DNA of 64,000 nucleotides from Gamarada debralockiae. Taxonomy: Eukaryota; Ascomycota; Leotiomycetes; Helotiales; Hyphodiscaceae. The stretch lies in contig NXFV01000863.1 of NCBI GenBank assembly GCA_002803225.1, forward strand, positions 1-64,000, in the 5' to 3' direction. The first letter of the stretch is position 1. Every line of letters starts with the position of its first letter. The position numbers were made by a program, and so were the translations under genes. Under the pieces are notes generated by a model. That model saw only the letters and a program-made list of their open reading frames with translations, was not told the DNA's origin and did not search any database. Shown here one piece after another: positions 1-64,000 of this stretch.

Positions 1-158
1 TTCTCTCACGAGCGTTGATTGTGAAATCTATTTCTACTTTATCCCGTAGCCAATTTGTTCATTCCTCATAACCGATTCCAAATTCGTCACTCATCCATCT
101 ATCCACTCCGGGACTCATGGTCATACATCATCGCTGATCGGCCCAAAATTGCTCAAAC

Positions 159-2271
159 TTAATGTACCATGCTCTTGCCAATCTCACTCTGCCATCCCTT
201 CGCTCTCTCGAATCCGTTTGAATGTGTCTGGTAATCCATCATCGCTTGATAGACTTCTTCTTGGGTGTTGAGGACGAAGGGTCCGTATTGGACGACTTTT
301 TGGTCGAGGGGTAGGCCGGCTACGAGAACTGTTGAATATTTTGTTAGCAAATGTACTATACAGGTGGGATATGCATGACAGCACAAGAATGTAACTGAAA
401 GGAAGGTTGAAAAAGTAACGTTGCTGATCAGATGATTCAGGGGCAGTTAGAGCGAAGCGAGCGGCGCAGTGGAGCAAGTGGACGTATACATTCCTCATCT
501 CAAGGAGGCATCCCTCACTGATGAAGGAAAACCTAGCTCCCTCCAATTGTGAAAAGTGTCATGTGATGGAGCTATGCAGGGTGGGTGATATTGAAGCGAA
601 GCCCTCGGGAAAGTCTCGGAGCTCCATCCCATTGGCCCAGCGTCCGCACAAAGCTTCAAAATCTAGATATGCTTATATATCAACATAAGGGAAATTTTCT
701 CCAACCAAACCTAGCAAACAGTAACAATTCTGAACGCGTTTGTGGTTTAGTGGTAAAATCCATCGTTGCCATGAGATATCACTTATCTCCCAACTTCGAT
801 GGGCCCCGGGGTAAGAACTTCAAAGAAACAGATCATTCATCCCCAAGCTAACCTTCAGAATAGTTCGATTCCCGGCGAACGCATTTTTCTTTTAGCCTTT
901 TGAGGGCTTAGGATGATTTTTTTTTGGCCCCTCAACTTAGAGGGACCTTCATGAGGTTGAATATGAACTTTTGCTTCAACAAACCAAGCAAACATCAGGT
1001 TGGCTTGAACCAAAGATCGGCATTCATGGTTTAGTGGTAAAATCCATCGTTGCCAAAGACACTTGTCTACAGCTTCGATGGGCCCCGTGTTCGATTCACG
1101 GTGAATGCAGGAGTTCAATTCTTTTTGAAGAGCGTTTGGAGATGATTCTTTTGAAGGGGCCTTCACTTGAAGGCTAAGGGCAGAGGGAACCCAAACATAT
1201 TTTTTGGTCCATTTTTGAGCATTTCTCACTTAAGCGAGAACCTGGGGCTTTTCGGTCCCAGAGAAACTCCGAAGAGCCTCAACTTCACTTGAATTTTTTG
1301 GCGGAATCCACTTTGACATGCAAGTTGCCGAAACGGAAATAGAAACCACGTGACTTACTGAAATGGCCATTCTCCTTCGCATCAGCCTCCACCTCTGCCG
1401 TAACTTCATCTCCCTTCTGCTCGAAGACCACATTGTGATACTGCCCCACAATCGTCTTGTCGTTCCCCACTCCAAAAGCCGTGCTTCCACTCAACGTATA
1501 AGCAAAAGCGTTCCATCCCTCCGGTAACTGCTGCTGGACCTTTCCACCAGGCTTGATCTCAATATCGAAGATCCAAACGGGGGTATATGCAAGCTCCTGC
1601 ACGCTGTCCACACTATGACTTTGTCCGGAAATGATCTTGATGTGCACCTTTCCTTCATCGACATCGATATTCGGAATCTCGGTCGCCCTCAAGTCGCGGT
1701 ATCTCGGCTCGCATTTCTTCAATTTCTCTGGCAAATCCACCCATAATTGCATGCCGATATTTGCACTTCCGTCGGGATTCTGGCGTGGCATCTCTGCATG
1801 CATGATGCCTTTGCCCGCAGTCATGAACTGCAAGTCGCCAGCCTCAATTGTCCCTGCATTGCCCGCGAAGTCCTCATGATCAACAGCACCCTCCAACAGG
1901 TATGTAATCGTTTCCTGGCCTCGATGTGGATGGTCTGGAAAGCCTGCTCCAGGTTTGATTGTAAAATGGTCGAGCATGAGGAAGGGGGAGAAGTTGCGCA
2001 GCTGTGGCGTGCCAATGGATCTGCGGACGCGGGCGCCAGCACCTTCGGATTGCTCAATTGCCAAAAAGGCCTTTCGGATAGCTCGTGGGATCGTCATATT
2101 GGCGGATTTTGGTTCGCCGTAAATTTCAATTGGTGGAAAGACAGGAAGTCCTTGAAAGCCCGTTAGAGTGCGGTTTGAAAAGAGGTCAGTGATTGTTGTA
2201 AGAAGTGTTTCTTTGTATGCGATTGATAAGAATGCGATGATGATTGAAAAAAGGAAGAAGAGAACCCTCAT
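159..2271 (-). CDS. Pirin family cupin protein, two exons
   Basis: Exons are 2271..1359 and 328..159, 360 aa. The pirin core begins near residue 59 and keeps the metal-ligand pattern: HPHRG, then a later GIMHAE (two His, then His and Glu). The C-terminal exon reads ILVAGLPLDQKVVQYGPFV across the splice, exactly the pirin continuation. The donor is GTAAGT at 1358; the acceptor AACAG ends at 329, with a GCTAAC branch site. That makes a 1,030-nt intron, extreme for this genome, and it holds two tRNA-Gly genes on the other strand. The first 58 residues are an extension with a hydrophobic stretch at residues 4-18 that could be a signal anchor. Met59 (codon at 2097) would give a conventional cytosolic/nuclear pirin of 302 aa. 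Pirins are iron-binding cupins linked to transcription cofactor or quercetinase-like roles; the role here is not known. Confidence 0.9.
736..883 (+). tRNA. tRNA-Gly(GCC), copy 1, with anticodon intron plus a second intron-like insert
   Basis: The acceptor stem 736-742 (GCGTTTG) pairs with 876-882 (CGAACGC), with one G-U pair. The D-arm matches the classic fungal tRNA-Gly, GGTTTAGTGGTAAAATC. Anticodon GCC lies at 768-770 in a CATCG/CGATG stem. A 24-nt intron (772-795) sits at the canonical 37/38 position. The T-stem CCGGG (806-810) and loop TTCGATT (864-870) are separated by a 53-nt insert. Removing it gives CCGGG-TTCGATT-CCCGG, a perfect T-arm. Discriminator A is at 883, followed by a T5 Pol III terminator (884-888). 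Compared with copy 2, both acceptor and T-stem carry paired changes that keep base pairing, so the fold has been maintained. Whether a mature tRNA is made depends on the insert being removed; otherwise this is a recently interrupted gene. Confidence 0.75.
811..863 (+). other. Spliceosomal-type intron inside the tRNA-Gly T-arm
   Basis: The 53-nt insert starts GTAAGA, has a consensus branch site CTAAC at 848-852 and ends TAG at 863, 12 nt after the branch adenosine. Length and signals match the protein-gene introns of this window. It lies exactly between the 5' strand of the T-stem and the T-loop, directly upstream of the B-box sequence. Seen: the signals and the restored tRNA. Inferred: that it is removed. 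The canonical tRNA splicing endonuclease acts at 37/38, so it would not be expected to cut here. Confidence 0.65.
1020..1109 (+). tRNA. tRNA-Gly(GCC), copy 2, with canonical intron
   Basis: The acceptor GCATTCA (1020-1026) pairs with TGAATGC (1102-1108), with discriminator A at 1109. The D-arm is identical to copy 1. The anticodon stem is CATCG/CGATG with anticodon GCC at 1052-1054 and a 19-nt intron at 1056-1074. The T-arm CCGTG-TTCGATT-CACGG (1085-1101) is uninterrupted. A T5 terminator follows at 1122-1126. This copy lacks the T-arm insert of copy 1 and is a normal Pol III gene. It lies antisense inside the large pirin intron. Confidence 0.92.
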
Positions 2272-3109
2272 GAGGAGTAAAGTTTAGTTTTATAGGTAAT
2301 GTAGAGGGAAGAAGAAAAAGGAATGTTCTTTTGAATGAAGAATAAAGAATGATTGATGGGGACTCAGCCTTAGAAATGGTTGGATAATCGCGATTGTCAG
2401 CGCTCTGTAAGCAACGTCATCGGTGGCTTTTCAACCTCGGCATCAAGGGTCATGAGGCTGATAGATAGATACCGTAAAGACTGATAAGCCTTGTTAGTTT
2501 TGGCGACTTTATACAGTAGAAGCGTTCGACAATTCTTCTCCCTGCCACAATTAGATTATTTTGGCTCATTTGCTCGGTCCGAATGAAATAATGGAAGGTT
2601 CATGAAATTTGTCTGCCAGCATTCGTTGGCTGTCTCGGGTTCTTCAAGAAGGCTGGCAAATGGTCCAAATTATTGTAACGACAGTGTTCCCAACCACGTT
2701 TGCGTTTTACCAAATTTAAATTATGGAAACGATCAAACGGCTGTGTTCCAAGAACTCTACTTCCCTTCCTTCCTCCCCTCAAACCCTTCACCGTTGCCAC
2801 AATCAAGAAACCATGCTTTGGATGCTTATGGTACCCCGAATTAAAGCCTACACGCCCATCAAAAGAGTATAGCGCCGTTAACAATACAAAGGTTCAGGCG
2901 GTCGTATAAACCTGTACACCTCTACCACAAACAAGTACAGATATTCCGTGTCCTCGGCATCTCTGACCTAAACCACTTCAAAGTTTCTAAGGATGGACAA
3001 CTTTATCTATTTCCCAAATTTGACTTCTATAATTTATATCTAGATTCATCAACAGACAGGTAATATGCGAATACCGACTCTCAGCTCCTTGCAGGATCAT
3101 GATGATCAT
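2272..3109. other. Intergenic: pirin upstream and MFS downstream region
   Basis: Short open frames on both strands between 2600 and 2900 show no recognisable domain. The stretch holds the pirin promoter and probably the MFS 3' UTR. I see no repeat or RNA gene. Confidence 0.5.
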
Positions 3110-4854
3110 CTATCCTGACTTCGCATTCTCCACCTCCTCCGTGACAGTTTCACTCTCCGTCTTATCCCCCAAATGCCCAATCCTATAATCCTCCTCTTCA
3201 TAAATCTCCGGTCGCTGCAACTGCGTCGCGATCTTATTCCTATGAATGAAAACCCCCGGCTTCGTCTCAAAGAACCGATCAATATCCTCCAAACTCCGAT
3301 TCGCGGTCTCCGGGTAGAAGAAGAACGTAATCGGAATAAAACTCGCGCAGATCACCGCCCAAATAATCCAGAATCTCCATCCCAAATTGGCAATCCCTGA
3401 GGGCGTGACTTCCGCTACCATGTAATTCATAATCCAGTTCGTCGCCATAGCCAGAGACGCTCCTTTCGTTCGCATCTCGAGGGCGTTGATTTCAGTAGGG
3501 TAAAGCCAGGGAACACCGAGGACGCCCATCCCGAAGGAGGCGAAGAATACGAAGAAAAAGGTCACGGCTACTGCGCCGTAGTTGTAGGAGTTTGATGGAT
3601 CGGAGGCGGTGAGTGCGAGGACTATCGTGATGATTATCCAGCAGGTCGAACAAGCTGCTGCGGAAGTCATCATGACGCGCCGTCGGCCGTAGCGCTCGAT
3701 TACGAAATAGGCTAGGATGGAGAAGAGGAGGTAGTCGACTGAGCCTGCTGCTGCTAGGATACGGGCTCTTGGTTATGTTAGTGTATTGAGATTGAAGTTT
3801 TGAGGCGGAGGAGGTACCTGAGGGTGTCGATCTTGATGGCGTGAATAAAGACGTAAGTCATATAATAGCTTGTAACATTGATTCCGCTTATCTGATTCAT
3901 GGCTTGCATCCAAGCTCCCAATACCATGCGTCGCAGAACGCCGGAGGGACCTTTACCCGTGAGGAGTTGGACCCAGGTGTATGTGTTCATGTGCTCGCGG
4001 TCGAGGACGTCTTTAATGATGTTAAATTGTGTCGTGACGGCTGGGGAGGAGATCGTTGCGCCGTGGCCTTCAAGAGCGGCGAGGATTTCATAGGCTTCGT
4101 CATAGCGACCTTTGCGGATGAGAAGACGAGGAGAATCGGGTAGGAAAGGACAGAGACACCAGATGAGAGCCGTGAAAACTATTGCATGTTAGTACTGGCC
4201 CAGATATTGGACGAGAGAAGACATACAGATTTGGAAGGCCAGTGGAAATCTCCACGCAACGCCGCCCGGGGCAAATGAGAACCCGAGTGTAAGCCAGTTC
4301 GAGATAGAGAAACCAGTTATACAATTCGCCATCTGGATAATGACTAGCTTCCCTCGACTCCTCATCTTGCTAGTCTCTGCTTGCCAAACGCCTGCAGTCG
4401 CTGTGTTCATACCAGTTCCCAGACCGGCAACAACTCGTCCAACCATCATCTGAGCAACACTGAAGCTACTGGCTTGAATGACGGCTCCGATGGCAATTAC
4501 AGTGCTGCCGAGCAAGATGACCTTTGGACGGCCGAGGATATCGCCTGACCAGATGGTTGACAGCGCTCCGAAGAAGCAGCCGAGATTATAGACGCTGGTG
4601 AGTGTGCCTTGGACGGAGGTGCTTGGGAAGGACATAGTGCGGAGGAAGTCTTCGCCTACGAGGACGTTGCCAAATACACCCTGAGATGTGTTAGTACAAG
4701 TTGGATGTTGGAGAGAAAGACATACCTGGTCGTAGCCATAGAAAACAAGGACGGTGGAGGCAGCAACAGAAATCCATATTGTTAAGGCCTCACCGGACCC
4801 TCCAAGGTATTTGCGAGCCATGATGGAGAATACCAGGGCGTTTCCACTGAGCAA
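3110..4854 (-). CDS. MFS sugar transporter (sugar porter family)
   Basis: Four exons: 4854..4726, 4680..4227, 4178..3818, 3767..3110, giving 533 aa. A start at 4821 (MARKYLGG) would give 522 aa and looks closer to the usual family start. The splices rejoin standard family sequence: FYGYDQ-GVFGN in TM1, PDSPRLLIRKGRYDEA in the central loop, and RYGRR after TM8. Also present are QISGINVTSYYMTYVF in TM7, PWLYPTEINALEMRTKG in TM10-11 and FYPETANRSLEDID near the end. These are diagnostic for fungal hexose/disaccharide porters with 12 TM helices in the plasma membrane, usually proton-coupled. Introns are 45-50 nt with CTAAC branch sites. The substrate cannot be read from sequence. It is divergent from the SDR gene across about 1.2 kb. 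Confidence 0.93.
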
Positions 4855-6065
4855 AATTTATATGTGAACAGTGGATTGATCAATCAAGGTGAAAGGAGAG
4901 GTCTGGCAAGAACTGTTGACAACAAAAAGACTGGAGAGAAGAAAAGGAGAAGATCATCATCCCCATGGAGATGGGGGAGCTTTTTATACACCTCATAGAT
5001 GGGGGTTCTGGTCATCTTTAGGCAAGAGGGGTGATCTGAGGCCATTGATCGTTACTAGAAAGCTAACTCATTCTTCCGCCTTTGACAAGTCGTGGCGTCA
5101 ACTTTGAACATGCGGCAAGTCAGAAAATCAATCCCTTTCAAGGCATTTAATGTGTCGATCCCCATCAGAGCAGTGACGAAGTCGGCTTGGGGACCCCAGA
5201 TTCGTGGGGAGAGGAAGGTACAGCGATGCCATTTCCCCGCGCGCGAGTGGATGACTGGAAATCGGGGTTTGAAGGTCAAGGAATCGTACGAGGGAAGTAG
5301 ATACCCGGCGAGGAAATGTCTGCCAGACGTGGTAATACGAGGCTATCCCCAGCCACGTCTCATGGAGTCCTGAGTTATTCCCGATGGAGGCTTCCGGTTG
5401 TCGGAAAACCTGCCTCTTCGTTGGAAATATTGTTGGGGCGGGATGACTCAGGTGCGAGATGTCACGAGCAAAACCTCTCGTCTCGCACTCCTTCCTTCTT
5501 CAACTCCACGCTCGCTTAAGAGACGTCTCAGAAAATTTGAAGAGTTGTAGTGGAATTCACAATGTTTGCACGAGATGAAGAGAGGAAGGATTTCAAGCCC
5601 AGTGTCGACACGTCATTTTCACGTGTTTCGATAGGAGCTCGGACCAATCTACAGCGCATTCTCACCGCATCTCCTTCCCTCCTGTCTCGCTTCATCTCAT
5701 CTCAGTTGGGCGTTGGCCGGGATGGCCTTGCAACATCTGAAGTTTATCAAATGGCGCAAGCATTTCGTTCTCGAATCCCATTACCGTTTTCTTCCTGATT
5801 AGTTCGTACGCTCTACTTCGCTTTAAGAAAAGTCTCCGACTGCGAGCCGGCGAACCTCACCGTCTTGCCCTCACGGACCACGTTTTTCAGCGGGCCTAGC
5901 CGTTGCATACACTACTCTGGTAATGCGGTGCCCAAGCCTTACACCGTATTTATGAATCTCACGATGTTTTCTTTGTGTGACCTGTCTCTCTTTCCTTTGC
6001 GTTCCGCCTCTTACCAGAATAGAAAATCCAAGTTTCTTCCATTCATCACCTGAACATCTGTCGCA
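4855..6065. other. Intergenic region between divergent MFS and SDR genes
   Basis: The stretch holds both promoters. A GGGAGCTTTTTATAC box near 4977 is a possible TATA region for the transporter. Short open frames show no family features. Confidence 0.4.
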
Positions 6066-7050
6066 ATGGCGATGCAAGTTGATGGGAAGACCGCCATACT
6101 CACCGGAGCAGGCTCTGGAATCACTTTTTGCTTCGCAAAACTCCTCTTGAGCAAAGGCTGCAATGTAGTCATCGCAGACCTGACTCTACGACCCGAATCA
6201 GAAGCTCTGATAGCTCAATATCCCCTGACATCTTCCGGCGCAAAGGCTGTGTTCCAGAAAACAGATGTGACTGATTGGGCGCAACTCGACAAGATGCTTG
6301 AAGTTGCAATTGAGCATTTTGGAGGAGCAGATATCGTTTGCCCTGGTGCTGGAGTTTATGAACCCGTAAGCACCACCCATCTGCCACCACTAAGGGCTGG
6401 CACAACCCACCCACTCTTAAGACTCGAGCTGAATGGGATGAATGCAGCCATGGTCCAACTTCTGGCAAGCCCCAGGAACGCCCCTCTCACAAGACCAAAC
6501 CTCCGAATCCCGCTACAAAACCCTCGACATCAACATCACCCATCCCATCCGCGTAACCCAAGTCGCCATTTCCCACTACCTCTCGCAAAAGAAGCCCGGA
6601 GTCATAATCCATATCTCGTCCGTCGCGGGCCAAGTTCCTTTTTTCCCAACGCCCATGTACGTTGCCTCCAAGCACGCATTATCTGGCTTCGTGCGGTCGC
6701 TCAACCGCCTTGAATCCCCTGCTCTTCCCCACCTCCCAAAAATTAGAGTCAACGCAGTAGCGCCAGCCAGGATATTGACGCCATTATGGACCGAGAATCC
6801 CGATAAGATGAAGATGGTGAATCAGGATGATCCAGGATGGGTGACGCCCGAGGAAGTAGCGACGGTTATGTTAGAGTTGGTGGAGAGGGAGGAGTATGTT
6901 GGTGGCACGATTGTGGAGGTTGGGGAGAGGGTGAGGACTGTGGAGGCGTTTGGGGATCCGGGGCCTTATGGGGCAGGGAATGGGGTTGAGCATGATGTGG
7001 GTGTTGAGGCGGACATGTGGGCGAGTTTGGAGAGAATGTATAGGAATTGA
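6066..7050 (+). CDS. Short-chain dehydrogenase/reductase, classical SDR
   Basis: Exons 6066..6365 and 6448..7050 encode 300 aa; the 82-nt intron joins GAGVYEP to PWSNFWQAPGT. The cofactor loop TGAGSGI sits near residues 14-20, and Asp in IADLT suggests NAD(H) preference. The catalytic region holds ISSVAGQVPFFPTPMYVASK, giving Ser and the YxxxK pair, and NAVAPARILTPLW follows. The closest described type by pattern is the 15-hydroxyprostaglandin dehydrogenase-like group of fungal SDRs. An oxidoreductase acting on a secondary alcohol or ketone is all that can be said. The motif GITFCFAK replaces the common GIGLAFA, a mild oddity. Confidence 0.92.
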
Positions 7051-8450
7051 ATAAGGTGCATCTTCAAATGCTGGAATTTGTCTCTGGCTGGCGGTTTACT
7101 GATCTCAAGAGGACGTCTTCGGCATTCAACAACACCAAATACATCGACAGTGTGATACCAATCGATATCAAAGTTGGTTTATCATTAGGGTGAGCCTACC
7201 GTACAATGAATGCATGATCCTGCGCTCTTTGATGAATCATTGGAAAATTGTGAGTGCTTTGACTGGACGATGAGGGGATGCAATGACCTCTCATTGGTCC
7301 CCAAATGCAGGTTCTTAATGCGCATAAAACGGGTTCCATCATATTCTTAATAGTAATCCGTTCCATGACTCAGGTGGGAATTGGCGGGCCGTGAAAATAC
7401 AGTTTGACAATTCTGCGCTTGTTGGAGTAAGAAAAGTGCTCGCGATCTAAATCAGAATACTGAGGTTCTTCTCCAATCCTACCCCGCAGCCCTTTCTCGA
7501 CCCTCAGTACCCCGTATTTAGGTCTCCATCGAAGTGCCGTCTATCAAGACCAATCCACATCACGTGATCATCAGCAGATGGCGCCCCTTATAAGCGGGGG
7601 TTTGAAGGATCCGCCACTTGTTTCACCACAAACTATCCATTTTCAACCAGGGGCTTTCCACCGTCAACCGGTCCAATCAACGGCCTTCCGCAGCCTTGTT
7701 CTATTTGTGAGGTCATACTGCATCTGGGTTAAAGCTTGCGGCCGCGATAAGGAAATGCTCTACGGTACAGCAGCTCTAGTAAAACCCAAGGAAGTTGAAG
7801 ACTTGGAACGCCACAAGCTCTCCTGAACCATCGAGAAAATAGAATTGTGCGGTCGCGAAGACGGTGCGAATTGATTTTTCCATGGTTTGGCGGAGCGACA
7901 AAGTTGAAAATTGGTAAGGCCTCGCAATCTTCAGGCTTGCCCATGCCATGGCAACTCCGGATAAAGTCCTCAATACATAAAATTCGGCGATATGCCACAC
8001 CACCCCCTGCCCCAACGCCTATCGCCCACTCGTTCGTGCAGGGTTAAACTTGATTTTATCTCCCCCGACGTGCACTCCTTGAACGTGCAGCTTGCCTTCC
8101 AAACGCCTATCAATCCCATCATCGCCATCTTGTCCCTTCTTTTTGCTTCACCTTTACTAGTTCTGTATTGGTAAACATAATCCAGATGAGACAGGAAGGA
8201 AAGGACCCTTACATTCGTTGAGCCTCAAATAAGCAGTCGCTACTGAAGAGAAACCTTATCTGGCAGCTTCGATCGATTTTGAATAACAAACAAGCAATTC
8301 CCTCGCTCAATTGCTCGTCAGCCACCTTATCTTTCTACCCCGTCGAACGCGTCGCCTTCCCGCCAAGCCTGAGAATTATTGGCACGATACCGTACAAGAT
8401 ATTGTAATACAGTATCCAGCACCACACTCGTTTGCAGAGCCGTTGTCGCG
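7051..8450. other. Intergenic; includes the GH72 promoter
   Basis: I see no convincing gene. CACGTGATCA at 7561 is an E-box-like site. The last ~200 bases are pyrimidine-rich and probably contain the GH72 5' UTR. Confidence 0.4.
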
Positions 8451-10004
8451 ATGTTTTCCAGTATCCTGGCCAAAGCTGGTCTTTTGGCGGCCTTTGCGGT
8501 CAATGCTGCTGTTGCGGCTTCTTCTGTCCCAACCATTTCCGCTGTTGGTTCCAAGTTCTTCTACAGCAATGGAACACAGTACTTCATGAAAGGTACGCCA
8601 ATCTTCCTCAGTTCTTGAGGAATGTGCTAATGGTGCGATAACAGGTATCGCATACCAATTGACAGAGGCGGATCCTTTGATCGATACTGAACAATGCCAA
8701 CGCGATGCCACCGTCATGGCCCAGTTGGGCGCGAACGCCATTCGAGTATACCATGTTGACCCCAATGGAAGCCATTCCGGGTGCATGTCTGCTTTTGCAG
8801 ATGCAGGAATCTACCTTTTGGTCGATCTAGATACCTTCAACACTGCTATCGACCCAGTACGCTCTCCCTACCTTCCCTCCCAAATCAAGAGACAATACTG
8901 ACAGCCCAACAGACAGTCGCCTCATGGAACCAAACCCAATTCAACGCCTATGCTAAAATAATGGACACATTCGCCTCCTACGATAACACACTCGGTTTCT
9001 TCATCGGAAACGAAGTCATCGCACTTGCCAACCAATCCCTCGCCGCTCCCTACGTTAAGGCCGCTGCGCGCGATTTGAAGGCATACAGAAACTCGAAGGG
9101 ATACAGAGACATTCCAGTGGGATACTCGGCGGCTGATATAGCGGAGCTGCGTCCTATGTTGCAGAACTACCTTGCTTGTGGTAGCAATTCTTCCGAGAGC
9201 ATTGACATGTTCGGTACGTACTTGTCTCGGGAGTTTAAGACGTGGGGAACTCTTGCTAATAGTGGTATATGATAGGTCTCAATGCATACGAGTGGTGTGG
9301 TAATAACACTATGCAGACATCTGGATATTCTACGTTGAACAGTTACGCTGAGGGTTACAATATTCCCATTTTCTTCTCTGAGACGGGATGTAATACCGTC
9401 AAGCCACGTACATTCGAAGATCAGAGCGCCATCTTTGGATCTGAGGTATGTAACCCCCTCTCCAGCGACCTCACAAGCTTTAAAGACCAAATGTTGACTC
9501 CCCTTCTTACTGCAGATGAACACCCTCTGGTCCGGCGCCATCATCTACGAATGGATCGAAGAAGCCAACGACTACGGCCTCATCTCCTACGGATCCACCG
9601 TCGCTGCTACAGTCGCCGCATCCGGCGTGCAAGCAGGAATCTCACGAACCGGTACTCCCACACCCGTTGCCCCCGATTTCACAAACCTGCAATCACAATG
9701 GGAGACTCTTACCCCAACCGGAGTTGCGTCTTCCGCATACTCTCCAACGTTGACTCCTCCAGCTTGCCCTAGCTCGACCGCAGGAGGATGGCTAGTTGAT
9801 GGAGACGTCAAGTTACCGAGTGTAGGCCAGACACAGCAGGTGAGCAGCGCACCAAGCAGCACTGGAACGGCTACGGGAAGCGCAACGGGCTCAGCGGCCA
9901 GCGCGACCAGTACCAAGAAGGGGAGTGCGAGTGGTGGGAAGGAGATTGCGGGGATGAGTGCAGGGTTGGTTGCTGTTATGTTGGGGTTTGTGTATTGGCT
10001 GTAA
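8451..10004 (+). CDS. GPI-anchored beta-1,3-glucanosyltransferase, GH72
   Basis: Five exons: 8451..8592, 8645..8856, 8913..9213, 9276..9445, 9516..10004; 437 aa. Residues 1-23 form a signal peptide. The GH72 domain follows, with the acid/base Glu at about 152 (FFIGNEV) and the nucleophile Glu at about 254 (FFSETGCN). A Ser/Thr/Gly/Ala-rich linker lies at about 375-415 and a hydrophobic C-terminal tail ends the protein, as needed for a GPI anchor. There is no X8/CBM43 cysteine module, so it belongs to the short Gel/Gas class. The family splits and re-joins beta-1,3-glucan chains at the cell wall, extending wall glucan. All introns are 52-70 nt with good branch sites. Confidence 0.95.
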
Positions 10005-12845
10005 ATGAGTGGCCTGTGTACACATTGTGATTTTTACATGAGGAGGGGAATTGTACATATATGGTCTTAACTGACTTCCAATGATGGGAGATGGGTTGGG
10101 AGCTGGATGGATGGATTGATGGACTTGTAGACTTGGCATGAGCGCATGATAAGACGAAGCGCGGCGTTTGAGTGTTTGGGACTTTACTTCTGTTACTACG
10201 TACTGCGAGCATAGAATGCATAGAATGCATGGCGTGGTGTTTGAGTTCGTTGATCGAATAGGGTAATAGGTAGTTCTGAGGTACATAATGAATCAGAAAC
10301 AATGAAAATGTTTTTATAATGCCCCCTTTCTTTTTGTCTGATGTCAGGTCAGTGAATGGAGAGGAGGGTGGGTTTGAAGATGTGAGTAGGTTGTCAGACG
10401 TTGAGAGGGAAAGTGGTGGATTAAGATGGTTTGAATCGTTCAAAAGTATTGAACGATTTAGCAAATCAGACCTACATAAAGGCCACGAAGCAGCGGGAGA
10501 ATAAGCCAGAAGGACGAAGTGTCCTAACCCAAGGATCAAGTACTGAGTGAGATATTTCAGAATGCGATTTTGCGAAAGAGTTCACTGCATTTCCTTTGCT
10601 CAACTACACCTCAGATTATGTTCAATTTAGATCCTAATGAGAGAATGAACAAGGTCGCGACAAGGACAAAGTTGTCGATAATAGGGGTATTTGGTAACAA
10701 CAAGGAATTGTCAGGGTATAAGTATATTAATGAGACGAAAATAGCAGCAGCCAAACAGATTCGGATCCTTGGGGCTGCTAGGTTGAGACCGAAGGAACAG
10801 ACTTGTCACTTGCAGCTCCGTTGCTGAAACCGATTTAGCAAGTCAAAGGTATCGTTACCATAGTCAAGCAGCCGAGTTCTTTTGTCTTTGCCGGGGCGAT
10901 GATACGTTAGCAAAGTGGCATCGGATTTTTAAGCAGCTGGTCGACGAGGTAGCCTAATTCTATAATTTCAACAGATCTTGAAGTCTCTGTTGATCGCTGG
11001 TCTTGGAGGAGCTTCCAAGTAGCGGAGCTTCTCCCTGACAGATTCATTTATATTTCCCATGCTCAAATATTGGCTAGTGCTGATTTGGGTTCAGCCTTCC
11101 GCCTACCTTACTCCATGTTGTTGAAGACAGATAATAGAGAGAAAATGCTTTTCCTGAGCTGGATGGCCTTTGCCAGCGGTAATTTGTTCTCGTTGGATGG
11201 CACATTTGTCATTTGCTGCTGAAATTGTCTTTCTATACCCGCGTCATGCGTTCCTGGTGGAGCAAATGACCAGCAATTGCTGGGCCCTTCTCGTGAATTT
11301 CATTTCATTCTTGATGAGCTTGACTAGGATTGCAAATGAAGCAAGTGTTGGATTTATGAGCACACGCGAGCAAATATTTTCAAATGAATTCCTTTATTGA
11401 ACTTCTCAGAAAGAGATGCGGTTGGGAAGACATGGCATAAGACACTATTGTCACCTTGATGATTAGACTTCTGTCTGTGAAGGGCCTCTTCTTGGAGAAC
11501 ATAACCTCTCAAACACTGTGCTACACAGTATTCTAAGGGTTTTTAATTGTGAAGATTATTTCGCTGAATAATTTGCTTGTACGCTAGCTTTTTAGGATGC
11601 AGTTGTATGCTTTTGGCTGGCAAGTGAAACCTGGGACCTTCTTTACTGGACCCAACCTAATTTTGAAAGGCACGCCAAGAGACTGAAGAGTCAACTCAGA
11701 GTTATGGAAATCGCAAACTTTCTGTGCTTCAAAGTATTGTCTCCAGCTGAGAATGGCTCGAGAATCCTCAAAGCTGGTTCCGGGATGGAAAGCCAGTCGA
11801 AACATACCCGCTTGTTAATTGGCAAGTGCCGATCAAGAAAGTCAATTTGGGTGTTACTCTTGCAAGAAGATCCTTGCGTACGAAAATCAAAACCTTTCAA
11901 CTTGTATTTGGAAGCCACTTCTTCCTCAAAGTGACCCTTCAAATTTCTCCAAACGCAGAGTAGCTTCCAGAAATGACCATTATTTCATGGCTTCCAAGAC
12001 AGTCTCCTTCTTTTGCTAGATAGATATCTCACCGACAGAGCAAGTAGCTTCAGATCTCAACCTTATTTGCTTCCAAAGCTCGTTGCTTGAAGCCCATCTA
12101 TAATAGAAGTTAGTTCGAGATTTGCCACCGTGTGACCCAATCCCATGCATAATTTCACACACCTCGCAACTGCTGAAGCCAGAGATGAGACTTTTGCTAA
12201 TGGACAATGATCTTCCCAATTAATCCATAAAAGCTTCTTAGGGATATTAAAAGTGTCTGAAGTATCATCACATGGTCATACCTTTGGGACTGTGACGCCT
12301 TTCGTGACAGCATAAAGGCTGTGGTAGAAGAGAAGGGAAAGATTCAAAGTCAATACCTTGTAAAGAATTTTTCTAGTTCTTCAAGACCTCCTCATTGAAT
12401 TTCAGATCAAGAAGCCGAATTTATAAAACCTCACTTTCTCCCCCCTAAAACAATTCACTCTTCTTCCGCAAGGTCTCTTCCTCCCGCTGACAACTTTCTT
12501 CAGCGAAGTCAAAACTGCCGAGCTTCATAACCTTCTTTCCAGTTAATCACTACCTTTTTTGATTCATCCATTATAAATCTTCTCTATCGAGAGGGTAAAG
12601 AACAGACGATACCAGTGATACTCGTCTGAAAGCTGTTACGATTCCAACTCGGACCTCGTTACTTTGAATACTAGGTGGATAACTTTAAGTTACTTTCTAC
12701 GTCAGTTAATTTACTTCTATCCTCCTTCTACCGACTCGATTGAAGATATCTCTTCACCTTCCTCGACTATTCGATCATCCTCTTCCTCAAAATTTCAGAA
12801 GACAACTTCGTTTCTTTCCCAACCACGTACGAAGGTCTCGTCACA
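10005..12845. other. Long intergenic stretch with unassigned minus-strand fragments
   Basis: No gene is recognised. On the minus strand between about 12220 and 11584 several overlapping open frames in different registers (for example 12219..12016, 11942..11691, 11805..11584) could be pieces of a multi-intron or decayed gene, but no domain is visible. The last 400 bases are the pyrimidine-rich leader of the next gene. Confidence 0.35.
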
Positions 12846-14899
12846 ATGGCGCCTCTAAACCCATCTTCGAAGCCTTACAGAGACTCCGCAACTCGCTCCA
12901 CTCTCCAAGGTGATTCTGCTGCTGATGACCTTTGGCCCGAAGGACCGGTCCTCTTTCACCATAATTCCAAGACCCACATGTCATCTCTGCGCCCTCTCAA
13001 CCCCGTCTTCCCTGAGCAACTACCATCACCCCAAGGCCTCCCCATTCGACCTCCTCCTCAATCTCCGACGTTCGCCGAGCTCGACGCAGTTTACGACAAA
13101 TCTCCTCACCCTATCCTGGGAAGCCAAGGCATGGACTGCGGTGGCTACAACGAGAAGGAGGGCGAGTCAAGAAACAAAGACGCGCTCAAGACTCTCGAAC
13201 AGCATATCAAGGCTCGCACTCCTTATATTCAATTTGCCTCTGCTCGTCTCCAAGCTGCTTGTGGTGTTCGCAATGACAGCCCTTTTGATCTGCCTGAGCT
13301 TCCGAAGCGCAACTTGAGTCCCAGCATGCAAACACTCTACAATATGCCAAAGGACGGTTTCACTAGCTCTGCAAAGCAAGCTGTTGATAAGGGAGGCATG
13401 AAATCCAAATCTGCTTCTCGAGGTGGTGGAAGAAAAGACAGTGGTATGGGATTTGTCCCCAAGAGTCCTATGGGTATGCAAGCCGTCGACAAGGAAACCG
13501 GGAAGGGTCTTCGAAAGTTCTTGCTTCAGAAGGGAAAGGAATGCGGAATGAGAAAGCAAGAGTGCAAGAGTATCACCTTCCATGATTTCACGCCCGATAT
13601 GCGAACCGGAAATCATCAAAACGTGATGTTAGGGCATTATGGGGTTGAGAAGGGAGAGCGAGTGGATGTTTATGAGGTTGATTTGTAAGTTCTCCCTGTT
13701 TTGGGGCCTCGTTTATCTCCCTCGTTATGTTTCCTCCCTTTTTGAAATTTCTTCTTTTCTGAGGTCTCCAGCTTTAAGTTCTCCTACTCTCAGTTTTCTC
13801 CCTTCTTCCCAGAAGGCGTAGCTGACAGTACGCTAGGCCAACAACTCAAGAGAGCCCAGACACAGGAGAAGAGTTCCTAGCTACGGAGACCTGGATCTGG
13901 GTCTTGATCTCTTGTCCAATGGTAGGCTTCGATCCGACTGACACCTCGACCTATGTCCCCGACAAATCTCCCAGCCTTGCCTCCCCCGCAAGCGACGTAT
14001 TCTATACACCCTACTCGAAGGTTAGCTCGTCAGATCTTCCCACCGTTCACGTAACACCCCCAAATTTCCCCCACCCGACCCCGCTCTCCTGGATGGTCTT
14101 CGCCGCCCCTAAGGCACATCTCACCACCTACCCCGAAGCCGTCGAAAACCTCTCCGAACCAACCCCAAACTACCCTTTTGCGACCCAATCAATGACAATC
14201 AACAAGCGCATCGACTACGACTTCTCATTCTCCGGCATCCCGCTCTTCGAGTTCTCGTCCGCAGACATGTTCACACCAGCTAGCAAGCGAACTGAGTTCC
14301 TGAGCATCGAGCAGATAGGCGGATGGTGCGAGAATGATCCGTTCTCGGAATATTCCGAGGAGGAATATAAGCGCATGTATAGTCTTTGGGAGGATGGTGA
14401 ATGGGGTACCGATGGTTCGCCAGGAAGTGCTGGGGGAGGCCTTGATGACGAGAGAAAGCCCAAGGCACCAATGCCGGCTCCGAATCGGGGCGTTTGGTGG
14501 AAGGTCTTTTATGATCGCATGTATGAGGATGTTGCGCGGTGGGACAAGGTTAGGAAGGCAATGGGTCGGGGTAAGTGCCGTGTTGTGATTCGTTGGATTG
14601 AGGCATTGGCTGAAGAGGATACGGAGACGGGAAAACGTGGTAGTGCTGGTGGTGGAAAGCTGGGCTTGGGTGTAGGAGGCAAGAAGGGCGCGCAGGGAAA
14701 GCGATTGACGAGAAGTGAGACGAGACGTCGTTCGGGTCTGAGTGATCCGCCCGTAGGCTTAGCGATCGGTGGTGTAGTTGGTCTTGGAGCTTTGGGTGAG
14801 AGCACGAAGACGAGAGCGGCTGGCAATCGGCAGTTGAGTCGCGCTGCTGGAGGTGTCGGTGAGAAGGAGAAGGAGAAGGCGAAGGTTCGGAAGCGATAA
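12846..14899 (+). CDS. Fungal protein of unknown function, 633 aa
   Basis: Exons are 12846..13684 and 13837..14899. The 152-nt intron (GTAAGT ... CTGAC ... CTAG) keeps the frame and joins VYEVDL to PTTQESPDTGEE. The N-terminal half is proline-rich and disordered in look (RPPPQSPTFAELD, residues ~70-80), followed by a Lys/Gly-rich region. The middle (about residue 305-540) looks folded: ETWIWVLISCPMVGFDPTD, SWMVFAAPKAHL, INKRIDYDFSFSGIPLFEF, WWKVFYDRMYEDVARWDKV. The C-terminus is basic and ends in a Lys/Glu run, possibly nuclear. I do not recognise the family. The start is the first ATG after a long untranslated leader. Confidence 0.75.
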
Positions 14900-15982
14900 G
14901 TGGAGAAGTTGATCAGGTGAGATGGATAGATTGATACGCTGGATAGTGCTGTACGAGTATGAGACACGACATACATACGAAATCCGGCGATACATCAAAG
15001 AGCATATGGACTTCGCGGCTTCTTCATTGAGGTTGTTGCGGTTCAGAAGCCCATAGGATAGCCGGAAGACACTTCAGATGAGGTGGCCAGCTTCTCCGTC
15101 AAGGAATTGCTTATCTTGCAAAATTGGGATAGACGGACATAGAAACTTGCAACAAAAATATCTTCGAAACTGTGTCTTGTTCCCTCTGCAGAGAATGACA
15201 AGTTTGAAGCTGTCGAGTAAGTGCATTGATATCGCATGAACCTGTGACAACGAAAAGTACATCGCTGAAAGTATATAGTTCCCCTCCTCTCCTAAGTTTT
15301 TATTCTTTACTCAGAGACTGCGAAGATCACAAATGCCATGTGTCTCGGAGGTGTGCATAGCTCAAAATTGAATCGCAATCTCACACAGCTCGGTGCGCGT
15401 GCGCGGGTAGATGTTTGCTGTTGGAAGATTACGAGAGAGTAGGTCTCTCTGTGCCCTCCTGTCTGGGTTGTCACGAACGCTAAAAGCTAATGACAAACTT
15501 GTCCACAATGAAAATACACACAACAGTGGCCACGATCGTCAACGACAGAATTCGAGGGGGTTGTGCATGGGGCACTGACTATTAGCAGCCTCGCCCAGCC
15601 CCCGGAATTCTACAACCGGCAGTCGGGCCTTGATTTGCCGATTTCAAGCTGCCGATACTGTAAACAGACACGGAATTCTCGCCTAATTCTCTTCCACAAC
15701 AATAATGAGGCACACGTAGAGTAACTTGTCAGAGTATCATTCGCTGAGCCTTATCGTGCGGGTTCGATGCAGCCGCCGCTACCCCGCTCGAGGCTGACGT
15801 TAGCGTATACGAAAGGTGTACTCGTACATCCGCTCAATATTCAAAGCGAGGCCAAGTGTTTATAGGCTTCCCGTTTCCACTTTCCTTTCATGCATGTTTT
15901 CTTTCTTTTTCATTAACCCACTTGTTTTTCGAAATATATCAATTGCCCTCTCATTTCCCCAGGAAAGCAGCTCGAGTGAAGC
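14900..15982. other. Intergenic; nothing recognised
   Basis: Short antisense open frames at 15043-15262 have no recognisable content. The last ~120 bases are T/C-rich and form the nitrilase leader. Confidence 0.4.
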
Positions 15983-17040
15983 ATGTCTGCCAACGGAACC
16001 ACCCCCACCGTCCGTGTAGCCGTCACACAAGCTGAGCCAGTCTGGCTCGACCTCGACGAGACAGTCGCAAAAACCTGCAAATTGATCAAAGAAGCAGCTG
16101 AAAATGGAGCGAAGCTAGTGACATTCCCAGAATGCTGGATTCCTGGGTACCCCGCATGGGTCTGGTAAGCTCCCAAAGCTCCCAGCCTTGCAAACCGGAC
16201 CTTCTGCTTACTCTCTTCAGGTCTCGACCGGTGGATTTCGACCTAGGCACTGCATACACGAAGAACGGTCTCGCAGTCGATTCTCCCCAAATGCGCACCA
16301 TTTGTGCCGCGGCCGCTGAGCACAATATTGCTGTCTGCATAGGCTTCTCCGAGAACGACAAGAACTCCCTCTACATCGCACAAGCTATCATCTCTGCGAC
16401 CGGCGAGCTGAAAATGACGAGGCGAAAGCTGAAGCCTACGCACATGGAACGCACAGTGTTTGGAGACGCGACAGGGAATAGCTTGAAGAACGTCGTAGAT
16501 GTTGCAGGCGTGGGCAGAGTAGGAAGTCTGGCGTGCTGGGAACATACGCAGCCGTTGTTGAAATATCACACGGCGTTGCTGAGGGAGGATGTCCATGTGG
16601 CGGCCTGGCCTCCTGTCTTTGCACATCAGCCGGGGCCGGGACTCTGGAGTATGTCGCGAGAAGGCTGTCGCAATCTCTCCCAGACCTTCGCCATAGAATC
16701 GCAAACCTTCGTTCTCCATACGACATCCGTACTCAGCAACGCCGGAATTGAGCGCATGGGCACAGCGGGGGGGTTCATGGGAGTTCCCGGTGGAGGCAGC
16801 TCTGCTGTGTTCGGCCCAGATGGAAGGAAGTTGTCGGAGGACATTCCTGAGACCGAAGAGGGGATCATATATGCGGACTTGGATTTCGACGAGATTCTGA
16901 GGGCGAAGGGCTTCATTGACATTTGTGGTCATTATAGTAGGCCGGATTTGTTGTGGTTGGGCGTCGATGATGAGGAGAAGTTGCATAGGAGAACTCACCA
17001 GGACATGGTAGAAAGCTTCGCAAAAGCAGATCTTCATTGA
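15983..17040 (+). CDS. Nitrilase / cyanide hydratase family enzyme
   Basis: Exons 15983..16164 and 16221..17040 encode 333 aa, a typical length for fungal nitrilases. The catalytic triad is complete: Glu50 in FPECWIPG, Lys132 in [11 protein letters not shown] and Cys166 in SLACWEH. The 56-nt intron restores YPAWVW-SRPVDFD. The family hydrolyses nitriles to carboxylic acid and ammonia, or HCN to formamide for cyanide hydratases, and forms spiral oligomers in the cytosol. The motif after the Cys ([11 protein letters not shown]) fits aliphatic or aromatic fungal nitrilases; I cannot exclude cyanide hydratase. It is convergent with PSF3, 118 bp away. Confidence 0.94.
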
Positions 17041-17158
17041 CAGTTCTTCGTACACCAGGTATAATGCAAATCTATATCCTATGAACGCCAAAGCCCAACC
17101 AATATGCTTCCCAATGCGTCCTCACGTATTCCATATATTTCCATCTTCTCGTTACACC

Positions 17159-17785
17159 TCAATTCTTCTTCATCTCCCCCATCCAAACCCTCATCGCCTT
17201 CCCACTATCATGTGCAGCCCTAAACAATCCCCGCTCACTCTCATCCAACCCTCGCAAAAACTCCACCGCATCCCCCGTTCCCACCCCTCCCCCACTTGCC
17301 TTCCCACCACCACCACTTGTAGTAGCATGATCACTAATCTCCGCCGCTCTCGTCCGCCACGTCTCCATCAACACATCACACACCTCTTCCTCCTCAAACA
17401 GCTCCAACAGTCTCATTCCTAACGCATAAAAATACTGAGCCTGCGCTCGCAGATCGACAGATTTGGGATCGGCTTTTAGTGCGTTCATCACGCCGGGAGA
17501 TAGAGAGGGAGGTAGGTCGAGCGTTACAAGGGATTTTGTCGAGGAGGGGGAGGATACGGCGAGCATTTCGCTGAGCCAGAGGGGGAGATCGACGCGTGTG
17601 CCGGATTTGAGGGTGTGGCCTGCGTTGTTGTCGAGATAGCCTAGGGCGGGGACGTCGAGCTCGAATGTGCAGGGTACTTTCTGGACAGTGTTAGAGTGTG
17701 GTGGTGGGGTTGTTTTGAGGTGAGTTTCGGAGAGGAGCCATACTTGAGCATCAGTGAGGATGGCGTCGATATCGTAGTAGGACAT
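17159..17785 (-). CDS. PSF3: GINS complex subunit Psf3
   Basis: Exons 17785..17744 and 17680..17159 encode 187 aa. The N-terminus MSYYDIDAILTDAQ, joined by the intron to KVPCTFELDVPALGYLD, is the hallmark Psf3 B-domain start. The helical A-domain follows (LPLWLSEML, ALKADPKSVDLRAQAQYFY). A Gly/Ser-rich loop at residues ~150-162 is a local expansion. Psf3 is one of four GINS subunits in the CMG helicase that starts and drives DNA replication. The 63-nt intron is a multiple of three without a stop codon, so retention would add 21 residues. It is divergent from SOD2. Confidence 0.95.
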   Translation of the reverse strand: MSYYDIDAILTDAQVWLLSETHLKTTPPPHSNTVQKVPCTFELDVPALGYLDNNAGHTLKSGTRVDLPLWLSEMLAVSSPSSTKSLVTLDLPPSLSPGVMNALKADPKSVDLRAQAQYFYALGMRLLELFEEEEVCDVLMETWRTRAAEISDHATTSGGGGKASGGGVGTGDAVEFLRGLDESERGLFRAAHDSGKAMRVWMGEMKKN

Positions 17786-18073
17786 CTTGAATTCCGTCTC
17801 TAAACGAGGCAGGGATCACCTCACCGTCGTTGCAACCTTCAATTCCAAAAGAATTTGAGGTTGTTTTGCAAAGTACGCGCCGAAGACGCGAAGTGATGTG
17901 ATCCGCTGATCCCTGCCCCTTTCAGTTCGCCAAACGGTTGTGACGTTTTACGGAAGCTTTCCGAGCTCCACATTATTGATCAACCTTTCCTCCACTTTCC
18001 AACTTCCGTCATCCAAATCTCCTCAATTGAACAACACAATTGAAGCTGTATCAAAGGTCCAACATCGACAATC
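17786..18073. promoter_or_regulatory. Shared promoter of PSF3 and SOD2
   Basis: The gap between the two divergent start codons is 288 bp, so both promoters must lie here. No TATA box is obvious; the SOD2 side is pyrimidine-rich. CGCCGAAGACGCGAAG at 17878 is GC-rich and could hold an MCB-like (ACGCG) element, as expected for a replication gene, but this is only a short match. Confidence 0.45.
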
Positions 18074-18920
18074 ATGTCCGCAACACTTCTCCGTACATCG
18101 ACCGCAGCTCGCTCTGCTCTCAGAGCTGGAGCTTCCAAGAGAGCGGCTTCTATGGCAAGCACGAGCTTTGTAAGAGGCAAAGCTACGCTTCCTGATCTTC
18201 CTTGTTCGTCCACCCCTCATCTACGCTCCTCGATTAGCTTTTGGGTACTGATTTGGCTAATTGGAATACTAAATAGATGACTACGGCGCGCTCGAGCCCT
18301 CCATCTCAGGCAAGATCATGGAACTGCACCACAAGAACCACCACCAAACATACGTCAACAGCTACAACGCAGCATCCGAACAATTGGCTACTGCAGAGCA
18401 GAAGCAAGATATTCAGGCCCAGATTGCGTTGCTACCTTTGATTAACTTCCATGGTGGTGGACATATCAATCATACCTTGTTTTGGGAGAATTTGGCGCCG
18501 AGCAAGAATGGTGGTGGTGGAGAACCTTCTGGCAAGGTGAAGGTATGTCGTATCTAGAATTGGGAGAATTAAGCGGACAGAGAGTATCGTCCCAGAATGG
18601 CTTGCTGATTTTTTGACCTCCAGACCGCAATCGAAGCCTCCTACGGCGATTTCTCTTCCTTTAAGACCAAGTTTAACGCCGCCCTGGCCGGGATCCAAGG
18701 CAGTGGATGGGCATGGCTTGTTAAGGACAACGAGACTGGACAGGTCCAGATCAGAACCTATGCCAATCAGGACCCAGTTGTGGGCAAGTACACACCGTTG
18801 TTGGGTATTGATGCTTGGGAGCACGCATACTATCTCCAATACCAGAACAGAAAGGCGGAGTACTTTAGTGCGGTTTGGGATGTTATTAACTGGAAGGCTG
18901 TTGAGCAAAGACTCAAGTAA
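18074..18920 (+). CDS. SOD2: Mitochondrial manganese superoxide dismutase
   Basis: Three exons: 18074..18203, 18277..18542, 18624..18920; 230 aa. The Arg/Ser/Ala-rich N-terminus ([19 protein letters not shown]) is a mitochondrial presequence. The mature part begins around [16 protein letters not shown], rebuilt across intron 1. Metal ligands are present: His in MELHHKNHH, His in HINHTLFW, and Asp and His in [27 protein letters not shown] and the Gly/Gln pattern near [10 protein letters not shown] point to Mn rather than Fe. It dismutates superoxide in the mitochondrial matrix. The first intron has the slightly unusual donor GTTCGT. Confidence 0.95.
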
Positions 18921-19393
18921 GGGATGAATACAGATGTTGGTGGACGTTGGGGTGAGGAATGGTAGTGTACGAAATCGAAGAGTTACCAATTGTCACAACC
19001 CAATGAAGGAGTGTTTTGAAAGTGTAATGTGGTGATATTATGCTGATGACAACAAGCCAGCATATGCCAGACTCAAAAGTACAACAAGAGCTGACCAGGC
19101 CCCCATTTCCATATGCTCCGTCCTCTAGTAACACAATCCAGCAAAATCCATAACGCCTCGTCCTTCTAGAACAATAATGCTTCTTCCTAACGCCAAAAAT
19201 AACGACTTGACTCCAGTGGCGATGCCCGCCAACGCCGATAAATAAACAAGTCGGTATACACTCAGATCGTCATCTCATGCTCATTGCACTAGGTGCAATA
19301 TTGGTATCTCGTTCGTAAATAAAACAGTCGTGATCCAGAGCCTGCTAGAAAATCTGGCCATTCCAGCTGGCTCCGGTTCGTCCCTTCTCATTC
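18921..19393. other. Intergenic, convergent 3' ends
   Basis: The stretch holds the 3' UTRs of SOD2 and of the small minus-strand gene. Nothing else is seen. Confidence 0.45.
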
Positions 19394-19752
19394 CTATTTC
19401 CGACTCTGCCGACTTCTTCCCCTTGAGGTCTTCTACAAAACAATCAGCCACTGCTCCTAAAACCACTACCAGTTGTACTCACATGAGACTTCTCTTTTCC
19501 ATGCGAAGAGTTACTTGAGTACGATTCACGTGACTCATACACGTGACGCTCAGCCATCCACCGATTTTCCTCATACAGCATATTTAGAGGTTTCCCATCG
19601 AAAGTAAGATCCGAATCATCGATGCTGTATGGCAATTTCCAGCTCTCGGCATTCAGGTCGATTTCCGCTTCGGCGGGTTGGCGAGTGACAACGTTGGTGA
19701 TGAGGATGTAATCCTTGTGTTGAGTGCTGCTTGATTTGGAAGGCATGGTCAC
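19394..19752 (-). CDS. Small hydrophilic protein of unknown function
   Basis: I propose exons 19752..19483 and 19432..19394. The 50-nt intron (GTGAGT ... TTTTGTAG) gives a 102-aa product ending KTSRGRSRQSRK. Without splicing the frame stops at 19444 and also gives 102 aa. The protein is charged, with no membrane segment or known motif. It has a central block (EIDLNAESWKLPYSIDDSDL) and a Ser/Arg-rich tail. A second Met at residue 3 (MPSKSS) may be the real start. Coding is supported by composition and the plausible intron only. Confidence 0.5.
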
Positions 19753-20876
19753 AAGGCTGTAGAGGTCACAAGCGTTGATATTCGAGGATTGATGGGTGAA
19801 GGTGATGATATTTATTTGTTGTTAGAGAAGAGTAAATGATAAAAGGTCTAAAGAGTTTTTGTGGGGGAAAATCTCTTCAGATATATCTTGAGACGAAACG
19901 CGGGACGACTCGTTGAATGGTTGACTGACTCAAAACTACTCCGAAAAACTCGCGAGGCGCGGTTTTCGCGGCGCCCCAACATTTATACCACGAAGTCAAA
20001 CACCGACAACTATTTTGGTCGCACAACATCCCACGTCAGGATGACTAGAGCAGATGATGGATGCGTGGTCATGCAGCGACGGTAAGGTAGTTGGTAAGGA
20101 TGTAAGGATATGGGTGACCTGATATCCTGATGTGGAAGTCAATAAAGATCACATTCATTTTATTGAGATGGGCTGAAAACCGAGGTGTCAGCCCGTTCTG
20201 GCCTTGGGGAAAGCAGGCGAGGCGAGGAGCGAAATCTGTCCGAGGCAGTCCGGAACGGGAAGTTTGTGCGACAATGAGCCGATCGTTCTCCCAGCCATCG
20301 GATTGTTTCTGCAGCATTTGCGCAACACAACTTGCCACAACTTACGAGGTCGTTCAGGCTTTCAGCCCAGCCCATGAAACATCGGACATGGGATGGCAAC
20401 CCAAGGCAAGCCACGACCAAATCCCTCCGCGATTCCGATCCTCAGTTCTGGAACTTCACTCCTGATTTGTTGGTTCGTCGTCCAGTTTGGCGGAATATCG
20501 ATCTGAGTCGCGATGATCTGATGATCTGGAGATCAACGCCGAGAAGCTCCGATGCATGACTCAGAAAGTTACTCGTGCAAAACCACACCGACTTCTGCAA
20601 TGTCAGCAGCGATTCGATTACTTACGACCCTTCGCCGACGACCCTGAGTCGATGATGGCTTGGATTACTCCCAGCTTACTCCGGACCAGGCGTTGTGCTT
20701 CCTGAATGGGAGCTTGCTGAAATATATTAATTGGGTACTGTGGGCGCACAGCCTCGTTATATTTTGGGAGACGTAACATTTTTCATTTTGCGGGGTGCAG
20801 CGGGGTAGTCTCACGGCTCAGGTTCTCAGAGGAAATATTTCTCGTTTTAGACTGCTATGGGAGGTGAGACACTGTC
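19753..20876. other. Intergenic; nothing recognised
   Basis: Open frames overlap on both strands around 20070-20560 with no domain on either. The region precedes the repeat-rich, degraded part of the window. Confidence 0.4.
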
Positions 20877-20990
20877 TTGGGAAGGTCGAAGGAGGAATTG
20901 TCACGTGACATTTATTTCCAAGGCGCCCTATACCCCATCACGCGATTTACGGTCACGTGGCAAGACGACTCCGGTGTTGGCCTTGAATAT

Positions 20991-21260
20991 GTCGATCCAA
21001 AGCCCTCTTTTGACGAAAACGTTTCTCTTTTCCTTGGCACTCTGGATAAGGACAGGAAAGGGATTGTAGGTGGTCGTGGATTTCGCGAATATGCCGATCT
21101 AAAGCCCTCTTTTGACGAAAACGTTGCTTTTTGCCTTGGCACTCCGGACGAGGACAAGAAAGGGATTGTGGGTAGTCGTGGATTTCGCGAATATATCGAT
21201 CTAGATATTTTTGGTGAGTAAAATGCTTTCCTTGGCATCTTGAATAAGGACACGAGTAGC
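20991..21260 (+). repeat. 102-bp tandem repeat, two full copies plus a decayed third
   Basis: Copies lie at 20991-21092 and 21093-21194 and differ at roughly a dozen positions. A third, degraded copy runs from 21195 (matching again around 21226-21258, TTCCTTGGCATCTTGAATAAGGACACGA). The unit is in frame, so the open frame 20877..21221 encodes a repeated 34-aa block: KPSFDENV, then GT and an Asp/Lys-rich run, then KGIVGGRGFREYADL. A GTGAGT donor follows the second copy at 21213. Whether the frame is a true exon is unknown. Confidence 0.8.
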
Positions 21261-21521
21261 CTAGAATACGTTCAAAAGTTGCTGCTGGAACTCATGGATC
21301 CTCTATTAACTTTTAAGAATAGTTTGACTAAAGTAATCCCGTAACTGAAAAAGTATACGGATTTGTGATATGACGTTGGTATAAAGGCAGATGTGGTTTT
21401 CAGGGGTCCCATAATGAATTCTCGATAGCTGTGACGGGTTGCACCCGATGTTATGCTTGGCGCTAAAGCGCCTGTGCTGTCACGTGAACAGGCGCATGGT
21501 TTGTGCCACTGCCACTAGCGG
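21261..21521. other. Spacer before transposase remnant
   Basis: No gene is seen. CACGTGAACAGGCGC at 21481 and a nearby GCGCC motif are local only. Confidence 0.35.
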
Positions 21522-21788
21522 CCGCGGCACCCAATGATTGCTCGTAACTGTCTTGTTTGGATTCTTATCTTTGTCGAATTGTATAATCATATAGGCAATC
21601 CATTGCTTGCGGTAATAGAGCTTAAAGTTGGCAATAATACCTTGGTCAACAGGCTGCCAAGCTGATGTTGTATTGGGAGGGAGCCATCGAATTTTGAGGT
21701 TTGATGAAGCATCCTTCCCACCAACAAGAGCAACTCCTAGTTCATGGCCAGAGAAGTTGTCTAAGACGACGACTCTCTCTTTCCGACG
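21522..21788 (-). mobile_element. pogo/Tigger-type DDE transposase fragment
   Basis: One open minus-strand frame of about 89 codons contains RVVVLDNFSGHELG (the second catalytic Asp), KIRWLPPNTTSAWQPVDQG and IIANFKLYYRKQWIAYM. This is the core of the CENP-B/Tigger/Fot-type DDE_1 transposase. No N-terminal HTH or full-length frame is present, and upstream on the same strand (22046..21852) there is only an unassigned acidic open frame. It is a dead remnant of a Tc1/mariner-superfamily DNA transposon. Confidence 0.85.
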
Positions 21789-22095
21789 TCTTCTTCACAG
21801 ACAATACGTATATAACACATAGCACACAGGGCTGCAAGTACGAGTTCTTCTTTACAGGGAATAACTAGTTGGAAGGTGGTCAAACAGAGCTTTTGCTTCT
21901 ACGTCTATAACTGAAGCTGAACTGCTAGCGGCCTCGACGCTCTGCGCCTGGTTGCTTTTGTTGGTACCAAGGAATCCTTCGACAATATCAAGCTCGACTG
22001 GGAGAGCCCCATCACTGTCTTCATCCTTCACCATCAAGCTCATCAATATATTATCGCGGTAGTCCCTCGGCAGATCTACTCACTCCAAACAGAGT

Positions 22096-22826
22096 ATGGC
22101 AGCTCCACCTTCACCACTCACTTTGGACACTCTCACCGACCTAATCCAGACTTTTACCGACTTCCTCATTATCTCAATCCACACAATCCTCCACTCGCGC
22201 GCCCTATACCCGTCTAGCACCTTTATTGAGACGCGCAAATACAACTTCCCCGTTCTACAACACCGCCATCTAATAGTCTATAGCCGGATCCTGGCGCCTG
22301 TTCGGCGGTAAAAGCGCAAATGTTCGAAGGCATATTGCGACGCGTCATATTTGTCATTTATAGTCCAGATGCAGAGGTGATGGAGAGATAGATGTTTGAT
22401 GTGAACCAATTCCCTGTGTTCCGAAGGAGAACGCCTCAACGAAGCTTGATTTGTTGGGTGGTGAGATAGGTGTTAGTCTGGTGGATGTCGAAGAGCAGTT
22501 GAGGGCTACGGTACAAAACTTGGCATATTGCGGGAAGAAACTGGCGGCGCTGCCGGAGAATTGCGAGTATACGGTGTGGCAGAGTTGAAGGACAAGGCTG
22601 AACCGCCTATAGGGGCATGTTGTTCCCCCTTTTCTTGTACAGTGTGGAACAGATTGTGCCAATATAATCATTTGTATGGCATCCGCAGCCATGGATACCA
22701 TCAGAGCCCATTTTGCAGACCGAAAATAACGAGAAAAATAACGAGAATAAAGGAGGTGTTATGAGCACACCTGTGAGAGCTTTGGAGGCGAGGAAGTTTA
22801 TATTTAAGGCTTGGGTTGAAGAGTAG
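22096..22826 (+). pseudogene. Broken REV7/MAD2B-like HORMA gene
   Basis: The first 70 codons match the start of Rev7/Mad2B (LIQTFTDFL, HTILHSRALYP, ETRKYNFPV). Homology then continues in other frames: AVKAQMFEGILRR and VIFVIYSPDAEVMER (22294-22394), an in-frame TAG, MFDVNQFPVF, then GGEIGVSLVDVEEQLRATV to LPENCEYTV (22450-22581). ELKDKAEPPIG needs another shift, and a C-terminal STPVRALEARKFIFKAWVEE ends at a stop at 22826. So the gene has at least three frameshifts and one nonsense codon. Intact Rev7 works in translesion polymerase zeta and in shieldin-like repair. An intact copy elsewhere in the genome cannot be seen here. Confidence 0.8.
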
Positions 22827-23882
22827 AAGGGTGAAGCGCAATGATGATGGATGAAAGTGTTTATGGGGGTTTAAAAGGTGAAAGCCTGAGAAGTCATCAG
22901 AGGTCTCGAAGACTGTATTCCGTTGCACGACATCGATAGATTTGTGGAGGACAGTGCATCCCATTCATTTGGGCTTTCGTCTCTGTTGTACGCTGTATCC
23001 TATCAAATTAATCGTACAACGCTGCTTGATTAATTGCCAAAGTGCATGCTCGTGAAGATCAGTGAAGTACCACCGAACAAGTTCTGGCCAGCAAGCCATG
23101 TCACGCTTGAAGCTCCCCCGCAATCTAATTTCTTAGTCCTATTGCAGCCTCATCCTTGCAAGCCTTACCTCGCAAGCTGTATGTTCGGAGCTCCGTTTGC
23201 TGTCACACTTCTTCCCATTAAAGAGTATCACACGCATGGTTGTTGTGAGCATGCTGCTCTCTAGCGTTGCGTCTATTACACTTGTATTTCGTTTTTAGAT
23301 ACGGTTGAGGTGAGGGGAAGGGGAGTGTGGAATGAGGTAGATAAGGTGGGTGACAGGTGGCCTGGACGGGTTTGGAAATGGTTAAAGGGGGCAGGGATAG
23401 TGGGGTTTGAGAAGAGTGTGGAGTTTGGTGGGGGGCGCGGGGAGGTTTTGAGGAGTTGGCGACAAGGAGGGTGAGAGTGTCAGTTGGGACGGTTTCGAGG
23501 CGAAATATCGTAGAATTCTTGACTAGCTCGATATCTAAGGAGCGTAAAAAATCGAGGCGGGGTACAGCTTCTTTATCCTAAACGAAGCAAATACAAGCTA
23601 TACTCAATACGGCAGGTTCAACCAACAGAGAGATAATAGAACTAATTGTATTTCCACGTCAGCTACAATAAAGCCATCTCACTTAATATGAGACCTTGGT
23701 GCTTTCCTGAGTGTCATATAACCCGTCGTTTCTGTTTCTGGAGACTTGTGATACAGTAATCTGATCGGCGTACTCACTAATTAAGCCTGCCCATCTCTCA
23801 CGCCTTGAATCACAAGTCCAATCAAACCCAACACTGACGACCAACAAATTCCTTTCTAGGCTTGTACACCTCTATTATTTTC
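22827..23882. other. Intergenic; G-rich stretch
   Basis: The segment 23300-23480 is strongly G-rich on the plus strand (GGGGAAGGGGAGTG and similar). No gene is identified. Confidence 0.4.
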
Positions 23883-24959
23883 TCAAAGTCTATATATTCT
23901 CTTGAGCTCCTCCGGCGACTTCCTAGCAAGAACCAAGCTCACGTGTCTACTCAACACAACCAACTCTCCACCTTCATCTACCACAGTAACTTCCGTATCA
24001 AACCTCCCATTTTTGATCTGATGAGCCCTCACTTTCATGAACAGCCACTTCGAGTCCTTCGGATCTTTCTTGATCTCCGTCACCATGCTCAACGTCGGGT
24101 AGATTATCCCGGACTGATAATCGATGTTCTGGGGAGCCCAGTTGTTGGGAGCACCCCCGAACTTGCACAAAGTCTGTCAGCGCCCAATTCAAAACTTGGA
24201 GAAGGGTGGACTTACCATATCCGTCAAATACCCAAGACTCAAGACATCCCATGGACTACCATCCGCAAAAGTATACCAGATCTCTCGAAAGCTTCGACCT
24301 CGGTAATCACTGAACGTTCCTTCCACACCACCCTTTACAACCCTCCCATCCAACTTATACGATCCAGGAGCCATCTTCTTAAGCAATGGACTCACGACAT
24401 AATCCTCGCAATCCTTTTCTCGATCTGGGATATCCTCTTTCCTCAACGTTGGCTCAGTCGGTAAACTTATGCCTTTCTCGGTAGCCAAATTGCCTTGTGT
24501 GACGGTAGCTATGACCCCCAAGATATAGTCCACTGACTGGGACTTGGATTTGGAGTTCTGGGATACAGAGTGAGAGACTGATTGGGAGAGCTCGATCTGG
24601 ATCACTGAGGCACGTGATCCGATGTTGATGACTTTCACGGATAGTTGAACAGGTCCAGGCCAGACTTGTTTGAGAAATTGCGTGTGTGTTGTTATTGGAT
24701 CTGGTTGATTGCGGGACGGGTGGTGGGTGAGGAAGTAGGTGCGTGCGGTGGAGAAGATGAGGGCTTGGAGGTAGCCGCCGTGTGCTGATCTGGAGGGGGT
24801 CAGTTTTGGGGGGTATGAGGGGTGGAGAACGTACGGTGTTCCACACCAGTCTTTTGGTACGTTTGCTGTGAAGAGGGAATCGCTGCTTGATACTGGCTCG
24901 ACGCGTACAGCTTCTGGGAAGGGGGTGCTAGTTTTCCGTTTGGCAGTTGTTGACGACAT
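23883..24959 (-). CDS. Acyl-CoA thioesterase-like protein (hot-dog fold)
   Basis: Exons 24959..24835, 24789..24216 and 24173..23883 encode 329 aa. A start at 24992 would add 11 residues. Splices restore KDWCGTP-SAHGGYLQAL and YLTDM-TLCKFGG. SAHGGYLQALIF is the usual first hot-dog helix, and DGSPWDVLSLGYLTDM and LSMVTEIKKDPKDSKWLFM fit the double hot-dog thioesterase-like family found in fungi. These enzymes hydrolyse acyl-CoA thioesters; the chain length here is unknown. A Ser/Gln-rich insertion (SQSVSHSVSQNSKSKSQS) sits near residue 135. It is the only intact-looking gene in the degraded 20-30 kb stretch. Confidence 0.85.
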
Positions 24960-27594
24960 TTTTGATAGCGGGCAGACCTGATGAAGGGTCACTTCTTCAA
25001 CGATGTCGAACTTGAGAATGGCTTTTGCTTTTTTTCCCTAAATTTCGGAAGTTCGAAGATATCAATGGTGAGAGCTCGCGTTGAGGTTTGCTGGGATACT
25101 CGCGATAACGTGAGATTACGACGTTCCACTGGCTTACTACCTACAGCGGGTAATAATTATCAAGCGAGCCCAATAAAGTGGAAAATCAGGATTGGACTGA
25201 CCAATCACCTGGTCAGGATATCGCTACTTGGTATCTAATTGGGTAAATCATATGCGGCGGATAATGACTATATACCCCCTGTAGAGAGTACCCTACTGTA
25301 CTGCCGAGGTGTGCACCATGATTTGCGACAAGGGGCTCCTGCGGGTTAATAGCCTGCTCCGGATATAAGCAGATCTCCCGAAGTCACGGTCTACAACAAA
25401 AGCCTAGAGAACAGTGTTTTTTAATCCAGCTAGTTTATCCGGAGTCTTCTATCTTAAGTTGATCGACCGCAAGGCCACAGCCTATACAAATCTCCGTTCA
25501 CTTTATTGCTAAATTCATAAACGCCAAAAGGACAGTAATCCGTTGGAGGCCGGAGACCCTTTATCTCAAGGAGAAACGAACTCGCCAGTATACCATTGTA
25601 CTCATAAGCAGCGCACGTAGAACCTTTTCCAAAGCATGTAGCGGAGCAGTCTCGCTTTGAAAGCGCTTACTGAAACTCTCTACGATATGTGATGTCGTTT
25701 GCGATGTTGCCGGCGCGATAGACTGTTCTTTAGAATGGCAGACCGCAAAGGTTGAAAATTAATAGTGTCTTATCGTTGCTGGTGCGCCACCTCTTTTGAG
25801 TCAGCTTTGGGTTTGGCGCCTCGCTTCGCTTGGCGCTGCTTTTGTCATTGTCTTAAAACCCTTCTATGCCCCCTTCATCTCCCTCATCTCCCTCCAACTC
25901 TTTCCAACTCTTTCCAACACTCTCGACTTCGCTCCTGCACCCTCTCTTCTCCGTACTAGGCAGCCGCGCCACGTCTTCGCCTCGGCCTCAAGTCAAGCTC
26001 GTACTTCCTCTCTCTTCAGGCTCCCCTATCCGTTCCAATCATCGCCAGTGCATGCCGCTACTCGTGTACTCTAAACCTTGGCAGCTACGGCGCTGCTAAC
26101 TGCTAGCTGATTTGCTGGCTACGGCTATGCCACTGGTCACACTGACGAGTGACACGCCACCTCTCGAGTCCGTTATGGAGGCTTGAACTTTTGTGAGACT
26201 TTGTCTCCTTTTTCGGCCCGCAAACCAGCAATCTGTAGGCGTCCTTCAATCTGCTCCTCGATGTGCCGTCTTTTTCGCCTTACCCTCGGCTGACTCGTTT
26301 CCCTGTGGCATCCTTCTGAGCACGTTGCATTTACTAGTTAGAGATTCCAGCTGCAGTTGCGTTGTAGCAGCGTTAGAGCACTAGATGGGAGGAGCTGGGA
26401 AGGTTGTTTTGCTCGGTGTGAAGTTGGCTAGTCAGAAAAATGCCTCAATTACGTCTCTAGGCTGACGATGATTGTTGGGGTAGCTTAACATCGGAGTTAT
26501 CGACCCTCGTTGTTCGTTGTAACTAAGGTCTCAATTGCCTCGTCGCTTAGGGATGTACGTAAAGGTAAGGTGGCATTAGCAATTTCTACGCTGGATATTG
26601 GAGGTACCGACTGTAATGCCGTAGTATCATTTCTCGAAAAGCTGAGCTGTATGAGTGTCGATCGCAGGGCGTAAGTAGGGCGTATAATCTCGGAAGCTGA
26701 GCTGTGAGAGTGACGATTGTAAGGCGAGAGCGGGTCGTATGATTAAACTGTTATATCACCTCGCTCCGGCATGGACTAAAAATGGCATTTTATTGCCGGG
26801 GCATATGTAAGTGCTTCAATGGTCGCATCTGTAAGCACTCCCAGGCAAGCAAGCTTACAGGCATAAGTACCTTAATAATCTTAGTATTAACCTACTATAT
26901 ATTGAAAATACAGCGTTGATTACAAAGATCTAGATCGAGCGAAATAAAGAGCGGGTAGATATTATTTGTGACTATTAGAGCCTCCACGAATGTTAAACCA
27001 AAGTTTGTAGTATATAACGTTACAATTGAGGACTCCAATTTGATCATCAAACCCACTTTTCAATCCGCATTTAAGATTAAGGGTAAACAAGGAAGTGGAT
27101 GTATGGAGGGCATCGAACACCAAGTTAGGGTTACCTTTTCCAACAAAGACTAGAGTATATTTAGATCCTATTGGCTAGCTTACATTTTGTAAGCAAATGC
27201 GGCAAAAGGATGGTTATCACTAGGTAGCACGGTAGCCGCACACGATCTTTAGCAAGCTGATCGATTAGGCTGTGTCTTGCGAATTACCACGGCCGTTCTC
27301 GCCTATTCTTGTGGTATTCGCGCTATTTCTCACCGGTCTTGCGTATTAAGAAGCTTTAGCCCGGCGATCCCCCGGAGGCTATGAAGCTCTGTGATGATAG
27401 CAATACGAGTTTGATAACGGCAGAGCCTCTAGTAGACTTTCTGCAATTGACAAGCGCTAACGGCATTAGACCGCGATTATACGTGCGCTAAGAAAGAGCG
27501 GTTATTAAGTAGTGGCATTGAGCTGACTGCTTGCAGGCGAAGGAATAGCACTGCAGAAAGATTGTAGGAAGATTGTAGGAAGATTATAGACGCG
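24960..27594. other. Degraded, gene-poor region
   Basis: No intact gene is seen. A minus-strand Cys-containing frame around 25660-25500 (SATCFGKGSTCAAYEYNG) could be a gene fragment of unknown type. The segment just before the NLR remnant (27380-27594) has short protein-like frames broken by stops and may be its decayed N-terminus. Confidence 0.4.
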
Positions 27595-28380
27595 ATGCCG
27601 AATACCGTCGGAACTATAAACACCAACAACAACGCGGAGGTCCAAGTCGGAGACAAGATCAACATTTACCGGACGGAAGCCTACTACCTTTCCGACCTGT
27701 GAGTCACTAACCTACTCGCGGACAAGAAGCGAATTAAGGACATAAAGGGTAGCCTGCTCAAGAATTTGTGCCGCTGGATCCTCGATCACGACGATTTCCG
27801 ACAATAGCGCGACTGTAATGCGCGAGGCGATTACACGACGTAGGGGCTGGTCATGTGTGCGGGGCGTGATCTCTGCGGCTCTCGAGGGATAAGTACGGTG
27901 TTAGGCATAACCAGCGACAGCTGGTTACTGTGATCTTCTGGTCCGAGTTATGGGTGCGTACGAGCCTAACTAACATCCTTACAGCGACGACAAACACAGC
28001 CGACTACACTAGATCAATGGCAATCTCGGTAAAGGCAAGACGATGCTGCTATACAGTATTGTAAACAAGTTGAGCCTAACAACGAAACCGGCAGACCTGG
28101 AAGCCAAATACTGCTGTCCTATTTCTTCTGTCAGGCCACCGACTCATGTCTTAACAACGCTACGGCCATGCTTTGCGGCCTTATCTACCTGCTAGTGACG
28201 CAGCAGCGGTTCCTTGTCTCGCACGTATAAGAGAAATACAAGGACGCAGGGAAGCAGCTTTTCGGATGTAATCGCAAAGACTACGTTGTCAGAGGTCTTT
28301 ATTAACGTCTTGGATAAATCAGGTCTAGAGAAGGCCTACTTGATTATCGACGCACTCGACGAATACATGACCTGTTGTAT
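27595..28380 (+). pseudogene. NACHT-domain NLR (STAND) pseudogene
   Basis: An N/G/T-rich stretch (NTVGTINTNNNAEVQVGDKI) comes first. It is followed by YYLSDL, a TGA, VTNLLADKKRIKDIKGSLLK and CRWILDHDDFRQ, then TAG. After a probable ~185-nt intron-like gap comes INGNLGKGKTMLLYSIVNKL (Walker A; TAG just before INGN). Fragments of the FFCQATDS-type segment follow in another frame, then VFINVLDKSGLEKAYLIIDA with the LDE of Walker B near 28360. This is the order of fungal NACHT NLRs. At least three stops replace expected Arg or Trp codons (CGA to TGA, TGG to TAG twice), and there are also frameshifts and a 3' truncation. Intact relatives trigger incompatibility or cell death. Confidence 0.8.
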
Positions 28381-30156
28381 GGTGCTCATCAATACGAGCT
28401 ATTCGTAAATTGGACTATAGGGTTCATCAATTGGACGATAAATACGAATTAGACGGTCAATTAGATCATAGGATTCACATTTCACTGTGAGCTCTATAGG
28501 AGCCACTAGTTTATGGAATCCATAGAGTGAATTATGGTGTTGTTGAAACACTTAAGTCAAGGACAGTTACAAAGCATTGAACATAGTACAAAATACAAAG
28601 GAAATGAATGGAATGAAGCTATTCCTATCTTCCCCCACGTCCCCCACGTGCTCCCGCCCGAGTAGTCCCCCTGCGAGTAATACTCTCCCCCGCAGTCCCC
28701 CCCCCCCCCTTTCGTACACCTGTTCTTGCCACCGCGCCAGTACTAGGTGAAGGTCCAATTTAATGTCGTTCAGTAGGCGGTCGAACCTCAATAGTGTACG
28801 TGTCCCAGCCTCACTTCCCCTACCATTCCCTTCCCCCTAATTCCAGTAATAATTTAGATAAAAAATGTAAGAAGTGCTAGTATGGTGGATATAAATCTCG
28901 ATGGTATTTAATGCAAAACTCTAGAAAATGTATAGAGTGTATATAGGAGTCAAAATTCACGGTTGTCTACTCCTGACAAAGATCAAGAAATAGATAGAAC
29001 CTCTAGGACGAAAATTAGAGCTTAATATAAGAAAGGAGGAAGGGGGGGTTGCTAATCTCTCTTGCGATCGAGAGTTACCTTTCACTTATGCTAACAACTG
29101 ATGTTGATCAAGAACTCTCTTGAACTTTAAGGCTTTTTTTGTAAATATCACGCGGGAGAAATGGGGGAATTAGGTCCTATTTGGCAACAGAAAACCTTTA
29201 GAATAGCTCAGATTATTTAATGAGATTGTTACAGCTAAACGAGATTAATTTTGTGGATAATCTAGATTATTTTTTGTATGGCAGATTATTCGAAAAAGAG
29301 AAACTCCTTTGAAGGATTTTCTCTAATTTCGATAATCCAGTGCCTGGCTGAAACCGTTCAGTTAGGGCTGCTCCCTTCCGATGCCTCCAGGAACGTACCT
29401 AGCCTAATTTCTAAGGCACTAAAAACCCACTACTTTTACAATTTTATTGCAAACTACACTCAGATTTTGAATTCATAAAATCTTGATGGACTTCGAACTA
29501 AGAGGGTAATAAAGCATTTTACAAGAGCGATTTGATTTTTATATGTTGTGTAGTAACCTATTTGAGGTTGAAGCGGTCAGGAATTTCGCGATTGAAGTAC
29601 GTTCTTGGTAGAAAGGGATAATCCCGACCTGAATATAAATAATCATATAATCCTACGAAAAGTAAGTTATACATTGTAGGGTAGCGCCAACCTTATAAGG
29701 AAGAGACTATTTAGGGGCATAAAGTTATGATTTTTATTCTCAATCTTATGCTTGAGCTATCCCTCTCTAGCCTGCTCTTTATACACAATTATACTTATAT
29801 TAAGCACAATTTTATGCAATTAGTAGTTGTCGGACGCCCAGTGTATGTGTATGCCTGAACTTCGAGGCTTGAAGACTTTTGGGTCTTTCAAATTATTTTG
29901 AATCTCATCCGCACCAGATTTCCAAAATCCCTCGACACTTCTCCAGCGCATTTAATACCCTCCCGCAACTATCCCGGTCGCAGGGTAATACTTCGATTAC
30001 AGGTACGCTATCTCTAATACTACGAAACCCTCCTGAATTCTCCTGGCGACAACCGGAACATCGATCTCACCTCGACACCTACTGGTGAAGCTCTCCCCAG
30101 CGCCCGCGCGGGCTTCCCACCTACAACTACCACTTCAATCGCCATTATCTCCCAAA
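28381..30156. other. AT-rich gene-poor region
   Basis: A C-rich patch at 28620-28740 includes a run of about 13 C. The rest is AT-rich with many stops. An open frame 29278..29478 has no known domain. The last ~60 bases are the S8 leader. Confidence 0.4.
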
Positions 30157-30645
30157 ATGTCACTCGTAAACCTCGCCCACGTTTGCTCCCACCTCCAAAA
30201 CGCCTCCAAAGCGCGCCTAGGCATAACATCCGTCCCCTCCACCAACCTTCACCTAAACCTTCTCCTCGCGCTGCAATCCTCCGGCTTCCTCTCCTCCGTA
30301 ACACGCGGCGGCCTGACCCCACCTCCTTTCGACGACCTCAGTTCCTACATTCCCGAACCCGTGACGCAGAAGAATATAAGTACGAGAAGGCTTTGGTTGG
30401 GCATGAAATATTGGAATAATGAGCCGGTGCTGAAGAGCATGAAGATGGTTAGTAAACCGACGAAAAGGATTTGGATGGATGTTGAGGGATTGGGGAAGGT
30501 GGTGAGGGGGAGGAAGGAGGGGGAGGTCAACGGGCTAACTAATGTGGGGGAGTGTTTATTTGTGTCAACGGATCGGGGCATTATGGAGGCTAGGGAGTGT
30601 GTTGAGAGGAAGGTTGGGGGGATGTTGCTGTGTAAGGTTTTATAG
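30157..30645 (+). CDS. MRPS8: Mitochondrial small-subunit ribosomal protein uS8m
   Basis: Single exon, 162 aa. The start MSLVNLAHVCSHLQNASKARLG at 30157 is the family start; the open frame continues 24 codons further 5' but that part is unlike S8. The C-terminus VSTDRGIMEARECVERKVGGM is the conserved S8 signature (STxxGIM, then a conserved A...GG). It binds the central domain of the mitochondrial small-subunit rRNA during assembly. It is convergent with LYS12, 287 bp apart. Confidence 0.93.
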   Translation: MSLVNLAHVCSHLQNASKARLGITSVPSTNLHLNLLLALQSSGFLSSVTRGGLTPPPFDDLSSYIPEPVTQKNISTRRLWLGMKYWNNEPVLKSMKMVSKPTKRIWMDVEGLGKVVRGRKEGEVNGLTNVGECLFVSTDRGIMEARECVERKVGGMLLCKVL

Positions 30646-30932
30646 AAGGACACGATTTGGCAGTGCTTGGGTGGAGTGCCTGAGGTGTGATCCAAAGGTG
30701 GACTGAGTTGAGTCGAGATGCAAATACGCTGGTTCGCCGACCCCTGGGGACGGGAGAGATGGGAAGTGTACAATATGGGAATCGCATCTGTGGCGTTTGA
30801 GTCTGTACAATTGTTAAGAGGCAAGACTGTTGGACTGTACAAAACTAGATTCGAAGAATAGTCATGGGTCACCTGCAACAATTAGTCTCAAGGCATCAAT
30901 CAGCAAACAACTTTTCTATTTTGACAAGCCAT

Positions 30933-32632
<1,700 letters not shown>

Positions 32633-34682
32633 ATGTCTGGCGGTGTGCGCAATCTGCGCGCTATGTTCGAGAACAAGGACGTTTCTACCAGTCCTCCGGA
32701 CCGCGGACGGTCACCTGCAGGATCCATAGGTTTGTGGCTCACCGTCATCCTAAATGGAATGTTTGCTGAGCAATTTAGGCGCTGGCAGCAACGGCACATC
32801 TCCAAGACCTCTTTCGAAAGTACGGACGAGCTTTGTGGCAGTTGAAAGAAGTGGACAGTTGGGCAGTCAGCTGGGTTTGAAAAGGGAGAATAGCGGTGAA
32901 CCGAGTATGGCGAAGCGGAGGACGAGCTTCAGTATTGATGAAGAGGAACATCCCCAGATCACGGCAGAGCGGAAGCAATCGATAGCTACGGAGCTTGATG
33001 CAAGGAAGAATAGCACGGTGATTAAGGAGACGATACCAGAGGTTGCAGTGGAGACACCATCGCTAGAAGTGGACAAACAGTTAGGAGGTGGGAATAAGGG
33101 GGTCACGAAGCCTGTGACTGAGAAGATGGACCTCAAGAAGGCTGCTGCAAGCAATGCCGCATCGAATGGACACACAAATGGGAGCGGCAAGGCACCTACT
33201 ACGGCGAAGACTGTGGACAAACCATCTTCGAGTAAATTTACTGGACGACCTGCACCTATCTCCACTGCGAAGACCTCTGCAGCATCAAAACCATCACCCA
33301 AGACTACCAAGTCCCCGGCAGCGCCAAAGACACCTACCACACCCCGAGGTCGTCCGCACGAGTCCGCGAAACCACCAGAAAAGAAGGTTGAAAAGAAAGA
33401 GAGCAAGCCTCCAGTAGCCTCTAGCAATACTGCAAAACTCACGAGCAAACCTGCCACCAGCACAGCATCTAGTGCTGCTCCAAAGACAAGAATACCTCCC
33501 TCACCACCGCAAACCGGTTTTGTGAAGCCCAAGCCTCGTTCGCCCACAAGACCAATTAAGCTTCCAGCTTCTTTGACTGCACACACTGCGTCATCTGGAT
33601 CAAAGACTGCTGTGGCGCCACCACAGACGACGACGAGCCGAAGATCGCTTAGCCGCGCATCTGAGAATTCCCAAGCCGCAAATCCTCTGCAAACGCACCC
33701 CACGCTGCCTCGTTCCCCAAGTCGTGCGAGTACAGCAACTGCTCCGAAGTCTTTAACACGCAAGCCCTCGACGCTGAACAAGGCACACAGCAGACCCTCG
33801 CTGGGCCCACCACCATCTCAGCTAAAGAAGCAACCATCAAGACAGAGCTTGCCACAGAGTGCGCCCGCAGATGAAGGTTTCTTGGCTCGAATGATGCGGC
33901 CAACTACGTCTTCAGCATCAAAGACAGCAGAGAAAGTCACTACGCCACCGAAGAGAGCTCAATCGGTCAAGAGACCAGTCACAAGAGATGGGCTACCAAA
34001 ACATGATGCTCCGAAGGCTGCTGCGCCGAAGATGGGAAAACTAGTCGCCAAGCCCGCTGCGAAGGAAAGCAAACTTGCCGCATCCTCTTCCGCCCCGCAG
34101 AAGACGCATGAAGAAGCAAAACCTGCTCCAGTTGAGGACTCGAAGCCAGAGATTCCAGATGTCCAAGAAACACCGGAAACGCATGCTGAGGCACTTGACG
34201 TGCGAGAGAACATTTCGCAAGCTGCTGAGGTCCACAAGTCAGCTGTTGAAGATGTGAAGGCGACGGAGGCAGATCTGCGTGCGATTGATGAGACCACCCC
34301 TGCTGAAGAGTCAATCCTCCCTGCGTTCCTGGAAAAAGGCCTGGAAATTGAATCCACACCCGAAAAGCCCACTCCGATTGAAGAGCTAGTTGCTCCTGCA
34401 CAAGAACCCACTAAGGAAGAGGCCCCTGCAGCGATCGAAGAGTTAGTTGTTCCAGAAGCGAAGGAGGTGATCACAGAGAAGACAGAGGACGTAGAAGCCG
34501 CCAAGGAGGCCATCGAGACCTCAAAACCCGAACAGGAACCAGTACCAGAGAAGCCTGTTGAAGTGGAGATGCCAAAGGAAATCGAGGCAATGGAGGACCC
34601 AGAGGATGTCAAGGCTCGCGAAGAAATTGCCAAGCTCAATGCCGAGGTCATGAAGGCTTCAGCTGACGACGATGTCGAATAG
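32633..34682 (+). CDS. Large disordered Pro/Ala/Lys/Glu-rich protein
   Basis: Exons 32633..32729 and 32779..34682 encode 666 aa; the 49-nt intron joins SPAGSI to GAGSNG. The N-terminus MSGGVRNLRAMFENK is short and conserved-looking. Residues ~130-460 are a basic Pro/Ser/Thr/Ala/Lys-rich region with many SP/TP sites (RIPPSPPQTGFVKPKPRSPT), similar in makeup to microtubule-associated proteins. It includes a GFLARMMRPT motif near residue 390. The last ~200 residues are acidic, Glu/Pro/Val/Ala-rich with coiled-coil character (EDVKAREEIAKLNAEVMKA). This basic-then-acidic layout suggests a cytoskeleton- or cortex-linked scaffold, but that is inference. No enzyme domain is present. Confidence 0.85.
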
Positions 34683-35055
34683 GCGGTAGCGAGGGGAGGC
34701 ACGGTGCGTTGAACGGCTTGTACGAAGTTAGAGAAGAGGGATAAGTCTGATTTTTTATACCGAGTGAGCGATGGGATACCTGCTGGAGTAGAGCACAAGC
34801 GGAGAAATCATAGCTAGGAAGCAAGCAATGAAATTGTGTCGACGTTGGAATCCGCGGTGTTCGGTCGGCGTTTGGCCCACAAAGTCTTTGTTCCGTGTAT
34901 TCCACAAAATGGAGGTTCCACAGCCCTCAAATTTTTAACCGCTCAGTCCAGATCAGGCATTACAAGGTTGGGAAAGTTCAATCATCCATCATGAATCTCA
35001 TCTGGGACGCCATCGCCTTACTTTCTCAACACATATACTCCACTTCCCTCAGTCC
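34683..35055. other. Intergenic; nothing recognised
   Basis: The stretch holds the 3' end of the disordered-protein gene and the boundary of the truncated methyltransferase. Confidence 0.4.
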
Positions 35056-35565
35056 TCATTTCAGCCGACATTCAATAACAGTGCGACTACCAACTTTACT
35101 CCTCCAAACCTTGACCGACCTCAAGCCCGCCGAATCCAACAACGCCGAAAACTCCTTCTCAGAGCGCTCCTTTCCGCCAATAATCAACATGCAAAGTTCC
35201 ATCCAATATACAGTCTTATCAACGCCCGCGTTAGTTTCTGGGACTACCATTTCGCCGATTAGGAGGCGAGAATCAAGAGCTATTGCTGCGGCAATGTTGG
35301 AGAGGATTGTGCGAGCTTCGCGGTCTTGCCAGTTGTGCATTATGCGGCGGAGATAGTAGATTTGTGCGTTTGTTTAGGATGTCAGTGACGAGTATCAACC
35401 GCAATGATAGAACACTTTACTCTTAACAGGTTGCGGTTGGAAGAAGTCAATAACCATCTTCTCGACTCCAGGCAACTGCTCATCAGGCACCACATCCAGC
35501 ACCGCCTTTCGATCTTGCAGTATCACTCTTCCCTTCCCATATCTCAATCCGAGATAGGCAGAAAC
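35056..35565 (-). pseudogene. Truncated class I O-methyltransferase
   Basis: The minus strand encodes the C-terminal ~150 residues of a COMT-type fungal O-methyltransferase: GKGRVILQDRKAVLDVVP, LPGVEKMVIDFFQPQPV, then IYYLRRIMHNWQDREA, SRLLIGEMVVPET and the terminal domain ending at 35056. The N-terminal dimerisation domain and the SAM glycine motif are missing; the sequence there belongs to another gene on the other strand. The intron between PQPV and IYYLRR has a good donor (GTAAAG at 35420) but no AG anywhere before the next exon, so it cannot splice normally. SAM-dependent O-methylation is the parent function. Confidence 0.8.
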
Positions 35566-35619
35566 TCGTGCATCAGTGCTACGACCTCACTCCTCTCAAC
35601 CTCCCATCTCCGATTAACC

Positions 35620-36198
35620 TGCCCGTGCTCACAGATACCAAACACCTTGCGGTTACACCGAGCTCCAATGCCTCCTCCCCGAACCCCACTGCGACCACGA
35701 CAGCACACCCTCCACCAACGGCATCATAGAATTTAACAACAAGATCTACGACGCATCCGCCGACGCCGGCTGGTCATTACGCGAACCCAACAACTTAAAA
35801 CGGTACATGCAGACCGCGGGCTTCGAAGACGTCACAGAACTACGATATAAAGTACCGACATCGCCATGGCCGAAAGACAAGAGAATGAAACTATTGGAGC
35901 GTTTGAGATGCAGAGCCTACTGCAAGGAGCATCGGCATTTAGTTTGAGGACTTTTGGAAAGGCGTATGGATGGAGTCAGGCGAAGACGGAAATGGTTTTG
36001 ATGAAGATGAGGAGTGATATTCGGGATTTGAAGTTTCATACTTATTATGAATTGTGAGTATTTCTCTTTTCCTCTTCAAGGACAAGGACGTCGTGGATGG
36101 CTAATATGCGCAGTATTGTATGTTATGGGCGGAAACCGAGGGGTGGTATCCATCCGGAAGCGATGGATTCGGCAGTCTATTTAGGAACAACAATGTGA
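35620..36198 (+). pseudogene. Truncated LaeA-like methyltransferase
   Basis: The plus strand reads CGYTELQCLLPEPHCD, DASADAGWSLREPNNLKRYM, AGFEDVTELRYKVP, SPWPKDKRMK, then IGAFEMQSLL after a one-base frameshift near 35885. It continues FGKAYGWSQAKTEMVLMKMR and HTYYE, and a 60-nt intron (36054-36113) leads to FIVCYGRKPRG and a stop at 36198. This is the C-terminal half of the LaeA/velvet-associated-like SAM methyltransferase group. The N-terminal half with the SAM-binding GxGxG is absent. Truncation plus frameshift mark it as dead. Confidence 0.8.
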
Positions 36199-36512
36199 TG
36201 ATCTGAAGCAGTTGCATTGCACTCGACCTCTTTAAATGTGCTTTTCATTTCTGCGCAGGAGTTCTCTCGCTCAATCACTCAAAAGTTGTGGTCAAAGAAG
36301 ATGGAATGCATGCGCGATCGACCCTTAACACTCATTCTTGGTTTCATTTATGAGATATCCACCAAGTGATGTTATTGTAAGATTTCACATGATCAATGAG
36401 AAACCACTGAATAAATGGTCTTGAACCATGCTAATCACAGCTCTAGAGACATTCCAGGTATAGATTCGGAGTCGAAGGAGATATTCCCCCTTTTCCACGT
36501 TTTGCTCGAATA
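36199..36512. other. Spacer between LaeA-like remnant and TIR element
   Basis: No gene is seen. The target TA of the element is at 36511-36512. Confidence 0.4.
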
Positions 36513-36648
36513 ACGTCCCTCCCTCCGTAGCGAGAAACCCACCGTGCCGAGAAAAATGATAAGTGCTTTGACTTTAAGCATCTCAAACTCTGTATATATA
36601 TCGATATCTTTAATTTTTTTTTATATAAGTCGTAATCTATAGCTACTC
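36513..36648 (+). repeat. Left terminal inverted repeat
   Basis: The outer ~45 bp are highly similar to the right end. The inner part is AT-rich and more diverged but still aligns at TATATAAGTC and CTATAGC. Confidence 0.85.
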
Positions 36649-37165
36649 TAAACAAGGATTTGGTTTGCAGTGAGAAAATACTATAGTCTTGGTTATGTTG
36701 TCAATCGTCACGTCGACGGCGTCAAAAACCGCTTTAGCTGTTCCCCCCTGCTTTGTCACGAGTATCGGCCTGTCTCCAAATTTCGGGCCAATAGCACGAA
36801 GGTTCTATTAAAAAAGAATATAGCTCCAAGCTTTAAAGACACAGAGCGCAAAGAAACCTACATGCCGAGTTTATCCGGATAAAAGGGGAGGTACACAAAT
36901 GCCAAGCGAATTTATCGCGCTTATATAATATCGTATTAACAGTCACGCTAGCTGTATTATATTGTACATTATACCGAATTTATATAAAGTGTGGCGTTCG
37001 TCTAGAAAGTTCTATGAGTACACATGTTCGCTCTGCCTTGAGCTGCCACTCAATCGTTCCTATCCCATCTCCATTAACGCTATAAGTTATGAGCGACCGC
37101 GCCAGTGAAGCCCTTGCAGAGATATCCACAGCAGTCCGTAAGGCTCCTAGCGGAACAACTACGAC

Positions 37166-38827
37166 ATGCAACAACAAACTAAGTACGATAACTTCTACAC
37201 GCCGAAGAACAATGAGTTCTATTCCAAGTTCCACTATGTGAACCTCAACCCAGAAGAACGCAGGATCCGACTTCTTCGAATGCAGCCATTGAAACCTGGA
37301 GAGGACAAAAGAAGTCAAGTTAAATGTGAGCTCATCGATAATCAGTCACTTGCCGCGATGCAGGGTAAATTCACAACCCTTTCATACTGCGCCGGGGATC
37401 CGAAGAAGACGGAAACAATAGTCGTCAACGGGCTAAAATTCAATGCTTTTTCCAATCTGGGCCATGCCCTTCGACAAGTCCGTCACTTCTGGAAAGAGAA
37501 GTATAATACTCAGGAGCTTCTTCTGTGGACAGACCAAGTTTGCATAAATCAAAGTAACCTACATGAACGATCGCACCAAGTCAAGTTCATAGGGGATATC
37601 TATGGGTCTGCTATCCAGGTGCTCGTATGTCTATCAGTTGAGGGCGACTGCAGTGGAGGCATTAGATGGCTGCAACAATTTGCCAGCGAGTTTCGGGAAT
37701 ACGAGCAAAGTCAACCCGACAATAAATGCGCAAGTGACTCCGATGACTACGTAGACCATGGATTCAACTGCTTTCTCGAAAAGTATGATGGCGAGAGTTT
37801 TCACCGAGGCTGGGATACCTTCCTGGCTACGATCTTCAAAAGTCCATGGTGGTCACGAGCTTGGATCCGTCAGGAGTACCTTCGTTCTCCAGATGCTTAC
37901 TTTCTGGCCGCAAATGAGTCTGTGCACTGGGAAGCGGCTATGGAAGCCATTAACATCTTTCATAATGCCGCATATGGAATTGACCTGTTATGGGATGAAG
38001 AACGCCGAACTTGTCCCAGTTCATCCCGAAGGTCGTCAGACGCTTGCCAAGCTTGCCTTCATGCCATGGACTGTAGTGAGTTCCGGTACGCGGGGAAGCG
38101 TGCCTCCACGCTCCTCAACTTGAAGAAAAAGGTGGAAATCAGTATGCCTCGCTCGCCGAACCTACTGGATAGACTCAAAGACATGCATCTTTGCGAAGCT
38201 TCAGATCCGAGAGACCTAGTGTATGCTTGCTTTGGTATTAGCAGCCATAATTATGGTCTTTATCCTGATTACAAATCGAGCATTTCTGTTCAAGATGTGT
38301 TTATTAAAGTGGCACAGAATGTTATAACTTATTGCAAAAATTTAGAGATACTTCGCTACGGATATCTTACCAGAGTAGGATCATCTCGCTCTGATCTTCC
38401 CTCATGGGTTCCGGACTGGCGTAACATTTCCCGAACCCAGGAAGGTCACTTTCATAAACTGCCATCACGCTCTACAGTCTGTTTTGCATTTCATCCGGAT
38501 AGTGGAGGTCGGCCAAGCCGGATTCTTCAAGTTCGAGGAGTTCTCATTGGAGTGATTGGCCAGAAGAAAGATCAGTGGCTCAAAGTCATATCCTGTCCTG
38601 GCGGACGCGTACCGCTCGTAGGCAATGCCGACAATAGTGATGAAGTCTATCTGCTCCATGGTTTCGGCAATTTGTTCGTACTTCGGCGGCAGAATGATTA
38701 TTTCAAGGTAGTGGGGGAGGTACTAGGGCCCGATGGTGTACTCGCAGGTGTTGATTTGTTGGTGGATGATTTAGAAAGAATGGTTGAAAGGGACAACCCA
38801 GCTGTCGTGAACATCCAAATATGCTAA
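37166..38827 (+). CDS. HET-domain heterokaryon incompatibility protein
   Basis: Intact single exon, 553 aa. The HET domain spans about residues 70-225: FTTLSYCAGDPKKTETIVVN, LGHALRQVRHF, ELLLWTDQVCINQSNLHERS (the conserved WiDavCINQ-type block) and QVKFIGDIYGSAIQVLVCL. WWSRAWIRQEYL and DPRDLVYACFGI are typical second and third blocks. The C-terminal part has a usual HET-protein tail (VPDW, LQVRGVLIG). HET proteins trigger cell death on recognition of non-self after hyphal fusion. No NACHT or repeat domain is attached. It lies between two terminal inverted repeats, with ~650 bp AT-rich margins on each side that hold no other clear gene. The reading frame is undamaged although its surroundings are decayed. 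Confidence 0.93.
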   Translation: MQQQTKYDNFYTPKNNEFYSKFHYVNLNPEERRIRLLRMQPLKPGEDKRSQVKCELIDNQSLAAMQGKFTTLSYCAGDPKKTETIVVNGLKFNAFSNLGHALRQVRHFWKEKYNTQELLLWTDQVCINQSNLHERSHQVKFIGDIYGSAIQVLVCLSVEGDCSGGIRWLQQFASEFREYEQSQPDNKCASDSDDYVDHGFNCFLEKYDGESFHRGWDTFLATIFKSPWWSRAWIRQEYLRSPDAYFLAANESVHWEAAMEAINIFHNAAYGIDLLWDEERRTCPSSSRRSSDACQACLHAMDCSEFRYAGKRASTLLNLKKKVEISMPRSPNLLDRLKDMHLCEASDPRDLVYACFGISSHNYGLYPDYKSSISVQDVFIKVAQNVITYCKNLEILRYGYLTRVGSSRSDLPSWVPDWRNISRTQEGHFHKLPSRSTVCFAFHPDSGGRPSRILQVRGVLIGVIGQKKDQWLKVISCPGGRVPLVGNADNSDEVYLLHGFGNLFVLRRQNDYFKVVGEVLGPDGVLAGVDLLVDDLERMVERDNPAVVNIQIC

Positions 38828-39481
38828 ATAACTAAGGGAAACCATTAGGACAAGCTTGTGGTCTTTCTTTATATTATGCGGATCACACAAGTATCTCTAC
38901 TCTTACAAGTTAGAATCTGCTTTTGGGACCGGGATCACATGCAGCTAGCAGAAATAGGGCAAGTAATCATAGAGTGTTGGTGTGAAGCCCATTTCGAATT
39001 CCACTTATATAGTATTAATGTCATCAAAAACGAGTGTAGCCCCATGCAGAACGAAATGACGAAATGCTAACGAAATACTGACTAAGTATTTCGTGTCAGC
39101 CACAGTTTTAAATAGCTACAGTACAAGCTTAGTAAGTGGTTACATAAGTAGGAATTATATCGCAGACTTAAAAGTTTTACTAGCAGGGCTATTCTGCACT
39201 AACCAAAAACCGTTCGCGGTTTTGACTGAAGTACCAATCAGCGTGGCGATCCTGTATAAATTATATACCACAGCAGCCACAAAGGTTGATAATGATTTTC
39301 AAAGATGGTTATAAGGATTTAAAGCTTAGATATAACCACTTATAAGTATCAGGAGTAGTAAGAGCTCAATAGTGGGACTATAGTGAAGAAACTCTATTAC
39401 GTTATAAATAGAGATTGTCTGCAAATCAGGCACAAGGACGATGATATAAATATAAATTTCTAATAAAAGGGTTTCAGAGTA

Positions 39482-39620
39482 CTCACAAATTGCTATAGGA
39501 AAAGACTTATATAGAAATATAGTAAATACTGAAGTATACGCAAAGTTTGAATTTTTCAAAGTCAAAGTACCCCTTATTTTTCTCGGCACGGTGGGTTTCT
39601 CGCTACGCAGGGATAGACGT
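39482..39620 (-). repeat. Right terminal inverted repeat
   Basis: Reverse-complement partner of the left repeat, ending at 39620 next to TA. Confidence 0.85.
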
Positions 39621-39976
39621 TACTTTAGTCATCTATAACAGTACCGTCAAATCGAAATACCCCATACAGTTTCCATGCCGAACTACCCTTGCAGTCCAAC
39701 GATGACACATCGAACATACGCATCCAGCCTCCCAATCGACGACATATCTACTATTCACTGATAAGTTCGCTCTTAATCGCTAACTTAGGTTGAGCATCCA
39801 GGCTCTTCTACACTGATCTCTCAAAATATCCGGCGTTCACGCGATTTCAACCATTGGCATCTCATCGCCAACCGCAACAAGACCCCATCTCCTGTCATCA
39901 TACCTTGGAAATACTCCCAACCTAGCAATTTCAACTGTCGGACCTGCGCACCGCCACCGTCCTCTCAGATCACGAA

Positions 39977-41932
39977 ATGGACATCAATGGTTTTATGTTC
40001 GGAGACAGAGTTCGCAATACCGTTCTCGAAGAGCATTTTGGTGGCGGTCCGTCTAGAGCTCCGGAACCTAGCATATATATGCCTAGTACATTAACGCCTA
40101 GTACTTTCACGGGCAGTTCGTTTGGGAATGGTGATGCGGAGAGGAGACGTCGGGATCAGGAGAGGGGGGGTGAGAAGGCTAAAGAAAGAGAGCGCTCGAC
40201 AGAGGCTGAGCGAAAACGCGAAGCCGAACAAGCTCTCAGAGACCGTGAGAGAAAGGGCGCTGAGGCTGTGGAGATGCAGGAAAATTGACGAAGTTCGTAT
40301 GGAAAGAGAGGCCGGGGCTTTCAAGCAAAAGCAGGCGTAGGCAAAACGAGACGCCAAGATTCGTCAGAGAGCCTTCCAAAACTGATTGAAAAGGGAGCGC
40401 GTGCAAGCCGATTATGAGTGGAAAGAGAAGGCGAGACTCGAAAAGCTGACGCAAGACTTGGAGGATCAAAAGATAGCGGCTGCAAACAAGCCCGTGAGCA
40501 GCAGTATGTTTTTCTCATTCCAGGCCCTCCCCCCTTCCCCCGGGAAATCTGACCGGTTTCAAAAACTCAACAACTGCTCCTGATTCCAATTCTATGGAGG
40601 ATGCCTTGAAGATTGACAGTTACAAAACTCATTAGCGTCAATCTTCAATCTTCCTACTCTATTGAACAATGACTGACACCACTTTCAAGGAGTGCAAAAC
40701 AGAAACGCGACCAAGAACGAAAGGATAGAGACGATCAAATTCAGAGAGAAATGGATCGATTGGCCGCAATAAAGCGCCGCGAAGAAGCGGTCCAAGAATG
40801 GCGGGATAGCATGCGTCGCGCGGGTGAAGAAAGAGACAGGAAATTAAAAGCAGCAAAAGACGAAGTCGAGAAAGCCCTTCAAGCGGAAAAAAAAATGCAA
40901 AGTGCAAAAGACGCTGCCGCAGCTGCAAAAAGAGACGTCTAATACAAGCGCGAGCAGGCAAAAAGGGACGCTGATGCGGCTGAAGCCACACGAAAACGGC
41001 AAGAGGCGGCTAAGAAAAGCAGCGCGCGGTTGAGGAAGCGCTTGAGAAAGTATTAGAAGCCGGCAGGCAAAAATTGAAAGCTGATGCTCGCAGAGCGGCG
41101 AAGCAATTCCAGAAAGAGGCTGCGGTCGAGAATGAACAATTACAACGTCAGGCGAGAGCATCCGAGAAAGAAATTGCCGAGGAGAAGATCCACCTTAAGA
41201 AAGAGGAAGCTGTGTTGAAAGCTGCTAATGAGAAGGCGAAGATGGAGGCTACCGTAGCGCGGATGGAAACAGAAAGGATTCATCTGGAATCGATCAAGGT
41301 GGAAAAGAAAGACGGGCGGCTATAGCTGATGGTAAATCTCTCCCAGAACTGATCAGATTTCGTGGAAGATATCTGGATATCAATCGTTGAGTCCAGCTGA
41401 GTGATTTGAAAGTGCTTCAGTGGGTTGGCTCTACCAACGGGATCCACTTGTTGACTTCAAATACTCAAATTGGCTGAGTGAGAATCATAATCCCTTAAAT
41501 TGCTTGAAAGATCAGAAAGTCACTTCAAAGGCTGCAAAGATCAATTGCTGATTGCCGTTCTGCAAAGGATTAAATTCCCGGCAAAGCAGGCAGCGGACAC
41601 AGAAGCCAGAAGAGAGAAAAGAGCGAGACAAGTAATTCGAGGATGACCATCGCAAGCGGAATCAAAAATTCGAGGGCGAGAAACGAAAGTTTGATGCTGA
41701 AATGCTAAAAATAGGAGGCTACTTCGGAAAAGGAACGTCACCTCCAACTTCAAAGCGTGAAGGACCTGCGCTATATCATAACTACTCGTATGTAAAGGAT
41801 GGATATGTTCCCCCGCCATCATCTCCAACTGCATCGCCAATACTCTCGTCAGGAGCAAATCCCCGCCACCCAAAAAGCTCACGGTACCTGCGCCGTCGAA
41901 GTGTTTCCATGGACCAGAGGATATGGTTATGA
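39977..41932 (+). pseudogene. Decayed coiled-coil protein gene
   Basis: It begins MDINGFMFGDRVRNTVLEEH with a short ordered N-terminus. A long Arg/Glu/Lys/Ala-rich coiled coil follows, scattered over frames: RRRRDQERGGEKAKERERS, a shift, MEREAGAFKQKQA, TAG, AKRDAKIRQRAFQN, TGA, LKRERVQADYEWKEKARLEK, a gap, REEAVQEWRDSMRRAGEERD, RDV, TAA, YKREQAKRDADAAEATRKR, another shift, then RAAKQFQKEAAVENEQLQRQ. The tail resumes at ~41690 (FDAEMLKIGGYFGKGTSPP) and ends near 41932. The three in-frame stops stand where CAG or GAG, CGA and CAA would be expected. Function is unknown; the look is of a structural or cytoskeletal coiled coil. Confidence 0.7.
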
Positions 41933-43241
41933 GATTTGGTAAGAGACTATGGAGAGTCTGTGGTGCTCCGAAGGGATGATTAAGGTAGTGTGACTGGTAA
42001 GGGGCTAGACGTCGAGTATAATGTGGCACCCAGTTGATGTCACGATTTCTGAAAGAGTTAGATGTGAAAGGAAATGGCTGTGTTGGATGTGACGGCCCGG
42101 AATTTTACATATTCTGTACAGAAGGCAATCGAACGTTGCATGCTACTCAAAGAAACAAGGGGAAAAGTTTCTTCTTTGTGCATCTCCAATTTAAACCTTT
42201 CTGATTCGAGCATGAAAATTAGCCGCCTTAATCCTACTCGACCGGAAACCTAACAAAGACGACTTTCCGGTTAATCAAAGATCAACGAGCTGGGTCCCGT
42301 ATTGCGAGTAGGGTAAGTTTACTGGAGCGCGCAATGGTCACTCAAATGTACAGTTTCGGGGATAAGACGAATCAGGTCGTGGCTTTCTTCAGCCCCGCCA
42401 GTCAGATTGAAGAAGAGAGAACCAGCCCCACTCCGTACAGTACCGCTACGTGGAAATTTACAGGGGTTTCGAAACAAGCATTTCGATTCACAGCCCCAAT
42501 GCCAAACCACCTGCACCACCGTCACGACGTGCCATCTCGAGGCTGAAGCCCACGTCTAAGAAGCAAAGTCGATAACTGGCTCGCGAGGATGCAAGCTTTG
42601 GGACAAGCTTTTGGGCTGAGAACCGGTTGTCTAACGGGCCAGCTGGTGAGGATAGGCACTCCTGTCAACATCGTCTCTCACAGGCTCAGAAACCCGATGT
42701 GAGACTTCGGTTCGTTGACGATTCTGGCTGCTTTTTTGATTACTACGACTTCGGACTGACAGCCTTTCTCATCCATCATTGGTATTATCCAGAATTGATG
42801 CTTGGGGTGGCTTCTTGGTCTTTCATGCGATGTTTCGGAATTCAAGGGACCGATTATTGGTGGACCAGCAAATTGAAGCCGTTAGGGCTGAAGTCGTAAT
42901 ATCTTCATTGGTTACAACAGCTTCTCGTTGCTTTCAAGTAGGGTGAAAAGCAGCTTTGATCTGAGCCTGCAAGCCTCAGCTGGGGCATTAAGGTCCCAGA
43001 CTATTGGTCCTCACAGGTAAATCTAAGTTTAGACCTTATGCTGGGAGACCACTTCCAGGAGCTCTAATATCGCTTCACTAGAAAGGTGCATCAGGATTTT
43101 GGAGCAGGACTTTATTTAAGGTCAGCACTCCCCGATCTCCATAGCTGCTCACTTTCGACATTTCAACGACAGACACCTAATCAAATCAATCTTATCCAAG
43201 GCTCACCCTACAACAAGAAGAGTTCATATAAGGGCTTTATC
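41933..43241. other. Intergenic; nothing recognised
   Basis: Open frames at 42334-42546 and 42627-42899 have no known domain. The last ~150 bases are the leader of the WW-domain gene. Confidence 0.4.
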
Positions 43242-44243
43242 ATGGTTTTACCTCCAGCTGGCCCACCCCCACCATCCGATATTCCGGAAGGATGGAAGGC
43301 TCATTGGAACGCTGAATACAAGGCATGGTGAGTTTGCACCGATGGTATATTGGTAATACCGCGAGGACACTAATCATTCCCAAATAGGTTCTACGAGAAC
43401 ATTTACACGGAGGAGTCAGTCTGGGTGAAGCCAACTGCGCCGGTATACCCACCTCAGACAGGAGCACGTCTTCCACCAGGTCCACCACCAGGATATGAAG
43501 CTGCGAAGCAGCCTGCACCAACTGAAACGAGTGGCGACCCTGCATCGTTACCTAGCAACATGGCGGCTGTTTCTATATCTGATGGGAATCAATATAGCCA
43601 ACCTCCACAACAAGGGCCGACGTATGCGCCTGCAGCACCACAACAGTCTACCCAGCAGCCATACCCTTCCCCTCCTCCGAATACTGCCATACCACAACCA
43701 ACTCCTCCATCTCTATATGGTGCCACACCCCAAGCAGCACGGGCCCCATCACCTGCAGGAGCTCCAAATCTTGCCGAAACCTCCCGAGACTATCCACAAG
43801 CACCTCAATACCCTCCACAACAAACTTACCCCAGATATCCTCCCCAACAGGCATCAGCTCCAGGTTACCCGCCTCAACCACAATATTCTCCGCAACCAAA
43901 CTACGCGCAGCCTCAGTACGGCCAAGGCCCAACTCCGCCTCAACCAGCTCCAGCCCAAAAGGCAGGCGGTTTCATGGGAATGTTGCAAGGCAAAGTTGGG
44001 AACAAAGTACCTGGAGGTGCTGGTACGGTTCTTGGTCTTGGCGGTGGATTATTGGCTGGTGCAGTTCTGGAGCACGAATGGGACAAACATGAGGATCGAG
44101 AGAGACGACGCCACCATGGAGGATTTGGTGGGCTTGGAGGTTTCATGAGAGGATTTGGTGGCGACAGTGGAGGGCCTGTTGTGGAGAACGTTACAATCGA
44201 TGAAAACGTCTACGTGGATGACAACACTTATGTCAACTATTGA
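43242..44243 (+). CDS. WW-domain protein with Pro/Gln-rich linker
   Basis: Exons 43242..43327 and 43388..44243 encode 313 aa. A single WW domain lies at residues ~12-45: IPEGWKAHWNAEYKAWFYEN then SVWVKP, with the first Trp, the aromatic pair (WFY) and the final Pro; the intron splits it at the central Trp codon. Residues 50-205 are Pro/Gln/Tyr/Ala-rich (PPQ and YPPQ repeats). The C-terminus has a glycine-zipper segment (GAGTVLGLGGGLLAGAVLEHE) then an Asp/Asn/Val tail. The glycine-zipper plus His/Gly-rich stretch is common in small fungal WW proteins. WW domains bind Pro-rich ligands; the cellular role is not evident. Confidence 0.88.
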
Positions 44244-44990
44244 AGGCCCCAGCGAGACTCTCTGGGATTCCGACAGACAGTAGAGTTATGGGGTAACATT
44301 GTGTCATGAACCGGGTTCTTGAAATTGCGGAGATCAGTAATGATGATAATTTGGGACTACTCCACGATGATAGCGAAATTGATCCGGCTTGTGTAGTATT
44401 TCATTGGTTTGGGGCTGCTTGTAAGTGTATATTGGTTTGTTTTCCGAATATTCTTTGAATTGTGTATTGGAATAGTCGAATCTTACTTCTCAACCAGAGG
44501 TCTGGTTTCATTGTGTCTATTGAATGTTGCTTGCATGCCACTTCTTATGGAAGAACTGTCTACACCTTACATTTGCAGCGGCAGGGTCATGTTCTGCGCC
44601 TTTATATTTGCCATCACCTGTTTCGCTCTACCCTTCCACGCGGAGATGATTTCTCTCCATTCTGGTCCAACTCGCATCACAGGGGTGAGGATACAGAGAT
44701 GCCGTTTGGAACCTTGATCCCATTGATCTGCACAAACGACGGGCAGTTTGCAACTTCCCTCCTTTTCGTCTCCACTTTCTTCTCGCTTGTGTTTAGTGGA
44801 CGATAGGGGCACTGACCTCCCCATATCTGTACGATACCCCACTTCGATATATCATTTACATCACCTAGCCCCACGAAACAGACTACATGACATACATCAA
44901 GTTAGTATTATTCCTTCCTCTATTTTTGTCCAAAAAGTAAGATATAATATTCGCATACCCACTGCTCCAAGGATCGAAAAAGCCCCAATA
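44244..44990. other. Intergenic between convergent genes
   Basis: Overlapping open frames on both strands (44409-44842) show no conserved features. Probably 3' UTRs. Confidence 0.4.
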
Positions 44991-45779
44991 TCAAGAGACA
45001 ACACAAAAAGCCGCCGCCCCCGCCGCGATCTCCCCAGCAATCTTCCCATACCTCATTCTCGACATAAGAACATACCTCTCAACAAGGGCCAGTAGAGTAA
45101 CAACCCAATGATCAACCAACCTCTCCTCGATCCCCAGCTCAAACAAATTCAACTGTCCCACACAATTCCTTCCTTTGTTCTTAGAAGCACGCCATTCATT
45201 CAAAAATACACCATATACTTTCCCTGCTTCATCTACCAACTCCACATCCCCTACCGTCCCTTTACCTTTAAACTCATGCTCATACTTTTCCGTGCTAGCC
45301 CAATAAAACGTTTGCTGTTCACCACTCAGTGGTAGCCGAAACTTAACTCGTCCGACATACGGGTCCACGTCTTCGACGCTGATGTTCTCCCCATCCGGGA
45401 ACACTATGTCAACATGCATCGTCTTCGCTAGGAACGAAATTTGTCCGATGATGGGTCCTTTCTCATCACCTCGATGTACTAACATTGCCGCCGTGGTCTT
45501 GGAGGGGAAATCAACGTGGTAGGCTTTCGATTTGGAGTTCGGGTTTTTGATGTACATTTCCCGTTTTCCGGGCATGAGGCCTGGGTCGTTGATGATGTAT
45601 AGTCGTGAGATGACTGGTTGGACACCATCAGAGGTTTTTACCGTGAGTATGCTGTCTTGGGAAGAGCTGGGTTGGTGCGTTGGGTTGCCACCTGATGATG
45701 GTGGTGGTACTGAGGGAGAGGGTGCAGAAGGGGATGAGCTGTATGGTGGGGGCGGCGCATCCTCTTGATTTAGCAACAT
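44991..45779 (-). CDS. Tubby C-terminal/LURP-one-like fold protein
   Basis: Single exon, 262 aa. A Pro/Ser-rich N-terminus (PPPPYSSSPSAPSPSVPPPS) precedes a beta-rich region of about residues 40-195: LYIINDPGLMPGKREMYIKN, AYHVDFPSKTTAAMLVHRG, HVDIVFPDGENISVEDV, KFRLPLSGEQQTFYW. This resembles the tubby-like/LURP-one barrel proteins widespread in ascomycetes. The C-terminal 40 residues are hydrophobic (VVTLLALVERY, IAGEIAAGAAAFCVV) and could anchor in a membrane. No catalytic motif is present. The fold assignment rests on pattern similarity only. Confidence 0.75.
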   Translation of the reverse strand: MLLNQEDAPPPPYSSSPSAPSPSVPPPSSGGNPTHQPSSSQDSILTVKTSDGVQPVISRLYIINDPGLMPGKREMYIKNPNSKSKAYHVDFPSKTTAAMLVHRGDEKGPIIGQISFLAKTMHVDIVFPDGENISVEDVDPYVGRVKFRLPLSGEQQTFYWASTEKYEHEFKGKGTVGDVELVDEAGKVYGVFLNEWRASKNKGRNCVGQLNLFELGIEERLVDHWVVTLLALVERYVLMSRMRYGKIAGEIAAGAAAFCVVS

Positions 45780-46693
45780 CTTCTCCTATTGAAAATAGCT
45801 ATAATAGTGGTTGGAAATGATGGAAGGTGCGTTTTATAGACAGACATGACACAATCGTGACATAGAAGCTTAGAAGGCGAGCAAAGACAACAGCGAAGCT
45901 GGAATTCCTTACATATCCTTTTTTGACCAGCGATCGACGTCATCTTGTAGGGTGATGGTCAGATATTATGTTGCATCACCAGGAATCTGGACTTTGGAGT
46001 TTTCAAGGGAGTACGATCGGGTCATCATATTTGCCGGCGCAGATCCTATCCTTTGTAGAGTATAAGGCTGTGTCAAAGGATCGAATTCTTACTGGTTGTA
46101 ACAATCTGAGGGAAGTGCAAGCGGTTGGGCAAGAGGCGAGAATAGGGATGATAGATCGTCAAACTCCGAGATCCTAACCAAAAATAAATAAAATAAAAGG
46201 CAACACTGATAAGTATATGTGGATCACTCAGCTTGCATGATCGAAGATTTCGGCCACCTCTGTGCAACAACGGAATTCCTGGAACTGAACTTGAGACTCT
46301 CCATACTCTCAGTGTTACCTTACACAAGCGGATATGGAACATGCCTGTTCACGACATGCTAGGTTGATATTTGTGAGGATTGTCATCGCCGGTCTCTTTT
46401 CTTCTAAATTTATACGCCAGATATGGGATATCGTGGACCCAGTCTTGTTTGGCTGTGGCCGAAAACATACTTTGTCCGGAACATAAGCTTTGGTGAAAGG
46501 TTTATTGACAACCCAAAAAGGTCTAAGAACCAGCAAGAGACATTTCGATCTCACAAATCGTGAGATCCACTCAACAAGCTCCAAAGGAAGTCCGCGTTCA
46601 GACTATTGAGAGTACGTATACACATGCAAGTGCATCGTCAAAGCGTGCAACAATGACTTTTGCTATGTACGCGATCAAATCGTAGGATATAAC
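45780..46693. other. Intergenic; nothing recognised
   Basis: The stretch holds the upstream region of the tubby-like gene. No repeats or RNA genes are seen. Confidence 0.4.
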
Positions 46694-47072
46694 TGATAGT
46701 ACTACACTCTTAGCGTTACTATCTCCATCTCTCTCTTCTTCTATCTCATTGTCTAACAGCACGATTTATAGTGTTACTCTATTATGATCTAAGCTAGTCT
46801 CTTCTTCAAGAGGTGTGACGAACTGCTGTGCTTCTGGGTGCCTAAGGCTATGAAGACCCCTATAGGCTCAGCTATGCTGTGAGCTGGTCTCAGTTGCACA
46901 GGGAGCTATAGAGTCTGTATTTCAGCGTGGCAAGGCCTGAAGATTCAGCTCTTCGGGGGCTCCGAGCCTGAACTACAGCATGTAATCTGAGTGAATCAGG
47001 GCCAGAAGGACTATAAATATAGGCTTCGTAGCACTGTAAAATAAAGTAGCAACTGCAATTCAGGTTTTATCA
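46694..47072 (+). mobile_element. Possible solo LTR
   Basis: This 379-bp block starts TGATAG and ends TTATCA (short inverted ends of TG...CA type). Near its 3' end it has ACTATAAATATA (TATA-like) and AATAAA, in LTR order. No primer-binding site follows and I see no target duplication. No gag or pol remnants adjoin it. Confidence 0.3.
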
Positions 47073-49156
47073 ATCGACACCTAAAATTTGCGCAAGGGAG
47101 GCTACTTATCTGAACAACGGCCCTTCTTTCCAGATCACCGATAGCTTCCCCTTTGTTCGCGGAGTCGGCGTCTATCTCTTATGTCGTGCTCGGACTTAAT
47201 CACGATCTCTGACAATCTGGGCAATTGTATCATCAAGAAAGGGCAATTGGTGGTTTCATTCAAGCGCGAAAACATGCGAAGGTGCGCAACGCATTCTCGG
47301 GGCATATCTAGTCTGTGGTCGCTCGAAGTTCGATCAACAGATGGTATTGGTGTATCGTCTGTAGGCATACCATCTCAAGAACCCATTTCTAGTCCAGGTT
47401 GAGGCCTCTTGTGGCGCAATACGGTAGTTGTGCCGAACTATTCCGAAATCGAAACCCATCAGCGAGATGGGACTTTTCGAGTGTTAATTCCTAGTCATGC
47501 ACACTCCCAAACACTGCAATATTCCTAGCACATTTGTTCCCGAATTGAAAACTGCTAACGCTAACTGCTGCCCGATTCTCGGGACTGAGCCTCTCCCAAA
47601 TCAGACATTTCATCCACGTCCCAATTCCAAATCTTGAAGCGCGATAGTTCCCCTAGTGTGGTCTAGAGTACAGTTTAAGTTTGCGGCGTTGTTTGTTAAC
47701 GCAAGAGGCTGTTTAGTGAGTAGTTCTTGCCGACGACTGTTCATGATCAGCCTTGTCTCGTTGCCTTTCAGGTACTATCAAATAATTAGTCGATTGGTTA
47801 CATGGCTGAGAGCCATGGGACATTCTCGTCCAATAAAAACTTATTCATATACTTGTACCCAGGAAGAAAATGAAAGACGGTTGGGTTTCGTTGAATGGGT
47901 CGTGGTTCGTCCTAAAACCACAAATTAGGGAAGTGGCCAGTGACGACTCCCGATGACCTGTACCGGTCTTCTGATTTTGATAATCCAATCGCTGAGAACT
48001 CTCTGCTTCCTTGAATAATGAGTCTCGTCAGTCAATTGGGTTTGCGTGTGACGATTGCTCCTATCCCATCTTTAGCCACTCACTGCTATCCAAAGTTTCA
48101 AATATCTGGTCTTGTTCTACCATTGTCCGCGCAAAACGTAGATTTGGCCTCAAAGTTCTGGGATGATCTTAGTATTGGGAGAAAATGGGTTTCGACGTCT
48201 CGATAAGCATGGCCAGGGTATGATGATTCCCACCACACGCGGCTTCACCCGCAACGGTGCACTGATCAATTGGCACGGACGGCGCACAGATCATAACGCA
48301 GACAGACTCAGAGCATGTGGACTCCAGTCTGGAACAAGGCAGTGCAAGGAGCGGCCCTCGATTCGTTAAATTATTCTGAAAGATTGATCCCTGACGCTGG
48401 TGGAGGAAATCCCTGACGTCAAGGGATTTCACCTCAGAAAAAAATCACCGAGATAGCCGAGATTGTCCAGCTATTCAACCAATGATTTCGGGTTTCTTTG
48501 CACCACATTGAGCTTGCCGCATATGTCTTGGTTTCAGCAGGGACCGATAGGAGGGCGATGTCAGTAGCATGAGATTGCATTTTTCCTACGGATACACTCT
48601 AGAGAAGCCAAAATCGCTCTATCAGGAAAGAGGTCTGAATTTGTACCGAAGCTTGTCTTTGAGATGCAGGGTCATATCAGATTCTCATCAGATATAATAC
48701 ACTAATTGTCTGGGATACTCATAGTTGAGATCCTTAGTGGGCCTCAAGATAATGGTTGATCTTCCTCAACCCCAAGATAATGGTTGATCTTCCTCAACTT
48801 GTTTGGATGAGTAATGGCCCGAACGCTCTTTGTTGGATCAGATAGGTTGAATGGACGCCAATCATCCGTGACTTGCTTATTTTGATCTATTCAGATGGAG
48901 TGTGAAACCTCACATGTTCGATATTGTGGGAGTCTATTGGACCAAACTTCCAAACCAAGAAATCCTCAATTATCAGCTAGGCAGGCCATCTCCAGACAGT
49001 GGCGTTTCGAGGTCGTGGAATCACATATCTCAGTTTGTATATTGCGATGGGTTCCTGACGTTCATTTCCAAAGGGAGCTCGAGGATTCCTTTCAGTCGAA
49101 ATCCCCTTTCAGCCCCTGAACTGTTTGGTTGGGCAATCGCTCCCGCCTCATGTCAA
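47073..49156. other. Gene-poor region upstream of amidase
   Basis: Open frames at 48018-48432 have no known domain. A 28-bp unit (AAGATAATGGTTGATCTTCC core) is repeated twice in tandem at about 48744-48799. The amidase frame stays open 5' to 48902, so a longer N-terminus is possible. Confidence 0.4.
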
Positions 49157-51060
49157 ATGGCACCCAAAATACAGCGACAGTCATGGCACGCCATTGCCCA
49201 AGAATATCGGACGGCTCTTGCATCCAAAATTCCGACACCACTCATCCTTCCACCGGCTCTTGTACAGTCGATCTCTAAGTCGTCTATGAGCTCTGTCCTC
49301 CATATACCAAGGACTTGCGGCTTGCTCACGGACCAGGAGCTTGACATCACCGAGAACTATGATGCGGTCACCCTACTAGAAAAGATTGCAGCGAAAGAGC
49401 TAACGTCTCAATCCGTTGCAACGGCATTCTGTAAGCGGGCGGTCATCGCACAACAGCTTGTGAGTAATATACTTTTAGAACTACGAAACTACTATTGACA
49501 TTCTTCAGACTTCTTGCCTCACAGAGACAATGTTTGAAGATGCTTTGACGCGTGCAGCCTACTGCGACGAGTATCTTGAGAAAGAAGGGAAAACCTTAGG
49601 ACCCTTCCACGGGTTGCCCATAAGCCTTACGGTAACAATTTGACCACTCTAATTCGGTGAGAAAGACTAATGATATGGCTCAAATAGGATTCATTCAACA
49701 TTGAAGGGGTGCCTTCCACGATTGGTCTGATTGATTTCATCAAGAAGGGACCAGCCTTGAAGGACTCCGCGCTAGTACGGATTTTGCTATCTCAGGGCGC
49801 CGTCTTTCACGTCAAGACGAATGTTCCCCAAACATTGATGGTAAGCTCAAATATAGTCCGCACTCAACATCTAATATTCTACTAAATCTGCATAGACTCA
49901 AGACACCCACAACAATCTGTTCGGTCGCACACTGAATCCAAACCGCCTTAGTCTGACAGCTGGTGGCTGCAGCGGCGGTGAAGCTGCACTCATAGCCATG
50001 CGAGGCTCTATTCTTGGCGTTGGGATTGACATGGCTGGTTCAATCCGGATTCCCTCCATGTGTTGTGGTGTTGTTGGCTTTAAGCCTTCTACTCGCCGTG
50101 TCCCATTTGGAGGTCAGACTAGCCCAGTCCGCCAAGGAGGATTTGGAATTTTCCCATCAGCAGGTCCTCTTTGCCACTCCACCAAAGATGCCAACTATTT
50201 CATGAAGCACGTTCTGGATTACGATGCATGGACTTTGGATGAAGGCGTTCTTTCAGTTCCTTGGAAAGAGCCACATCCAAGTTCTGCTGTGAAGACATTC
50301 GGGGTCATTTTAGAGGATCCCAAGAATCCGCTCCATCCATCCGTTCTTCGGAGCACCAGGAGCGCCCTCGAGAAATTGGCTTTGGCTGGACATCGTCTTA
50401 CACCTTTGGCAACAGAATTTGATAAAGACATTCTGTCAAGGTCAGCCATGACCGCCATGACAATATTTGCAATGGACCCAGAGAAGACGCCAATCGGATT
50501 TGTGGCACGAGGAAATGAACCTCCAATTCCATCCATAGCTACGACTGCGGTCCCGGAACTGGCAAGAATCAAGCCAAATATTAATGGTGTCTATTTTCTC
50601 AACGCTGAGGTCAACAGGATTCAAGCTAAATTCAGAAAAGTGATGGTAGAGAAGAACTTGGATGCAATCCTGATGCCTCCATATCAGGCTACGGCAGTAC
50701 CTCACGATACTTTCGGGGTCCCAGTGTACAGTGTTCTCGCAAATCTTCTTGACGTAAGCTGCTTTCCTTTTCGCTCATATTTCGTCACGGGATTCGGCTC
50801 TAATTGGTAGTACCCCGCCTGTGTGATCCCGTTTGGGAAATCGGATACAGCGCGTGACGCTCCCTTCATTCGAGACGTTTCGTATATTCCAGCATGTGAG
50901 TCAACTTTATCAAAACTGATGGAAGCACACTGATACTGCCCCAGATGATCCTGACGTTGTGGAAGGAGCACCCTGCTCGATCCAAGTGATGGGACGAAAT
51001 ATGAAGGACGAGGAGCTTCTTGCTAATGCTCAGATTATTGAGAACATTTTGAAGGGATGA
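49157..51060 (+). CDS. Amidase-signature protein with altered catalytic triad
   Basis: Six exons: 49157..49459, 49509..49631, 49688..49840, 49896..50753, 50811..50895, 50945..51060; 545 aa. It follows the fungal acetamidase/fatty-acid-amide-hydrolase-like pattern: DITENYDAVTLLEKIAA, GPFHGLPISLTDSFN, TAGGCSGGEAALIAMRG, GIDMAGSIRIPSMCCG, PFGGQTSPVRQGGFGIFPSAG. The amidase triad is Lys, cis-Ser, Ser. The nucleophile Ser in MAGSIR is present. The Lys expected in the SLKD motif is Thr (ACG just before intron 2), and the first Ser of GGSSGGE is Cys. All splice sites are good and the frame is intact. Either a pseudoenzyme or a changed mechanism is implied. Confidence 0.88.
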
Positions 51061-51410
51061 GTTCCTCGCCAAGAATCCGAGTTCTTGAGTCCTTCGTCAC
51101 AACTTCGCGACTTGTTTCTGAGAATTATCACATGATTCATAACAAAAAGCGATCATGAACGTGAGTGGACTTGCTCGCAAACATTCAGACTTCAATAGTG
51201 ATTGAAGCCCCTCCCTTAATCACCTCGATGCTGTTTCAGTTGCAGTATAAATATATCTTCCACTTGAACATTTCTCGATTCCTTCTTCTTCAACCACATT
51301 CCCACCCACTCTTACAGCCGCAAAGTTGCATACAAACCAAAACTTCCGTAACATTAGACTACTCGTCAATAAGCTTAAACCTTCCACCAAGTTAAATAAC
51401 TCGATCGAAG
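51061..51410. other. Intergenic, promoter of the small CxxC gene
   Basis: A TATAAATATA box at 51247 lies about 160 bases before the next ATG, followed by a C/T-rich leader. Confidence 0.45.
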
Positions 51411-51674
51411 ATGCCCGTCTGGCAACGATGTCTCGGTTGCGGCGAAGCCGGTGCCTTCAATTGTTATGATGACTGTCCACGTTGCGGCAACCGCATGATA
51501 GAAACGGGAAGGCTACATGCATACGATCAACTATCTCCATTAGAACAGCGGGGTAGGACTCATTCTTGGCTTCAAAACAACCCGTATTATACGGGTGATA
51601 ACTTATTAAGTCCGCCTGTTGGGTGGTTTCCGCCAGAGGACTTCGGTTATGATTTTCATGGCGTATTATCCTGA
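51411..51674 (+). CDS. Small CxxC zinc-ribbon-like protein
   Basis: Single exon, 87 aa. Two CxxC pairs (Cys7/Cys10 in CLGC and Cys22/Cys25 in CPRC), with an extra Cys at 18, could bind one zinc ion. The rest (SPLEQRGRTHSWLQNNPYY, GWFPPEDFGYDFHG) is aromatic-rich and may be disordered. A TATA-like box lies upstream and an AT-rich 3' end follows. No family is recognised; no signal peptide. Confidence 0.65.
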   Translation: MPVWQRCLGCGEAGAFNCYDDCPRCGNRMIETGRLHAYDQLSPLEQRGRTHSWLQNNPYYTGDNLLSPPVGWFPPEDFGYDFHGVLS

Positions 51675-53225
51675 TGGCATGGTTATGATGGTTAGTGATA
51701 TGGGGGATGTGTGGGTGCTAGTTTTATATAGATGATGAATGTGTAGATATTGCTGTACTGAAATTTCCATTGAGCTTTATCTTTGTTCATGATTCATGCT
51801 GAATGCAATTATGCTGATGATTTTAATTTCAATATGATTGGCAGAATAGGGATGTCAAGCTTCAAACCTTAAAGCACTACTTCGAGTCGGCATCCTTGTT
51901 GCAGACCACCTTCGAATTTGACGCTCTAAACTTTTGGTGACAACTACCACATAATTGTAACAACAGCAAACAAAACCACTTCCATTAATGAACCAACTTC
52001 AATATCAAAAGAATGGCTTAGCAGTTGTAGTACCAGTGTAACTAACGAGTATTCTGGGGAACGCGACGATCCTGCCCCACTTGCGGCAGACCCCTAGAGG
52101 TTCCTCGAGATCCAGAACAACCCAATAGAGTCTCGGAAGAAGGAGAGTCTACGAGGGAAAGAGAGTGACAAAATGCTGAAAGAGCTAAGCGCTGGGCGGA
52201 TACCGTGGTAACAAATACTACCTGTAAAATCAGTACCCTCCGTATTGAGTGTAAATACTGGCAATCGAACTGTTGAAAGAACTGAAGCCTCGCTGTATCT
52301 AGATGGTTCGACATGAAAAGCATCGTTGGTTTCCAAGCAAAGTAAGACTTCGCGTGTGTTTGTTACCCGACTGACATTCCCGAAATAGACGGAAAAGGCT
52401 TAGTAGTCCCCACTTTGCAGGTGTCAACTTTGCCTCGGTGGTCATCTGGTGACCAAACCAACCCCGCAAAATGTCCCCGCAAATTCGCAAATGTAAAGAA
52501 GAGACCGCATTGCTATGTTCCTCATTGGTTCAAATGCCGCAATACGAAAACGGTAGGCGAATTTCTTCCCTTTCAGCCTATTTAACATGCAACGTACAGC
52601 AAGCAGGTTGCGCCGCACGAGTTATGCTTGCCCTCGGAGGGAGCCAATCTCCGAGTTGTGCAAATCGTGCTGTGTTACGCACGCAGCTCCACTATTGACA
52701 TGGGGAGAAAAGCGATAATTCCAACATGTGCGGAGCTTCTTTACTTTGGTTGCCAGTTTGATGTTGCACTAATCTTCAGAATAATGGGTCTGTTAACACT
52801 TAAGCTCATATAACGTTCTGACGAGATAGCTGATCTATAGTTAAATCCGCTGGAGTGTTTGCCAGCTGTACCCCACAAAGCTTGGGCCACCCGCAACGGG
52901 TACATCCGTCTCCGGTAAGCTGCGTTCGAGTTCCACAAGTTCTTGTCTTCCTCCATTTTGACGGTTACAACCCTACGAGATCTCACAACATGATGCTATT
53001 TAACAATGGGCATTCGACCCATCCGATTTTCCAAGTGTTTCTTTGGCCAGTCTTATCTGACAAAGAGACATTCAAATGGTCCAGAAGATTGCTTAGAAGT
53101 ACTCAATCGCTGGAGTGATTCGTTGTCGCCCCCCTCAGGCCATCGCAATGATCGCCTGGGAATTGGATGCGATGAGTGCAATGATGGGGGACCAAGTGCT
53201 GACAGACACAGGATAGCTATCCAGA
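51675..53225. other. Intergenic; nothing recognised
   Basis: Overlapping short frames (52042-53118) on both strands show no domain. The last part holds the DHA1 promoter. Confidence 0.4.
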
Positions 53226-55011
53226 ATGGCGCATTCATCAGCGACGGCATCAGAGCGGTCTGATATCGATAAGGAAAGCGCACCTCCTCGAACTGTGCCC
53301 AAACCAGCGTACCAAGAACCCTCAGATCTCGAGAAAGAGACACTAGCTGCCTACGAAGGTCATGATGCGGATATACCATCGAATGAAGGCTACGTACTCG
53401 ATGAGCGAGGGGAGCTGAAGCGCCGGCAATCGACAGCCTCGCACCGCAAGGGGGAAAACCACGAGGATACAAATAAGGATAGCACAACGGTGGATGTTGA
53501 GAAAGGCACAGAACAGGTGTCCTCTGAAGAATCAGACCCAAATGTCGTAGGGTGGGAAGGGCCAGACGATCCTCTCAACCCCTTGAATTTCAGCTCCTGG
53601 CTAAAGATTCTGAACACAACATTGGTATCCGGAATCTGTTTCGTCACTCCTCTAGCCTCCTCAATGTTTGCGCCCGGAGTTCCAGAGCTCATGAAGGAGT
53701 TCAAGAGTACGAATGTATTACTGGCCAGCTTTGTCGTGTCCGTCTACGTCCTTGGGTTCGCTTTTGGTCCACTCTTCCTTGCTCCGTTGAGTGAAATTTA
53801 TGGTCGACTGCCGATTTACCATATCTGCAATTTCGGATTTCTGGCTTTTACAATCGCCTGTGCTTTGGCTACGAATTTGAATATGCTCATCGGATTCCGA
53901 CTTCTGGAAGGTATTTTTGGAAGTGCGCCTTTGACGAATGGTGGTGGAACAATCGCAGATCTATTTGTCCAAGAGAAGCGAGGACGAGCGATGAGTACGT
54001 TCGCAATGGGCCCGATTGTCGGCCCTATAAGTCAGTATTTCCCAGCTTACGAGTAAAACTTCGATACTAACTTCAATAGTCGGACCCGTGGCAGGAGGCT
54101 TCCTATCCCAATCCAAAGGCTGGCGCTGGGTCTTCTGGGTCCTAGCAATGATATCCGGCACCTTTACAATCCTCAGCCTAATCTTCATGCGCGAAACCTA
54201 CGGTCCCACAATCCTTCAAAAGAAAACAAATCGTCTCCGCAAAGAAACCGGCAACCAAGACCTCCGCTCCAAATTCGACGTCGGGCTCTCCCCCCGAGAT
54301 TTCTTCATGCGAGGCATCGTTCGTCCGGCCAAAATGCTCATCTACTCCCCCATCGTCCTCTCAACCAGTGTTTATGTCGGAGTCGTATACGGTTACCTAT
54401 ACCTCCTATTCACAACCTTCACAGTGGTCTTCGAATATTCCTACCATTTCTCCTCCGGCTCCGTAGGTCTGACGTTCCTGGGCCTCGGCGTGGGCTCGTT
54501 GAGCGGACTGGCGTTCTTCGCTTGGTCGAGCGATTATATCATTAAAAAGAAGACTGCGGAAGCTGATGCCATTGCCGCTGCGGCAGGACAGCCGTCTGCG
54601 GGCATGAAACCGGAGTATCGCCTTCCAATGCTAATCCCTGGCGCTATCCTGATCCCAGTTGGTCTCCTTCTATACGGTTGGACGGCGAAATTCCACGTCC
54701 ACTGGATCGTACCCATCATTTCGACCGCATTAATTGGGGTAGGAAATATGGCTGTCTTTATGGGTGTTTCGATGTACCTGGTCGATGCGTTCACGGTCTA
54801 TGCTGCAAGTGCGCTTGCTGCCAATACGGTTATTAGGAGTGTGATGGGTGCGGTGTTGCCGCTTGCGGGGCAGAAGATGTATAACGCACTTGGCTTAGGT
54901 TGGGGCAATAGTCTGTTGGCTTTTGTAGCACTAGCTATGTTACCTGTGCCGTGGATTTTGTTGAAGTGGGGTGAACCGCTGAGGAAGAGATTTCAGATCA
55001 AGAATCTGTGA
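53226..55011 (+). CDS. MFS multidrug transporter, DHA1 (12-TM)
   Basis: Exons 53226..54030 and 54080..55011 encode 578 aa. A hydrophilic N-terminal ~120 residues (Ser/Glu/Lys-rich) leads to VGWEGPDDPLNPLNFSSW, the conserved entry of fungal DHA1 drug:H+ antiporters. Next come LASFVVSVYVLGFAFGPLFL, APLSEIYGRLPIYHICN (motif A), GFRLLEGIFGSAPLTNGGGT (motif C region) and IGPVAGGFLSQSKGWRWVFW, which spans the intron. The central loop RETYGPTILQKKTNRLRKET is typical. The C-terminal half has LYGWTAKFHVHWIVPII and YLVDAFTVYAASALAANT. The family exports drugs, polyamines or fungal metabolites from the plasma membrane. Confidence 0.95.
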
Positions 55012-55533
55012 ATTGTCAGTGGAATACATTGTTGAAGGACAGGGGCATCGTACAAATTGGAGCATAACAATAATGAAGTCTCAACTTGAGTAAAGAAGTA
55101 GAGCTCAAGAAGTACAAATTCTCCTTAATTATAAATTGGCAGCGTGATTTGCATCTTGCCCAAAAGTATGACTTGTCATTCTTCACCAACGTGCTCTTTG
55201 GGGCTCATAAGCCAGCGGGGGAGTTCTGCGACTCTTAAATCAATAGCTCTTCCACTTGTGGCCAATCCACCCTACTGGTCGACTCACTTGCCATGACTAG
55301 GCCATCACATGACAGTCACGGTCGCTGCATGAGGAGGCGCATTGGAAGTTTGAAGTGAGATTTGAAAGCTATCAACGTCATACCTTACACAAAGACGAGC
55401 TAATTGCTCAAAGTACTTGGTATTTCATGCCAAGATGTATATACTAAGGCGCCTGACTCCGTAAGAACAATATGTCCCATGCACTATCAACCAAAGGAAT
55501 GAACTCGGAAATGCTATACCTTACACAGCCCAT
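55012..55533. other. Intergenic between convergent transporters
   Basis: The stretch holds 3' UTRs of the MFS and ABC genes; no other feature is seen. Confidence 0.45.
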
Positions 55534-58500
55534 CTACCGTCTCTCTACTAACAGAATATGCATAGCGGTATATGCCAGGATGACAAAAACGGCCGCGAAT
55601 ATTCCCAAGCTAATAACATCTGGCCACAGCGCTTGGGTATCGAACCCAAAGGAGCTCAGGATCGTAGCTCCCGGGACAGAGATATCGAGTCCGTATTTCC
55701 TGTCCGTGAGAGTCAAGTACGTGACTTCATTGACGATTAGCGATTCGAAGCCGTAGTGGAAGATAGACAATGTTTGGAGCCAGAGCAGGGATTTCGGGAT
55801 AGCGTCGTGGTTCAGTAGTGTACCTGCAAATAGCAGACTGAAGAGCATGACGAGACTTCCAATCAAACTTGCTACGCCCTGGTTTTTGCAGACAATACCG
55901 ATGAAGAGGGAGATCATAGCGGCGGCTAGGTTGAATAGTACCAGAACCAGGATGAACTTGAAGAAGTGTGGAGCGTCTGCTACCAATCCGGTCATCGGGT
56001 ATAAGATCGAGCCCATAATTATCGGAGGGATGATACGAAGAGGTACGATGTCAAAGACGACCTTTGCAATAAAGTAAGTGATTGGCGAGTAGTAGCCATT
56101 TGCTCTCTCCCTCACAAACACTAACCGTTCCGTGGCAAACACATTTAAGCTGGATAATGTGCTGAAGCCGAAAAGTGCGAGAATGAAGAAGAACAATCCA
56201 AGTCGGTTCTGGAATCCAGGAATATCGTCTGTCAAGCCGTAGAAGAGAGTGCCAGAAAGGACCGCTAACAGTATGGCAATGGCATAATGCGTGAGCATCA
56301 ACATCGGGTTTCGGTATAGGTTTCGCCACGTCCTGGTCGACAAAATCGCAAATTGTCGGAGGTAACCAACTCTTGCGTACCCTCTCCCCATAGTGCCAGA
56401 GCTCACAGATCCGTTTTCTTGTGCATGTCCATTCGCAACACCATTGGCAGTTTGTGCGCTAGAGATGGCAGAACGAATCTCGTCATGGATATTGCGTGCG
56501 ATATCCGAGTGGAGATAAGCTCGAACAAGTATATCAAGATCCGTTCCTGTTCCAGGCGCAGGCGGTGGCAGATCATCGGGATCATCCAGAATTTGCTGGG
56601 GTGCGGGGCTAGCGTGTTGTTTTGAAAGACGGAGCCACTGCTGTGATGCCAAGGCTGGATCCAGAGGACTCTCATCAGGTTGAGAAGCAGGAGTATCCAT
56701 ACCACTCTTCCGACGTGTATAGAGTTCCCTTTCTTGCTTGGCCTTCACTGAGTCTCGTCGCTTCGCTTTGGGTCTTCGCACCGAATCTCCAGGGCTACCC
56801 ACAATACCTTCCTCCACGCTCCCACCAGAGATACTTGCAATCGACTTCACAGCGCGAGTACTGCTTGGTCCAGCACTTCCAGTGGTTCCAGGCTCCAGCC
56901 CAGGTATCCCTTCATCGACTGGTGTATGGGGAGTGCCAACATGCATTGTGAGATCAACCAAATAATCTGCGATATTGAACCCGGGAGGGCAACTATAACC
57001 GATGTGATCGAAATAGCCCTGGCATTGACGGAATTCGCCAGAAAACACAGTCTTGCCCTTTGCCAAGAGAAGTAGCCTATCGAAAAGCGCCACGATGTTG
57101 GACCTTGGTTGATGGATGGTGAAAATAACCGTTCGCTGGTATGTCTTTGCCAATGTGACGAGACATTCGATGACGTTGAATGCATTGAAAGCATCCAATC
57201 CACTGGTAGGCTCGTCGAGAAAGAGGATACTGGGACTCGTAACAAGCTCACAAGCTATGCCGACACGACGCTTCTCACCACCAGAAATCCCACGTCCATT
57301 TCCTTCCTCAGATCCAATCAGAGAATCCCTGATGGCGGAAATACCCAGTTGTTTCTCGACCTCATAAACTCGTTGTTCTTTTGCAGCCCTACCCATGTCA
57401 CGAGGAAGTCGTAGGAGTGCACTCGTCATGATGGTTTCGTGGACTGTAAGAGTCGGCAACATGGTATCTTCCTGATCGACAAATCCAACAACACTTTTAT
57501 ACTCAGTATCGGAGACTTTCTCGCCATTGACGTAGAAATTTCCATCAACGATTCCACGTTTGTTCTTTCGCGCAAGAATATCCAGGAAGGTGGTCTTTCC
57601 CGCCCCAGAAGCTCCCATGATGGCAAGAATCTCTCCAGCATGTGCAACACCTTGAACTCCCGACAATATTTGCTTACCATTCAAGTTGTACGACACATTC
57701 TCAAAGTACAGAGACGCAGGTTTGTGATCCGCCATGAGCTTTGTTCCCTCGTCATCGGAGTCGTCCAGATGGATCGGGCCGTATTTGAACTGTCTTCGAG
57801 ACAAGTACCAGACTGTCAAGATAACAGCAACGACGAACAATGAAGCACCAGCGATAACTCCAGCTATCAGAGGTGTATTGATGCGTTTCACTGGCCTTTC
57901 AAATCCAGGGACTTCTGTCTCGTAAAGACATTCACCAGCTTGACAATCAATGAAGATACTGCTATCTCCAAACATCATCTGAATCAACTTGTCCATCTCG
58001 GGCTCCTTGAAGAGGCAATTATTCTTCCCGCCCTCTTGTTGAAGGCAGCTGAAACTTGCGGGTCCATGAATTGACTGGTCCAAGAAATCGGTTATGTCCA
58101 CAGAGCCATTCTCGCCGCACAACATCCGATCTGGGATACATTTGCATTCGACATTTTCGCACTTGTAGGTGGTGCTGTTCTGGTCGTAGGTATTGTCGGC
58201 GCTCGATTCGCAGGTGTTCAATGAACAGTAGAAGGACTCCTTGTGCTCGACCCAGACTACAGCTTGTCAGCTATGAACATGGATCAACTGAAGTATACTC
58301 ACATTGAAAATCACAGGCGTCATCGTCCCTGTTGCATGTGAAAGTAACCTGCGGTCTCCTTCCGTCCAAGATCTCGACAATCTTCCGATTCGTAACATCG
58401 CACATCTGATAATTCGTCTTTACCACCTCTCCGTTCTGGTAACACACACCACCTTCACCCTCTGGCATCAACGCATTGCATGCTTTGTTTGTTTGACACA

Positions 58501-58962
58501 CGTTGCAGTTAATGCCAGTCCATCCTTCCTCGCATTCGCAGTAATCGCCCTGTCGCATGGGTCGATCCTTTCCATCTGCTAAAGATCCGCATACTAAAGT
58601 CCCGTCAGCATCGTGCAGCCTGTGTATTCCCATCTCGAGTCGTACCGGGTTGCAAACAATCATCTCCACCAAATCCAGGCGGGCATGAACATTTTCCATT
58701 GTATTGATTACAGTCGGAGTATTGGCCGCAGGTGAAAGCTGGCAGAAGACAATTGAAACTACCTCTGATCAGTATGCAGCCTCAGCATGTAAAGGTAGGA
58801 GAGTGGCGCATCGTACCATGGTGGACAATCATCAGGTCGATCGCCCATCAAAGCCAGCTGTGCGCGCATCATGTCGACTGAGGAATAGTTCTGGAACCCA
58901 TAGGCGGTCCATGATAGCGACAGAGTCGCAAGGACGACTGTCCCAAGCTGGAGTCGCCGCAT
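55534..58962 (-). CDS. ABCG-type transporter with EGF-like ectodomain (yeast Adp1 type)
   Basis: Four exons: 58962..58817, 58758..58646, 58593..58303, 58256..55534; 1090 aa. A signal peptide (residues 1-22) is followed by a Cys-rich EGF-like luminal domain ([34 protein letters not shown]). A TM helix at about residue 320 comes next, then one ABC domain: Walker [10 protein letters not shown], signature [12 protein letters not shown], Walker [17 protein letters not shown], and HQPRSN. A long Ser/Pro-rich linker leads to a C-terminal 6-TM domain ([43 protein letters not shown]). This layout is that of yeast ADP1, a half-size ABCG transporter of unknown substrate. Its promoter is shared with the aminotransferase. 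Confidence 0.94.
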
Positions 58963-59527
58963 CTGTCTCGGTCTTTGATGGCTGTAGATATGAATGTTGG
59001 AGCTCTGAGATTAAAGGTACGGAGGGCTAAATGGGCCCGATGCCATAAATGGGAGTCGAGTTCGACGGCTGCTGCAATTGCGAGGGATTTGTATACGAAG
59101 GAAAGAAAGAGGTCTCGTGAATATGTGAATCAGAATGATAGATGATGGGCAAAGAAGGTGGCGGAGAGCAGAATGATGGCTAAATGACTACTGTGTCTTG
59201 CTGGATCTGATGTTGTTATCTTGTCGAACCAGTGCAGCCGATTTTAGCAGGTGCACCGTTGCCTTGGACAGCCAGCGATCTCCAAAAGCGGCACGGTAAC
59301 TGGTTACCCCACTTCTCAACATCGACGGGGTGTTGCGCGCCCTACAAGGACATCTGTTTTGACATTTCTGTTGTCAAGTTTGAAGATATAAAAGAGGTCC
59401 GTTTGGCAATCATCAATCACAATGGCAGTCAAACAGAAGCCGACGTTTACCAGCACACTCCAGGAACCGTTCGAAAACTTCTCCACTTTGTGTTGCCGAG
59501 GCAATCTTAAACCACAAAGTCATCATC
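58963..59527. promoter_or_regulatory. Divergent promoter: ABC transporter and aminotransferase
   Basis: The gap of 565 bp separates the two starts. It has no strong TATA box. A short open frame (59232-59510) shows no family features. Confidence 0.4.
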
Positions 59528-60756
59528 ATGGTCCGGATCGAACCCTTTGACGTGGAGCGGGTAGGTTTGACATTTCAAAGACCAGAATGCAATACTGACA
59601 TGTGCAGTGGATGGACAAGTACGAAGTAACTCCTGGAGTCCTCAACATCGCCGAAACCTGCGCAGCCTCGATCTCAATCGACGACCTTGTTGCCCTCTGC
59701 GAAGACCCGAACGTCGAACCACCTTTGAAGACCTCCACGAAACTCACCTATGGTCCAATCCGTGGATCGAACGCTCTCCGCGAGCGTCTTGCCTCCCTAT
59801 ACTCCGCACGAGTCTCATCCCCTCTCCCAACAGACAATATCCTCATAACACCCGGCGCAATCGCTGCGAACTTCCTCCTTTTCTACACGCTCATCGGGCC
59901 AGGGGACCATGTAGTCTGCGTATACCCCACGTACCAGCAACTATACTCCGTACCAGAAAGTCTAGGAGCAGAGGTATCTCTATGGAAGTTACGCAAGGAC
60001 AAGAGATACATCCCCGACTTGGAAGAGTTGAAGACGCTGGTTAAGGACAATACAAAGATGATAATCGTCAACAATCCAAATAATCCCACAGGCGCCACGA
60101 TTCCGAAATCCGTACTTCAAGGCCTAGTAGATTTTGCTCGAGAACGGGATATCATAATTCTTTCCGACGAAGTCTACAGGCCTTTGTTCCATGGCATCTC
60201 GCCTGTAGATCAAGAATTCCCTCCTTCGATGATTTCAATGGGCTATAGCAAGACTATTATTACGGGATCTATGTCCAAAGCATACTCGTTGGCTGGAATC
60301 CGTTTGGGTTGGATTGCTTCCCGGGACAGATCGATCATTGAAGCTATTGCCACGGCGCGAGACTACACCACCATCTCCGTGTCACAGCTCGATGATCAGG
60401 TTGCCTCATACGCTTTGTCTGGATCCGTGTTGCATGCTCTTCTGGGACGTAACATCAAGCTTGCAAAAACAAACCTGGCACTACTCGAAGCCTTCGTCAA
60501 CTCACACAGCTCACTGTGCTCCTGGGTTAAGCCAACCGGCGGCACCACAGCATTCATCAAGTTCTCAAAGAACGGGCAAGCAGTAGACGACGTGCAATTC
60601 TGCATCGACGTCATCGAGAAGACAAAAGTGATGTTCCTTCCTGGTTCGAAATGCTTCGGTCAGGAATTCAAGGGCTTTGTACGGATTGGATTCGTGTGCG
60701 AGACGGTGGTTCTTCAGGAAGCGTTGAAGAAACTGGGAGAGTTTCTTGCAGAATAA
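59528..60756 (+). CDS. PLP-dependent class I/II aminotransferase
   Basis: Exons 59528..59560 and 59608..60756 encode 393 aa; the first exon has only 11 codons (MVRIEPFDVER) joined to WMDKYEVTPGVLN. Fold type I motifs are present: NNPNNPTGATI, the Asp in IILSDEVYRPL that contacts the pyridine nitrogen, TGSMSKAYSLAGIRLGW with the PLP-binding Lys, and RIGFVCE with the substrate-carboxylate Arg. Overall it looks like the group that includes capreomycidine-synthase-like and fungal secondary-metabolism aminotransferases, rather than aspartate or tyrosine aminotransferase. The substrate is unknown. Confidence 0.92.
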
Positions 60757-61052
60757 TCAATTGTATTCATGCCTAATGGAATCGTTCACGTTATGAACAA
60801 TTCTGAATGTGTACGTGTATGAGGGCCGTCCCTTCTTTTCCGCCATGGTAACGCTAATCCCTCATTCCAAACGATCCATCCAATGCACGTATCCGCCGTC
60901 GCAAACTCCATCCCAACCCATCATCCCAAACAAACAATCCGAACTTGTGATTCGTATCTGCCACATATCTTCAACTTAAATCAGCCTCTCCCTTCCAATC
61001 CAGACCTTACTCACTTAGAAGTCCTCCTCAAACCTTCACCTCCCCAAACCAA
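60757..61052. other. Short convergent intergenic region
   Basis: 3' UTRs only; nothing else seen. Confidence 0.4.
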
Positions 61053-61478
61053 TCAAACACCCTTCTTGCCCTTCATACAACCCAGCCCCTTGGTATAGCC
61101 ACAAACCTTCGCCCGGTCATTCCAAACCATGCTCTCCATCGGACAATATCCCGCCCAAGCCACACCCTCCTCATCGCAATGCACGAATAGGGAACATCCG
61201 TCTGGATCAGCGTAAAGACAGTCTGTCGGGTCTTTGCAGCCTGAACCCGAATCGCTCATAGCGAGTGAGCAATTGAAGTTAGGATGCACTGGGCGCGTTA
61301 TGAGGCCGCGGGTCGAATAGCTCCAGACGTCCAAAGCAGGCTGGCCTTCGGTCTGCTGGTCAAATGGGATCGGGGGCGCGGCGTTGACGAAGGGCGAGAA
61401 GAGGGATAGGATGAGAAGATGCAAGGTGGTAAGGATGAGGGCTGTTTTGTGTTTGTGGTTGAGCGATTGGGACACCAT
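61053..61478 (-). CDS. Small secreted Cys-rich protein, CBM14-like
   Basis: Single exon, 141 aa. The N-terminus has a signal peptide (hydrophobic TALILTTLHLLILSLFSPF, cleavage near VNA-APP). The mature part has six cysteines with the peritrophin-A/CBM14 look: an early Cys pair, then DCLYADPDGCSLFVHCDEEG, AGYCPMESMVWNDRAKVC and a last GLGC. Such domains bind chitin. In fungi the class includes secreted effectors that shield wall chitin from host chitinases, but the small size and pattern alone do not prove that. The Cys spacing deviates from the classical CBM14. Confidence 0.75.
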   Translation of the reverse strand: MVSQSLNHKHKTALILTTLHLLILSLFSPFVNAAPPIPFDQQTEGQPALDVWSYSTRGLITRPVHPNFNCSLAMSDSGSGCKDPTDCLYADPDGCSLFVHCDEEGVAWAGYCPMESMVWNDRAKVCGYTKGLGCMKGKKGV

Positions 61479-63576
61479 TGTGAGATGGTTGTAGTTGATT
61501 TGGTAAGATGGGTGAGTAGATGGATTGTGTGGTGTGGTGGTCGATAATGTGGATATCGAATTATGAAGCGATGTTGTTTGAGGGATTGGAGGGGAGAGAT
61601 GAAATGGGTTTTAATATATGTTGGGCAAAAGAAGGAAGGCACGCGTTTGTGTTAGAGCTTGAAGGAGAAAGAGCTGCTCTGGTTTCCAAACAGTCATCAA
61701 ACAGTCATTTTTCTGAGCGATTAAGAAGGCACTCTCCTTTCATGCCCTGCTTGACTGAGAATATTCCCAGTGGAACAAAGGAAGAAGTGGCTTTTAAACA
61801 CTCATGTTTCTCGAGTGATTTGGAAAGGCCACGCCACTCGACATCCCATTAACTTTGAGGACCTCCATCCTGTTTGCGGGGGGCAAGCGTCATTAACAGC
61901 GCTATGAATATTGCAGTTGAGAGCTTCGATGATCATAGATCCACATTTATGGGGCTTGAAAGGAAGGGGCTTCTACTCTTACACTGCTCACCATCCTGGG
62001 AGGACCGCCTTCATCCGCGGACAGAGCTACGCAGAATCTTTCCTTCCATACTCATTTCCACAACCAAGTTTACCAACGCTTCTGGATCTCCTTCTTGACA
62101 GCATGATGCTATGATCGTCAGCACATTTCTCCATTCATCAACTCTATACAAATCTCAGCAATTCGGTCAACCCACTTCATCAGATGCGGAAATTCTTTAT
62201 GCCCTCGTCCATAATCTGTCCGTTGAATCCCAGGCAAATACCCAAGCTCCACCAACGATCAGCGAAACTCAAGAATATGGAATGAGTTCTAATCATACGC
62301 CAAGGTCCAATATCCGCAGCTGAATACCTTTTTTTGCCATTTCCAGCTAGATACTCACGAAATTCTGGGTATATTTTCGTGAGAAGTGGATCTCGAGAAC
62401 GCCGAAGACGCGAAGTGTTTCTTTGCGGAAACACTCAATGGCACCTAGTGATTCTCAACACTATTTTTACCAAATGTTCGAGGGGAAGAGCATACCTTGA
62501 TTCTTCTCTTCAGTTATCTGGCCGAGATAGATCAATTGCACTTGTGGCGCTCCCTATCTCGCTCAGCACGTCACCTCCATCTCTGGAGAAGGAAGGAACT
62601 CTTACGTTCCCATGCCAGAAGAACAGCCATTGCAAACACCGATTCTTCTCAAACTCATCTTTGAACCCAAAAGCGTCCTTCGAATCAAATGTATTAAGAG
62701 ATAGACTAGCCTGGCGGATGTTTCCATCACAGGGAAGGGCTCTGTTTTCGTGTTGTCTGCAATGATGGGGAATTAATCCTGTGATCATGCCACTTAATTG
62801 CTTCCCCAATGCCAACTCCCAAAAGATAATCTTAACATTGGGTTCAATTTCAAGAACCAATCCTTCCCTCTGACCACTTTTCCATATGTCACAGAGCGTG
62901 TACATGACTTTTCATATTCTGTGGGAGTTTGATATGAGAGGCAACATGAAGAAGAAAAAAGTGGGGGTTAAAGGGGGGAGGCAGACATTCAGTGCTATAA
63001 GTTTCCTTGAGCTCCTCGCACAATGATCTGGATTTTCTTGCCGTTGGTGTTGACATGGTGATTAGATACAACCCCTGGATTTTGGTCAGCTCGGTTGTGG
63101 ATGATCTGTGGCTGTAAGAGGACCGACCTTGGCATTCTTGACGTCCGATGAGGTGTTTGGGTGCTAGAAACCTGACGACATCCTGATGGTCTGGAACAAA
63201 GATGCCTCTTTGGAGTGGTTTTGAATGTTTGGTGGTGACTGCTGTGAGTGTATAATAAAAAGGAGGACGTAGTGAGTTGACTGGTAAGTCGAGCCAACAA
63301 CGTCATCAAAGTCAATCGGCTCTTCATAGTTCATCGCGCGACAGACTCTTTGTTGCAAAGAGAAGGTTACACAAAGGACTATTAAACCATAGCGATAAAT
63401 TCATGAAGCGCAAAGAGCAACAATGTGGACGATAAGGTAAGATCCTTGACTATTTGTGTTGAGATTTAGAGATTACTAACATAGGAACTAGCACATTCGC
63501 CTCCCCTGGCGCCCCTGAAATGTGAACAACAGATTTACTGTCGACCGCTCTGGTCTACTCGGCCCTTCAGATAAAG
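61479..63576. other. Gene-poor region; unassigned minus-strand frame
   Basis: The minus-strand frame 62905..62510 (131 codons) and the following frame 62434..62180 have protein-like composition but no domain I can name; they may be exons of an unrecognised gene or decayed. Nothing else is seen. Confidence 0.35.
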
Positions 63577-64000
63577 CTAGCGCCCATACACTGAGGCCAA
63601 GCGATCTTGAATATACGCTATTCCATTTGCTCGATATTCATCCGGTTCCACATACGCTAAGTCAGTGACGTTTGCGTCGAAGACGATGTTTCGGGGTTTG
63701 TCGAGAGTGTATGCTGGCCAATTAACGCAGGTGACTGCTCATACATGTCAGCTTCTTGGTAAAGGTTATGACTCCAAGGCGTCACTCACCTCCGGAATTA
63801 TTAGGGTCTAAATCAACAATGAAACTCGCCCACATCCTCGACATCATCGTCGCAACCTGGACGTAACTCTCTGGCTTACCTGCAAAAGGATCCGAAGCAA
63901 CAGCATTTTTATATCCAAGTCCGTCGACGTTATGCATCATGAATGCTACTTCTGTAAAGTGTGTCACGCCGATAGTAGCGTCAAACCCCGCAGGAAAGAC
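63577..64000 (-). CDS. Type-B carboxylesterase/lipase, C-terminal part
   Basis: Partial gene running off the right edge. The visible exons are 64000..63790 and 63734..63577, with a 55-nt intron joining PNNSGG to VTCVNWPAYTL. Sequence HFTEVAFMMHNVDGLGY holds the catalytic-His region typical of alpha/beta-hydrolase type-B carboxylesterases, followed by a tail ending RANGIAYIQDRLASVYGR. The catalytic Ser and Glu lie outside the window. Many such fungal enzymes are secreted. Confidence 0.85.

Follow-up and report, generated by a model that had tools for sequence, protein, structure and literature searches.

The nearest precedents for the locus described here are the spliceosomal introns of ascomycete rDNA and the bulge-helix-bulge introns that interrupt Cyanidioschyzon tRNA genes at similar positions. 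Bhattacharya et al. reportedly described spliceosomal introns in the nuclear rDNA of ascomycetes in 2000. The U6 snRNA genes of some fungi also carry spliceosomal introns, which resemble those reported here in that they lie in a Pol III transcript (a probable one in our case) and differ from them in that this transcript is not a tRNA. We know of no prior description of spliceosome-type introns in tRNA genes. Eukaryotic pre-tRNA splicing is presented, in the review passages devoted to it, as the job of the tRNA endonuclease and ligase. Non-canonical eukaryotic tRNA introns are named for nucleomorphs and Cyanidioschyzon merolae in the corresponding passages of a tRNA intron review, which takes the bulge-helix-bulge as the determinant for the splicing endonuclease (PMC4090602). 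The sections on the tRNA-Ile of C. merolae give introns with this fold at 12/13, 37/38, and 53/54 (PMC9602550). According to the excerpts of a study on rDNA introns, the nuclear rDNA of ascomycetes, mainly lichen fungi, contains ectopic spliceosomal introns, one of them of 57 bp, and yeast spliced a lichen-fungal rDNA intron out of Pol I transcripts (PMC8527467). Among the matches listed, the portions of the open-licence literature covered held no spliceosomal tRNA intron, and the string "spliceosom" is absent from the main text of the tRNA intron review (PMC4090602), of the tRNAscan-SE 2.0 paper (PMC8450103), and of a further tRNA review (PMC4033280). The parts consulted of the Cladonia grayi genome paper mention tRNA for organelles only (PMC6652019).

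The locus lies in the window, by which we mean the whole stretch of 64,000 nucleotides of Gamarada debralockiae DNA that was analysed. It consists of a tRNA-Gly(GCC) gene interrupted twice, and a second gene for the same tRNA is found nearby:

683..689, forward strand: upstream element ACATAAG (A[AC]ATAAG), common to other tRNA genes of the genome
736..771, forward strand: exon 1 of tRNA-Gly(GCC), tRNA positions 1-37 (Infernal and ARAGORN; identical in the paralogue on contig C67)
772..795, forward strand: canonical 37/38 intron of 24 nt (Infernal, ARAGORN)
796..810, forward strand: exon 2, tRNA positions 38-53 (ARAGORN)
811..863, forward strand: spliceosomal-type intron of 53 nt at 53/54 (sequence, ARAGORN, paralogue, boundary test)
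811..816, forward strand: 5' splice site GTAAGA of this intron (GTAAG kept in the C67 paralogue)
848..852, forward strand: branch-point motif CTAAC (CTGAC in the paralogue; sequence)
861..863, forward strand: 3' splice site TAG (same in the C67 paralogue)
864..883, forward strand: exon 3, tRNA positions 54-73 (sequence, ARAGORN)
884..888, forward strand: run of five T, likely a Pol III terminator (sequence)
1020..1109, forward strand: neighbouring tRNA-Gly(GCC) with a 37/38 intron only, used as comparison copy (Infernal)

Our reading, to which we give a probability of about 0.92, is that positions 811-863 are a U2-type spliceosomal intron in a nuclear tRNA-Gly(GCC) gene and that the spliceosome would remove it from the pre-tRNA. 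Like the ascomycete rDNA introns, as far as these are described in the excerpts, such introns would be ectopic spliceosomal introns in a stable non-coding RNA (PMC8527467); unlike them, they have a tRNA as host, probably made by Pol III, and a single gene can hold as many as five of them, with exons as short as 7 nt. C. merolae shares with this fungus several introns per tRNA gene, including sites 12/13, 37/38, and 53/54, but the introns described in the sections concerned are of the bulge-helix-bulge kind (PMC9602550), whereas those found here have GT-AG ends and a branch motif, and show such a fold no more often than expected by chance. Archaea and nucleomorphs are similar in having introns in several arms, often more than one per gene, with 53/54 as an archaeal site; they differ in that, in the passages of the review that treat them, the archaeal sites are of bulge-helix-bulge type and the Guillardia introns measure 3 to 24 nt (PMC4090602).

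The initial annotation had proposed a spliceosomal-type intron of 53 nt at 811-863 with the motifs GTAAGA, CTAAC, and TAG, and the coordinates, the length, and the motifs all proved correct. The presumed branch A is at 851, and the TAG end follows 12 nt later. A G shared by both ends lets the insert fit two registers, 810-862 or 811-863, of which only the latter gives GT...AG. The AG of the intron end stands directly before TTCGATTCC in exon 3, which retains what we take to be the B box core. Infernal scored the gene at 26.4 bits, below the gathering threshold of 29, modelling the insert as a giant T-loop; the neighbouring copy, which lacks the T-arm insert as had been noted, scored 47.3 bits. 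Removal of the insert restores a perfect tRNA, again as claimed: ARAGORN read tRNA-Gly(gcc) from the joined sequence alone and called no tRNA in the unjoined one. Among 5,460 motif-blind deletions in the gene, two shared the top score and one of these was the GT-AG deletion. This result and a paralogue with the same arrangement indicate that the insert is not due to chance. It is not a canonical tRNA intron, since it sits at 53/54 and the gene has a separate 37/38 intron. Group I and group II introns were also ruled out: the insert is just 53 nt long, and the 10 Rfam matches obtained at 700-1150 with E values up to 10 include no intron family. The catalytic core of such introns takes about 200 nt or more.

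A query with the whole gene against the genome (54.3 Mb in 1,112 contigs) found three loci, namely the gene itself, its neighbour, and a paralogue at C67:11145-11307. The paralogue specifies exactly the same mature tRNA (71 nt) as the window gene, and its T-arm is interrupted at the same site by a 58-nt insert with GTAAGC, CTGAC, and TAG. Alignment of the two inserts gives 45 identities in 53 positions and several indels; GTAAG, CTRAC, and AATAG are kept. Since the paralogue shares this diverged intron, the T-arm intron predates the duplication that separated the window and C67 genes, and the suggestion that a very recent intron gain had been caught is not supported. Likewise, a fresh insertion or a random insertion in a dead copy was rejected, given the paralogue and the recurrence of such introns in 15 genes of the genome. 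The 5' half of the tRNA-Gly occurs three times in the assembly (up to three mismatches), and two of these three genes have the T-arm intron; no match to it was found in the viral contig and genome contig collections. The neighbour without the insert could represent the ancestral state or a loss, and it could alone be sufficient to supply Gly(GCC). About 2 kb from the C67 gene lies a further 3' half of this tRNA-Gly(GCC), its T-arm intact (C67:8922-8955, L063); a search for its 5' half found none, and it is perhaps a relic.

At least 34 introns of spliceosomal type were found at 22 positions in at least 15 nuclear tRNA genes with 13 anticodons, the window gene included, and six genes (the window gene and five others) are interrupted at 53/54. 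At least 13 other nuclear tRNA genes have no such introns; the catalogue is a partial inventory. Several searches contributed to it. A search for the splice motifs (GTANG, CTRAC, and AGTTCGANNCC at intron-like spacing) gave six matches, five of them in tRNA genes (two Gly, Lys(CTT), Arg(CCG), and Arg(TCT)) and one in what by eye is a protein gene, against none in the reversed control. A search that used no splice motif, asking for an intact B box with a T run downstream, returned 39 rows against 12 in the control; one locus may yield several rows, and these corresponded to 26 distinct loci. Twelve of them are readable tRNA genes, five uninterrupted and seven with introns of spliceosomal type: removal of one or two introns gave Thr(CGT), Gly(CCC), Arg(TCG), Leu(CAA), and Glu(TTC), and two further loci are genes for tRNA-Ala(AGC), each carrying five introns. 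The remaining 14 were not solved; inspected by eye, some fall within protein-coding sequence, and a few resemble tRNAs. Ile(AAT), Lys(TTT), and Thr(AGT) came from solving 410 anchors (intact TTCRANNC) in the loci that were fetched. Since the anchor had to be intact, introns within the T-loop would be missed. A looser T-arm pattern gave 64 rows against 69 in the reversed control and was useful only after structural solving, by which the three genes just named were added; 51 of the 64 rows were fetched and taken in (L032-L061 and 20 regions), and one more is L030. A still looser B-box pattern gave 140 rows against 99 in the control.

Of the interrupted genes, the five tested directly, the window gene among them, either stay below the cut-off of the standard covariance model or give no match. 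RF00005 gave 17 matches over the genome among the 63 scored of 1,952 candidates, and none was one of the 15 genes. Rfam searches of the loci L021, L027, L029, L030, and L031 found no match up to an E value of 0.5; the interrupted genes for the C67 Gly, for Lys(CTT), for Arg(CCG), and for Arg(TCT) (L030) are among those without one. Other loci were seen along the way. A second tRNA-Ile-like locus at C561:3463-3494 (L123) consists of a 5' half for which no full acceptor stem could be formed. Several tRNA-like elements with long stretches between their halves cluster at C68:96979-98000 (L009 and L067). Two related tRNA-like 3' ends lie at C352:110197 (L073) and C215:47784, and in the former the anticodon-loop region contains a short repeat and U33 could not be placed. 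The genome also has two U6 snRNA matches, at C507:132-234 (L118; 103 nt, 78 bits) and C1066:53003-53125 (L119; 123 nt, 44 bits), the second of which may be degenerate or carry an insert. One 18S pattern had no match in the assembly.

The genes were solved with a cloverleaf scorer written for this analysis, which could remove up to three candidate introns and required a branch motif in each. After intron removal, the 15 interrupted genes scored 24.6 to 29.5, and the uninterrupted nuclear tRNAs of this genome scored 24.4 to 29.2. With the real motifs, 10 of 32 loci were raised from below 22 to at least 26, which happened for none of the 32 with five permuted motif sets; the permuted sets were allowed two introns and the real set three, the third being needed by L030 alone. 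Decoy anchors reached at least 26 in 6 of 264 cases, and all six were known tRNA genes, including that of the window. None of 3,000 shuffles in which the T-arm and the 3' end were kept reached 22, with three introns allowed. The boundaries were also left free in a motif-blind test that covered 27 of the 34 introns in 12 genes (excluding Ile(AAT), Lys(TTT), and Thr(AGT)). The deletions scoring at least as well as the chosen reading included a GT-AG pair in 24 of the 27 introns, the exceptions being one GC-AG and two GT-TG introns. At most four deletions were equally good or better in 16 introns, and another boundary outscored the chosen one in six. The variable-arm intron of the Leu gene was barely constrained (1,287 of 4,186 deletions as good), in a test that allowed an anticodon intron one base too short and thereby lowered the score. 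ARAGORN called a tRNA in all 15 joined genes, with the same identity in 11 and a different one in 4, and in only 2 of the 15 unjoined genes, under other names. When one intron was retained, it still made a call in 14 of 34 cases, apparently with that intron read as part of the anticodon loop, and agreed on the identity in 3 of the 14.

The strongest case of conservation is the pair of tRNA-Ala(AGC) genes at C160:51704- (L068) and C991:110858 (L116), each with five introns of spliceosomal type and the canonical one. These five-intron readings extend a partial solution by eye and stand outside the three-intron shuffle null. The joined exons are identical in the two genes: GGGCTTGTGG, TTTAGTGG, TATAATA, the anticodon arm, TGGTCCA, and the remainder of the T-arm with the acceptor strand. 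Identities in the aligned introns 1 to 5 are 34/50, 35/49, 38/45, 36/47, and 39/47 (182 of 238 positions when pooled), with many indels. Even so, the 5' site, a CTRAY motif, and the final three bases are retained in each intron, apart from a single change in one 5' hexamer; intron 5 ends in TTG, not AG, in both copies. In the assembly, the Ala(AGC) anticodon arm is matched exactly twice, each time in one of these interrupted genes, and the reversed control has no match.

In their anatomy, the 34 tRNA introns resemble mRNA introns. They measure 47 to 63 nt, except for one of 138 nt (median, 53 nt), and all have ends of the U2 type at the 5' side: 32 start with GT and two with GCAAGT, as in the GC-AG class (Arg(TCT) at 15/16, L030, and Thr(AGT) at 53/54, L094). 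The 3' ends are CAG (15), TAG (13), AAG (4), and TTG (2), which gives AG in 32 of 34 and TG in the other two. A YTRAY motif lies 9 to 19 nt from the end in every intron, with a median of 11 nt from the branch A; because the solver demanded the motif, and the reading of the Ala genes by eye also looked for it, its presence is not independent evidence. The window itself has 18 candidate mRNA introns (selected by an open-frame rule, set 5' starts, YAG ends, CTRAY, and a length of 45 to 99 nt), with a median length of 55.5 nt and a branch distance of 12 nt. The likeness to the mRNA introns of the window pointed out in the initial annotation is thus upheld for the 53-nt insert, and its idea of a spliceosomal-type intron in the T-arm is strongly supported, at the level of sequence, by paralogue conservation, mRNA-like anatomy, recurrence in 15 genes, and clean controls. 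A codon-score search for mRNA introns in the window found one. The 5' sites GTTAGT or GTTCGT, which the mRNA intron scan of the window did not admit, are present in 7 of the 34 tRNA introns (L068, L116, L077, L062, and L094). A HET-domain protein (PF06985) encoded in the window and a homoisocitrate dehydrogenase indicate a fungal host. HET domains are a mark of filamentous ascomycetes.

The introns of the D-arm make transcription by Pol III not self-evident, since those within 8-19 split the A box, whose position we assume here to be the usual one. Many introns are of this kind, and spliceosomes normally act on Pol II transcripts, as the excerpts of the rDNA intron study have it (PMC8527467). 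We still regard it as improbable that Pol II, rather than Pol III, transcribes these genes and that they are spliced as Pol II transcripts. A run of at least five T follows within 40 nt downstream in 12 of the 15 interrupted genes, by eye (7 of the 15 come from the search that demanded TTTT). Five T in a row occur in none of the 34 tRNA introns, against 1 of the 18 candidate mRNA introns, and four T in a row in three tRNA introns. The element A[AC]ATAAG, which uninterrupted tRNA genes share, lies within 90 nt upstream of 9 of the 15 interrupted genes and of 3 among 12 other tRNA genes, compared with 10 of 1,356 random stretches of 90 nt; the pattern was picked after viewing the sequences, and its distance is 23 to 53 nt. 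The upstream element and the downstream T runs together suggest that the interrupted genes are live and driven by Pol III.

The inserts could instead be non-canonical introns cut by the tRNA endonuclease at a bulge-helix-bulge, as in archaea or Cyanidioschyzon, and the passages cited above make 53/54 a known site of such introns in archaea (PMC4090602) and in the tRNA-Ile of C. merolae (PMC9602550). We hold this to be very unlikely: the ends and branch motifs are of the mRNA type, the folds of the two interrupted Gly copies differ, and a helix spanning the junctions was found in 8 of the 34 introns, against an expectation of 10.4 for shuffled ones, in a coarse test limited to minimum-energy folds. 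Least credible is a reading of the interrupted genes as pseudogenes that took up unrelated insertions. A short insertion in one of many synonymous eukaryotic tRNA genes is usually read in this way, in the wording of the review passage (PMC4090602), the neighbouring Gly copy is intact, and L063 and L123 look relic-like by eye; yet paralogous genes have identical exons while their introns diverge, the 15 genes give full cloverleaves once the introns are removed, both Ala(AGC) genes found are interrupted, and the insertions all start with GT or GC and in 32 of 34 cases end with AG. A recent spread of a mobile intron-like element (introner) would explain why many introns of like length occur within one class of genes, and it too is very unlikely. 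The whole-gene query, of limited sensitivity, found the insert only in the gene itself and its C67 paralogue, with no other near-identical copies, and by eye the intron sequences are not mutual copies outside the two paralogue pairs.

The spliceosomal reading starts from direct observations, namely the anatomy of the introns, the exact restoration of the tRNA, the conservation of exons and splice signals, the recurrence in the genome, and the controls. In the route that we propose, Pol III would probably transcribe the tRNA-Gly gene into a precursor with two kinds of introns. The spliceosome would recognise GTAAGA, CTAAC, and TAG and join G53 to T54, restoring the T-arm, while the tRNA endonuclease and ligase would take out the 37/38 intron and the ends of the precursor would be trimmed as usual; the order of these steps and the function of the product are what we infer. 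Judging from the genes themselves, the spliceosome very probably helps to make the tRNAs of this fungus. It is also quite likely to be an obligatory part of tRNA maturation, with some isoacceptors, such as Ala(AGC) with its five spliceosomal-type introns and exons of 7-8 nt, encoded only by interrupted genes.

If our reading is true, this fungus would have a second tRNA-splicing pathway besides the tRNA endonuclease and ligase, and its spliceosome would work on structured RNAs, probably made by Pol III, with exons of 7 nt. Interrupted tRNA genes would be overlooked by ordinary annotation, and tRNA counts obtained with such tools may be too low. The tRNA introns would also offer a system for the study of intron gain in which the exact product is known. 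Translation capacity would be tied directly to splicing and, if the spliceosomal step is obligatory, protein synthesis would depend directly on the splicing of probable Pol III transcripts.
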